Positions 1-64,000 of a DNA stretch of 64,000 nt are shown one piece after another. The number at the start of each line of letters is the position of its first letter. The stretch's first letter is position 1. Source of the stretch: Xylogone sp. PMI_703 (taxonomy: Eukaryota > Ascomycota > Leotiomycetes); contig JAJTUQ010000003.1 in the NCBI GenBank assembly GCA_021399445.1, positions 6,634,001 to 6,698,000 on the forward strand, written 5' to 3'. A program made the position numbers and the translations under genes. Below the pieces are notes generated by a model. The model had not been told where the DNA came from, did not search any database, and worked only from the letters and a program-made list of their open reading frames with translations.

Positions 1-1692
1 TGTATATAATAACTTAGGCCCCTCTCATTGTCGTTATCAACCTTCGCGGTTTCGGCCCTAGAGAAACCTAGCCCCCAATACTGGAACCAATTGGTAGGGT
101 AGCTCCATTCCCAGTCCTCCCACCGATCACTCTGTAGGAATTCGCGGTAATGTAAACCACTTCCTGGCCAGATGGCTGTAACTTTTCCGTCCTCACTTTT
201 GAACCATGACCGGCAGGATCCCGTCCAGACCAATTTCTGCATGAAATCTTGCGCATATGCATCAAAGTCAGCCTCAACGTCAGCCCTGATATTAAAAGAT
301 GATACTCGTTGCGCCATCATCTTGCGTATTAAGCGGATAAAGTAGCCTGCGGTGGCTTCCAATGCCCCTATGAGGCTACCGTTGGCAATAGGTATTAGGA
401 CCCAAGAAGATGAGGTAATTTGGAAACCCGCTAACCGCAAGGCCACGGTATGAGACCGGATTTGTTTTCCAGAGTTCCCGTAGATCAATTCCGTTGCGGC
501 CTATTATTGGGAATTTGGGACGGAAAGAAGTATCAAATCCTGTAGCAGCTATAATGATATCAACGGGTCGTTCAATACCGTCGGTGTCTCTGATGCCGAT
601 GGGTGTGACTTCCTCGAGATTCGAGAATACTGGCTCTACGTTGTCTTTCTGAAGAGTCTCGAGGTATCGTTCGCTAGGATTTATACGGCGACAACCCACC
701 TCGAAGAAAGGGATCAACTTCTCCTATAAAGGCTCGGAATGTATTAGTTCGCGCATGCGGTTCTCGAGTTTCTTTGCATGTTTCCGTTGCTCGTCACCAT
801 TCTTGAAGAAGACACGGTACACGCAGTTCAAAGCTGCTTCCACTTCTTTCCGCGTGCGAAGTGAGAACTCGGGACCGTCTCGGAATTGCGCTTTTTCTTC
901 CTCAGTGTACACATGACTGTGTTCACTACTAAAATAAGCCCCGGAAAGGGGTGAGATCCATGATGGCGTTCGAATGTATATCGACATGTGATGCGGTTGA
1001 TTGGACTTCTGCAAGAACTTGGACAGCACTCGCACCAGCACCAATAATGGCTACCCTCTTGCCTCTGGCGTCAATCTTGTCATCCCACGCTGCCGTATGT
1101 GCCAATTTTCCCTAGAAATTTCTGAGGTTCTTGAGGTTGGGGAACTTGGGGTTATTCAGTATGCCGCCTGCATTGACGAGGAGATGACATTCGAATTTTC
1201 TTTTTCCCTCCACAGAAACTGTCCATTTTGAAGTTTCCTCACACCACACAGCTTCTTCAACTTTGCTATTAAATTTAATATAAGGATCTAGACGGTAGTG
1301 TAATACAACTGCTTTTAAGTAGGATTGAATTTCAGATGAAGACGCGTAACTACCATAGAAATTAGTTCCCTCGATAATAGTCTGTGGCTATGGAAGCTAC
1401 CAATCTACATATAATTTTGACCAGTAAGGATTAGGACAGAATGTAAATTGGTAGATACGGCTTGGAACATCACAAGCGCATCCTATACGGTCCAACGTCA
1501 ACGTTTAAGTCGTGCGATATATTGATTTTGCTCACCGGGATACCTATTTTCCCACCACGTGCCCCCAACATCGGGATTCTTCTCGAAGATTCGGATATCG
1601 ACCATATCACCAAACGCTTCTCTGAGCTTATGGGCTTTTATATGGTTAGCACGCCCTCGAGAGAACACAGCATCTAGAGGGTTGAGCTTCAC
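1..1692 (-). pseudogene. Baeyer-Villiger / flavin monooxygenase, decayed
   Basis: Remnant of an FAD/NADPH-dependent Baeyer-Villiger monooxygenase, which would insert oxygen next to a ketone. Recognisable blocks on the minus strand are FEKNPDVGGTWWENRYPG, a 53-bp intron (1483-1535, GTGAGC...TATAG), a probable second intron, the BVMO fingerprint F-x-G-x3-H-x3-W near 1080-1115, the NADPH Rossmann loop IIGAGASA, FIRTP-like IRTPSWISP, CRRINPSERYLE and ATGFDTSFRP. It is broken: an in-frame TAG at 1112-1114 lies inside the fingerprint, a second TAG is at 724-726, a frameshift lies around 985-1040 and another near 385-395. The first FAD-binding GxGxxG is unrecognisable. Both stops look like CAG to TAG. 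The C-terminal end runs to, or just past, position 1. I am confident in the family and that it is not functional as written. Confidence 0.85.
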
Positions 1693-4600
1693 CCATTAAA
1701 ATGCCGGACATCCTAGAAAAGCCTGTTTGTCAACTGGGTCCATAGTCACGAATTCAATAATTTGGAGCTAAAACTAAAAAACTAACCCTGCTTCAATAAT
1801 AATACATTGTAGTGACCTTTCCTCCAAATGTGGCGCCCGAAAGAATTGACCTGCTGCCATCTTTGAAGATATTTTCCCTTTCTTAGGTGGGCGACACAGG
1901 TATATCTATCTAATTCCATACATTTTTTTATTGAAACACTGAAAGTATGATATTCTACCATATAACCAGCTCGTAGCATACTTTGAGTAGTACGCATATG
2001 TGCTGGTACCGCCGAGAAGGTCCGCCCACGTGACCGGTTATGTGTCCTGTCTAGGTCATTCGACATTGATGTATACCACCGTAGTATTGATTTTACCTAT
2101 TGAGGGAAATTTTTACAGTATATGAGTGGAGATGTTATCACAAAATGTAATTCGTCAATATTCCAGAGTCTCTCAAAGAGAGTATCGCATGATGGCTACT
2201 GGCTCAACGGCACTAGGTATTCACAAGCGCTAGCCTCTTCAGTATATACTATGCTAGTACTTCAACTGACCATAACACAGTCCATATTTAAGGACGAATT
2301 TGACAGAGATAGGTTGTGGTAATGCTTCCTGGCACAGTTAGCTTGATGGTCGCCATTGATCGACGGCTTGAAGTCACGTCCATTTTAGGCTTACGGATAG
2401 CTCAAAGATGCCTGCATCATCTTTGGGGATGATTACTTGATACTTACTCTCAGCCAATTCAATGAAGAATTTGTATGAAGGGCCCAACAATTCGGTTCTT
2501 TCATAGTGTATGTTATACTAGTTGTCTAAGTGAAGTACCCAAATGAATACTCAAACTTGTTCCCCCGGGATCTTCAAAGTCAAGCTCCTTACAGAATTTA
2601 CAGGAAAAAAACTACCTCTTTACCACTTAATTATTTAACTCCAGCCACTTGTTAGCCAATCATACCTCTTAGGGTCAAAAGTTCTTACTCCTGATTCGGC
2701 AATAGATATTATACAGAGTAAAACCGAATAGCGGTAACACTCCAAATGCACGGGAATTGATCGCCATAACCCAATGCATGCTTAGCACGAAACTGGGAAT
2801 TCCAACAGTATGGTATATCCTTGCAAGCAGTTGAAACCTGACCCTGACAGCGGCCCGGATCGAAACTGTTACCTTTCCATTGCATCTACTTCAGTCTAAT
2901 GTGGTTGCGAGCATCGTGACTTTGCACTGACACAAGGGAAACCCCGCATCCTCCCCGCAACCCCACAGTGTGGTATATATTCCTTCTACAATAACTATGA
3001 AACGACAACATCTTCACTTGTTTCATATTCTCTTATAACTGAATTTAGTCAGCGATTAGTCAAATGCTATTTACATATCTCAAATAATATAAAGCCTAAA
3101 TAAAATCATTAAACACCAGTGCGAGGTGGCACTCTCGTAGTTTCCGTTCGCCGGAGGCAAATGACTCTGGACAGTAAATACCCAAGATCGTGAGCCCTCC
3201 AATGCCAATATCTAGCGTCTAGCCGTTGTTATGGATAACTAGAAATGGCTGGCTTTAGAATAGTCTACCGGCAAGCAGTTTTAGCCTTTACCAAGCCCTC
3301 CGGTGTCCATCAATTGGGTCTTAGTATACGGTTAAATGCCTAGTTGTTGAGGGGCCACGACCAGGGGATATACAGTAGTTATACAGGACTATGGTGTACC
3401 ACACTAGAGGCGACTTATCGGTTGCAGGACTCTCACTTATGTTGCTATCTAGTCCGCGCTCTCTAGTACAACCTGCCTCTAATTGATGACGTTGCGAAAA
3501 GATACAATCGTATCTTTTCAAAGCGCAGTAAATAGAAATGGACAGATAAATCGTCCCTACCATATAAAAAGCAAAAAACTAAAATGGTTTTTACTCCGTG
3601 AATCAGCAAAAGATGACCTATCCCGCATTCGCATGTCATCCTCTCCTGTAACGTATGACGGCTCATAATACTCCGTACGGGCGTACTTTGTAGGCCTTAC
3701 ATCGGCGATACGGAGCAACTCCCAATGAGGCAAAATGTGGGTAATTACCTTTCAGTTCGCCATCGTCTTTACGGCGACCGATACAATACTGTATGATTTG
3801 GTTATCAAAATCCATCTAAAGATTCAAATATCGCGATGACTCTAAAATCCGTTCGAAATAATCAAGTTGCAGAAAAAGTTGCAATAATATACCTTTTCTA
3901 TTCCGCGAAATAGCACCTGGATGCGAATAGCTCGTGACAATACCGACAGGGTTAACGATTAAACCCCAGATCCGGGGGGGAGGCTTTGGAAGGCAGGGGT
4001 TCACTCCAACCCAGCGAGCCCAGCCATCTGATTAAAGGCTAGCTCTACGCCGTGGCCCTCCCCAAAGCCATCAAACTAAGCTTGATTCCCACTGGATTGC
4101 TTGTCTTCGGTACGCGAGGTGGGATTTGTGTTGCTTGTGGAGTCTTTCAATAATGGTTTATGTCAAGGAACGCGATGATTGATGAGACTGGAATTGACAC
4201 AATGGAGCGAAGCCCGGTAGCTTTTATCGTTGACACTCTCTTTGCGCATGATGACATTCAATAGTTTTCGTATGTTCACATGCAAGATAAGAGGCATTCC
4301 AGGCGAGTTATGCAGTGATGTACATGCAAGCAAGCAAGCGCGATACTGTACTGTAACTCTGATTGCTCTTTTCTTCTGGAAAGAGCACACCCTCATTCCG
4401 CTGAGACCTAATAGTTTTGCAAGGAGCTACCATACGGACACGTAAGGAGCTGACCATGGATTTCTGCTGGACACGGTCGTATTAGCCTAAAACAGGAGGG
4501 TAATATCCAGGCCTGCTGATATACCCAGGAAGAGGAATGGATGTGCTGGTGGGTAATCCGTGACGCCCGCTTGATTGGTGGACTTTTATCTGGGGATTCG

Positions 4601-4885
4601 ACCGAGCGCCTTGCTTTGTCTTGCGGAGAAATTATGGGGCGAAATACTACAACCACAACTCTCTCTCCCCCAAGCATAGAGCCTAAACTTGCGGGGAGGG
4701 ATGGAGGAACTTGCTGCTGCTGCTCCAAGGGTGCTGGATGGTACTGTGGTACGGTACGGTACCAAAACATGCAAGTCCCTTCTTTAATAAAGTCGCCCTG
4801 GCCCTGCTCCCGCATGACCTTTTTGTCTACTTCGTTATTCGATCTTCCGCGGCTCAGGTCAATCGTTCGCTGAATCGCTATCGCC
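1693..4885. other. gene-free stretch
   Basis: About 3.2 kb in which I see no convincing gene on either strand. Short open frames are present but show no family motif and no coherent splice structure. The last few hundred bases must hold the promoter of the transporter starting at 4886. A GGTAC-rich stretch lies at about 4737-4762. A 9-bp perfect hairpin at 3497-3518 is listed separately. Confidence 0.6.
3497..3518. repeat. perfect 9-bp inverted repeat
   Basis: AAAAGATAC and GTATCTTTT flank a 4-base loop. No gene is adjacent, so a terminator role is not supported. It may be a mobile-element footprint or chance. Confidence 0.5.
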
Positions 4886-6915
4886 ATGGGGAAGAGCTTT
4901 GCATATACTTTCCTGCACAGGATTGTGCGCAATGAGGCCATCAAGCTGGATCCGGAGGAGATCTATAACTGGAGGGTCTTTGCTCTGGCTGCGGCAGTAA
5001 GGACTTTCCTTCTCGTTTTTTTTTACCCAAATATTTAGAAACGTGTAAACTTTTGCGATGGCACGAAAAACAAAAAAACAAAAAAACAAAAAAAGGCCCG
5101 GCGCGATGAAGACTGACTGGGAGATCTCTAGGCATGTTTCGGTGGTACTTTGTTTGGTATGGACACCGGCATCATTGGAGGAGTTTTGACTCTGCCGGAT
5201 TTTGGAAAGTGAGAAACCCGCCGCAAAATTAGGTCGTTGGAGGCTTTCTAACCAGCGAAATAGGGAATTCCACTACGATAATGCCAAGGATCCCAATCTC
5301 TCTGGAAACCTCGTCACGGTGATGCAGGCTGGTGCTTTCTTGGGCGCGTTGGTTGCGAACCCTTTCGCAGACAAACTGGGCCGAAAGCCAGGACTGTTGA
5401 TTGTTTCGGTTTTTGCATTCATCGGTGGTCTGCTCCAGGCATTTTCCTATGGCCATCTCTCCTGTTTCTATATTGGAAGGTAAGGCAGCCTCCCAAAACG
5501 TGGATGAAGAAGATGCGCTAATACACCTTGATTTCAGATTTGTTGAAGGTCTCGGATTGGGAGGCGCTACCATGCTTGCACCGACATACGTGTCCGAGAA
5601 CTCACCCCGTGCCATTAGAGGATTGCTTGTTGGCTTCTATCAACTCTTCGAGACCATGGGTGCGATGGTTGCCTTTTTCATTGACTACGGTTCATTGCTC
5701 CACATTAAGGTCAGTATTTATGTTATATACTCAACAGACGCAAAGACTTTCAAGCTAACATTTCTGGCTTTTAGGGCCACGCATCGTGGATGGTTCCCCT
5801 CGCTATGCAATCCCTCCCTCCACTGCTCATTTTTGTTTCCATCATATTCTGTCCAGAATCACCTAGATGGCTAGCAAGCAAGGATAACTGGGAGGCGGCA
5901 TCTTCAACCTTGGCAAGCGTCAGACACTTGCCAGTAGACCACCCATATGTGCAGCAGGAGCTTTTGGAGCTAAGGACACAACTTGAAGAGGAGCGCCGCT
6001 CTATCCACGGCGAAGGCTTTTGGGCAACGCAGAAGGAGTGTTGGTTGATCCCAGGTAACAGAAACCGAGCTCTCATGGCCATTGCACTCATGACATGTCA
6101 ACAATGGACTGGGGTAAGTTACTACGAAAGCCCACTAAATCTGTCTTGTTTTCAAAAAGCTAACCATGCTATCTCCAGACAAACGCAATCAACTACTACG
6201 CTCCTACCATCTTCAAAAATCTGGGTATTACTGGAAACTCGCAATCGCTCTTGGCAACTGGAGTGTACGGTATCGTGAAGATGACCTCCTGTGGTATTTT
6301 TATCATCTTCTTGGCGGATACGCTCGGTCGACGATGGTCGCTCATATGGACTGCATTCGCCATGGGCATCTTCATGTACTACCTTGGCTTTTACGTGCGA
6401 TTTGACCCTCCTAAAACCGGCGCACCCGTCCCTGCCGCTGGTTATGTCGCGTTGGTCATGGTGTATCTCTTTGCTGCAGCCTTCCAGTTCGGTTGGGGTC
6501 CGGTGTGCTGGATCTATGTCTCTGAGATCCCCACCAACCGCCTGCGTGGATACACAGTCTCACTGGCAGCAGCTACGCAATGGATATTCAACTTGACCGT
6601 AGCCAAGTTGTCGCCCATTATGCTTTCCCACGCCGGTGGACACACTGGTTATGGCACTTACTTCATCTACGGCTCCTTCTGTTTCGCCATGGGTGTTGGA
6701 GCTTTCTGGATCCCTGAGACCAAGGGTGTAAGTACAATGATTGATCCCCAGTCTCTTTTCTTACAAACCTAACATTTCTGTCACAGTTGTCCTTGGAGCG
6801 TATGGACGAGCTATTTGGTGTGGCGGACTTCTCTAACATCGAGGATGTGGGTCTTGCTGGGCAGAATAAGATCGAGAGGACTGAGATCGAAACTTCTCAC
6901 ATGGAGAAAGTTTGA
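4886..6915 (+). CDS. MFS sugar/quinate-type transporter
   Basis: Proton-coupled sugar porter family transporter of the plasma membrane, predicted 530 aa. Seven exons: 4886-4996, 5132-5208, 5264-5479, 5538-5709, 5775-6113, 6179-6727, 6787-6915; all phases join cleanly. Family motifs seen in order: [14 protein letters not shown] in TM1, DKLGRKPG after TM2, the PESPRWL motif closing the first half, [13 protein letters not shown] at the TM7 border, DTLGRRW, and [15 protein letters not shown] at the end. The ATG at 4886 has a good Kozak context (cgccATGG) and starts a normal cytosolic N-terminus. Intron 1 (135 bp) holds an A-rich AAAAAAAC repeat. The substrate cannot be fixed from sequence; the TM1 wording resembles quinate, galacturonate and monosaccharide permeases. 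Confidence 0.9.
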
Positions 6916-7377
6916 TTTTGTAAATTGTTTAGCTAGCGATTCAGCTTTGCGCGGAGTCTAGTCGATTGGCCTTTCTTGTGGAGGCTTCATAACGACCGGC
7001 TGCGCCTCTTGTGTCAGGTTTATTCTCTGTCAATACTAAATATGATCAATAATGGTTCCATGTGCATGCTTAATTTTATGATGTCCATAATTCCCAATCA
7101 CATCTATTTCCTCAGTAACAAGTTCATAGAGCCTACTAGTATGAATCTAGTGTCGGAGGAGCAGATTCTCATATAATAACGTCTGAGCAGTGGCATCGTC
7201 GCATTCGGTACATGATATTATTGGGTACAATTTATATCAAGACAGTAACCAATATCAAGTGCTTACTGGGATCCTTGTAAAATTAAAAGAAAGCTTTTTG
7301 TGTGCAATGGACTGTCTAGAATTAGGAAGTGATTTCAAGAAAGCCACAGGTGACATGTCCTCAAAAAAATGAGGAAG
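6916..7377. other. transporter 3' region, no gene
   Basis: About 460 bp between the transporter stop and the tRNA gene. It should contain the transporter 3' UTR. I see no further gene. A short hairpin (CCTCA / TGAGG around six A) lies at 7360-7375, just beyond the tRNA terminator. Confidence 0.5.
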
Positions 7378-7385
7378 AAAAAAAA
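7378..7385 (-). terminator. RNA polymerase III terminator (T8)
   Basis: Eight consecutive T on the minus strand, beginning six bases after the tRNA discriminator base. A run of four or more T is the usual Pol III stop, so the tRNA gene keeps a complete Pol III architecture. Confidence 0.75.
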
Positions 7386-7391
7386 TATTGA

Positions 7392-7536
7392 TGGTCACTA
7401 CGAGGGTCGAACTCGCGACCTTGGCGTTATCATATTACAGATATTAGCACCACTGATAGACGGATTAGTATGTGCATTGGTCGACTTCTGGTGGAGTGAT
7501 GAATCTTACCGCTCTAACCAACTGAGCTAAGCGACC
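7392..7536 (-). tRNA. tRNA-Ile(AAU) with two introns
   Basis: The mature 74-nt molecule folds perfectly once two inserts are removed. Acceptor stem GGTCGCT/AGTGACC has one G-U pair; D-stem is GCTC/GAGC; anticodon stem is TGGTG/CGCCA; T-stem is GCGAG/CTCGT. The anticodon is AAT (plus-strand 7443-7445, read as IAU). Insert 1 is a 14-bp intron at the canonical 37/38 position (7428-7441). Insert 2 is 57 bp between nucleotides 26 and 27 (7453-7509) and looks spliceosomal. A-box (TAGCTCAGTTGG) and B-box (GAGTTCGACCC) are intact and a T8 terminator follows. Identity is certain; whether the precursor can be matured is open. Confidence 0.9.
7453..7509 (-). other. spliceosomal-type intron inside tRNA gene
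   Basis: The 57-bp insert begins GTAAGA, contains the branch-site consensus TACTAAT with its A about a dozen bases from the end, and finishes TATCAG. Precise GT-AG removal restores G26-T27 continuity and a perfect tRNA. Length and signals match the mRNA introns elsewhere in this window. No target-site duplication is visible. It is not at the 37/38 site used by eukaryotic tRNA introns. Confidence 0.8.
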
Positions 7537-7939
7537 AGGTTGTTGTGACGGCGGGGCTAAACTGGTTTATCAAGACTTCCGCCTCTGGTACTGGTATCCT
7601 ACCATGGCGAGCATGGCCATGTATTGAAAATAGCTACAATATAGTAATATCAGCTAGAATTTGCTAAATAGATCTAGATTTACCAAACTGTCGTGGTGCA
7701 ATTGTAGCCCGTAGACAAAATTGACAGGTACGTGACACACTCAACCCCTTCCAAACTTAATACACGAGGTTTGCAAATCACTATAGTGTGATGTGAGAGG
7801 ATTCAGCTCAGGTACTTATTTGCTATTCATAAATTATAACCAGGTAATTGATTAAGTACTGTATAAGTCTCTAGCGGACTGAGCCCTAGAGAGCATTGCA
7901 TTGGCCAGACACTTCCATGTAGCTATTCGACTCCACAAT
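7537..7939. other. spacer between tRNA and DUF1479 gene
   Basis: About 400 bp with no gene visible. It holds the tRNA 5' flank and the 3' end of the DUF1479 transcript. Confidence 0.5.
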
Positions 7940-9479
7940 TTAGTATCTCAGTATCCTATTTGCACTTTCATATGCAATTTTCTCTCCCGGAGTCTTGGCT
8001 TTAGTTACATCAAATGGTCCATAAGCCATAGCATGGCGACCGGCAGGATTAATTGAGTCCAACTCTGCTCTACCAGCATGTTTTGATTCCCCAACGCCGC
8101 CAGGGAAATCTGGTGGGGAAGTTCCTTGTTCAAAACTTGCCTTCTGATCCCTTAGGTATTCCACATTAATATCACATAAAGGAAGAATGGGAAGATAGAA
8201 GATACTGCCATCCTCTGTACCTCCGTGCTCAGGCTCCACCATATGAGCCACATCACAATGCCAGAATACGGCATCTCCGGGTTCGACTGCCGGGATACAA
8301 ACGAAGGAGGGTGCAAGGAGATGGGGATACTCTTCAGCACTGAGTTCTTGCCCCGCACCCATGGCTGCTCCGTGGAACTTTGATGTCTCATTATCGGATT
8401 TCCAGACCCCATTCTCTAATTTGACAAATGGACGCATAATCAGATAAGCAGTAGATGCGAGTAAGTTGGGAAATACGCGAAGAGTACCTGATCCCGGGGC
8501 ACAATCGGAAAGTGACAACCATCCCTACATATATCTTTACGTCAATGTTTGAACTGTATGGTATACTTGGGAAGGATAGAAGAATACGCACTTGATAAGA
8601 GCGGAATATTGAGCACCCGCCTGGCCCATGATGGATGTCAGGATTAGCTTTGATACGTGGAGTTACGTTGAACGCATCGTGATTCTCCCAGTCGCCCTTC
8701 AAGATCTCGGTATAGCATTTTCTGTATTCGTTGTCTTCCCATCGTTCAAGAGAGCCGCCATCAAGATGTGGTCCAAGGTTGAATGATTTATCGCCTGGCT
8801 ATACCTAGTAAGTTTTGAATTGTAACCAGGACCATATACTTACTGTTCGAATCCTCAATCTGTCTGCATATGACAATGGCTCAGATAAGACAATTGGATC
8901 CTCAGGCTGTGCAGACCAAACAGCATTCATGGCTCTATGCGCTGCAAGCATATTTGGGTGAGACCGTGCAGCAACCTGTGCTTTGCTCCAGTATGTCTCA
9001 TAAACTTGAATATTATTTGCAGGAAAGCCGCCGGTAGATGGATTTGATGAGATATATTCACGAACATCTTTCTTCCATTCCAAAGCCTGTTCTCTCGGAA
9101 CAATACCTCGCACAACAAGTGTTCCACATTTCTTCAGTTTCTCCTCTGCGTCTACCGGTAGCTTTCCACCGTTAGCCTCTATTTCTGAGAATTGAACTTC
9201 TGGGACGAGCTTCGTTCCAAGTTCTTTGATCTGTGGAAGAGTTTCAGTCTCCAATTGACGGATCAACCGATTCCACCCCTCCAAAATCTTGTTTTCATGT
9301 CCCTGAGATAAATTTTGTTTGAGAATAGCATATTGATGTGGCAGCTCGGCTGGACCAGTTGACAAAGAGGTAAAAGCCGTCCCGATAGAGTCACCAGCTC
9401 GGTTTCTAGTCATGCTAGCCATCCTTAAAGGCTTGTGGTCCGCAAGCGCGGCGGTCGTAGGTAGAACTGTTGCTGCCAT
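7940..9479 (-). CDS. DUF1479 family 2OG-Fe(II)-like dioxygenase
   Basis: Predicted 475 aa. Exons: 8844-9479, 8592-8798, 7940-8524, all phase 0. The family (bacterial YbiU and fungal relatives) has a cupin-type double-stranded beta-helix, and members are presumed non-haem iron oxygenases. Visible iron ligands are HLD (His223, Asp225) in GPHLDGGSLERW and a distal His near 375 in CDVAHMVEPEHGG. IHHGPGG and SGTLRVFPN are further family signatures. There is no signal peptide, so a cytosolic location is inferred. The first intron (45 bp) is at the lower limit for fungi. The substrate is unknown and neighbours give no clue. Length matches fungal homologues, so the gene looks intact. Confidence 0.85.
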
Positions 9480-10479
9480 GATTTACTCACTCTGAATATC
9501 TACTAGGTTGAGGTTCTGGACCATTAATTGTCAGGGTTTATAAAATGACCGTCTCAAGGCACTTGTTACTGTGACTAAATTGGACCTAACGCTAATGGCT
9601 ATAAATGACACATTAGTAAAATATACTAATAGATATACTATCCAATTATAACTTCAGTAAAATCAGTTGGCTTGAAATTTCTACATCTGTGGCTTAAATG
9701 TAACCCTGAAAATGTAACGTTAGTTATGATACGATTTTGAAAAAGATATCCCACTCTTGGCTCTTGGATACGGATCCTCCGAGTGATAGCCCAATACGGA
9801 CCCGAACAGATACTTTCCCTTTCTTTACCCGATGTGGAATATGGACGCGTGATTATATCAAATCAATTAAGAATATGTGTTCACTTTGTGGCAATCTGGA
9901 AATATATAGGTCATAGGACTTTTGGAATCATCCATCTCTTATCGAGAGTTGGCAGAGATCTTGTCTCTAATATTCCAAGCTGAATCGCCATGATGCCCGT
10001 TTACGATTGCAGTTCATTATAAGCCCAAGAACTAAATGCTTGAAGCTAAAAGTAATACATAATATTAGCTTGTTCAGCATTCTACCCAAGAATGGAGGGA
10101 TTCTTTTACCTGCCCGTATCCTTGGCACCATTTAGGCATGTAGAAGGAGGCGTTATAGAGACCACCACTCCATTCACAGGTCCTAAGTTTGTAGATATAG
10201 CGTACATCAGACTATACAAGCTCACCTTCTCATTATCAAACACATACTATGATTTCATTATCTGACCTCGAATAGCAAGTCATCCACGTTACGGCCGTAA
10301 CTCATTAAGATGCATGCTCTTTCGATACAGTCTATTCTAACAATCGCGATGCAGATTCGGGGATAAATCCTTTAGGTTTATCACACACTCTTAACATTCA
10401 TTATGTATATGTTTGATGTAGCTGTATTATTAGCCTGGCAATTTACTTTTTGACGGACTTCACAACTCAGTTGAAGCCT
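9480..10479. other. AT-rich spacer
   Basis: About 1 kb upstream of the DUF1479 gene with no intact gene. The right part (about 10180-10480) may hold a more decayed upstream part of the tyrosyl-tRNA synthetase relic, but I could not align it convincingly. Confidence 0.4.
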
Positions 10480-11309
10480 TATCCCAGTCTATCCGATTCT
10501 TCAGGTAGTGTGTGTGACAATAGATATATCGCTGATCCACTATTGAATATACTAATAGCTCCGTCCCACTAGGTGAATACTACTTAGGTGTCGACGCCCA
10601 ATTAGGTGGTGAGTATCACTCAATAGTTTTCAACGACATCTTTTAACTCTTTGGAATAGGTCGTGACCAGAGGAAGCTATTCGATGTTGCGAAAGAATGG
10701 TTGCCCAGGATTGGTCACAGGAAAGTATGCTGCTTCTTATGCACTACATATCGACTAGATTCTTTAACTAACTACTTACGTCTAGCGTACACACCTAATC
10801 AACAGAATAGTCTTAGGTCTTCACAGTGGCAAGATGAGTTCGAGCGACCCAGGTAGTTACCGTTGCCGCTGAATTGTATCGTCGCCGCTGAATTGTATCG
10901 TCAAATGATTAACCCGATTTGGACAGTAAGATTGATCTATTGGATCCCCCGGATACTATCGCCAAAAAGTGTTCGGAATGCAATCACTGCTTGCAAAGTT
11001 ATTGAAAAGATGGCATTATTGCTCTAGTTGAGTTTGTGCTACTGCCAACCTCTGCTTTATCCGGTCATAGAGAGTTCCATGTAGACCATGGAACGGACGA
11101 TCTGGAACCCCTGATCTCCACGGACATCAAGCAGGCACATGAGGACTATCGAAACGATATTTGTAATTTTGATAATGATTACTTAGTAGATAGATACTGA
11201 GCTTTGGTACCAGCGACCCCTCAACTTCTGAAGCCTGCTGTGGCAACAAGAATTTAATAAGCTACTTAAGCGTATTGAGGAAGCATATGGGGCTTCACGG
11301 GATGGCTAG
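10480..11309 (+). pseudogene. tyrosyl-tRNA synthetase relic
   Basis: Decayed C-terminal two thirds of a cytosolic-type class I tyrosyl-tRNA synthetase. Readable blocks in order are VDAQLGG-RDQRKLFDVAKEWLP (split by an intron at about 10612-10660), RTHLINRIVLGLHSG after a well-formed intron, the KMSSS signature at 10831-10845, then DSKIDLLDPPDTIAKK from 10922, GIIALVEFVLLPTSAL, STDIKQAHEDYRNDI and TPQLLKPAV, ending EEAYGASRDG and TAG at 11307. Lesions: a compensating frameshift pair around 10970-11020, another shift near 11250, loss of the 3' splice AG before DSKIDLL, and no recognisable N-terminal HIGH-containing half. The real TyrRS gene must lie elsewhere in the genome. Confidence 0.8.
10865..10902 (+). 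repeat. tandem duplication of a 19-mer
   Basis: GCCGCTGAATTGTATCGTC occurs twice head-to-tail without mismatch. It lies in the former intron of the TyrRS relic, between the KMSSS block and DSKIDLL. Confidence 0.9.
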
Positions 11310-11412
11310 AGTAGTAATCCATCAAGCACGTGATTCCATATCGCGACTAGGATAGCTACCTTGGCTTTTATTCGCCCCGCCCCTGCACATCCCCCTCATT
11401 GGAGCATTATTT

Positions 11413-11517
11413 CCCTTGTTAATATTGTAAGGCTGGAGTTTACTTGGAAGACTAGAGCGGACTCCATTCTTCATTGTATGCCGTAGTATTGGCATCCCTT
11501 GTTAATATAGTAAGGCT
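11413..11517 (+). repeat. pair of 22-bp direct repeats
   Basis: Copies at 11413-11434 and 11496-11517 differ at one base and share CCCTTGTTAATAT and GTAAGGCT. They lie just upstream of the membrane-protein gene at 11571. Local duplication, function unknown. Confidence 0.7.
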
Positions 11518-11570
11518 TAGAACTCAACCATACTTGACACTCAACCCTCCCGATCTGTTCGATCCAAGGA

Positions 11571-12617
11571 ATGGAAACCTCACGATATCAACTTGTAGAC
11601 TCCCTTTACGGTCCTGGTACAGTCGGTGCATGGCTCTTAACACTGTGCGCCGTCCTCATCAGCTGGACGCTCAACAAATCCACTCGCCGCAAAGATAGCA
11701 TCTCCATCGACTTCATTGGCGTGATATTACTTCCTTTGGTGGCAGCGGGCCATCTCATCTTTCAGGTGTCGAGGCTGCCTTACTCTGTCGCTGAGACAAT
11801 TACTTCGGTGGATGTTGAGATCCAGAAATATGCATATGCACTCGAAGCCCCATTAAACATCTGCGAAACATTCTCCATGGTAGCTTTAATTGCGGCAGCT
11901 TGTTGTGGGCCATGGTGGGATGGTGACCCGAAGTGGCGACGACTGGCCGCGGTGCTTGTAACAGGATTGTTAAGTTGGGGAACTGAAAACCTCATGTTCG
12001 TCATGGCAACGTTGAGGGGTGTCAAGGCCAGCGATGTGACACTGAGTAGGCCATATCTGTTCCTTATTACGCCTATTGTTGCGATAACTTGGGGGTTTCT
12101 TATACTATGTGTTCTACTTTGGGTGTTGATTTGGAGCATAGGCGGAATTAATATGCAATCGGCTCAAAAGTCCGAGGCTGATCTAGAGAAGATAAGGGAG
12201 CTTTGGTCACAACGATACCGTTCGACAGTATCAAACCTTGGCAATAATGGTACTAAAATGACTAGAGATCAGATAGCCAAACTGAATTTAGCTGACTTGG
12301 ATGCTACACGACACGACTCTCGGGCAATGAAGTCGATCTCCCTGCTTACTATAATTTTTCTCCCAGCGTCATTCATAGCGTCGCTATCCTCAATGTCTTT
12401 CCTGTCGTTCTCAGATACGAAAGAATCAATTATTGCAGAACCCCATCAACAGTTCTTTCTGATACCAAAATCAAACGGAGCCATGAGTAACCTCGACCAG
12501 ATCTTAGCATTGACAGGAGGCATCCTTGTTTTACTTTGGGCAATCAGAGCAGCATATTCATCACGGAAAAATTGTGCAGAACTTCGGCACAGTGTTCCTA
12601 GACGACGATCGATATAA
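11571..12617 (+). CDS. fungal polytopic membrane protein
   Basis: Intronless reading frame of 348 aa with about seven hydrophobic segments (roughly residues 15-35, 50-70, 98-115, 125-150, 163-190, 256-280 and 312-332). A charged helix of about 55 residues separates segments five and six. An LYGPGTVGAWLLT N-terminus and a late LTIIFLPASFIASLSSMSF segment are seen. The latter resembles the ends of fungal CorA-like proteins, where MKxIxxxTxxFLPxTFxxxxFxMxFF precedes the last helix, but the GMN pore motif is absent. I would not call it a Mg2+ channel. Function unknown; membrane location is clear. Confidence 0.65.
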   Translation: METSRYQLVDSLYGPGTVGAWLLTLCAVLISWTLNKSTRRKDSISIDFIGVILLPLVAAGHLIFQVSRLPYSVAETITSVDVEIQKYAYALEAPLNICETFSMVALIAAACCGPWWDGDPKWRRLAAVLVTGLLSWGTENLMFVMATLRGVKASDVTLSRPYLFLITPIVAITWGFLILCVLLWVLIWSIGGINMQSAQKSEADLEKIRELWSQRYRSTVSNLGNNGTKMTRDQIAKLNLADLDATRHDSRAMKSISLLTIIFLPASFIASLSSMSFLSFSDTKESIIAEPHQQFFLIPKSNGAMSNLDQILALTGGILVLLWAIRAAYSSRKNCAELRHSVPRRRSI

Positions 12618-12853
12618 CAGAGATGAATTTACAAAAATGATATTGCTATACCTAGAAAACCAAGTTTATCCAGAGAAAACTATTTGATTTAGTGTACATC
12701 GGGACTAATCAGATCCTAGGCATCAATTTCAATAGTTCATAGGAATGGAAATTGTCAGGGATAGCGGAATCTATGGAACATCATTATCTTATATAAGTTG
12801 CTCAATACGTGATAAACAACAGCCTTATGCTGATATAACTACAATCTGGTCTG

Positions 12854-14412
12854 TTAATTCTTGTGTTCTGTGGTACATCTTGAAACCATTAGCTCCTCTA
12901 TGCTCTCAATTCTCCTGAGATAGTCCTCCATATGATGTGCAGATGGGTTTCCGAATATTTTGCGTTCCAATACTTCAGCTTCGATCATAACCGCATTCCA
13001 TCCAACCATGTCCATAAAATCAGGATCATTATCCCGCAAAATAACGCAAGGTCCGCTGACACGGAAAACAGGGTCTGGGACTAGAAAGCCATTTGGAAAC
13101 TGATCCTCCATGTCTTCGGCATCAAGCCTCATGATTTGAAGAAGGGCGTTGAAATATTCTTGTTGGATAAGAGCTATTGGATCCCCCTCGTTGACTATAT
13201 TTAGGAACAAACCTGACCGAAAAGGAGGGTATTGGGGTTGTGGGATCGGAGAAGTTGTCAGGGGTGGAGCACCAAAGACGATGCAGTGAATTCGGCGGAA
13301 CTCTAACATTCGTATTTAGTCAAGGTATTCAGAATAGACTTACGCACGATAGAGGGTTTTTCTTACTAAATGTAATGCCACCAATTGTGTGGTTTGGAGA
13401 CGTACACATAGCGTAAAACAGCCTTGCGATGGCGCCGCCAGCTGAATGACCAGTAAAAATGAGATCTATATCTTCTGCTGATCCAGTTTGATCTATCAGA
13501 GTTTCAAGTGTTTCGATGATAGCCTCGCCGATCCTTGCTTGCATTTCCTCTGCTACAGTCAAGAATCCTTGGTGCCACCGAGCTGTCGTACCAAGTAGCT
13601 TTTTATAGAAATTGTTTCCAAGATTAGAATAAGCCACTACTACAATGCGTCCATAATGAATAACTTTTGAAGACACCGGTTCTCGATCCACATTTACTAG
13701 CCAGTCTGATGCAGTCATTGACCCCCTAATTGCCACAACCAGCACATATCCCCGATTATAAACCTTTTCGATTGTTATCATAGTTTTCTTGAAGTCTTTA
13801 TACGGGCCCAAAATAAGGTCTGGGGATATTCTAGGAAAATCTAAGTAAACTTCATTCGAGTGGTGAGCCGCTAGACGGATAAGCCGCCATGTGTTGGGGG
13901 ACCTGGAAGGATGAGTCAGAAGTTATGTCGAGCCTTCTCTGGGCCATGAAATATAGGTATCGTGAACGGTAAATTTACTCACCCATCAAATGCCTTTGCC
14001 TTGTCCACAGCTTGGATGCGGTGGTTTGGCTGCTGCTTAATCCTAGCGAGGTACCGGTCAAATATGTGTTGTTGCGTCATGGCCTCTAGGTAATCTTGTT
14101 CTAGGGGTAAGTCTAATTTTGAACTTATCTAGGGAAATAGGTGAAATGAGACAAACCTCCAGTGGCCGTTAGCATTGTCTCCAAAAATTTCAAATCTTGA
14201 GAAATAGCCTCGGATACCCATGCCGAACGTTTAGAGTGATAAACGGATATTGGGTTTATTTGTGTACACTCGTCGGATTCAGGATCAACAGGTTCAGTAC
14301 TCATTGAGCGTCTCCGGAATTTCAGCTCAACCCATTCTTTGAATCTCCATCCGATGTCCCAGTAGTCTATATGCGTATCATCCTCCAAACCCTTCCTCTT
14401 CTCCACCCCCAT
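12854..14412 (-). CDS. class-3 lipase-domain protein
   Basis: Predicted 459 aa. Exons: 14157-14412, 13983-14100, 13344-13902, 12854-13300. The nucleophile elbow is GHSAGGAIAR with Ser at about 278, preceded by the lipase-3 strand VLVVAIRGSMTASDW. A downstream FGAPP strand and NEGDPIAL (probable catalytic Asp) fit the fungal lipase-like fold. There is no signal peptide (MGVEKRKG start), so an intracellular enzyme is inferred, unlike the secreted Rhizomucor-type lipases. The third intron is short (43 bp) and its acceptor was chosen by frame. Substrate specificity is unknown. A second lipase-3 gene lies at 40650. Confidence 0.8.
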
Positions 14413-15125
14413 GGTCGTTCTAGAATGTTCACCCGCTTCGATCCCCTGAGATCGAATTTCACCTTTACTTTGATAATGAGACTTCTCTAGATGTCTGACG
14501 AGGTGAATCTTTTTGCTGCTAATGTGTTGTGAATATCAGCTGGCTGACTCCTGAAGACACTTGATCCACGCCAGTTTGATATCTTAGATTCTAACCATTC
14601 GGCGGTAAGGGATCCTTCCATATCACTTCAGCCTATCTCCACGCTTGATACGACGTTGACACTTACGTGCTAAAGCCTTGTTGGTGGTCCATACGTGGCA
14701 GTGATGCTGACAGACACAATACGGCCAATCAACATACACACGCGGTTTCCACATTTTGCGATGTTAGTTGCCGGGAATATACCAGATGGCGAGGCACATT
14801 CAGTCAAATCTCTACCATATCAATATTGGCTTTGGATATCTACCATACGGATGATATTTACTAAATGAGCAGTGAACACTTTTCCCCTCGGATCACATTT
14901 AGGAGATTCAAAACTGATTTGAATCAATCCTACGGTTCTATGAGGCATTTAGGCCGGAATAGGTAGATAGCATTATCAAAGTTAGAATTTTGCTATGGTT
15001 CCAATTTACCAGCGGTTAATCTATCCCACTGAATTGAACTTATCAGACGAATTCTGGCTAGACAGACTCTTCGATACGAAGCTGTCGCCACTTTCAGTTT
15101 ATTTATTAATTATGTTTTTCTTATG
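14413..15125. other. spacer, no gene seen
   Basis: About 710 bp holding the lipase promoter and the 3' region of the Zn2Cys6 gene, which reads toward it. Nothing else recognised. Confidence 0.5.
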
Positions 15126-17053
15126 TTAAGTTGGCAGATTCAGGAAACTATGCCATCCTCGTTCAACGGATGTACGCCAAGGGCAGATAACTCTATCAGC
15201 CTCAGCCTGCTTCATATTAAGGACGGCTATTCTATCTCCGAAATATTCCATCTTGAGCGACTTAATGTGACCATCATTATCTTGCCCCCATCTCGCCTGA
15301 GCAACCACTTGCATCCCATCAGAATTTTGGCACCCATCTCCATGCCGTAGATAGTAGGCTACATATGTATCAGATTCCTTTGAAGGTATTTGAAGAGTCA
15401 TAAGCCTACTATATAACGGCCCCAATGGAGACTTTGTCTCCTTAGCCATTGCAGGTATATCGGAGGCAGGCGAATCATAGTATTTGTCTTGCATTTGTTG
15501 TAAAATTATCAACGTATTTGCAAGAGTGTGGCCATTGAACAGGCCTTCCTTACCAATTTGCTGGAGTGCTAAAATAGTCCACTCCTGCCATGAGTAGTCA
15601 TAGCAACGCCAGCAGTTGAGGTATAGACATATAGCGGCACCAATCCCGAGAGATTCACATGGTTTATAGACACTGCTGGCGTTCTCCCGGGAAATAAGCA
15701 GCCCTTGTGTTATGCATAGGTTTTGATAGATAAGATGAAAAATGGTTGTTTCGTACTTTTCGTAATCTTCATCCTGTTTACATATCATGGTAAGAGTAGA
15801 GGTTAGAAAGACGTTAAAAATCAGAACCGTGACAGCGGCTTCATCAGTTGTGAAGTATAGAGGTGGCGGAGGAACAGTCAAATTGTCTGGCGAAAACTGA
15901 GAGTTTACTTCTGGATACCGATGCCCGGAAATCGTAGTAAATGTATATGGTGCATTTTCTTTCCAGGTAGTCAACTCGCTCATGAAACCTTCTAGCTCAA
16001 TACGGCTAGGCTGCTCATCTGGTGTATACCATGCACCCCAAACAACTTTGCTAAGGTTACTATAGCCAGAGATGAGCTGCAGAAGGCGGTGTCTCTCTGC
16101 AGCAATATGGTCGAGAGGCAAGGAAGTTGCACAATAACTATCGGATGGCCACCAAAAAGGGCGCTCCAATGCTCCAGTCTTAAAAGTTCGGAAATAAGAC
16201 GACCTGCCAAAGGGGATAGAAAGCTGTGCAGTAAAGTCTAAACGTGCAATTGTGTCATGGATAGGGCATAAAAAGGGGCTATCATCTCCTCTAGCGGCTT
16301 TTAAAGCCAGGAATATCTGAATCGCGGACCATAGATGGCGAAAGGCTGCATCTGTACCGTCCATTAAACACTAGTGGTTCATTGATGAGCAGACTGAGAA
16401 TGTATAATCAGAAACTGACTTACCTCGAAGCATGCAAGAAGGACAGTAACTATAGCGGTAACTTCATATTTTGTTGTGCTAAACTCCCCAGCCATCCACT
16501 CCTGCAGCATCGTAAGGCATCGGCCATATAGGTTCAGGGCATTAACGCGGTGCCTTGCTAAGCTTGTATCGTCAAACCCCGATGTTCTTCCCAGGGCAAT
16601 GTGATGCGCTGCGCCCAGAGCAACTAGAGCTTGATACACGATATCAAGTTGCCAGGACATCTGGCAGACCCAGTCCTGCCAGAACACCACATGATCTGGC
16701 CGAAAGAGCCGGAACACCGTGCTTGTGGCGTATTGATGATAGTATGGGAGACTCTGCAACGAGCCTCCTGGGTGTTGTAAGGAGACGCCTCCCAGGGAGC
16801 AACTGCTTCCTTGCGATGGCGTAGCTCCTGCCGACTGGCTTCCTTCCACACCACCTACCGTCATTCGACTACTTGCGTTGCCTCTTGACCTCGAGCTTGT
16901 GGCTGCACGTGGCGGTGGATAGCCCTCGCATATTACATTGGCGACGTGACAACGTCTGCAAGACGGCCGTCGTTCATCACATTTGACTCTCCTCTTTCGA
17001 CAAGTTCCACATCCGGTTCTTACACGCTGGTGGACCGCAACACCTGGAGGCAT
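15126..17053 (-). CDS. Zn2Cys6 transcription factor
   Basis: Predicted 624 aa nuclear regulator. Exons: 16424-17053 and 15126-16370, joined through a 53-bp intron. The binuclear zinc cluster is at residues 15-42 (C-x2-C-x6-C-x6-C-x2-C-x6-C, beginning CGTCRKRRVKC). A Ser/Gly-rich linker follows, then a long fungal-specific regulatory domain from about residue 110. The start at 17053 gives only 14 residues before the first Cys, typical for this class. The family binds CGG half-sites. The ACS transporter (19198), the FMN oxidase (22425) and the 2OG oxygenase (23185) have CGG/CCG palindromes upstream and are the natural candidate targets; that link is inference. Confidence 0.9.
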
Positions 17054-18005
17054 GGGAAACGACGGCGCCTTCCTAGATGTCTTAGTATACAGAAAGGCCT
17101 CCCTTTAGCTGGTTACGTTGAGGATGTTGACGCGAAACGAGTAGGCGAAGTGTTTGACGCTTATGTGAGACTCGTCGTCCAATGGCATTAGTAAGCCGGC
17201 AACGCTAAATAGCCAATCACCTGCTTCGTTCTCCCAGCGGATGAAAGAACTCCGACCGCCAAGATCTCCGTCAAATCTATGACAGAGCGACTATCAGCGC
17301 ACTTTATATTTCAGTGACTTCTCGAGCAAAGAAATACTGCTACGTCGCTCTAGCTACAAGTTAACACAAATTAAAGATCACTTCCAAGATTGATGTTTAT
17401 TGGGTACGATGAGTAGGGCATTAAGGGAGCTACTAAGCCAGAGCCACTGAATATTTATAATCAACTGAGCTAACTTAATGGTGTAGTAAGATTAGTTCGT
17501 CATTCAATATTTTGCCTGTAGCAATCCAATCACAGCTACGCCATGAGATGCATGTTGAGACGGGAGCTTATACCTACGTATCTGTAACTGAAATACTCCC
17601 TCTCCCTGACTCAAGAACCGATTCTCAGAAAAAATGGAGTAAATATATTGGACCAATAACAATTATGAGACTTTGAATGGTATTACGACAGTGAATATTC
17701 GGGAGAAACCAGCAGTGCTGTTGCCGTGCTTGTGGGTAGGGTTGTCTTTGGTGGTTTTGCTATAGGCCGCAGCGGATCTGTCTGGATTTGCCGGAGCCAC
17801 TTTAACAAGTTATGCGTGTTTATTCTGAACGGTTCCATAGTGAATGTTGCTAGTTCTCAAAACTCGCTGCCAGTGCCTGGTCCCAGTACCTCTGAGCTAG
17901 GACGGAATCAAAAGCTGTACTACACTAAAACAGGAGGATCGAAGAGTCAAGTGAACGGAATACCTACGGAGTAGATCTAGTCCGATATTAATTAATTCCT
18001 CACGT
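17054..18005. other. regulator upstream region
   Basis: Nearly 1 kb upstream of the Zn2Cys6 gene. It should contain that gene's promoter. No intact gene seen; a weak GH32-like relic begins at 18006. Confidence 0.5.
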
Positions 18006-18096
18006 AATTTCAGGCTATTCGTAGACGCTTCTACGATTGAAAATCGAGTTCGGAGCCGATGAGCGATACGTTTCTACACGACCGAGAGTCGTTTGA
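18006..18096 (+). pseudogene. possible GH32-like C-terminal relic
   Basis: NFRLFVDASTIE, then a frameshift, then FGADERYVSTR and a stop. This order resembles the C-terminal beta-sandwich of GH32 fructan hydrolases (a FVD-S-(I/V)E-x-F segment followed by a STR-type strand). Only about 30 residues support it and the upstream catalytic domain is not recognisable, so chance similarity cannot be excluded. Confidence 0.3.
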
Positions 18097-19197
18097 GCGG
18101 CTGTTCGTTGTAATATTCAGCATATAACTCTCTTATTGAGCAAAGGGTGGCAGTGTTCGGCTCACTCCTTGTATGAATATCGGGCAAGTATCCGCGAGCG
18201 TAGAGGGTTTCTGGATCATACGAGATTCAAAGCTGCATCGCAACAAGCGAAACAATTTGTTATTAATGCCGTGACTGTACATGTTCTTGAAATTGGTATA
18301 ATGTCAAATACCTTCAACAACTACTATAACTCATTAGTCATATGTATCTTGAGCTAATTAATAATTACTTATTAGCAAACGGCTTCGACGTTGAAATAAA
18401 GTTAGGACTCAATTATATAGCTTTCAATTCGCTCATCCCGTTGGAATCGTAATTGATAATTGGCATATATAGAAAAGAATCTTTTTCGTATTGTTGCAAA
18501 TTTAGAGAATAATACTATAATACAGTAATTTTAGGATCATGGAGAAATGACCACAAGTCCGCGACAACGTTGAGTTATAATGTGTGGTTCAACTACTAGA
18601 TTTCTTTAATCTAATCAACAGAGGAGAGTTTATGATATGTATTTCTTTAGTAATTTAATTTAATTTTGTTAGATTAGTGAATGCATACCGCCAATACAAT
18701 GACCACTGTGTTTCCAAAGTAATTAAAATCCAACTGCCGACACCTTAAATGCTCCTAATAAGCTAGCCCCGTTCAAATAAGAAATATAAAGCTAGGGTCT
18801 TCGGGTTAATTATTTCCGGCTAAAACCGTCACCCTAGTCAGCAGCAACATTGTTGGTGGTTGCTCTCCCACTCTCCAAGCCAAAAGAGGTCTGTGGGGAT
18901 AATGCGGAGATGCGAGAGTGTTGTCACAGCCAAGGATAGGATGATCATTTCCAGTCAATCACAGCACCAAGTCTGAGTATCCTCACCACTTGGCTATCAG
19001 CATGATGATCAGATCCATAACGATACAAGCTTCCCCTCTTTCGCAGATTCCCCATTTCCCCTCTTCTCCAACGATATTCTTTCTGGACCTTATCTCATAT
19101 TTATAACCCCCTTTCACCCCCGGCGAAGAAGTCATGTCATATATTCTTCTGCACCGTAACAGGCAAGTCGCACTCGGCTATTGTATCCAGCGAGAAG
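18097..19197. other. AT-rich ACS transporter upstream region
   Basis: About 1.1 kb, strongly AT-rich from about 18300 to 18700. The proximal part (18780-19197) is less AT-rich and includes a CGG-N6-CCG element, an AGATAA (GATA-type) site near 19085 on the minus strand and a TATTTATAA-like box near 19098-19106. No gene seen. Confidence 0.5.
18817..18828. promoter_or_regulatory. CGG-N6-CCG palindrome
   Basis: Inverted CGG triplets six bases apart, about 370 bp upstream of the ACS-transporter ATG. This arrangement is typical for Zn2Cys6 dimers; a Zn2Cys6 gene ends its promoter about 1.8 kb away. Functional use is inferred. Confidence 0.35.
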
Positions 19198-20946
19198 ATG
19201 GAAAAGCCGGAGCAAGAAGAGTATATTGAGAACGGTCGCGGGGAGGTAATTTCCTTGTTCGTCCGTTATAAGGGACCCTGGCTGATAACCTGGCGATAGG
19301 AAAGTCCAAGTACGAACAATGAAGATGCCTCTTCTCCAGATTTATTCGATGAGAGAGCACACAAGAGACTTAAGCGACGTGTTGACATCCGAATCTTGCC
19401 GCTATGTTGCTGGTTATACCTCCTGAATTTCCTTGATCGTGGCAACATCGGCAATGCCAAGGTACTCAACCAGGAAACTGGTGATGATTTGCTGCAAAAG
19501 ACGGGCATGAATGCTCATCGCTATGCAATTGTCGTAACTCTTTTCTCAGTAGCGTATGCAGTCTTCGAAGTACCTTCAAACTGGATAATGAAACACTATG
19601 TCCGCCCGTCAGTATGGTTGGCTACCCTCTTGGGTTGTTGGGTATGTGATTTCTTCAAGGTTCGGCATTTTGATATAGAGAAGAGTAAACTGAAAATATT
19701 TCTGCTTAGGGCGTCTTGACGATCGGATTCTCCGGTGTTCACAATTACGCTACAGTTCTTGTCCTGCGATTATTGATAGGAGTGGTAAGTACCTTTCAAT
19801 CCATTTTCGGTAATTTTTCGTTGACATCTCGCAGTTTGAAGCTGGTTTCTTTCCTGGTAAGTGACTGAAAAGATGGTCAAGCCTAACAATTTTCTGATCA
19901 ATGCACAATGCAGGAATCGTCTATCTGATCACAATTTGGTACCGCTATAATGAGAGATCCTTGAGAATTGCCCTAGTAATAGCCTTCTGCAACCTGGCCG
20001 GCGCATTTGGAGGGGCAATTGCATTTGGTATTGGCAAAGTCAACGGTTCTGCCGGTCTGGAAGGTTTCCGCTGGCTTTTCATTATAGAAGGCATCATCAC
20101 GGTTGTTACGGTGATCCCTATCTTCATCATTCTTCCCGACTATCCGAGCCGAGCTAAATGGCTTTCCGAATCTGAGAAACGCTTTGCTATCGACAGATTA
20201 AAAGAGCGAGGAGGTGGATATCACACGGAACATGCGAGTAGGGAGGAGATTTTGGCAACCTTTTTCAGCCCGCGCATGTTAGCGCATTACATCGCCTATG
20301 TATGCATCTTGTCTTCTCCGAACGCTTCGCCCCTTAGTATACCTTAGCTAACCTTTTGTCCCAGATTGCAAATGTTGTACAGCAAGGTTCATTCACCTTT
20401 TTTGCCCCTACCATTGTTACAGGACTTGGATATCAGTCAATCCAAGCGCAGCTCATGACCGTCCCTCCCTGGGTTGTTGGGTTTTGTGTAGCAATCACAC
20501 TTTCATACTCAGCTGACTACTTCAATGCACGCGGCGTACACATTACTGCAGCTTCAATAGCGGGTGGCCTTGGATGGCTGATAGCAGGTATCCTGCCCCA
20601 CGACGCATATACAAAGCGTTATGGGTGCCTGTGTTTGGCGGCTGTTGGAGCATTCCCGTGCGCGGCAGCAATGACAAACTGGGTTACATGCAATACACCT
20701 AGCCTTCTGACGATCCCGTTTGCGATTGCTCTTCACAATTCATGTGCGGGTATTGGGCAGATCATTGCTCAATGGATATGGAAGCCTGGAGAGGCCACCC
20801 AGGGATATCCGACAGGAAATTTTGTCTGCGCTGCTTGTGCGTTCTTTGTTGCAGCCGTGACGGCGAGCTTGCGCCTGTGGTATGGCAGGATGAATTCCAA
20901 AGGTGTGGTAGATGTGAGAGGCGAGAAGAGGATCTGGGTGTATTAA
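19198..20946 (+). CDS. ACS-family (Dal5-like) MFS permease
   Basis: Predicted 484 aa, 12-TM anion:cation symporter family permease; relatives carry allantoate, nicotinate, pantothenate, biotin or other organic anions. Six exons: 19198-19245, 19300-19641, 19710-19784, 19835-19856, 19914-20299, 20365-20946. Family signatures are DIRILPLCCWLYLLNFLDRGNIGNAK-type TM1 (split here for length: DIRILPLCC, FLDRGNIG), VPSNWIMK in TM2, FEAGFFPGIVYLITIWY and RWLFIIEG near TM6. Exon 4 is only 22 bp, yet encodes the conserved FEAGFFPG turn. It lies between a Zn2Cys6 gene and a hydroxyacid oxidase, suggesting uptake of an organic acid or amide used by that module. Substrate unassigned. Confidence 0.88.
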
Positions 20947-21094
20947 AGCTTTCCTAGTAATGAGGGTCTTACAAGAGCGACATAGTACGTTTAAGAGTAG
21001 CTTGAGTCACGAATGATGCAGGCTGAGGCTTTATATATGATCGGAAATAGAGTCACAGGCGTTATTTAATCAATTGAATGATTGATATCTCGAC

Positions 21095-22425
21095 TCAGCT
21101 TCGAGTGACCATACGTCGCATGACTTTCTGATTACATTCCGAAATGGATCGAAGTCCAACTAAGCCCATAGTGACGTCGAGGTCCTGGAGAGTCCATTAG
21201 CTCACATTGCAAGGGTTTCCATATGAGACACTTACCGCAAGCAATCCCATCATTACGTCTTTAGCTCCTTGCTTGCCATTTATCCCTAACCCATAAACGT
21301 ATGGTCGGCCGATCAGGACCGCCTTAGCTCCTAGACAGAGTGCTTTGAGAATATCGGCCCCAGTCCGTACACCACTATCAAATAGGACTGTCATTTTGTC
21401 ACCAACAGCTTCGACAATTTCAGGTAATACATTCAGGCTGCCAATAGCTCCATCAACCTGTCGTCCACCGTGGTTGCTCACTACGATACCTTGCATACCC
21501 AATTCAGCCGCACGTATTGCGTCGTCAACGTGCTGGATACCCTTGATAACAATGGGACCTTTCCATAGAGACCGAATATATTCTAATTTCTCCCAGGTAT
21601 GTGGTCTACCGGAAAATATATCTGCATTCCACTCCGAAGCTGCAGCCATGATATTATCTTCTACTTCAACGCCATACTTCTCCTTAAATTGTTTCCTGAA
21701 AATTGGGTCCGAAAATCCCGTCTGGTTCCCTCGGCCTTTGATAAATGGTACAAAGCCACCATCAAGATTAGCGGGTCGCCAACCAAGGGTCCATGTGTCT
21801 ACAGTAACTACTAGAACAGCGTACCCGTTATCAGATGCTCTGCGTATTAATGAGGCTGTGATGTTGTTGTCTTGCGGCCAATATAGTTGATACCAACGAG
21901 GCCCATTACCGTTGGCATTAGCTGCCTCCTCGATACTGGCCGTTGCAGCTGTGCTATGAATATATGGGATATCAAGCTCAGCTGCAACCTCCGCAACACC
22001 TATTTCCCCGTCTGAATGATATACGCCATGGGCACCTATCGGTGCAAAGAGAACTGGACTGCTATATTGAGTGCCGAAAAGTTTGATACTCAAGTCTCGC
22101 TGATTAGCATCAACCAACATTTTAGGAATGAACTGCAGCTTTTGTAAGTTTAAAGTATTCTTCATTATTTGATGTATAGCATGTTCACCTTCCACTCTTT
22201 GAAGGCTCGACGGTTGTCATCCATCGTAGCATGTTCCCCTGCACCTCCATAAATGAAATTGAATGCTTTCGTCTCCATTGCCTCATGAGCCTGCTGTTCT
22301 AGCTTATTTGGATCCGTTGTAATGGTAGGGAGCTGATTCCTAAGCATTCCATTTGCGTAGATGTCAAACTGATGACGTCGAAACCGCAACGAAGCTTGAT
22401 AAACGTCCATTACTGGGGCGTCCAT
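21095..22425 (-). CDS. FMN-dependent 2-hydroxyacid oxidase/dehydrogenase
   Basis: Predicted 407 aa TIM-barrel flavoprotein of the lactate oxidase / lactate 2-monooxygenase / glycolate oxidase family, oxidising L-2-hydroxy acids to 2-oxo acids. Exons: 22189-22425, 21236-22132, 21095-21184. Active-site block SNHGGRQVDG gives catalytic His300 and Arg303. DSGVRTGADILKAL and GRPYVYGL form the FMN phosphate site, and FAPIGAHG is the first barrel strand. The last exon (DLDVTMGLVGLRS) was placed by family end and a 51-bp intron. There is no transit peptide or cytochrome b5 domain, so it is not a cytochrome b2. It sits tail-to-tail with the ACS permease and divergent from a 2OG oxygenase. Confidence 0.88.
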
Positions 22426-23184
22426 GATGCTCTAGTTTTTCTATTGTGAGAAAGCCGAATAAAGCGATATCTTCATACAAATGATGTGTTAGTGGATAGG
22501 TCAATGTATTACTGGCAAGTTAACAAATAATATATCAAGGATACTTTCAACCCGGCAAGGAAGTAATGGAGGGAGATAATGCGAGACCCTACTTCCTACA
22601 ACCGGAAATATAATATCCAAACTTATTCCGATTAATGAATTTATGCATATTATATAATCTTCTTGTCACATATCCTCGATGTTCCGCACCTAGTCTATAT
22701 TGGTCCTTAATATGAAGTAGCATACACATCGGACCGAGTATAATACGACTATTGTATTGAAAGACAATATTTTATGGGCTCTCTCCTTCCTGGTAAGAAA
22801 TGAAAAGTCGGAATCGGAATCAGAAATCCTGGCGTATTGATCACGGGGTATACAGAGGTAATTGGATCGTAGTCGGTTCTGATACCGACTCCCGGTGGGA
22901 GCAGGGATTCAGCAACGGGTATCGGCACATTTAAGATGCTTAAGCTATAATCCCCACAATATCACAGATTGCGGGGGCGAATAAGAAGTCGCACAGAGTT
23001 GTACGTCACTATTTCCTAATATACATGGATACTATCGGCATGCGGTTGCTTTCCGCATAGCAGTATTATATCAAAATGTATATATAACGTTTTACTTAGC
23101 GTAGTCAAAGTCGTAAATATAAGATCTAAAAAGAATTGCTATAGTGAAAACTTTGAGAAGAAGAATATTTACAAGTGATCTACC
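22426..23184. promoter_or_regulatory. shared divergent promoter region
   Basis: 759 bp between the start codons of the FMN oxidase (minus) and the 2OG oxygenase (plus), so both promoters must be here. It contains a perfect CGG/CCG palindrome at 22872-22889. No open gene. Confidence 0.6.
22872..22889. promoter_or_regulatory. GTCGGT-N6-ACCGAC palindrome
   Basis: Perfect 6-bp inverted repeat with a 6-base spacer, equal to TCGG-N8-CCGA. It lies near the middle of the divergent promoter. The geometry suits a Zn2Cys6 homodimer; a regulator of that class is encoded at 15126-17053. Binding is inferred. Confidence 0.45.
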
Positions 23185-24383
23185 ATGTCTACATTTGACA
23201 ATATCCCGCCTTTCCCGGACAATCTTCCCGTCGTTCCTCTGAAGGTCATCTCATTTGCTAAACTAGCAAAAGGAGATTTGAAGGAAGAGGAAAAGCTCTT
23301 CGAGGCAGCAAAAGGACTAGGGTTCTTCTATCTTGATCTCCGAAATTCATCACAAAAGCAAGACGCACTGCTTGACAACGCTGAACATCTATTCAAGCTT
23401 GCCCCTGAGTTTTTCAAGGTGCCGTTAGAAGAGAAGATCAAGTACGACTTGACAAAACATGATGGCCATGGGTAAGTAGTGGATATTATCTGTGTTAAGC
23501 AATGCATAATGGGGCTGACGCATGAGAATAGCTACAAAAGTCTAGGACAGTCAGCTATGGACAAGAAAGGTACTCCGGATGAGACTGAATTTCTAAATGT
23601 AACGGCCTCATATTCTAGTTTACCACTAATTCTGGACACGAGACTTATAAATATTTCCATTTCCAGATTTCAAAAGACGATATCTTCGTAAAGAAAACGG
23701 GCACCATTACAGGACCCGATATCCTACAACAGCACTTCGATTTATTCCAACAATATATGCAAGAAGCCCACTCCGTCTTAAGTACCATCCTCAAGGCACT
23801 AGCTAATCAACTCAATCTCCCTGAACAAAAGCTAGCCAGCCTTCACCGCATCGCAGAGCCTTCGGGGGATCAGGTTCGGATCACTTACGCCCCTCCGAGC
23901 CCAGCTAATAGCGAAGAAGACGAGCAAAAGAGGAAATTAGGAGAACACACTGACTTCGGAAGTCTCAGTTTACTATTCAATCGCCTAGGGGGACTTCAAG
24001 TTCTACCTCCCAATGAAACGGAATGGCGATATGTCCTTCCAGTCAAGGGCCATGCGATCATTAACCTCGGTGATGCGATGGTCAAATTCACGAATGGACT
24101 CTTCAGGTCCAATATCCATCGCGTTGTGAAGCCTCCTGGAGCACAGGGCTCCTTGACTCGGGTTAGTCTGGTATACTTTATGCGGCCTGAGGATAATGCC
24201 ATATTAGGCAGGTTGGAGGGGAGTAGCTCAATTCCTAGCTTGACAGCTGGTAAGGAGGAGGAAAAGATTCTTGCTAGGGACTGGATCCAGAGGCGAATTA
24301 AGATGAGGATGAAGGGGTATTTTAGTCCGGAGAATTGGCATCAGACTGAGGGGACCGAGAATGCGATGGGTCTGGTTAGTTAA
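23185..24383 (+). CDS. isopenicillin N synthase-like 2OG-Fe(II) oxygenase
   Basis: Predicted 356 aa. Exons: 23185-23471, 23532-23598, 23667-24383. N-terminal DIOX_N region (VPLKVISFAKL ... GLGFFYL) and C-terminal 2OG-FeII_Oxy domain. The facial triad is HTD (His212, Asp214) and His269 in SNIHRVV; Arg283 in RVSLVYF would bind the 2-oxoglutarate carboxylate. Soluble, no signal peptide. The fungal family includes hydroxylases and desaturases of secondary metabolism and of amino acids, and the substrate cannot be read from sequence. It is paralogous to the gene at 44500, with an intron in the same place (after ...EFLN here, ...ETYN there). Divergent from the FMN oxidase. Confidence 0.9.
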
Positions 24384-24878
24384 ACTTCGTCGTTGGCCTA
24401 TGTAGCAAGTGTGTCGGATATGAAGTCACATTAATATCGTGTATTGTTTCACTGGGTATCAATGTATTAGTGGTGAATTGCAGTGGATGTTGTACGTTAG
24501 GTTCTAGTGGAAAGAGCCGAGTAGAAGAGACCAAGGATCAACGGTTTGGGATTTAGTTCTAAATTTTATAATTCTTACGGGGTGATCACACTAGTATTAT
24601 CTGTGTAATATGCTGGAAGGCGCTGCCACAAATGATACAGGGTTCACAGACGCTTGCTAGATAATGATTCTACGAAAACGAAGCACCTAGAAACCAACTG
24701 AATGCATGGAGTTCTATTCTTTCCGCTAAACTGTTCATATAGCTGCTAAAATTTTACAACATTACTTCAGTTTATCCAAGGGCTAAGGATATCAGTATGA
24801 CTACAGATAGGATGGACGAGGCTTCTGGCCATCTATTTAGGTACCAAACTTGGACCTCTTTTGTAAATTGACCTTAAT
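24384..24878. other. convergent intergenic region
   Basis: About 495 bp between the 3' ends of the 2OG oxygenase (plus) and the membrane-protein gene (minus). Both 3' UTRs fall here; no gene seen. Confidence 0.5.
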
Positions 24879-25785
24879 TCATGCCTCGATCAATCTATCA
24901 TCCTCGCGGCTTGCAGAGGCACCGACAGGTGTTGGCTTCTTCTTGTTATCCTCCGAATCACGCGTTTCTCTCGGTATGACGCTAAGTGTGATCTGAACCG
25001 TAAACCCCGTGGGATTCCATCGAGGCATTGAGAACTTGTTTCCTTCCCAAAATTTACTTTTAGAGATGGCAACAAGGCGAAGGAGGAGCACGGTCAAAAT
25101 CAGAATACTAAAGGAAGATTTAGCAAAGCAATCTTCGTTTCGGTCAAGACAAATATTAACTTACCCGGTGATCAATCCGGCCGCTGCGCTCACACCCATC
25201 ATGATTCTGATGGGCTTCCTCGCCTCTATGCACTCTGGTTTCTCTGGCAGAGGGCCATAAGGAGGCTCGCGCCGCCAGCTGCGACAGAAGCTCTCGTCGG
25301 GCCAGCCATCGTCCAACATTTTGGCAGAGAAGACAATGATGACGATGGACATGGCAATATTAACTGCCATGTTGATGATGATCGGGATGTCAAGGAAGAG
25401 CGTCGGCGCTGAGAGGAGAGAGTTGACGAATAGCTACGCAGTATTGTGAGAAGACGGTCCACGACGAGAGAAAGGAGATATAGAGGAGTAACATATGATG
25501 CGGGACATATTGAAGGGGCTTTACACATATTGCCAGATCTCGAATGCTGGCTTTGGAGGAGTAGGTATATTGGAAATCTCCGGCTCGAATCAGAATAGCC
25601 GATGCGATAAGGACGCCAATGATTGCGAGACAGTGGAAGGTGATGATGGATGTCAGGAGCTTGATGGGGCGTCTGAAATATGAACTTGGGTTTGTGGTGC
25701 TTATGGGATGGCTTTCTTCACCGTCATAGTTGTCATCGTGGCCGCTGTCGGCCAGGAATGGTGTCGTCTCAGAGTGACCTGCCAT
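24879..25785 (-). CDS. small four-helix fungal membrane protein
   Basis: Predicted 252 aa. Exons: 25525-25785, 25165-25433, 24879-25107. An acidic N-terminus (MAGHSETTPFLADSG) is followed by hydrophobic segments at about 45-68, 86-105, 110-130 and 160-190. The short loop DDGWPDESFCRSWRR sits between the third and fourth, and a hydrophilic 60-residue tail follows. I recognise the layout from hypothetical fungal proteins (IRDLAIC near the second helix) but know no function. The 5' splice site of intron 1 (GTAAAG) is weak; the rest is canonical. Confidence 0.6.
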
Positions 25786-27087
25786 TCTGAACTATTAGAC
25801 TGGACTATAGGTGCTTTTCCAGCTTATGAGTTATTGTGGTAATTAGATCTTAAATCAATGAAGCCGAAGAAATGGAAGAGAAGTAGAGACGGGAGGCCAC
25901 GATGTGCATATAAGAGAAGTTGTTGATTAGGATTTAGGCACCAGTCATTTGTTTCGGTGTTGGCGGCGCAGTTTGCAGTGCAGCGAATCGAGAGCGGTGC
26001 ACTGCCCAGTTGAATACGACGTACGACCTGTGTCCGCAAATACGCCGCAGCAAGAAGAGGATTGGGTTAGGAGTGTCTCGTTGTTACTCCCTTATTATTA
26101 ATAAATCACTCTATAATTTCTGGATCAACATGACCTGACTACTACAGGCAATACCTAAAATCACACAGATTCAGCTGACGCTTAACCTCTTACTTCGAGC
26201 CAATCCCGGCACGATTAGAAGATCATCTTTGAGGTAGTAGTTGATTGAAAATGATGCCAGTTACCTACATATAATGCGGATAATACATACGTCCGAGTAG
26301 CTTCGATGGTAGATGCTAAGGATTTGTTGACAGCTTTGCGGGTACTGCATCCTTTGATTAGAAACCCGAAGAGGCTCGATACTCCACCGAAACAAGTCCA
26401 ATTGGCGTAAGTGTACCTGAAATGCGCAAAGAGAATGAGAACGTTGTACTTTACTTCAGGTGGACTCACGAGGAAACCCTCCAGTATGGGAAGTCGATTA
26501 CATCAAAAGCCGTTACATGTAAGGGGGACAGTGCATTGCTATTATCTTCCCGCAGTCATTCGAAAACCGAGAATATCTGCAATTACGTAAATAAGTCAAG
26601 ATTAACTTGCTCTCTGTCCAAATATCCTAGACGAATTTGGACGCATGGAGAGAGGCTATGCTTCCGCGCCTATTAACTCCCTAGCTTCCACAATTAGAGG
26701 AGACGAGATGAAGATCACATGTGCCAGAGCAGCGTCAACCAGGTAAATATAAGAGCTCGTAAGAGATCCGGCCATCTCAACTATCTGGGACTATAGCTAA
26801 ATTTGAAGACCTCTCATTCCCAGAATGATATATCGGAGACTTGGGCGGCCCTACTACTCAGCCCTTCTGATGGAGACGACTCGCAATGAGTCAATAGTGA
26901 CTACTTTTTTTCATCCTGAAGAAAATGTAGGCGCAATTGGGCTAACTTGAATATGTGGAATGTGACAGGCCGAATATTACGTACATAGATTCCCTAATAC
27001 GTGATAATAGTTGGCATTTCCAACGCTGTTGACAGAACGATTGTAAAGAATAGAATATTGATCAATAATTTATATATATTTCAATAC
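25786..27087. other. spacer with uncertain open frames
   Basis: 1.3 kb. Minus-strand frames around 26215-26469 and 26670-26780 are hydrophobic and could be exons of an unknown membrane protein, but I could not join them with credible introns. The part near 25786 is the promoter of the preceding gene. Confidence 0.35.
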
Positions 27088-28467
27088 TCACTCCTTTAAG
27101 TCTACAACCAGCTTTCCCATAACTTTACCACCCTTTAACCTATCCAACGCCTCGTTCAGCTGCTCTAGTTTCATGACTTCTACATTACATTTGACCTGGC
27201 CAGAAACAGATAATTTGAGTGCCTCTATGATATCCTCTTTAGTACCGGTCTGATTCGATTTAACAGTCAGATGCTTTTTGAGGATTGGTCGAAGGGGAAA
27301 GCTACATCATGTTAATCTCTCAGCTTGTGTTGGGAAAGGATATAGAACTCACGAGCAGTTCCCAATCCCAATAGCCATAATCTGCCCACCAAATCGAGCA
27401 TATTCCCCAGCATCACTAGAAATGAACAATATCAGTACAAATTCAAAATCTCTTGATTTCAACAGAAATCTGAGAAAACTACTCACTTATAAGAAGACTG
27501 ATGCGGACTCAGTACCAACACCAAATGCGCTCCTCCCTCCGTAACTTCCTTCACCCTCTTCGCAAGCCCCTCCCCTTCCTTCTGGAAATCCACATACGCA
27601 TCCGCGCCCATCTCCTTGCAGAACGCTTCCTTCTCAGGCTGCCCTCCATCGATCGCAACGACTTTCAGCCCAAACGTCTTGGCATACTGGATCCCGAGGT
27701 GGCCTAGTGCTCCTGCAGCGCCGGCAATCACGCACCACTGACCTGGCTTGGGATCCATGAGACGGAGGGCTGAGAAGGCTGTTACGCCGGCGCAGAGGAC
27801 CGAGCAGGCTTGTGGGATGTCGATTGTGGAGGGGATAGGGATGAGTTGGTTTATAGGGAAGGAGATGTATCCTTAATCACACCCCTTGATCAGCAAAGGC
27901 GCTCTTCCCCGTCTTCTTTCTTTCTTTCTTTTCATTCTCCCCAAGACCTGACAAGAATATTCAAGACATCTTCGTCTTTCCCCTACAATACTCATAAAGC
28001 AACCGTAACAAACAATCTCAAGACCAATAAAAAGAAAAGCGCAACTCACTCTGATATGTCCCCTCCACATGCATCCCCGTGATAACCTGCCCCTCGCAAT
28101 GATTCTCCCTCCCCATCATACACGCTTCGCACTGTCCACACACCGCTGTCCGCCACGCAATGCCCACCAGATCGCCCACTTTGAACGATCCTGCTGCTGC
28201 TTTACTAGCATTCTCTCCCAGCGCGATAATATTCCCCACGCCTTCATGTCCACCGATCAGTGGCCTATTAGGCTGCGCCGGGGCCGGACCGCCTCCGTCT
28301 CGGGAGTAGACGTCGCCGTGGCAGACACCGCTGAAGCTTAGTGCGATGAGAGCCTCGTCGGGCCCGAGGGGAGAGACGGACTTTTGGAGGATCCGATAGG
28401 GGGCGCCGTAGGGTCCTGTGAGGGTTGCTGCGGCGCCCGTGGATGGGATGGTGATGGTGGGTGGCAT
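27088..28467 (-). CDS. zinc-dependent alcohol dehydrogenase
   Basis: Predicted 359 aa medium-chain dehydrogenase, NAD(P)-dependent oxidation of an alcohol or reduction of an aldehyde, cytosolic. Exons: 28050-28467, 27487-27871, 27353-27415, 27088-27301. Catalytic zinc ligands are Cys49 in SGVCHGD and His74-Glu75 in GGHEGVG. The structural zinc uses Cys110, 113, 116 and 124 (CGQCEACMMGRENHC). The nucleotide loop is AGAAGALGHLG, and KVMGKLVVDL ends the protein as in yeast ADH1-type enzymes. Intron 1 is unusually long (178 bp). It is divergent from the decarboxylase at 29032, so the two may share regulation. An ethanol or aromatic-alcohol substrate is not decidable. Confidence 0.9.
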
Positions 28468-28485
28468 TTGATTTGATTTGATTTG
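28466..28485 (+). repeat. ATTTG pentanucleotide microsatellite
   Basis: Four perfect ATTTG units (CAAAT on the coding strand) run directly into the ADH start codon, so the repeat forms the immediate 5' leader of that mRNA. Confidence 0.85.
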
Positions 28486-29031
28486 ATCTGCTCCTCTATT
28501 TGATCTCTGTTTATCCAAAATTATATAGAAAGATGGAGGCGGAAAGCAGCTGGTACCGCTGTATACATACATATATGAGACTTCACAAGCACTTTATATC
28601 ATGTAGGCCGATTTTCTAATTACAGGTGTTTCTCCGTATAATTTAATTTAGTTAATAATGACAACTAGGACCATACGGATTGTCTGGGGCTGCATCGGCC
28701 AGAGAGATGGGAGGGAAAGATGGGGTCTTAGTGGTGAGCCGACACGGCGGGTAGATGCCGATGAAGCTCTGCGTGTGGAGAAGAAGAACTCGCGGCGATA
28801 TATGTGGAGAGATGGGGAAGCTTGTGCATTTGGCTGAGAAATATACTTTTATTTTTGTCTGATTCACTACGAACTAGGTAAAGAAAAAAATAGAGAGGAA
28901 AGTAAGGAATGTCCTATGTACACCAATTCTGTCTACTCTTTACTAACAACGCAAGAACAAGCAGAACAAGAACCTCACCCTAAATGCCATCCACCACCTA
29001 AAAAACACCACCAACCCAACACCTCATCAAA
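28468..29031. promoter_or_regulatory. divergent promoter ADH / decarboxylase
   Basis: 564 bp between two start codons on opposite strands. The right part (28920-29030) is C/A-rich, typical of a fungal leader before the decarboxylase ATG. No gene seen inside. Confidence 0.5.
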
Positions 29032-30197
29032 ATGTCCCGAAAACTCACCCTCGACGACCTCATGGCCCTCGAAGCCCGCCCCCTAACCCGCCTCCACCAG
29101 TCCCGCAAAACCGCTCGTCTCGTCACCATCGAAGAGCACTGCGCAACCCCCTTCCCCGTGCCCCTAACCTCCGCGACCTGGTCGCAGTTCCTCCCCGACT
29201 ACCTCGCCGGCGTCAAGGAGCGCCTAGGAAACGTCGAGAAGCGCCTCCACATCATGGACCTGAACGGCATCGCGGCCCAGATCATCTCGCTGAACCAGCC
29301 CGGCGCGCAGGCCTTCACGGACGTCGAGCAGCAGGTGCAGTACTGCCAGAAGGTCAACCAGTTCATCTACGACGAGTACGTCCGCAAGCACCCTGGTAGA
29401 TTCTTCGCTTTCGCGGCGCTTCCTACCGCTGATGGCCCCGCTGCTGCGACGGAGCTGGAGCGGTGCGTGAGGGAGTACGGCGTCGTGGGCGCGATGGTGA
29501 ATGGGTACTGCCAGACAGCTGATCCCACGAGGGGACTGTACCTGGATGATCCGCAGTTTGATGCACTCTGGGAGGTCGCGGAGAGGCTGGAGAAGCCGGT
29601 TTTCATCCATCCGAGGACGCCGCTGGAGAGTAATATCCGGACGCTGGAGGATATCCCGATCATGCATGGGGCGCCGTATGGGTTTGGGAGGGAGACGGTG
29701 GAGCATTGTATTCGGTTGATGTATCGGGGGGTGTTTGATCGGTTTCCGGGGCTGAAGATTGCGGTGGGTCATATGGGGGAGGGACTGTCGTGGGTGTTGC
29801 CTAGGACGGATAGTACGTTTAGGTTGTATACTGCTGGTTAGTTCTTTGTCTCTTTCTGTATTATCCTTATTTCTTTTTGTGTCTTCTTGATTCAGCAGAA
29901 CAAAAGCTAACCAAAGATCACTCAGAATCCCGCGGCCCAATGAAACGCACCTTCATGGAGTACTTCCAGGACAACTTCATAGTCTGCACGAGCGGCATGC
30001 CCCGTACATCCGCACTGCTCAACCTCATGGGCGAGACCACCGTGAAGCACATCATGTTCTCGGTCGATTACCCTTACGAGTCCATTGCGGAGCTGCGGGA
30101 TTGGTTCGAGACTGTCCCTGTGGCGGATGAGACGTGGAGGGATATGGGGTACCGGAATGCTATTAGGTTGTTTAAGTTGCCTGTGGAGATGGATTAG
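29032..30197 (+). CDS. amidohydrolase-2 decarboxylase (resorcylate/DHB type)
   Basis: Predicted 358 aa metal-dependent TIM-barrel enzyme of the ACMSD / gamma-resorcylate / 2,3-dihydroxybenzoate decarboxylase group, which removes CO2 from hydroxybenzoates (often reversibly). Exons: 29032-29836 and 29926-30197. Metal and catalytic residues seen: Glu34/His36 in IEEHCATP, His in FIHPRTP, His in VGHMGEG, and Asp in FSVDYPYES. These match the E-x-H ... H ... H ... D pattern. Cytosolic. The first exon is markedly GC-rich at third positions, suggesting good expression. Its divergent partner is an ADH; together they could act in aromatic acid or alcohol metabolism, which is inference. Confidence 0.88.
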
Positions 30198-30881
30198 GGG
30201 TGGTTTGGTTGGGGGTTATGTATATAGAATGAATATGACATAGTATTTTGAAGTAATATTTTGCTAGAGTGCGGTGCTTTGTGGTGGGTATGGAATTGAA
30301 GACTTCTCGAGAGCCTAATATGTGCCTATGCGGGAGAAAGATATGAGTTCGCTCCTAGAAAAGCTACACTCAGGCTAGCAAGTGCCAATGAAGGTTAACT
30401 GGTGATTAATCTACTGTCTAGCACTTCCATTGACCTACCCTCTTGACAGTCTAAGCCTCCTTATATCTTCAATGAGGGTGGCTACGCCTATAGGCTGATA
30501 GTGTAGATTATATTTAGAATATGGTCAATCAAATAATGATGAGGTACATTTAGAGTAATAATAATGCTACAGCAGTAATTGGATAATCAGATTCTCAAGT
30601 GCCGTTGTCCAATGGATGGTAATGTGGCTTGTATTACGGGTGACAGCAGGTTTTATGTGGATGACGTCCAGGAAATAAGGAGTACAGAATTTATATAGCA
30701 GACGTAATCATCGAAGCATCTCAAGTCACTGATATTTCAATGAGTGTCAAAAACAAAGGAAATAGTCACTAATATCACTTATACATTCAATGACAGATAT
30801 AGCCAAAGCACACATCAATTTTTATGTTCAGCCTATTATTATACTAAAAACCGTCCCATTTCAACAACAAAGCTAATTTAT
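30198..30881. other. convergent intergenic region
   Basis: About 680 bp between the 3' ends of the decarboxylase and the catalase-peroxidase. AT-rich, no gene seen. Confidence 0.5.
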
Positions 30882-35138
<4,257 letters not shown>

Positions 35139-36290
35139 ATGTCCTCTAACACGGTTCTATCTGAAGCAACATCCCTTGAGCGCCTTGAAGGCTTAACTGT
35201 GGCCGGATATGGCATTACAATCCCGTGGCCAAATAGAACAGCTGAAAATAGCACCGGGGAGTCTCACGACTACACCTTGAGACTGGGCATGTCCTTCCAT
35301 CCTGGAAACGTGACGCCCAACCTAAAGTCTACGGTTAACGCAGACAAAATTTCTGCGCTACCTCCAGCGATCCAAGAGCTATTCCAGAAATCACAATCCG
35401 CCTCTCTGCGATGTGGAGTATGGCCGTTCCATGAGCTGGCGGCGATTGACACGAGTGGAGAGGTGCCAGTGGAGGCGGTCCCTTTCCCGTCATACTATAC
35501 GTGGAAAGAAGATCGCACCGTAGTATCTGGTATCAATCATACATATATGTCTGGCGGGCTGGGTATCGGCGTAGGCTGCGAATTCTGTGGAGCCTCCGTT
35601 ATGGTGGAGTATGAGAAAGAAATGACGAAGAAGAGCGATGCAAGTTGTGATCAAACTGCGTATAGAGCAAGCGTCTAGGACGTCTACTGACATGGACGCC
35701 AGAGTTGCAAGGCTTCCACAATATCTCGGATTGTGAAATCTACTGTTCGTCTCCAGCAACTACCGTCTCTCACCCACGCTGCAAAGGAAGTGTTATGTGA
35801 GGCTGGCCCTGAGGTCTTCCAGTCTATTTACGGTACTCATTTCGTCTCCGGCTTCCTGCTAGGTAATGAGCTTGGCTGGGCATTTTCCCAACAATGCACG
35901 CAAACTGAGGAGAAGGATGCAATGAAGTTGCTAGTAGAGGTACATTTTTTGTTCTGGTCAGCCAGCCACGAGGAGCAACTAGCAGCCTGGGAGAAAATAG
36001 AAACCTCAGAAAGCACGCCGTTCATCCTCTACGATACCGCAACGCAGAAGCTCGAAAACAGATGTTTAAAAGATGTCACGCCCGAAAGCTTTGTCAAGCT
36101 GTCTAGGGAAGTGCAGGAGCGGCTGGAATCCCAATCCTCTCGCGTTGACAAGGCTACAGAGGAAGTTCGCAAATCAGCACTTGCGGATGTTAGTAAATCG
36201 GAATATATACTCGCAATTATTCTTAGTCCATGGACCGTCCTCAATGGCACGGAGCAGCTCCGTAGTGTGCCTAGGACAAATATACACTAA
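35139..36290 (+). CDS. small MACPF-like protein
   Basis: Predicted 368 aa in two exons (35139-35659, 35705-36290; the 45-bp intron is set by phase and a CTGAC branch). The hallmark is YGTHFVSGFLLG in the second exon, matching the MACPF signature Y-G-T-H-[FY] followed by a Gly-rich strand. The C-terminal 90 residues are a charged, helix-prone segment. No signal peptide and no further domain seen. MACPF proteins insert beta-hairpins into membranes, but many fungal members are uncharacterised and an actual pore-forming role is only inferred. It lies tail-to-tail (246 bp) with the larger MACPF-like gene, which hints at a functional pair. Confidence 0.55.
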
Positions 36291-36536
36291 TATAATGCAA
36301 GTGGGCTTATGAAAGGCCTTACAAAATACTGCCGATTCATAATCGAGGTCCTCTGCTCCCTGTGAGACCATATAGTTTGAGGCAATGTAACAATTTATCA
36401 GCAAAGACCAATGTGCTTAGGTTCAATGGATGTGGATGTAGGCGAGACCTATAACAAAGCATCTCGTTGGATTGCTCAGATGCGAAATAATATACTGTGG
36501 AACAGATATACAATATTTCCAATGCATAAAGAATAA

Positions 36537-38859
36537 TTATGAAGGCACCTTTGGCGCTCCAATCTCGCCAAGAGCCTTGCAGGTCTTCTTGCTATCATCC
36601 CAGCCCATTTCCATGACACCTTTATTCAAAGAGACATAAATTCGACATTCACTGTCAGACCAATGGCTTACCGCGAATTTGGCCGAGAGTGACCCGGCGC
36701 AGACACGCGCAGTCTCGGACCACTTCTCGTCTTGGTATTTGACCATCCAAATTTCGTTGGAAGGGTACAATGCGTACAATTCTGCAATGCCCGCTACGAA
36801 AGAAGAACTAATGCTGCTCCCGGGGCGGCAGAGCTTGAACGGAGGGCTAGCGTCAACTAGATGCCGTTAGCATTCGATCCCGTCGACATAAGAATTGGGT
36901 ACATTTACTCTTCTTCCATTTGCTTGCATCATCTTGTACTGTAGGATCGAAAGCAATTTCGGTCCATCTGGCATCAGCAGCCTGGAAAAACACTGAGAAA
37001 TGATCGGCTGAGCCGGTAGCTCCAGCGGCCTTCGTATTCCCAGCAACAGCCAGCGAACTGCCGGGTACCATTGTGTTTTCCTCAGCCGGAATCGCTACAA
37101 GCGTCCAGTCTGCAGCACCCGGCTCGAGAACCTCATGTGCTAGCCTATTGTCTCTGCCTTGATAGAAAAGACGTAGCTGTCCATTTGTTTGGCGACGTAC
37201 AGCGAGGTGAGTAATTGGAGAGCACGGGGTTTTTGACTCAGTAAACTCGCCATCAGACCATTCGGCGTTGCCGATTGTGCCAACACGTTCACAGATGTGA
37301 GCCTGTTTGTTCAGATAGAAGATGCGGATCTTCCAGGAATGGTTAGCAACCTGTCATGTCTATGCATATTACTCGGCCATACCTTTTCACCCTTATCGTC
37401 TGAAACCGCAGCCAGAGGGGTGTTGGGCATTGCGCCCGCAACCACCTCTCTATGCTCCAGGCTCCACTCTGAGTTCCTGCAAGTAGACTCCATGATGGAT
37501 CCATTTTCATGTTGCCAGTACAACTTAATGCTTTTCGTGCTGCCGTCCATGATGATGCAGCACACAAGCGAGCTGCCCTGAAGACTGGACAGTGTTGTTG
37601 CCGGAAGCGTCGTGACAATCTTCTTCACCGGCAACCGACTCTTAATTTCACCAGGCTTTTTATACTTGAACCTCTCGTCCTTATCTTCCGCACTGGCAAG
37701 CCTCGGATCCTTAGTCAATGAATCCACGTTCCGAGTTATCATCGTCCGCTGGGTTCTGCACTCGTTGATTGCGTCCTGGAGTGAGTCTAGCGTCAACTCA
37801 AAGGCGTCGCTCTTATTTGCTACTTTTTGGTAACTGTCTAGATCTTTTTTCATCGTGTCGATGTCCGAAATAATCAGCTTGAAGAACGTAAAGTCATCTA
37901 GCCACATATCAGTCAGGCTTTGGGCGACATTGTACGATACTGCTTCGAACCCCTTCATGGCTTTGATGAATCCCGATGCTGCCGTGTAGGGACTAAGGTT
38001 TGCGTGCAACACTGCGGGATTCGTCAAGACTTGTTGAGGAAATTCCGTGGCGGCCTTAAGCATTGATGAGATATCCCATTTACCACCCTCTGCTCGACTT
38101 CTATTAGTTCGGCCTTCCTGGGTACCTCGAAAAGGTAATGGTTTTCTCACCTGGCTTTAGAGGCTTGCCTCCAACAGCGTGTACCGTTATGGCGAAATTA
38201 GCCTTCTTCTCCAGCTCTGCCGTCTCAAAGCCTCCACTGCCTTTTGCTTGTATGGCTTTTAAGCCTGCTTCGATCTCGCCTTTGATTTCCATCTTCTTGG
38301 AGGAATCAGATATAGTGACGTTGACCATGGCGAAAAACTCCCCACCCTGCTCAAAACTTGCGACGAAGCAGTCTCCATAATGAGACAGAAAGTTCTCCTT
38401 AGTCAACCCTTCTTCCAAATTGAACTTTATCATTTTATCGACGGGATCGTAGAGGTTGATGACCTTAGATTTTACAATGAATCGTATGTCGGAATTCCGA
38501 ACCTAGTTAAAAATCGCCAAGTCATTAGCCCCCCACAATTCCATGATGCTGTAGTTATAGTATAACAAACGAAATCCTTTTCTCACAATCTCTTCATTAA
38601 TGAAATCACCTTTTCCCGTGCCTGAAAAGCCCCCGGCATTGATAGTAAGAGCCGCCGAAACCCCAATGGATTTTGAGATGTCACTGAATGTGCTGACATA
38701 GTCCCAACTGAAGGATGTATTCTGGGATTTAGCGGGTATCGCTGGATTCCACTCGGGAGTGATGGTGACGGCCTTTCCGTAGCATTTCTTTTGGGTGTAT
38801 GAATTGTATCCTTGTCCAATGAATGTGTCGCCGTCGATCATACCAATAGAGGCAGCCAT
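36537..38859 (-). CDS. MACPF-like protein with fucose-lectin-like propeller
   Basis: Predicted 691 aa. Exons: 38587-38859, 38151-38502, 37383-38092, 36909-37329, 36537-36856, joined in phase. Residues 1 to about 220 contain a MACPF-type core: YGD at about 133-135 and GGE at 144-146 stand where the Y-G-T/D-x-[FY]...GG signature is expected. Residues about 220-360 are helix-rich. Residues about 365-691 hold six repeats of the pattern I-x-[LIV]-[FY]-[WFY] ... E/W (for example IKLYWQ, IRIFYL, LRLFYQ), the layout of six-bladed fucose-specific fungal lectins. No signal peptide. Carbohydrate-targeted membrane activity is an inference; the fold calls rest on motifs only. Confidence 0.6.
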
Positions 38860-40649
38860 GTTGTACAGCTGCACAGAGCACCACTGAGGTTTTTACTAAG
38901 AGGTAGCTCGGTGATTGATGCTTGTTGGAATGGAGAGGAGCACAAGGTGTGATATATTACGTGACGGTATCAGCTGGCGCATTATGACAGTTTCGTGCCA
39001 ACTGTTCCATAGTCTCAGAATATCCTCCTCAGCGGCCTCCAAGCGGCTTAATGGCTGACTGATAGTTCAGCTTGTGGGGCAAACATAGTATCAATCGGGC
39101 CATTTACATTCAGCTGTGCACTAAAAACAAACTCTCAGTCTTGGTCGAAGCCAGAGCTAGCCGTGAGCAAAATCTCTCATTGGCACATAAAGTATCGACA
39201 ATAGACAGCATTATGGCGCGGAGCCAGTACTGTTAAGCGGAACTTCAAGGGACTAGACTTAGTTACGACGTGTTCTAGGTACACGAAGAAATCAATGTTC
39301 CCTCCCTTCATGGCTGGCTGGATTATCGAAAGAGTTCTGTGGGAAGAGTTGTCGGAGCTAATCTACCTAGTGGCTATTCCTGTTGAAGAAAAGCCTTAGA
39401 CCTCGCTGTGGAGCGGCACGGGCCGGGGCTTTTGCGATACCCAATAGAACGGCCTGGCCTCCAATAAAGACAAGCAAGCTAGAGCAATTGAATCACTTCC
39501 AATAATACCACGGGTATCTTCCATATCTGTATTGGATGGGTTACACTGACGCAGCCACAGTTTGTCCCCTACGTCTAGAACATTTTTACTGTGAGTCTTT
39601 CAGCATGTGGTAGCATCTAGACCTCCGCCATAGGACGCTTCCGGTCATATACATGGATATGGGCATACCTTGGTATTATCGTCACTAAGTTCAGGAGACC
39701 GCCTCTATTCCCGCTAGATACTGGTTTTATTGAAAGAAAATTATGGGAGCGTATAATTTCCATAAAGAGAACCAATGGAGAATCGCGTCAGCGAGAGTGG
39801 CTAACGCCCGACTTTGTAGCTTCGAGTAGCGATCTCTATCATTAACGTAAGTTTAAGCAGAGCAGCAAGAATACTAGTTCAACCTCAGCAGATCTTGGTC
39901 AGGCTAGTATTTCACTCATAAGAGTAGCTTAAAATATAATCTCTAACTCGGACTGATAAAGGGGCGCGGCATAGCTACCGATTCGGACTATCCGAGCGGC
40001 CAATTTTCCCCCGCAGTAGGAGTCGTTCTATAAACTTGAGGTGTGGGGCAGCTGAAATCGTTAAGACACCAAATTTACAGGTAACCCTTTGTAGGTATGT
40101 GCGAATAGAGGCGTCTGCGCAAATTCTGTCATTTCTCAACTGTTTAATCATCTATGCTGTCCATCCGAGGGGAGCTGAGACATGTGTGACTAGACTATTG
40201 AAAGCGTGACTAGCTGATACGGAATATCAAATCAAGCATAGCTCGTTCGTGATATGTAGGTGTTTCTCCAGTATCTTCATCCCATTCTCCGGACGATGTG
40301 CTTCACACCACATGCCGATGAAGCCAGTCCTACGCATAACTGATCCTGAGCAAGATAGATAAATTCCCAGAATCCCAAGCTTCTCACTGTTCTTTTATCC
40401 TCAGACACTGAGCTCCTGATCATAACATCAAAACCTTCTTAATAAATTTGACTATAAATTTTCAATATCTAAAGATCGCTCCTCATGTCTCTCGCTAGTA
40501 GGCCGTGGTTGCTTGCATCATGCGGAATGGTCAAACTTGTAAGAATAACACGCATCTAACACAGTTAGCAGCAGAACTAATTTCTATCTGCGCATGTGAA
40601 GCTCTCCGACTGGTCATACAACAATACATTCACTTTGAATCTATCACAC
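38860..40649. other. intergenic region, no gene recognised
   Basis: About 1.8 kb between two divergent genes (MACPF-lectin on minus, lipase on plus), hence both promoters. No coherent reading frame seen. Confidence 0.45.
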
Positions 40650-41869
40650 ATGAGCGAGCCTGATAAAAAGCGAGTTCCTGAAGAAATTCTCAAGAAATTC
40701 AAAGAAGACAACCGGAGATTTGCTTCTGACACAACCTCGGTTCTTTCGTATGTCCGGCGCTTTTATGACTTTGAAGATTACTTCCGGGTAAGCCTATCAT
40801 CACTAGAAAGTAATTGATATTACATGTGCTAACTGGGAAATAGGATGATGAGCCTGTAAGTTTGCCAAGGGTCTTATGAAAGCTGCCCCATATGTTCTGT
40901 CTAACAATTTGGAGGGATTGGCGACGGCGCATGTCATGGCATACTGCGACCAAGTCGATGCCAACAACGCTTGGTTTGTATGGCGTGGAACCCTACCCAT
41001 GCTTCCGCATGAATGGTTTTTCAGTCTCGGGGGCCTATCAGACTTTGTTGACGGAGGGCGTGTTGAAACTGCAGCAAGTATTTTCGGCGAAGGTACGCCT
41101 GGATTCGTGAGAAGAGCTTCGGGTTTGGCTTTTGTAGCAGACGATCCTATCATGGGATCACTCTTCTTCCAGACGGATGCTGCTCTAGACAAATTGATCT
41201 CAGGCTCGACGCTGCACGTCTTTGGCCATAGCATGGGCGCAGGAATGGCGCTTTACACTGCGTTGGTCGCGATCAAGAAGAACAAATTTAAGAAGATCAA
41301 GGTTTACATTGCAGGTGGCGTTAAATCTGTAAGCCAGACCACCGCGGACTACATGAAGGCGAACGGCGTGGAGGTGGTTGGTTACGAACTGGAGGGGGAT
41401 GTGGTACCGCATCTAGACAATACACTGAATCATCTGAAGCGCCTCACTTGCCCTTCCGAAACGTTTGGGCCAGTGGGCTATACTAGAGTGACGCAACAAA
41501 CAACGGAGAATCTTAAAAAATTAGTGGTATGCTTTTCTTTACCATTTCCCTTCTCTATGCTCTCTTTGAGAAAATAGGCTCGACGTTCCGAAATCATACT
41601 AATTATAAGGGCAGACACCTGGTACGCTACACAAAGCCTACATGCGTCCCGGTTCTGAAGGTCTAATTACGTCGCATGTAAATGAGACCTACATGTCCGC
41701 CTTCTTGAATGATAAGTCGTTTAGAGCATTTGTACCAGTGGAAAAATTTAGGAGTCTTACAAGTATGTCATCCATTGATTGTTGGGTTGAACAACAAAGC
41801 CGTGAAATACTAACTGAGGGGTGGAAACAAATTGTCGATACGATGCCCAAGTATTCATCCAAAACATGA
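40650..41869 (+). CDS. class-3 lipase-like protein
   Basis: Predicted 352 aa. Exons: 40650-40787, 40861-41526, 41615-41869. The nucleophile elbow is FGHSMGAG with Ser at about 170, preceded by FVWRGTLP, the strand that in lipase-3 proteins carries the oxyanion residue. GDVVPHL downstream probably supplies the acid. No signal peptide: MSEPDKKRVPEE is strongly hydrophilic. The ATG at 40650 was preferred over upstream non-ATG starts. The acceptor of intron 1 was chosen because nearer AGs shift the frame. It differs in sequence from the lipase at 12854. Its position beside the MACPF pair suggests an accessory membrane-active locus; that is inference. Confidence 0.72.
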
Positions 41870-42045
41870 TTGAATTTTAGCGGTATTAGGGACATTTGTC
41901 AATAAAATTCAAATTTTTTTTAGATTGGGAATCTTTCATCTTTCCACATGGATACGCATATGGAGTATCATTTACCACTTTGCAACTCCAACATGACTAG
42001 AATTGTAACAAAATAGGAATCATCAACTCATTATAGCCCGCTCGT

Positions 42046-42869
42046 TTACTCCTCTCCTTGGTGCTCCTTGGCATCCATGCAAATCGCGATCCCGGCCGCC
42101 ATCACCGGATCCACATTAGGTGCGACAGTAAGAGCATACTATTATCCGTCAGTTACTTCTCTTTCTCTATGGAAACCAAGCAAGGACAGAAAGCAGTTCA
42201 GATGAAATGAAAAAGATAAAAAGGTAAAACGTACCGTCCGATCTCCCAAAACCTCTCGTCCGTTCAAGAGCCGCCGAGAGATAATCGCAATGACCTGGTC
42301 TCCCAGCTTGATCTCTCCTTCCCATGAAGTCCAGTTAGCATGCGCTGTTAGCGCGATCTCTGCACCGTCAAAGGCATTGGTAAAGGTCACGTCCATCTTC
42401 GTCTTGAGCACTGCACATCTAATCAGCAAATGCGCATATAAATATCTCCAAGTAACTGTAAGGTGAAGACGAAGAGAAGCAAAATAGTTACAAAAAAAAT
42501 TGGAAACCGATAAATAAACATGATGAACTAAAGATGAGATAACTCACACGTAAAATGACTCTTCACAGTCATGACCTCCTGCCCATCCCCCGGCCTCGTG
42601 AAGTGGAACTTGGGCACAATCTTGATCACCGACTCCGCAATCTCCAACAGATGGTTCCCCTGCATGTCATCGATGTACTTGCGGTTGTGGATCGTGAACA
42701 CCTTGCTGTGCACGTTGATTAGCGCGGTGCCGTTCTCGTCCTCGACGTTGAACCCGTTGTCGGCGGCGAGGGAGAAGATCTTCTGCCGCATGATGAGTGT
42801 GGTCGGCTGGTTCGGGCGGATGAAGTTGGTGGTGAGGCCGATGGGGTGGGCGAGGGGTGCGAGGGCCAT
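42046..42869 (-). CDS. LURP-one-related / tubby C-like protein
   Basis: Predicted 196 aa. Exons: 42548-42869, 42235-42410, 42046-42138. The succession of beta strands (LIMRQKIFSL, NGTALINVHSKVFTIHNRKYIDD, GNHLLEIAESVIKIVPKFHF) ends in YALTVAPNVDPVMAAGIAICMD, the buried C-terminal helix typical of LURP-one/DUF567 proteins, whose fold resembles tubby and phospholipid scramblase. Soluble, no signal. Fungal members have no agreed function. Length is normal and the gene looks intact. Confidence 0.85.
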
Positions 42870-44223
42870 TGTGAATTGTGTGTTTGATTTAGAAGTAAAT
42901 AAGAGGTGAAAATTTGGTGGAGATGAATTCTTCTGTCAATTTGTTATTGTTTTCTCGATAGTGGTATCAAATGTTTGAGGATTAGATCAATTGAAATTCA
43001 CTGGATTTATTCGAGAGGGAAGGAGAGCCTACTACGACAGCAAGTATATGATAATTCCAACCCTGCAACGAAACCCTGGCCAACTCCTACCGGTAAGCTT
43101 CGAAAAAGGCTTATTTCAAATGCACCCTCGATCCATGTTAGATAAAGCCAACCATAAGACCTCCCAGCCTGTGAAGCCAACCACCCGCGTAAACCCACAG
43201 CCAAAAAGCTCTCTGGAAAATACGATGCACGACGATTAATTGGCTCTTCTTCGCAACAGGCGGTAACCAGCTGAGCTTACGGCCATGGACCTTGGGGGCT
43301 TAAGCACTTGGTGTGAAATAGGCAGTGGAGCGGCAGGCGAGGTTCAGCCGCAGCTCTGCTGTACGTAGGGTATCGCTGTAGCTCCACAGGATGAGTGGCT
43401 GTACATGTTATAACAAGGCTGATATGCGCAATGCGGTTGTACTTGCTATTCAGGCCCTGGATTAGTGGGTTCAGTAATCGTGCTGGTTTGGTAAGCGTAT
43501 GGGGAACGAGATGCTATTTTAAAAGAAGCTTTGTTGGAGATGGTTAGCGTTGCTGTATGATGCTTATGTTGATTGCTTTTTCTCCACTCTCCGCTTTTTG
43601 ACAGATTTTTAATCGTTTGAAAGCATATTTGAAGTAACATATACCACTTATTCTGATCAATTTCATGAGAGCTGTTTTGGAGGATGCAACTCACAATTGG
43701 CAATACGAAAACAAATGTTGTAGATATCGATCAAATACAGATACATTTACAGGTAGATCTCTCCGCCTCTCTATACGCGTACATTGCTAGCGCATCGCAA
43801 AAGGCTTCTTTCCGGAAGATCATAGACGGCAAATATCCCTTAAAACATACCCTTGGAAACGATTAGTCCTTTTTGTTCCTGTTTTACTGTTCCACTTGCC
43901 CTGGCTGCTGTTCATCTTCCGGGGCATGACAATTTGTGGCGGTGTTCCTCACTCAGCCACAACACTGACGGCTGTGGCGTTCATCTCCTTTTCCTCCCTT
44001 GCTTCCATGGACGAGACTGGCTGCTTCCCTCCCACCGTCTCAATCCCCTTTCATTCCCAGAATGTCCTAAACGACTCTTCTCCCCATTTTCGGGGAACTC
44101 TCACTTGTACCTCTTAGATCCACGTGGAAAGGCTTTGCTGGCAATGATCTCATCCCACTTCTAGACGACCCGAACCATTGGTGTCGTGTCTCTCAACCCC
44201 GCTTCCCTGGAATCCGGGGCTGA

Positions 44224-44237
44224 ATCCGACCTCGGAT
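44224..44237. promoter_or_regulatory. ATCCGA-CC-TCGGAT palindrome
   Basis: Perfect 6-bp inverted repeat with a 2-base centre, an everted CCG-N4-CGG. It lies 43 bp upstream of a TATA element and about 265 bp before the ATG of the second 2OG oxygenase. A Zn2Cys6 target is plausible. Confidence 0.4.
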
Positions 44238-44279
44238 AACCATTTCTGACGGGATCCAGACGTCCTTTCAGTCAGAGAT

Positions 44280-44288
44280 TATATAATA
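44280..44288 (+). promoter_or_regulatory. TATA box of the second 2OG oxygenase
   Basis: TATATAATA about 210 bp before the start codon, in an otherwise GC-richer stretch. Confidence 0.45.
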
Positions 44289-44499
44289 GGCGACCCCTCC
44301 CCCCTGGGCGACGTACAAGAGAGCCAGAATTACGGTTTTTGGCAATCAGGAGTAAGTGAACTTCTATTCACTGAAGGGAGAGTTTGTGAGGAATCTAGAA
44401 CTTTTAATTGTATTTTTCTTTGTTCTGTCTCTCAGGGAAATAAAACCAATTCATAAGCTACTTCTGCATTTACTTTTACTTTGATTCTCTATTTGAGTC

Positions 44500-45639
44500 A
44501 TGGCCCCCGAAACCTGTCATCATCTGTATCCTCCTTTCCCAGAGGACCTGACCACCGCTCCATTGGTTTCCATCTCTCTAGCTAAGCTCGAGGCCAACGA
44601 TGAGGCCGAATCCAAAGCATTTTTTGAAGCCGCGAAGAAGCTGGGGTTCTTTTACCTGAGCACCGAGGGATCACAGCTTGGTGAGACACTGGTCTCCCAA
44701 GCCGAGCAACTCCACCGCGTCCAGAAGGAATTTCATGATTTATCCAACAGCGAGAAAGAGCTATACGCACGAGAAAAGATAGATGAGTTCTTTGGCTATC
44801 GTTTTGGAGAGATAGGTGAGAAGCGCGATGATGGAACTCGAGCCCGAAACGAGACGTATAATGTGAGTTGAAGAACCAAAACCCTCAGTCTAAAAGGAGA
44901 AACTCTTCAAGTAGGATTAATATGCCTCCTCTCTACACAGATGCGTAAAGATGACCTCGTGGGCAACTGTGAACCTCTCCCTTGCCCTAATCTAATCAAG
45001 CAGAACTGGCCTCTCCTCCAATCTTACGCTCGAAACTGCCGCGCCGCCATCGACCTGATGATCACCCATCTTGAAGCCCACCTGCAGCTGCCACCTGGTA
45101 CAATCGCCAACCTCCACCGTATCACATCCCGTTCTGGCGACCACGTCCGCTTCAACAAGAACGCCGTCCAGCCGTACAATGAAGACCAGGCCCGCTCCAC
45201 CGAACACACCGACTTCGGCACCTTGACCATCCTATTCAACTGGCTCGGCGGCCTACAGATCCGGCACCCTGACACGAACGAATGGGTATACGTGAAGCCC
45301 GTCCCGCGGTCCGCCATCGTGAACCTGGGTGATGCGCTGGTGAAGTTCACGGCAGGACTGCTGCGGTCTAATGTCCACCGCGTGGTGGCGGCGCCAGCGC
45401 CCCAGGATACGCTGGAGAGACATAGTCTGGTGTATTTCTCGAGACCGGAGGACAGTGTGGTGTTGAGAAGGTTGGAGGGCGGGCTGATTGATCAGCAGCC
45501 GAGGGAGGAGAAGGTGAATGAGGAGCCGGAGATGACGAGTCGGGAGTGGATACTGAGGAGGTCGGTGGGGGATTTGAAGGGGGTTTATACGCATCGGGGA
45601 GGATTGGAGTTGAGGAAGATGGTGGAGGGGTATGTGTAG
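44500..45639 (+). CDS. second isopenicillin N synthase-like 2OG-Fe(II) oxygenase
   Basis: Predicted 353 aa. Exons: 44500-44862 and 44941-45639. DIOX_N region (PLVSISLAKLEA ... KLGFFYLS), then the iron triad HTD (His210, Asp212) and His267 in SNVHRVV, with Arg281 in RHSLVYFSRP for 2-oxoglutarate. Co-linear with the gene at 23185 from end to end, sharing GLQI/VxxP...W and GDAxVKFTxGLxRSNxHRVV. Its only intron is at the second intron position of that gene. Third codon positions are more GC-rich than in the first copy. Substrate unknown; the 3' end faces the GH43 gene 113 bp away. Confidence 0.9.
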
Positions 45640-45752
45640 GTGTAGGTGTAGCTGGTGTAGATGAGACATAATATGAGAAAAATTTAAATCCCGATTTAAG
45701 GTGTCGTGATGGGATGTAGAGGTAAAAGTACACATCGAATACAAGAATCTCC

Positions 45753-47406
45753 TCACATGCCAGCTGGCCAAGCCCTCGATGGATGTCTTATCGCGAAATT
45801 CCTGAAGTCTGCCTCGATACCCTCATCCTCGGCTGCTGCGACAGCAAATATTCCAAATAATGCACCTGTAATGTCATGCCCGCTCAAATCCAACGTATCA
45901 ATCGATCCAAATGGCATCCACTGTTTCCCAGTCTCGTCAAAATAAATGAAATCATAGCTGTTTGGAGTGGCTCGGATCTCTAAAGAGACACTGTTTACGA
46001 AATCTAATGGCCGTTGCTCGGAGTAGTTAGTCCCCTTCACTTTATTTACCGCAAAAAAGCAGATCGTGGCCGTGTCGTAATCATAGAATATCTCGGCATG
46101 ATGCAGGTCCTCTTTGTATGCTGCAAGACCCGCTCGTATTGTCTTCGCTTTTTGGCTGCTGGAAATGATGAGTGTTGTCCCTGCAGTGCAGTCAAGACTT
46201 CGTTGACGACGGCCCACGAATGAAGTTGGCCCGACGGGAGATGAGAGATCAGAAGTTCCGGCACGGATTCCAATTCGAGACCCATCGTTAGATATGGTGT
46301 AGTTCTCAAGAACTGGATATCTAATGTGAAGATTCTCCAGGTCCTTTTTAGGAGTTACTAGGTCGTTCACCACAGAGAGAACGCGAGCTTCGGCACGTTC
46401 CATCGTCATCCTAGGATTCTTGAAGACTGGCCACCCATCCCTGGGCCAATCGACCTCTGTCAAGAATGTTTCTCGGCCGAGTGGACGGCGTCCATCTGGT
46501 TTACCATCTTGGTCTCTCACGGCCAACAACTACAGCCCACCACAGCCCATCACCATCTTGAAAGAGCTCGCCGTGACCGGTATTCTGTATATACTCATTC
46601 GTCCCGTCGGCTGTGAGGATTGGGTTATTTTTAAATGATTCGTAAGGGCCCCATATATTCCTCGATCGGGCGATAGAGAGACTGTGATGCTCGAACGTCC
46701 CGCCTTCAGCGACCATAAGGTAGTAGTATCCATCTCTTTTGTAGATATGAGGTCCCTCCGTATCATATTGTGCAAATCCCCCCCATATTTCCTCTGTTGG
46801 CGACAATATTTCACCTGTTTCAATGTTGATCTCGAACTGCTTGATGGTACAGGATGGTTGCTTGTTCCGGTTGATTGACCAGCTTCCTTGGACGTAGGCC
46901 CGCCCATCGTCATCGAAGAACAAGCTAGGATCAATACCGTGAAAGTCAAATGTGATAGGGTCGGACCACTCATCTGACCAGATGCCTGAAGTTTTCACAT
47001 AGAAATTTCGCAGACCGATCTGTCCATCTGCGAACCAAGCATTCGTGCATATCACGTAGAAGATTCCATTGTGATGTCGAATAGAGGCAGCGAATAAACC
47101 GCCTAGCGCAACCATCGTATAGCCAGTCGGAAGGAGTATGGGAGCAGCACGCGAATTTGAAAGGTCAAGTTGCTCTCTTCGATTGATGGCATTTCCTGTT
47201 TCTGATCCTAGAAAATTCTTGAGTTCTTGTGAGATGAAACACAACATACCAATCAGCGCCCAATCTTTCAAATTTTTAGATGCGTAAATAGGCAAGCCAG
47301 GAAAGACGTGGAATGAAGAATTAACGAGATAGAACGTGCCATCTACGAAGACTACAGAAGGGTCTGGGGCGAAGCCTGGGATGATGGGGTTCGTGATTGT
47401 AGTCAT
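45753..47406 (-). CDS. GH43 beta-xylosidase/arabinosidase, one frameshift
   Basis: Five-bladed propeller glycoside hydrolase family 43 with a C-terminal concanavalin-like domain, about 530 aa; relatives release xylose or arabinose from hemicellulose. Exon 1 is 47250-47406; the rest runs from 47195. The catalytic Asp15 is in GFAPDPSVVF, the second Asp in GIDPSLFFDDDG, and the acid Glu in DTEGPHIYKRDG. No signal peptide, suggesting an intracellular oligosaccharidase. A one-base shift near 46520-46530 separates LWWAVVV from VRDQDGKPDGRRPLGRETF. Removing one base there would restore the family sequence, and no intron can explain it. Everything else is intact, so recent mutation or assembly error. 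Confidence 0.82.
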
Positions 47407-48416
47407 GTCGAGGAAAAATGCCCAGGAATTGTAATTTTTTGACTGCAGAAGTGAAAGAAGTGGAAATATGGTGTGATAATTTTGGGGTGCAAAATATTTA
47501 TTTGTTGATAACCGGATAATTGAGTCAGTGACTATATCTCCGTTGATTTGCTAATTTTTCAAGGCACATCTTCTCTCTGAGCATAGCTAAAGTGAGTGAG
47601 AATGGAGAGAATACTGCACCCAATTCTCAGGAGCCGGCTCCGAAAACTATAATGGGATCCGGTCCCGACCCGGGACCCGGGGAGAGCCTTAAAAATCTCA
47701 GAGTTTATGGGCCGGTTCACATAGGACATTATTCACCCTATCGTGCTGGGTATGGGTTGTGGTGCTACTTATAACAATTCTTATGTGGAATGGCCCGTAG
47801 TGGAAGAGGAATAGTACAACAATATATTGTTGCCGCCATGCGGTATATCCACGAGGCGACAGCTTAGACTTCCTATTTCCGCATTTCATATATTCTCATC
47901 GACTATTTAAAAAAAACCTACCTTTGCATTATAATATTATCATTCATGTATATTAATTTCCTTACATCGATTTAAAGAGGTCTCCTAATAATAAGTCAAT
48001 ACAAGACAAGATTTAGGTCAACCGCTACCCTATTGCTGAGCAATGGGTATATGCCCAGCAAAGAAGAACGACTAAGGAGGCTGCCACTTTTTATGGTGTA
48101 ACACTCGTAAAAAATAGCCAAAGTTCCTTATAATACTGTATTACCAAAGCCTCTGTTTATGATAGCTTATATTTCTATTTTATGGCAAAGTAAAGCAAAC
48201 TCAGGGAGAGTTCTCGGGTTGGAAAGTTAGACCTCCCCTTTAAATTGACTTATTTTTATTGAAAGTAGAGATCTTAAACCTAAGATAAGTTGATATTGGC
48301 GCGCAAAGTTATCATATCGGCCATCACATCGTCGAGTAACAAAACATCTTACTTTTTCTTACTTTTCCTTCTTTCACTAACTTCTCTCCTCAAACAATGA
48401 TTTCTCTTTTGACAGA
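47407..48416. other. intergenic region, no gene seen
   Basis: About 1 kb holding the GH43 promoter and the 3' region of the carboxylesterase. A GC-rich GACCCGGGACCCGGGG stretch lies near 47667-47683. Confidence 0.5.
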
Positions 48417-50479
48417 CTAGATCAAAGAATACCGGTTCTGACTCTGGAAAAAGGCACAACGGCCAGCCGTCTCATCGGGATCCGTCTCATTACTAATGCT
48501 CAACTGCTCGATGTTCAGAATCTGGAAGGATCCAGTCTCATACCGAGGCCAGATTGGTTTCGACACGGTCGAGACAGCATTCGGATCCAGTGCCGTGATG
48601 AACGAGATAAAGTAATCCTTCAGTTGATGTGCTAGTATCGGGCTACCAGAAGTACTCGAGTTGAGCTGGGTAAAGACGGCAGCTGAGCCATGTGCCTCAA
48701 AACCAGCGGCGAATCGCATCTTCCAGGATGGCACGCCAGCATTGGCCAAGCCGTTGGCTATGTAATAGGAAGGGCAGTTGATACAGGCGTCGCCGAAGAC
48801 AGCTGCGCGCTGGTAGAAGGGAGAGTTAAGGAGGCTTTCGGGGATCAAGGCTCCGTAGAGAACTTGGATGGGATCGAGAAAGAAGAGGAGTTCGAAGTTA
48901 GACTCTGGGTACAGTGCCATGAGATTCGTGAAGTAGGAGCTAGAAGGATCAACATTGGGCCAGAATGCTTGGATATCAGGAAGAACTTCGTTTTCGTTAT
49001 TAATGGAGAAGTTTGTGAAGAGGATTCCTTCAGAGAAAGTTAGCATTCATATATTGATTAACTTGGGGCAGCACTCTGCTATATTATACTCTGAGTCCGC
49101 ATTACCAGCTGCAGTTGTACACATACCTTCGTAGGCCTCTCGGTCAGTGAGAACTGGGATTTTCGAAAAGTGACCTGATTGAAATGCCTTCGATGGAAGC
49201 TCTTGCACGATATGACCATCAACAGTCGGACAAAAATAGTAGTCACCATAGCCATACTTCCCAACAGCATAGCCAACAGCAAAGGCATCTTGAGATGCAT
49301 TTGCAAGCTTTGCAGCTGGCACACCACGCAGGCACTTGAGGTCGTTGCAGTCGGTTAGCTTCAGGAGATCGTGATACCCAGCTTCCTGTGTCTCATTGTT
49401 GTGGAATATAACCCATCCAGGGAATTCTAAGTTCAATCATCTCAGTACCAGCTTGAAAAGAAGCGTGAGTGATGATTAGGGCTTAGTGTCTATAATTGAG
49501 AAAGATCTCATACGAGCAATTCCTCCACGAAACGGCGGACTGGCCTCTCCACCGTAGAGCATCATCTGAAGACCGACAGAACCACCGCCAGCGCTCCCAC
49601 CCCAGATCGTCACCTTGGTCGGGTCTCCGCCAAACGCGGATATATACTTCTGAACCCATTCAAGAGCTAGGCGCTGATCCAAAAGGCCGGCATTAGCTGT
49701 CCCATCTTGTCTGATTTCACTGCTTGACAGAAAACCATACGGTCCCAGACGATACTGGATGCTAACATAAATCACCCTACCATTTGATTCGGAGACGAAC
49801 GCATTGCCATCAACACTGAGGGCGCTTCCTTCAACGTAACCTTCTGATTGTCATGAGTATAAGTAAGCCTGCATACACAAATTAAAGGAAAAAGGAAAAT
49901 AATTCTCACCCCCTCCGTGGATCATGACTACGACGGGTAGTTTGGAGGATTTGGGACTGTTGGGAACCACGATGTCAAGGCGCAAACAGTCCTCGCTCTG
50001 GGTCTGACCCACATCACCAGCTGTAAGCAAGGTTTGGAGCAGTGGACTTCCAAGCTGTCCATCTGCAACCTTGGCCAGCAGATCAACAGCCCATTGTGGA
50101 GTCGTTTGAACACACGCTGAACCTGATGTTGTTGCATTTAAGAGTGGATTCCCAGAGTACATGCGGGACTTCTCTATTGGCACAGGTGCTCGCCATCGCA
50201 AGTTTCCGATGGGCGGTGCCGCAAAATGCATGCTATAGTACGAGGTAGTTCTGGTATGTAGCTGTTAATGAAAAAAAAAAAGAGATTTGACTACTTTACG
50301 ACATAGGAAAAGACAGCTTACCCCAGTGATTCATTTACCTTTCCTTGATACCGGGCATATTTCAGGTCAACAATGGAGGAAGAAGTAGAGCGAGACACAC
50401 TGGGAGCAGTACTGGCAGTCAAAGCCAAGGTGGCTGAGGCTGCAGCCAAAAGGGTCTGCTTGATTGAGAGAGGAGCCAT
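48417..50479 (-). CDS. secreted type-B carboxylesterase/lipase
   Basis: Predicted 579 aa. Exons: 50322-50479, 49910-50250, 49514-49843, 49127-49426, 48417-49027. An N-terminal signal peptide of about 20-23 residues (MAPLSIKQTLLAAASATLAL) implies secretion. Carboxylesterase type-B signatures: EDCLRLDIVVP, oxyanion hole HGGG (split by an intron), and nucleophile elbow WGGSAGGGS with Ser near 250. A probable catalytic His lies in FEAHGSA. Length and order fit fungal lipases of the Candida rugosa/cholinesterase family. It is divergent from the alpha/beta-hydrolase at 51331. Substrates (esters, lipids, feruloyl or other acyl groups) are not decidable. Confidence 0.9.
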
Positions 50480-51330
50480 TGCGGCAACGAGTAGTACCGA
50501 TAATTGGCTCAGGGTTTCGATGGTCGTACATCATGATGTGGCCAGTATTTATATATGATGAGGTCTTGAATAAAACTTCAGTCGAGTTACCCCGGAAATC
50601 GCTCTTGAGCTCGACGGTAAGGAGCTCTGGAGTTCAGGTCCGGGGTAACGTTAGGGGTGCGGGGCCTGCTACAGGCTACCGGCTCCGAAGCGGTTTGCAC
50701 ATGGCTGGATATGGTCAGATATTGAGTACGTGGACACATGGTTAACCAGTAAGTTACACAGCGTTGTCAAGATGCCCTCATTGATTAAGCGCACGGTACA
50801 ATAGTCAGTATCTTACAACGTAGATAAAAATTGGAAACAACAGTGAATTGCTGCGATTTCAAGTGAACTGAGTATTTTCATTGTATTTTATAAACATTTT
50901 AAGGCTGTATGTCATTTATATGTTTTATGCAGAATGCTGAATCGAGTTGATGGTTCTTGAATAGCCTCAAGATTTCAGCACTCATCTCATATATGCAAAT
51001 GCTCAGATTAGCCCCGTTACTATACGAACCCCGCATATATCTCAAACTCTATAATGACAAGACTAAGTAAAATATTTCTAAGTCCTAGTGATCGTATCCT
51101 AGCCTTGCCTCCGCTCTCACGAGTTTCTTTCTCTTAGAAAGACCAAGTCCGAGGCATCATGTTCCCCTCACTTCTTGAGACCGGTTCGGCCGGCTCGATC
51201 CCGATTACTCCTAGGCCCGGCTCCCAATCGTCTCTATAGCATCTATAATATCACTACTACAATATTTTCGTGATAAATTAGACTACTTCTGCTATTACAA
51301 GACAGGTAGATAGACAGTTCAAAAGTCAAA
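50480..51330. promoter_or_regulatory. divergent promoter of two esterase-fold genes
   Basis: 851 bp between start codons on opposite strands. No g-like frame. The esterase ATG is followed at once by its signal peptide; the right half is AT-rich. Confidence 0.45.
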
Positions 51331-52722
51331 ATGAGCCTCATATCCCCCCTTACTCACATCGAACAAGAGAGTGTACCTAGCTTCACTTGGCCTAAACCAG
51401 CCACCTACATATACAAGACCGTAGGTAGCATTAATATCGAAGTGGACGTAGAATACTTGTCCGATGAAGCTGTAACCCCAGGCTTCAATAACAGACAGAG
51501 TACTCCCCAAAAACGCCCTATACTTCTATGGATCCACGGTGGCGGCTGGATAGGGAGCATTCGCAACGACTACCCTCGCCCGCTGATCTACGACTTTTTA
51601 CAGCGTGGGTTTGTGATTACTTCAATTGATTATCGTCTACTCCCCGAGAGCGATTTCCTCAGGGAACAAGTGCAAGATGTCGTGGATGTGGAGGCGTGGT
51701 TGAGAGGGAAATTGCCTCTTATTTTGGAGGAACAGGGCTCCGGCGTGCAAGTCGACACGGAGCGTATTGCTGTTGCAGGCGGATCAGCAGGATCGCTACT
51801 GGCTGCTTTTACGGTATGTACAAATATGATATCTGTTTGTGTGTAGTACCTAAACTTGAGTCTCAAACACCTCACCTAGTTGACGCATCTATCTAGCCCA
51901 AATTATGGAAGTCTCCGCCGAAAGCCCTTCTTCTAATTTACGTCCCTACGAACATGTTCAACGTCCGATTTCTCGAGGATAGACCCATCGGCGGTGATCG
52001 TCTAAAGGATCTGGGGCTTGAACTGCCGAAAGAGGCATCCCCAGACCTCATTTCAGGTGCGTTTAAATCAACGACACCCACGAATATAGAGCCTCGGAAA
52101 AGCATTGAGGATTTCATGTCCCTGAGATCCATACTAGGCTTGGTGCTTTTCAGGAAGGGGCTTGTCCCGGAGTTCTTGTTGAGGGGGATTATAGACGGAG
52201 AAGAACATGGTAGCAAAAGGCTGCCAGAAAAAGGGTGTGTGACGGAAGAGGAAATCAAAGAGATTAGTGAGTTTGATATTCTCCTGACCTGCAGCTTCCA
52301 AATTGTCTTATATTTTTTGAATGACATATGTTACTTGTTTTGTAATACTTGCCTACTTTTTCTCTAGATGTCTAGTGTTTGACATCCTTAGTATCCCTGT
52401 CCTTCGCTGTTTAGAAAACAACTATCTATAATTCTGTGCTGACAAGACAAAACATGCTCCAGGCCCCATCTACTTTCCCGATCACCTCTTCGCCGACTCT
52501 ATCTGGCCACCAACATATCAATATATTGGTTCAATGGATGAAGCCTTCGAAGAGTCGCACGTAATAACGTTCGATGAGAAATTGAAGAAAAATGGGATCC
52601 CCTCCAAGGCGGTTGTGGTGGACGGGAAAAGCCATGCTTTTGATATGGAGAGCCAGATAGGTGATGAGATCCATAAAACAGTAATTAGCCCAGCAGCAGA
52701 TTGGATTATCGGGTACGTGTAA
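51331..52722 (+). CDS. alpha/beta-hydrolase-3 type esterase
   Basis: Predicted 370 aa. Exons: 51331-51813, 51897-52266, 52463-52722. Hormone-sensitive-lipase-like signatures are the oxyanion motif HGGGW (residues 69-73) and nucleophile AGGSAGS with Ser152. DYRLLPE lies between them, and a probable His is in GKSHAFD near the end. No signal peptide, so cytosolic. The middle exon encodes a lid-like insertion. Intron 2 is long for this region (196 bp). The family acts on short acyl esters or on acetylated metabolites; specificity unknown. Confidence 0.82.
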
Positions 52723-53493
52723 ATGAGAGAGTAAATAGTGGTCGGAGAAGATTGGTGATTAAAAGTCATGTCATGGACACTAGAGGAGGTCAGATGTAGG
52801 AATATTCCTTCGCTAGATATACCAAGATTTTCCGGTTGCCGTAACATTTGTATGTACATGTCAGAATCTTTGTATATATGAATATCAATATATCAGCAAC
52901 CTTTCATTTATGTTATTTTTATGTTACTCAGGACTTGGTACATCTAACTCTAATCAATACTATCATAGGAACCCGTCTACAAGAGCTAGCTTCCGAGGCT
53001 TTTGACATACCGCTATTAATTTACAAAGGCTTACATTACGCTAGTGATGAAACGATGACTCTTATGGAGTTAAGGGCTAATAACAGATGTGATACCGCGG
53101 TGGTTAAGTCAATTCGATTAGGAATTAAAGCCTACTTGTGTTAATTCTCCATTAGCTAAATATCCCATCTTAAGCCAGAGACACGTAACCTCTCTCTGCC
53201 TTTCAACTAGCCTCAAGAGAAAAAAAATTTAATGACCTAAGTAGATTTACCTTGAAGTTGTTTCGATTGAGTACCAGATCTAATATGAATCACCCTCATC
53301 CTAGGCTAACAACAAAAGGACTTATTACGACATAAAGCAACAAAGTTCTGATTCACCAGCTTTGAATATGTGTGCGTTTAGGTCTTGTATCTGCATAGGA
53401 AGAATATCGGAAATTAATGAAATAATTGTGACATAACATGAAAACCTAATCAATTTTCGTGCTTGTATGCTATGGCTAATCCCTCGCGAGTAA
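52723..53493. other. spacer, no gene recognised
   Basis: About 770 bp. An open stretch at about 52970-53144 has no known motif. No zinc-cluster coding sequence is found here, which matters for the truncated regulator that follows. Confidence 0.4.
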
Positions 53494-54486
53494 CGTGAAG
53501 ATGATTCTATTCGTCGAGCACCAGATATTTTAAAAGATCAGCTGAATGATCCACGACGTAGAAGGGTACTAGGTGAAGTTGAACTCTGCTTACTATGGGA
53601 AAAGGTAAGTCTTTTAAGATTAAGTCAAACAAGCATAACTAACCCCAGCATCAAATACAGCTTAGATGTCATAATCAAGCTGTCGAAGAATGGTGGTGTA
53701 ATCCTGCATTTCCGCAATACGGAGACATTAGCTTCGATACTATCATGAATGATATGAACATCCTTTTGGAAGAATGGAGACAAAGATGGTCTCGTTATAT
53801 TATTGACGGTAAAAATCTACCTATCTGGCATATTATTCAGTGTCTTGGAGAAGCTCTAATGACCCATTCCAGACAAATGGGGTGAAACTCTTGATTTCCA
53901 TTACTGTTTCACTAGATTCTGTCTCAGCACGTATTTCATTCGTATCGTTCGAAGTTCGTCCAATAATCTCTCAGCTCGTCACAAAGCCGCTGTAAACAAA
54001 TGCGTCCAGTTCGCCAGCGATGTGCTTTTAGTAATAATCGGCCTTGGGTCGGTGGCGAGAAAGAAGCTAGAAGACATGTGCCATGCCATCTTCATTATGA
54101 TCTCGTATTGCTGCCTCTTCATTCTTCAAGCACACTCCATTCTAGGGACCTTAGATGAAAGTGATGTGCTTGAGCTCGTCAGGAGCGTTGCAACGTTGAT
54201 GATTGATATAGCCAGTCACTCTAACAATACCTCGCTTACATATGGGAAAGCAATCTTGCAACGTGCAGAGTTGTGCAAGGATACAGTATCTCGTCGATCA
54301 GGTGATGCAGAGAGATTGGTAACAAGTAACGCTATGGGTATTAATGAATGGGATTCAGATTTGGAAGGAGTTAGATGGGTAGACAATGCTGAACTTGAAT
54401 TTAACGATGGTGAAGATTCAGTGTTTAATAGCTTGTTTGACTTTTCTGTTACATTCTCTGAATTCTTCCAAGATTTAACAGCATAA
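53494..54486 (+). pseudogene. truncated fungal transcription factor-like gene
   Basis: Three well-spliced exons (53494 or later to 53604, 53661-53808, 53873-54486) encode about 290 aa. The sequence resembles the C-terminal regulatory half of fungal Zn-cluster activators, with GEVELCLLWEK, WRQRWSRYII, then long amphipathic helices. Introns are canonical and in phase, so it decayed little or is still expressed. There is no start codon in the first exon (an in-frame TAA stands at 53491) and no DNA-binding domain for 770 bp upstream. Best read as a 5'-truncated gene; an undetected distant first exon is the alternative. Family call is tentative. Confidence 0.45.
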
Positions 54487-55364
54487 ATAATCGTTCTGTA
54501 TACTTTATTGCGTTATTATCCTGTATTTAAATTTTAACTCTCATGTCAGGATACCCAATCTTCAAGCTACATATGATATAGCGAAGATCGTCCCCAAGGT
54601 CACAGGTGAGGAACCAGTTATGTCATAACTGAGTTTCGTTTATAAAAGGAGAACCTCGGAGTTTATCCTAAGAGGCGTATTAAGCTGGTGGTTTTAAGGG
54701 TCTAATACCACTTTCAGACAAAATTATTGAGAGGAGCAAAGCAAGAGGTGCGATCAACGTTCCTCCCTTACTTCTTATTCCACAGGATATTGTAAAACTA
54801 GGAGATGCCTTATTTGACATATATAATACTCTCAATCTTGAACCGTAAAAATTCGTCGATTTTCCCGGAGATGAAAGGCGAGCCAACAGGGGATATAATT
54901 ATATAGCCACTTAGAGTGGTTAAATAGATCAGAATATTAAATGAAGCAGTGAATTACTGTAATACTTCAATTTCTAAGTCGTCATCTCTGATCAATAACG
55001 AATTAGTCGGGGCTCCGCCGGATCGGATAACTGTGAGGAGATAGGCACATCCGATGGCTCCCCGAGAGGTTTCCTCCTATCTTTTACTTAGTTATCACAC
55101 ATGATATTCATAAACAACGTATGGTTACTAGTAACGCTTGAGCCGACGTTTTTTTATTGACACTTTAGCAATAAATGCTACTTCTGCAACTTAGAGCGTT
55201 GTCGAATCAAATCCAGTGGCTTTCACGTTTAAACCAAAAATGGGTTCACAGAATCCACCCATTTCCCTGTAATCTATTTCACTTCTAACTATCAGAACAC
55301 AAATTATCTAACTGCTTATGCACCTTTATACTCCCCCAACAACCGCCCTCATGTACATAGCCTC
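54487..55364. other. convergent intergenic region
   Basis: About 880 bp between the 3' ends of the truncated regulator and the subtilase. AT-rich, no gene seen. Confidence 0.5.
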
Positions 55365-58213
55365 TTATGGCACGTAACGTATCACTGGACTCAACCAGGT
55401 TTCCCAACTATCTCTCTTACTCACATCCGCATTCCACTTCAACACCGATATCAGAATCCGGTAATCACCTTCTCCAAGCGTGACATAAGGTCCTGCATCG
55501 ATACTCACCCCCTGCCCGAACCACGCATTCCACGTCTTATCCGGCATTTGATCAAGGAAGTTATCCGCTAGCCCGTAAGTAGGTGTCCCTAGGAAGGAGG
55601 ACGTGATAGCATCCGATGATGGGAAGTACTCGTACTCAGCAGTCTTGTCGAATCCATATATATCGGGCACGAAGGTGGTGTTGCCGGGTAGGATGTCCAA
55701 GCGCATGGACTGGGTGTAGAAGAAGGTATTAACGACGACGAAGGGGTCTTCGCTGGTTGTGAGATTGAACTCGGCAACGCCGGTGTCGATGACTCGAACT
55801 TGACCCTGAGCGGTGTTGAATAGATTGAAAGTCTCGAATGGTAGTGGTTCACCTGTGGTGTTTGAGGTGTCGAAGTAGTTTTGCTCGAGACGTGAATATG
55901 GAACTCCAGCATACGGCACGCTGAAATGGTCGTTATTGTTGGTTATCTTGATGTATCCTGATATAATTGGATTTTTGGATGCAATAATTCCCGATGGCGG
56001 AGAGAAGTATACCTGGATAGTCGCCGACTCTCCGGCATTGACGAGAATCTTTGTGGAAGAGAATGACGCATCTGCATATATAGAGTATTGTGGTTGTCCA
56101 TATAAATACCAGGAGTCAGGCTGGAGGACATCAGGATATGGGAAGTGCTCCACGTAACCTGCACCTACGTGAGAAATGACATAGGACTTGGATCTGTCGG
56201 AGTTATTGGTGATGGTGATGTTCTTTGGAACATTTACATAATCGCCGGTATCACCAATAGATAGCTCGCCAGGTGATATGGTGCTCTCAAAAGTAATTGC
56301 CTGGTAAGGATTTACCAATCCTGCTCCCTGATGCACGGCAGTGGATAATATTGACTTATCCGTAAGAGTACTGACTGGTGTAGCTGTTGTTTGTAATAGA
56401 GCCAATATCTCCTTTACTCCCAATGTTGGAAACTGTGACTTGACCAAAGCATAGCATGCAGCAAAGTATGGAGTGGCCATAGAAGTTCCAGAAATGATGG
56501 TATATCCGCCGAGATAACCCAATGGCCAAGTAGCCAGGATATTGCCGCCGGGTGCCGATATCTGAGGCTTCAGAGCTAATGTATCTGCTGGCGGACCAAA
56601 TGTTGAGTAGTTACTCATAAGACCTCCAGTGATGGATTGCTTGACCGTTGTAGCTGTCTTATCACCAAACGTCCACTGGTAATTTGGATATCCGCCGCTC
56701 TTTTGATACATTGAGAGGATGATCTTACTATCACTGGCATCAAGGTTAATGAATTCCTCGGAATCTTCATCAGCGCGTGGGAAGATCCAGTATTCCGATG
56801 CAAACGGATCGGGGTTGTCAATATCATTGAGTAGTGCAACATATTTGAACCCATAATATACCCAGTCGCCCGTCTTGCATGGAGTACCTTCGAGAAGAAG
56901 AACGGTAGTGTTGACATTAACTTTTGAAGCCACGTCTTCTAACCCACTAATATCACACCCCAAGGGGCTGTCAGCGGTCAAGAGGTATACGTCCAATGGC
57001 TCTGTAGCCCCAATAGGCCATACCGCAGCATAAGTGAATTCTCTTCCTCGGGAATCAACACCCTTATATGTTACAGGGAATTTGGTGTTAGCAATCGAAC
57101 CCACGCTAATTGCATCTACTCCAATAGCTGGGGACGAGGTGTAGTAAACACCGGCCGCACCATCATTACCTGCAGCCACAACTGGAGCAATTCCTAAGGA
57201 TGCTAGGCCAGATGTCATCTGCGCGAATGGATCGGATAGTTGAAAGAAATAATTCTCTCCCCAGGACATGCTAACGATGTCAACCCCGTCGCTTGCGGCT
57301 CTTTGCATTGCACTCAACAAGATATCGGTCGAGGAGATCCCGAAGCAGGAGAATACTCTGTACATATAGATAGTGGCCTCAGGAGCAACACCTACGAGAC
57401 CGAATCCAACTCCTTCTGGATCTTCCATTCCGATAATTCCTGAAAAGTCAGACACCATTATATTGAATGGGTTATGATACACTAACCTGAGACATGAGTG
57501 CCATGCCCGCCATCAAAGCAAGTGGCTATTGGATCTGGGCTCTCAATTGGGTCTTCGTTGCCGTCATAAAAATCTTGCACGTAAGCATACCCGCCCTCGA
57601 CCTTGTGGCCAGGCCCAAAGCCACCACCAAGGGAGGGATGGCGGTAGTCAATACCAGTATCAATAATACCGATTTTGACACCCTTTCCTTTGATGCCAAG
57701 TGCATGGACTTTGTCAACACCGGTCATCTCCAGGGCAGATGCAACATCAAGATCACCTGTAACCCGAGGAAGATCCGTCACATTGTTGGAAACAATGTTG
57801 GCCACCTTCTTCGAAGTAGGAGTAGCGCCACTGCTAGTAAGGCCCGGTAGCGTTGGAGCTTTCACTAGGTAGACTGGCCAAATGGATACAACATCTGGTA
57901 TATCGAGTAGCTGGCTCTCAACTTCGCTAGAAGAACTATCTTGATTCACAGTTATGGATAATCCATAGAATAGTTTTCTATTTGTAAACTCCTTGCGGAC
58001 GCTGTAATCGATGTGTGCTGCTCGTTTGTGGAACATGGCATGAGGATCAAGGTCCCGTCCTAGTATATTGGGGGAAGAAACAGCCGAGTCATTTTTAAGC
58101 TGAACGAGGTAGGCATTTGGGATGACGGTATGAGTTAGGTTGAACTTTGGAGGGCTAGCTGCTACCCCAGAAGCAGCTGCCAGAAGGCCGAAGACACGGG
58201 AGAGAAAAACCAT
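55365..58213 (-). CDS. secreted subtilisin-like serine protease (S8)
   Basis: Predicted 933 aa. Exons: 57487-58213 and 55365-57439. The start at 58213 gives MVFLSRVFGLLAAASGVAAS, a clear signal peptide. An inhibitor-I9-like propeptide covers about 30-120. The catalytic triad is Asp185 (IIDTGIDY), His237 (GGHGTHVSG, split by the intron) and Ser562 (SGTSMATP), with oxyanion Asn334 (AAGND). The long insert between His and Ser (about 370-500) fits a protease-associated domain. The 300-residue C-terminal part with many N-glycosylation sites fits the Fn3-like domain of Vpr/C5a-peptidase-type subtilases. Extracellular degradation of proteins is the expected role. Confidence 0.93.
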
Positions 58214-60054
58214 TTTGCCCTGGTAAATCAACCGACTTTCAACAGCAACGGGGCTGTATTTATATGAACAGCTGACTGGAGCTCCATAACTCGGTTCATA
58301 ATGCGGAGAATTCGGGACGTATCACCGATGAATTTGGTGATACTATCTGATCGAGACGAAGCAAAAGCGGGAAGTCGGAGAATACTATGATAGAATACTT
58401 AGAGCCATTACGGTTTGAGAAGGTGTCAAGATATTGAACTTTGCGGAAATATGAAAGTTATCCTGAGGCTGAAAGAGATATGCGAATGATACACTTCAGT
58501 TTTGGATCATGGGCGGTGAGGCTTTTTCCATGAAGGGATTCGGAGCGTTGCCAAGAGAAATCGCTACTGCCATCTGATCTGACACCTTCCTTTTCCAGAG
58601 ATCTAATCTCTAAAAGCGCAACTTGATAAGCAGGAGCTCGTATCGACGCAGCTGCTGCAGTTATGAATACAGCTGAATGCATGTCGTAAAAGACGTGATC
58701 TGTGCGCTGTAGCACGAGGGGCAAGATAGAGAAATCCATCACTTCTTGACAGAGCAATTAATCTTCTCTTCCGATGCAAGGGACAGGAACAAGTTCTCCT
58801 GTCGACCACTATAGCCTCTATAACAGCCTAATCAAGGCAAAAGCTTATTTTAACGTATTGTCACATATTGTAGTGTGGCTTTCTGTTACTATCCTCTACT
58901 TAAGTGTTAAGTGTAGCTAGCATAAAGCTACATTTCAACCATAAAACTTCGGCCCTCGGAATAGCAGCACGATTGACGATATCTAATCAGTGCGGGGAAA
59001 AGCACATAGTTGGATTATCTTAGTACCACAGTGGTGAGGCCGGCAGTTAGACCGAATGTTGAAATCTGAAAGGGTCTTGCAGTACTAGTAACGCTTACTG
59101 CGGCAGTTAGTAGAACAATATTTCCAGTGAGGATATTACTCTTCTAGATATGGAAGGTATCATCAGAGGCAATAGTGTTTAGCCTATAACTACTTCCTAG
59201 GACCCTACTTTAACCATAGCTCTGGGCATGGAAACAGAACGCTGCAGGGACGGTTGATATCAACTAATTTACTTTTGAGTAGTATACTATTGCGCCCAAA
59301 CGGCTCGCCCAAACGTACTTTAAACGGCCCAAGTTGTCACTGTGGAGACTGTCAATATGCGTTAGTGTATGATGACTGCAGCGTGTTCATCCGATCTCAC
59401 CTCCCTGTCCCCCCATTAACCCCACTTCTAGATAGAGCATCTTCTGCATAGTATCGCATCACAGTAGCACATCGTCTTATTGAACTTCCTAGTGCAGTAT
59501 AGATTCCGTTACATCTTCATATTGTCATGGACTCTCCGTGCACGTTTGTAATGTTGGCTCTGCCGAACACCGGCCCGAAGGCACTTAATATATTTTATAA
59601 GACAGTTAATGTATTGTCCAGATTGAACCATCCGGTCCACAGTTTACTTAACGTGATAGAGAGTATTAGAAATATATATTTTGAACAACTCTATCATTAA
59701 GCTTATATTTTCTTTTTACACGGGCGGTTGATGAACTGCACACATCGATGTCAATTTCTGTCATAGATACTCAGTAAGCATCGTTCATGTACATCCTTTC
59801 GAAACATCTCCAGCAGCTATGAAACCATGCTTTGGGTATTTCAGTCAATTGAATAATTCGAAAATTTCTATGAAGACAAGAAAAGGGTGTCATATCACCG
59901 TGACAGGGGCAATTCCTTTCAGATTTTAAGCAGTAGCTATTGCGATGTGACAAGTTATAGCTACCTGTAAGCTAATTGAACGACTTGATGACAAAAACAT
60001 AAGCCACGGTTACTGCGGATAAAAAATAGAATAATAGATGAAATTATAGTGACA
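58214..60054. other. intergenic region with a weak relic
   Basis: 1.8 kb. The part next to 58213 is the subtilase promoter. A 99-codon minus-strand frame at 58458-58757 is rather protein-like (AAASIRAPAYQ, LEIRSLEKEG) but has no partner exons and I could not assign it. Nothing else seen. Confidence 0.4.
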
Positions 60055-61072
60055 CTATAGCTCCTCCTGTATAACAAATCTGGTAGATGAGCTATCGATT
60101 GCAGCAAGAGCATTCAACCATGCTCCTAATCTGGCACCGGCGTTTGCAATTTGGCTTTCCACAATAGGCACAGCACCGTCATAGTAGTCGCCACCTAGAT
60201 CGTTATTTTCCAACCATTCAACACCGTTAGCAAGGACATAGCTGCAAATATAAGCGTTGGTTTCCCTGGCCCATTCCATGGCACAGTCTTCTGGGTCATC
60301 GATATCATCACATTCCGTCTCAACGTCGTGTTGTCTTGAGGCAAAGAGAGAGTCTGCCCATTTTTGAGCAGCTTCTCTTTCTTCAGTTTGGTTTATAGTC
60401 AAATTAAGGCCATTAATTTTGTGAATTATATCCGTATCCCAGATTGAATGTAGATTCTCAGTTGGTGAACATCGACTGTCAAAGCACACGGGAATTCCGT
60501 TGCCACCCCTGTCAAGGTTCTCTATATGCAGAGGTTGGTGGATATCGCCGATAAAATGGATTAAGTACATCAGCGCCTCAGCTCGGACCGTAGGATTCTG
60601 AGAATTATCTAAAACCAGAGAAGTCTTCAATAATCAAGGTTAGCTTTGCTGTATAATGCTATAATGCAATCCTTGAATACGGGAACCTACCTGATTGATA
60701 ATGGCTGAAACTGCACATCCTCCTATGCTGGGACAATCTCTATTGTAGTCGACAGCACATAATCCGGGGGGACTATCGTTGGCATCTTCCTCTCAATTAG
60801 TCTTAACTGAAACATATGCACCGGTGTTTCTTCGACTGACCAAGGTAATGCCAACCGGCAGTGTAGGTTCGGTTCGGTTTGATATAATCTGGCCAAACAG
60901 CCGCATCCGAGATATCGAATCCGTCTTCATCTTCCAGTAGGGAATTAACCCACTGTGAAGCTTCGGCAGTCAAATAGTGCTGTGCAAGATAACCCACTGT
61001 CCGATGGCCAACATCACCCCAGCCGAGAACCGTGGATGCCAGGAGCAAATACATAAATGAAAAGACAGACAT
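60055..61072 (-). CDS. secreted S1/P1-type nuclease
   Basis: Predicted 298 aa zinc nuclease that cleaves single-stranded RNA and DNA. Exons: 60841-61072, 60691-60785, 60055-60624. The signal peptide (MSVFSFMYLLLASTVLG) ends exactly before Trp18, whose free amino group is a zinc ligand in this family (WGDVGH, His23). Further ligands are visible in SDAAVWPD, GWHYLD and HFIGDIHQPLH. Conserved cysteines (CAVDYNRDC and CFDSRC) suggest disulphides, and several N-glycosylation sequons are present. Length matches Aspergillus S1 nuclease. It follows the secreted subtilase on the same strand, in keeping with extracellular scavenging. Confidence 0.93.
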
Positions 61073-61608
61073 TATTAATGAGGTTGTATTTTATTGATAT
61101 ATGCAAAAATATCAATATCACTCAAGAAGCTGTTTTGAACGATAAGAGGCAGATCCACCCTACCTATTGAGCCTGGGAGACATGTGTCAAATACTAACGA
61201 GCTGAGATTCTTCGCCTCTTTCTGCAGCAGACAAGTAGTACGAAAAAACAATTACAATGTTGAATTGTTCTATATATGCTGTGTAACTCCATTAGACACT
61301 TTGTCACTATCTAGCTTGAAGCTGAGTGCCCATCTGCACGTCCCCGCAGGCGCTACCAACAAAACTTGGGTTCCACTTGTAGCACTGAAAAACAAAAAAT
61401 ATGAAAGCTAACCACTGAGGGAGGAGGATAAATAGACATTGTATCAGTACAACGGTTAGACAGAGACACCAAACTAAAGATCTAGAACGTCCAAATATTG
61501 TTGCACATCCCAGTAACTAGGAAGGTCCAGAATGCAACGTAACAAGCCTGTATTGAAAAGTACCTTAATGAAGTCGTAAAAGATACATGTATGCAAATAT
61601 ATACTAAA
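61073..61608. other. spacer, no gene seen
   Basis: About 540 bp between the nuclease start and the kinase fragment's stop. It holds the nuclease promoter. Confidence 0.5.
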
Positions 61609-62145
61609 CTAGCTATCAATAGAGCTGATAGCATTACATATTTGAGTTATATCTATTTGCTGATGCCAACATTGTTCGATTACTTTGCCATATGGTAAAT
61701 GAGAGACATCAGGGAACTCTCGTCGCATATATAACTCATTCACCTTATCGCTGGAAACGTCTCCATATGGATGTTTGCCGGTCCAGATAAAATAGAGCAA
61801 TGACCCAAAACTAAAAATGTCATGGTTGTAACTGGGAGGCTCGTCCCACTTGTGATCTGGACGACGATATCGAATATCTTGATATGCCGATGGTTCTGAG
61901 CCAGATATTGAAGCGCCAGCAAAGTCACATATCTTGATGTCAAGACTCAGATCCAACAAGAAGTTTCTAGGCGAAATATCACAATGAACCACTCCAACGG
62001 AATGAACAACTTGAAGGCCCTCAGCCTTTGTAAATATGCATGCCAGGTTTAATCTCTCCAATAAGACGCTCAAAAGGGAGATTGGTCTATGAGTGCAGTA
62101 TGTATTTCTATATACGTGTAACTTCCTAGATACGTGACTTTGCAA
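61609..62145 (-). pseudogene. protein kinase C-lobe fragment
   Basis: About 150 readable residues of a fungal protein kinase-like domain: GVVHCDISPRNFLLD (catalytic loop, HCD in place of HRD), KICDFAGAS (DFA in place of DFG), DIFSFGSLLYFIWTGKHPY (helix F) and a C-terminal CWH motif. The glycine loop, VAIK lysine and helix C are missing. Only about 240 bp separate the readable part from the 3' end of the next gene upstream, too little for the N-lobe. I therefore call it truncated. HCD/CDFAG wording is normal in a large fungal kinase subfamily and is not itself a defect. Confidence 0.6.
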
Positions 62146-62383
62146 TTGAAGCTTAATATTTTAAACGTCATCACCACTATTGCCCTTAACAGTGGTTATG
62201 TATATTTACTAACTTACAATTATTGCAATTGCCTAAGTATTCTCTTAGCTATTTCTATCATATCGTATATTTGATAGAGCCTTCAGTGAAATATGGATGG
62301 AGTAACCGGGTAAACAACAGCTCCAATCTTGCAGATCCTTATAAGGGCTAGTATCTCTGCAAGAAGTGCCCAAGATGTATATC

Positions 62384-64000
62384 TTATTGCTGATGCACTT
62401 GGACCGTACCTTGCTCTTTAGTAGCATCTTCGAACCAGTCGTCACCCACTGTCTTGATACCGACCCCTTCAAGCTGTGTAATATGTGCGCCTAGACCAGT
62501 GCATACATAGTTCTTGAACTGGCGTGTCTTCACGTGTGCCTGGAACATTTCATCAAGCTCTTCTAACGAGCGGCCCCTCGTCTCGGGTACCATCCACAAT
62601 ACCCAGACGACAGCCAGAACGGAAAAGGCGCCATATATGAAGGTAACTGCACCCCCTATGCTTTTCTGTACATACGGATTCACAAAATTGATTGGAACTG
62701 ACGTCACAAAACTACCCATTGAAGCCAGAAACAAAGTCCGCTCACGCAGTTGGCCCGTTCCTACCTCAGCTGCCACTACCCAGCAGCCAGGGCCCCAGGT
62801 AAAGCCATAGATGCAGTACCATAAAATTAGCATAGCAGCTGATCCGTTGGCCACGGCAGCTGAGTAGTGTCCAGATGTGCCAGTGGCAGTAGCGATGCCT
62901 GTGCCTAGCATTGTACCTGCCATTAAGAGAGCCCCCAGAGATAGAGAACGGCGGCGACCCATCTTGTCAAACGTAAGAAATGTGATAATGTGAACACCAA
63001 AGCTACAGCCGGTAACCATGAGATTAGTACGCAACGGGTCAGGAAAGCCGAGTTGCTGCATGAAAGTGACGATGAAATTCTGGATAAAAGACACACCCTG
63101 CGCCTGCTGCAGGATCTGGACACCCATGGCAATGATGGTTCTGCGGAGATTGGGTCCTCGGAAGCAGTCTATGATAGAAGACGCTTTATGCAATTCTCGT
63201 TGCTCTTCAACCTGGGCCTTGAGAAGTTGTACTTCTTGAGTAATCGTCTCGGGCTTGTTTGAGAGCGACCTCAAAACCATTTCTGCCTCGCTGAACCGCC
63301 CGCGGTAAACCAGATAACGGGGCGATTCTGGCAAGAACACGTACAGACTGATGTAACCTACTGGCACCATCAGCTGGCAGAGTATTACAGCCCTAGGCAG
63401 ACAATTAGCACAACACCGTTTTACAGGGAAATATGCCGCTATGTACAAGTACTGCCACCTATCAGTCCGTGATCGTGACAGATACACCACAACAGAGGCC
63501 AAGAAGACTCCAAGAGAATTGAAGAAACTGTATAGTGCTAGAAAGGCACCTGGTACAAGTCAGTTACTGGAGGAGAGCAACAAATGACAAAGAATAGGTA
63601 TCCGGGGGTCATTACCTCGAATGCGCGGCGGCGAGCACTCAGATAAGTACATGGGTACACAGTTAGTTGCCAAACCCATACCAGCGTATACAATAATTCG
63701 CCCCACTACCAGTTGCCAGTAGGACGTGACGGCTGAGGCCTCGAGGGCAATTCCCAGCAGCATCAGGAGAGCGATTATCATGAACGACTTCTTCCGTCCC
63801 AGCTGTGATGTAGTGTAAGGAGCGATGAGGCAGCCGAGAATGATGCCAGCGGAACCAGTCCCCGTCCCGACTGATGTTTTATTTGACGGGATAGCATACC
63901 GGCCGATTTCTTCATCGTACTCGCCATATTTACGTTGGAACTCTGACAATCCAAGAGCACCACCCCACCAACCGTTGTCAAAGCCAAATCCCATTGCCCC
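62384..64000 (-). CDS. MFS sugar transporter, 5' end outside window
   Basis: Sugar-porter family transporter read from the right edge: exons 63616-64000 (continues beyond), 63447-63549, 62384-63392. Signatures: FDNGWWGG in TM1, LGRKKS loop, GRIIVYAGMG with ECSPPRIRG, PESPRYLVYRG at mid-point, QILQQAQGVSFIQNF at TM7, KMGRRRS, and PETRGRSLEELDEMF at the end. The WWGG wording and the long tail resemble fungal alpha-glucoside/hexose permeases; the substrate is not fixed. The Met near 63994 is internal, since the residues before TM1 are missing. About 20-60 N-terminal residues should lie beyond position 64000. Confidence 0.9.

What the first reader, a model, noticed from the sequence alone, without database searches (positions are those of the whole stretch)
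7392..7536. tRNA-Ile gene interrupted by a spliceosomal-type intron
Between tRNA nucleotides 26 and 27 sits a 57-bp insert beginning GTAAGA, carrying TACTAAT and ending CAG, exactly like mRNA introns of this genome. Its precise removal, plus the ordinary 14-bp intron at 37/38, yields a perfect tRNA-Ile(AAU). A-box, B-box and a T8 terminator are intact, so the gene looks like a live Pol III unit. Eukaryotic nuclear tRNA introns normally lie only at 37/38 and are cut by the tRNA endonuclease. mRNA-type introns are known in U6 snRNA genes of some fungi (established), so spliceosome-linked insertion into a second class of Pol III gene is credible. Either a tRNA is matured by two splicing machineries, or this is a freshly killed tRNA caught after intron transposition.
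Basis: partly seen in the sequence, partly recalled or inferred. Interest (0 to 1): 0.93.

Follow-up and report, generated by a model that had tools for sequence, protein, structure and literature searches.

The report
tRNA genes with messenger-RNA-type introns
In this fungus at least six genes for transfer RNAs are interrupted by introns of the kind normally found in messenger RNA, and the sequences suggest that the cell's messenger-RNA splicing machine cuts them out to make working tRNAs, something for which no earlier report was found in the searches made here.

Summary
On the minus strand (7536-7392) lies a tRNA-Ile(AAU) gene with a 57-nt GTAAGA...TACTAAT...CAG insert at 26/27 and an ordinary 14-nt intron at 37/38. 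It is not a one-off. Five tRNA-Ile(AAU) genes were found in the host genome (Xylogone sp. PMI_703 by protein match); four carry such an insert at 26/27, and two of these a second one in the T-loop. Both intact tRNA-Arg(UCU) genes found carry one at 25/26. The one U6 match over the family cut-off has one too.
The genes look alive. Mature Ile exons are 74/74 identical at four loci, while the 26/27 introns of the three that have one are 54-67% identical. The fifth copy has compensatory stem changes. Arg exons are 72/72 identical, introns 65%. Two uninterrupted Arg(UCU) relatives look degenerate, so AGA decoding may depend on spliced genes. Where T-loop introns split the B box, a B-box-like motif follows the terminator.
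Best reading: Pol III tRNAs matured by the spliceosome plus, for Ile, the tRNA endonuclease. No RNA data or related genomes were available. No tRNA precedent appeared in the paper listings and passages seen.

The parts
7510..7536 (-). tRNA-Ile(AAU) 5' exon, standard positions 1-26 (A box TAGCTCAGTTGG at 7529-7518)
7453..7509 (-). 57-nt spliceosomal-type intron at 26/27: GTAAGA..., TACTAAT at 7470-7464 (branch A 7465, 12 nt follow it), ends CAG
   Evidence: homologous inserts at three other Ile loci
7442..7452 (-). middle exon, positions 27-37, anticodon AAT
7428..7441 (-). ordinary 14-nt tRNA intron at 37/38
7392..7427 (-). 3' exon, positions 38-73, with intact B box GTTCGACCC at 7412-7404
7378..7385 (-). 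T8 run, Pol III-type terminator

Best explanation
This is a working nuclear tRNA-Ile(AAU) gene, one of at least six tRNA genes in this ascomycete that carry U2-type (mRNA-type) spliceosomal introns. Proposed order: Pol III transcribes the gene from its A and B boxes to the T-run; the spliceosome removes the 26/27 intron (and, in two sister copies, a second one at 57/58 in the T-loop) in the nucleus; the tRNA endonuclease and ligase remove the 37/38 intron; the mature tRNA decodes Ile codons. Two tRNA-Arg(UCU) genes work the same way with one intron at 25/26. Shown from sequence: positions, splice signals, exact restoration of tRNAs, recurrence, and a pattern of selection on exons and signals. 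Inferred: transcription by Pol III, removal by the spliceosome, and the order of steps.
For: Four of the five Ile(AAU) loci found have the insert at 26/27; two also have one at 57/58. Both intact Arg(UCU) loci found have one at 25/26. All 8 inserts are 51-57 nt, start GTWWG (7 of 8 GTAWG), end YAG, and have a branch-like A followed by 11-15 nt. Their removal gives a sequence ARAGORN accepts as a tRNA in 6 of 6 genes. Exons are 74/74 identical in the window copy, L073, L074 and the uninterrupted L059; the 26/27 introns of the three that have one are 54-67% identical and the Ile 100-nt flanks 45-57%, against 49.3 +/- 3.5% for shuffled introns. The fifth copy, L075, differs at 10 nt: seven lie in stems and leave all four affected pairs paired, three by double change, while it keeps a 26/27 intron 74.6% identical to the window's. 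Arg exons are 72/72 identical, introns 65%. The one U6 match over the cut-off has a 53-nt mRNA-type intron whose removal restores U6. S. pombe U6 is a Pol III transcript whose mRNA-type intron the spliceosome removes (PMC8917221, passage).
Against: No RNA evidence. One Ile copy (L059) lacks the insert, so Ile decoding does not strictly need the others. Gene conversion between copies could help keep exons identical. The T-loop introns split the internal B box in two copies, so ordinary Pol III transcription of those two needs another B box; a candidate was found for L073, and a weaker one for L074 that fell outside the two-mismatch scan. The branch sequences of the Arg introns are weaker (GGTAAC; TTTAAC or ACTAAA), and the Arg flanks are somewhat alike (61% and 56%), so the two Arg genes are less far apart than the Ile genes. 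L073 and L074 as they stand do not reach E 0.5 as tRNAs in Rfam; their tRNA nature rests on the joined exons. The tRNA survey of the genome is incomplete.
Confidence: 0.85

Rival explanations
1. The interrupted genes are dead or dying tRNA copies that took up introns; only uninterrupted copies (such as L059) make tRNA.
For: L059 is uninterrupted and has a perfect mature sequence. A review supposes that non-canonically interrupted nuclear tRNA genes, mostly one among many synonymous genes, are pseudogenes (PMC4090602, passage). The B box is split in two copies.
Against: Exons are unchanged over 74 nt in three interrupted copies whose introns and flanks have diverged. Compensatory stem changes in L075. 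Splice signals kept. For Arg(UCU) the two intact genes found are both interrupted and the two uninterrupted relatives are the degenerate ones.
Confidence: 0.08
2. The inserts are archaeal or algal-type non-canonical tRNA introns cut by the tRNA endonuclease at bulge-helix-bulge motifs.
For: Such introns exist in the Cyanidioschyzon nucleus and in algal nucleomorphs, and many of the Guillardia ones lack a defined motif (PMC3978253 and PMC4090602, passages). With a one-base shifted boundary one insert of 8 (L074, 26/27) can form 4 of 4 central pairs, three of them G-U by hand count.
Against: Central pairing at all equivalent boundaries was at most 3 of 4 in the other 7 inserts; at the stated GT-AG boundaries inner-helix pairing is 0 in all 8, though two outer pairs are possible at the four Ile 26/27 inserts. 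All 8 have GT...AG and a branch-like site instead.
Confidence: 0.04
3. The genes are spliced by the spliceosome but made by RNA polymerase II, at least the two copies whose B box is split.
For: The internal B box is broken at DNA level in L073 and L074. Spliceosomal splicing normally couples to Pol II (recalled).
Against: The five Ile and two Arg genes are followed by T-runs and keep an A box. The two split-B-box copies have TTCGAAAC 15-20 nt after the gene; the motif TTCRANNC was found within 100 nt downstream in 0 of the 5 other Ile/Arg genes and 1 of 49 ordinary tRNA loci. U6 here, also followed by a T-run, carries such an intron.
Confidence: 0.08

Closest known systems
mRNA-type introns of fungal U6 snRNA genes (S. 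pombe U6: PMC8917221, passages, citing Tani and Ohshima 1989 and 1991; Canzler 2016 seen only as a reference in PMC5832005, not held)
   Same: Spliceosomal-type intron in a T-run-ended, Pol III-type small RNA gene; this genome has one in U6 too.
   Different: Host RNA is a tRNA; two isotypes, three positions and six genes; two of the tRNA genes carry two such introns plus an intron at 37/38.
Spliceosomal introns in fungal U3 snoRNA genes (PMC5832005, passages)
   Same: Normal spliceosomal introns in a small structured RNA.
   Different: That paper (2017) states that U3 and U6 were so far the only small structured RNAs known to be often interrupted by an intron; tRNA occurs once in it, for concerted evolution.
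Spliceosomal introns in rDNA of ascomycetes and lichens (PMC8527467, passages, citing Bhattacharya 2000)
   Same: Spliceosomal introns in a structural RNA not made by Pol II; removed when placed in yeast rDNA.
   Different: Pol I transcript; no internal promoter or cloverleaf to disrupt.
Non-canonical tRNA introns of archaea, Cyanidioschyzon and nucleomorphs (PMC3978253, PMC4090602, passages)
   Same: Inserts outside 37/38, archaeal ones also at 25/26, nucleomorph ones in D and T arms.
   Different: Those are mostly tied to bulge-helix-bulge motifs and the endonuclease, though many Guillardia ones lack a defined motif; here there are GT-branch-AG signals and no complete motif.

Membership tests
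U2-type spliceosomal intron | GT 5' splice site with GTRWGN-like consensus | tested here: met
   8 of 8 tRNA inserts start GTWWG; 7 of 8 start GTAWG, L074's first is GTTAG
U2-type spliceosomal intron | Branch site about 10-25 nt from a YAG 3' end | tested here: met
   YTRAY with 11-15 nt after the A in 7 of 8; Arg L071 has only GGTAAC (13 nt) there; YAG in 8 of 8
U2-type spliceosomal intron | Length and look of this genome's mRNA introns | tested here: met
   51-57 nt against 51-88 nt for 14 candidate mRNA introns in the window, which were selected by the same consensus
U2-type spliceosomal intron | Exact removal restores the host RNA | tested here: met
   6 of 6 genes give a tRNA after removal; ARAGORN names one of them (L074) Ser because it misplaces the 37/38 intron
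U2-type spliceosomal intron | Lariat, and dependence on the spliceosome, in RNA | not testable with these tools
   no RNA data
Working Pol III tRNA gene | A box, B box, T-run | tested here: met
   window gene, L075, L071 and L072 have all three; in L073 and L074 the B box is split, with a B-box-like motif after the terminator
Working Pol III tRNA gene | Selection for the mature cloverleaf | tested here: met
   identical exons and compensatory stem changes
Working Pol III tRNA gene | Transcript seen | not testable with these tools
   no RNA data
Endonuclease (bulge-helix-bulge) tRNA intron | Two 3-nt bulges separated by a 4-bp helix, with flanking helices, at the junctions | tested here: not met
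   0 of 8 inserts have it at the GT-AG boundary; at shifted boundaries only the central helix was counted, 4 of 4 in one insert and at most 3 of 4 in seven

The most novel reading that the evidence does not exclude
An essential tRNA, Arg(UCU), can be made in this fungus only through the spliceosome, because every intact gene found for it carries a spliceosomal intron. tRNA supply would then be tied to spliceosome capacity. T-loop introns in two Ile genes cut the internal promoter and are tolerated because TFIIIC uses a B box placed after the terminator, as in yeast U6 (the yeast parallel is recalled).
Probability: 0.55. Interest if true: 0.95.

Novelty: new variant of a known kind. Interest (0 to 1): 0.88.

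Why it matters
Nuclear tRNA introns are described as lying exclusively at 37/38 (PMC3978253, passage) and are cut by a protein endonuclease. Genes that need both the spliceosome and the endonuclease would break that rule, show that the spliceosome can work on short, strongly folded Pol III transcripts other than U6, and make intron gain in tRNA directly testable. If Arg(UCU) depends on it, translation of AGA codons would hinge on the spliceosome. ARAGORN missed or misnamed five of the six interrupted genes (window, L072, L073, L074, L075), so more may be hidden in other genomes.

Tried and rejected
Single freak insertion or assembly error: rejected, seven other inserts in five other tRNA genes at separate places follow the same pattern. 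Donor gene for the insert: the whole gene as query matched only tRNA-Ile loci. Bulge-helix-bulge intron: not supported.

Other interrupted isotypes. A-box-plus-GT patterns gave 17 hits for TGGC with GTRAGT (2 real, both Arg; the other 15 read); 33 for TAGC with GTRAG (3 real, all Ile; 5 are Lys(CUU) genes where GTGAG is stem; 24 read and rejected, 1 not fetched); 44 for TGGT with GTRAG (none judged real; 1 candidate fetched and rejected, the others judged from the printed matches); 29 for TAGT with GTRAG (none; 1 fetched, an ordinary tRNA-Cys with an anticodon-loop intron, the others judged from print); 31 for TGGC with GTAWG (the 2 Arg only, judged from print). T-loop pattern: 17 hits, 2 real, 15 read. 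The tool's reversed-pattern controls gave similar numbers: 19, 19, 48, 53, 19 and 22 in the same order, so most hits are chance. The TAGC scan finds 3 of the 4 known Ile cases (it misses L074, GTTAG). L115/L133, two neighbouring pattern hits, are chance. These scans miss other start sequences and positions. The tRNA family search scored 63 of 1824 first-look candidates and did not list the window's own gene, so the tRNA list is incomplete; no Phe, Asp or Glu gene was called among the loci fetched.

SRP RNA as a precedent was checked and dropped: PMC4605306 argues against introns there (passages). A B box in or near U6: none within two mismatches in the stretches read. Papers: of 10 searches some aimed at rDNA, SRP, U6 or the organism rather than tRNA, and only part of the papers found was listed; in the listings and in passages of eight papers no report of spliceosomal introns in nuclear tRNA was seen. 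Most subscription papers and all preprints are outside that library; Canzler 2016 was not held.

Full report
Where it is. The window is contig C19:6634001-6698000 of a 50.1-Mb, 25-contig genome. A subtilase encoded in it is 100% identical (97% of the query) to a protein of Xylogone sp. PMI_703 on a contig of 8,055,043 bases, the length of C19; the next named relative is Scytalidium lignicola at 79%. So the host is a filamentous ascomycete.

What is there. Rfam sees one RNA gene over the gathering score in the window, a tRNA on the minus strand, 7536-7392. It consists of three exons, a 57-nt insert at 26/27 and a 14-nt intron at 37/38, followed by TCAATA and T8. The mature 74 nt pair in all four stems. 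The insert begins GTAAGA, has TACTAAT with 12 nt after the presumed branch A, and ends CAG. Such a set of signals arose in 6 of 200,000 shuffles of the insert.

It recurs. A search of the host genome with the whole gene gave seven matches at five loci, all tRNA-Ile(AAU); a 5'-half pattern found the same five loci and no other. Four of five have an insert at 26/27 (52-57 nt); the fifth, L059 (also L016), has only the 37/38 intron. Two of the four, L073 and L074 (also L017 and L019), have a second insert in the T-loop, GTTCG|GTATG...CTAAC...CAG|ACCC (51 and 53 nt). Two tRNA-Arg(UCU) genes, L071 and L072, have an insert between C25 and G26, GTAAGT...TAG (55 and 57 nt). That makes 6 interrupted genes and 8 inserts among 58 tRNA genes seen: 53 listed; the window gene, L073, L074 and L075; and L147. 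The list is incomplete: the family search scored 63 of 1824 candidates and did not list the window's own gene.

They look to be under selection. Among Ile genes the window copy, L073, L074 and L059 share all 74 mature bases, while the 26/27 introns of the three that have one are 54-67% identical, the 37/38 introns of the four 47-67%, and the 100-nt flanks of all five 45-57%; shuffled introns give 49.3 +/- 3.5%. The fifth copy, L075, has ten changes; seven are in stems and leave all four touched pairs paired, three through changes on both sides, while its 26/27 intron remains recognisably the same intron (74.6% to the window's). The two Arg genes share 72 of 72 mature bases with introns at 65% and flanks at 61% and 56%. 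Genes that no longer made tRNA would not be expected to keep this pattern. Conversion between copies is a partial alternative, but it would have to stop at each intron border.

Arg(UCU) may depend on splicing. A search with the spliced Arg(UCU) sequence found four loci: the two interrupted genes and two uninterrupted relatives, L142 and L143, whose matches start only at base 14 and are 90% and 86% identical. The relatives have damaged 5' halves and changed T arms (read by eye) and do not reach E 0.5 as tRNAs in Rfam; the twice-interrupted L073 and L074 do not either, in their case because of the inserts. A separate pattern for anticodon loop UCU plus T arm gave 62 hits (122 for the reversed control); only the two interrupted genes were judged tRNA-Arg(UCU). 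Four others were fetched and rejected, and the rest were judged from the printed match. AGA is used: 6 of 876 codons in two exon pieces of the subtilase and 2 of 751 in a catalase-peroxidase. If the survey is complete, AGA is read only by tRNA from interrupted genes.

U6 has such an intron too. The only U6 match over the family cut-off (73 bits; 47 of 3687 first-look candidates scored, three weaker hits below the cut-off) has 53 nt, GTAGGT...TGCTAAC...TTAG, whose removal joins CAATTT to GAAACG and restores the U6 sequence (the expected U6 sequence is recalled and agrees with Rfam's consensus from GAAACG on). Rfam's own match misplaces the 5' end inside this intron. The published S. [quoted passage not shown]

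Promoters. The 26/27 and 25/26 introns lie between A and B box and leave both whole. The T-loop introns split the B box. In both affected genes TTCGAAAC lies 15-20 nt after the gene, just behind the T-run: in L073 it is part of GGTTCGAAACT, in L074 of CCTTCGAAACT, one base off the minimal consensus and outside the two-mismatch list. The motif TTCRANNC occurs within 100 nt downstream in 0 of the 5 other Ile/Arg genes and 1 of 49 ordinary tRNA loci. The two genes may share ancestry, so this is one or two events. The B-box consensus, and that yeast U6 uses a B box after its terminator, are recalled, not looked up. No B box was found near U6 here.

Not an endonuclease intron, as far as tested. At the GT-AG boundaries inner-helix pairing next to the junctions is 0 in all 8 inserts. 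With equivalent shifted boundaries the central helix reaches 4 of 4 pairs in one insert, three of them G-U by hand count, and at most 3 of 4 in the other seven.

History, inferred. The 26/27 intron of L073 is closer to those of the window copy and L075 (67% and 69%) than to that of L074 (54%), yet L073 and L074 share the T-loop intron (69.6% identical). The simplest account is an ancestral Ile gene with both introns and later exact losses, including L059, which kept its 37/38 intron. Exact loss of only the spliceosomal introns would fit reverse transcription of a precursor from which the spliceosome had already removed its introns. This is a guess from few copies; L059 may equally never have had them.

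Known work. Reviews place nuclear tRNA introns exclusively or mostly at 37/38, with algal and nucleomorph exceptions linked to the endonuclease (PMC3978253, PMC4090602, passages). A 2017 paper names U3 and U6 as the only small structured RNAs so far known to be often interrupted (PMC5832005, passage). Spliceosomal introns occur in lichen rDNA and are removed in yeast (PMC8527467, passages). No tRNA case was seen in the listings of ten paper searches (some aimed at other subjects, some lists cut) or in the passages read, within an open-licence library only.

Limits. No RNA, no related genome and no promoter assay were available. The claim that the spliceosome removes these inserts rests on signals, exact restoration, the pattern of conservation and the U6 parallel.

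Noticed in passing
L150/L153, genome C20:2705780-2706060: The U6 snRNA gene has a 53-nt mRNA-type intron (CAATTT|GTAGGT...TTAG|GAAACG); Rfam's match starts wrongly inside it.
   Followed up: yes
L073 (C19:5689358-5689946) and L074 (C20:3998683-3999283), just after the T-run: B-box-like motif TTCGAAAC 15-20 nt after the two tRNA-Ile genes whose internal B box is split by a T-loop intron.
   Followed up: partly
L142 (C21:5038121-5038179 +) and L143 (C12:89379-89437 -): Two degenerate, uninterrupted tRNA-Arg(UCU) relatives sharing a run of seven G after the anticodon arm; their downstream flanks resemble, by eye, those of the intact genes.
   Followed up: partly
L047, L048, L049, L050, L053: Five tRNA-Lys(CUU) copies followed by the same CAATTCCC and, within the 25 bases printed, no clear T-run except in one (L048); possibly a repeat or an unusual unit.
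   Followed up: no
L071 and L072, within 50 nt upstream of the tRNAs: Both Arg(UCU) genes share TATTAATAAA upstream, a possible Pol III TATA element.
   Followed up: no
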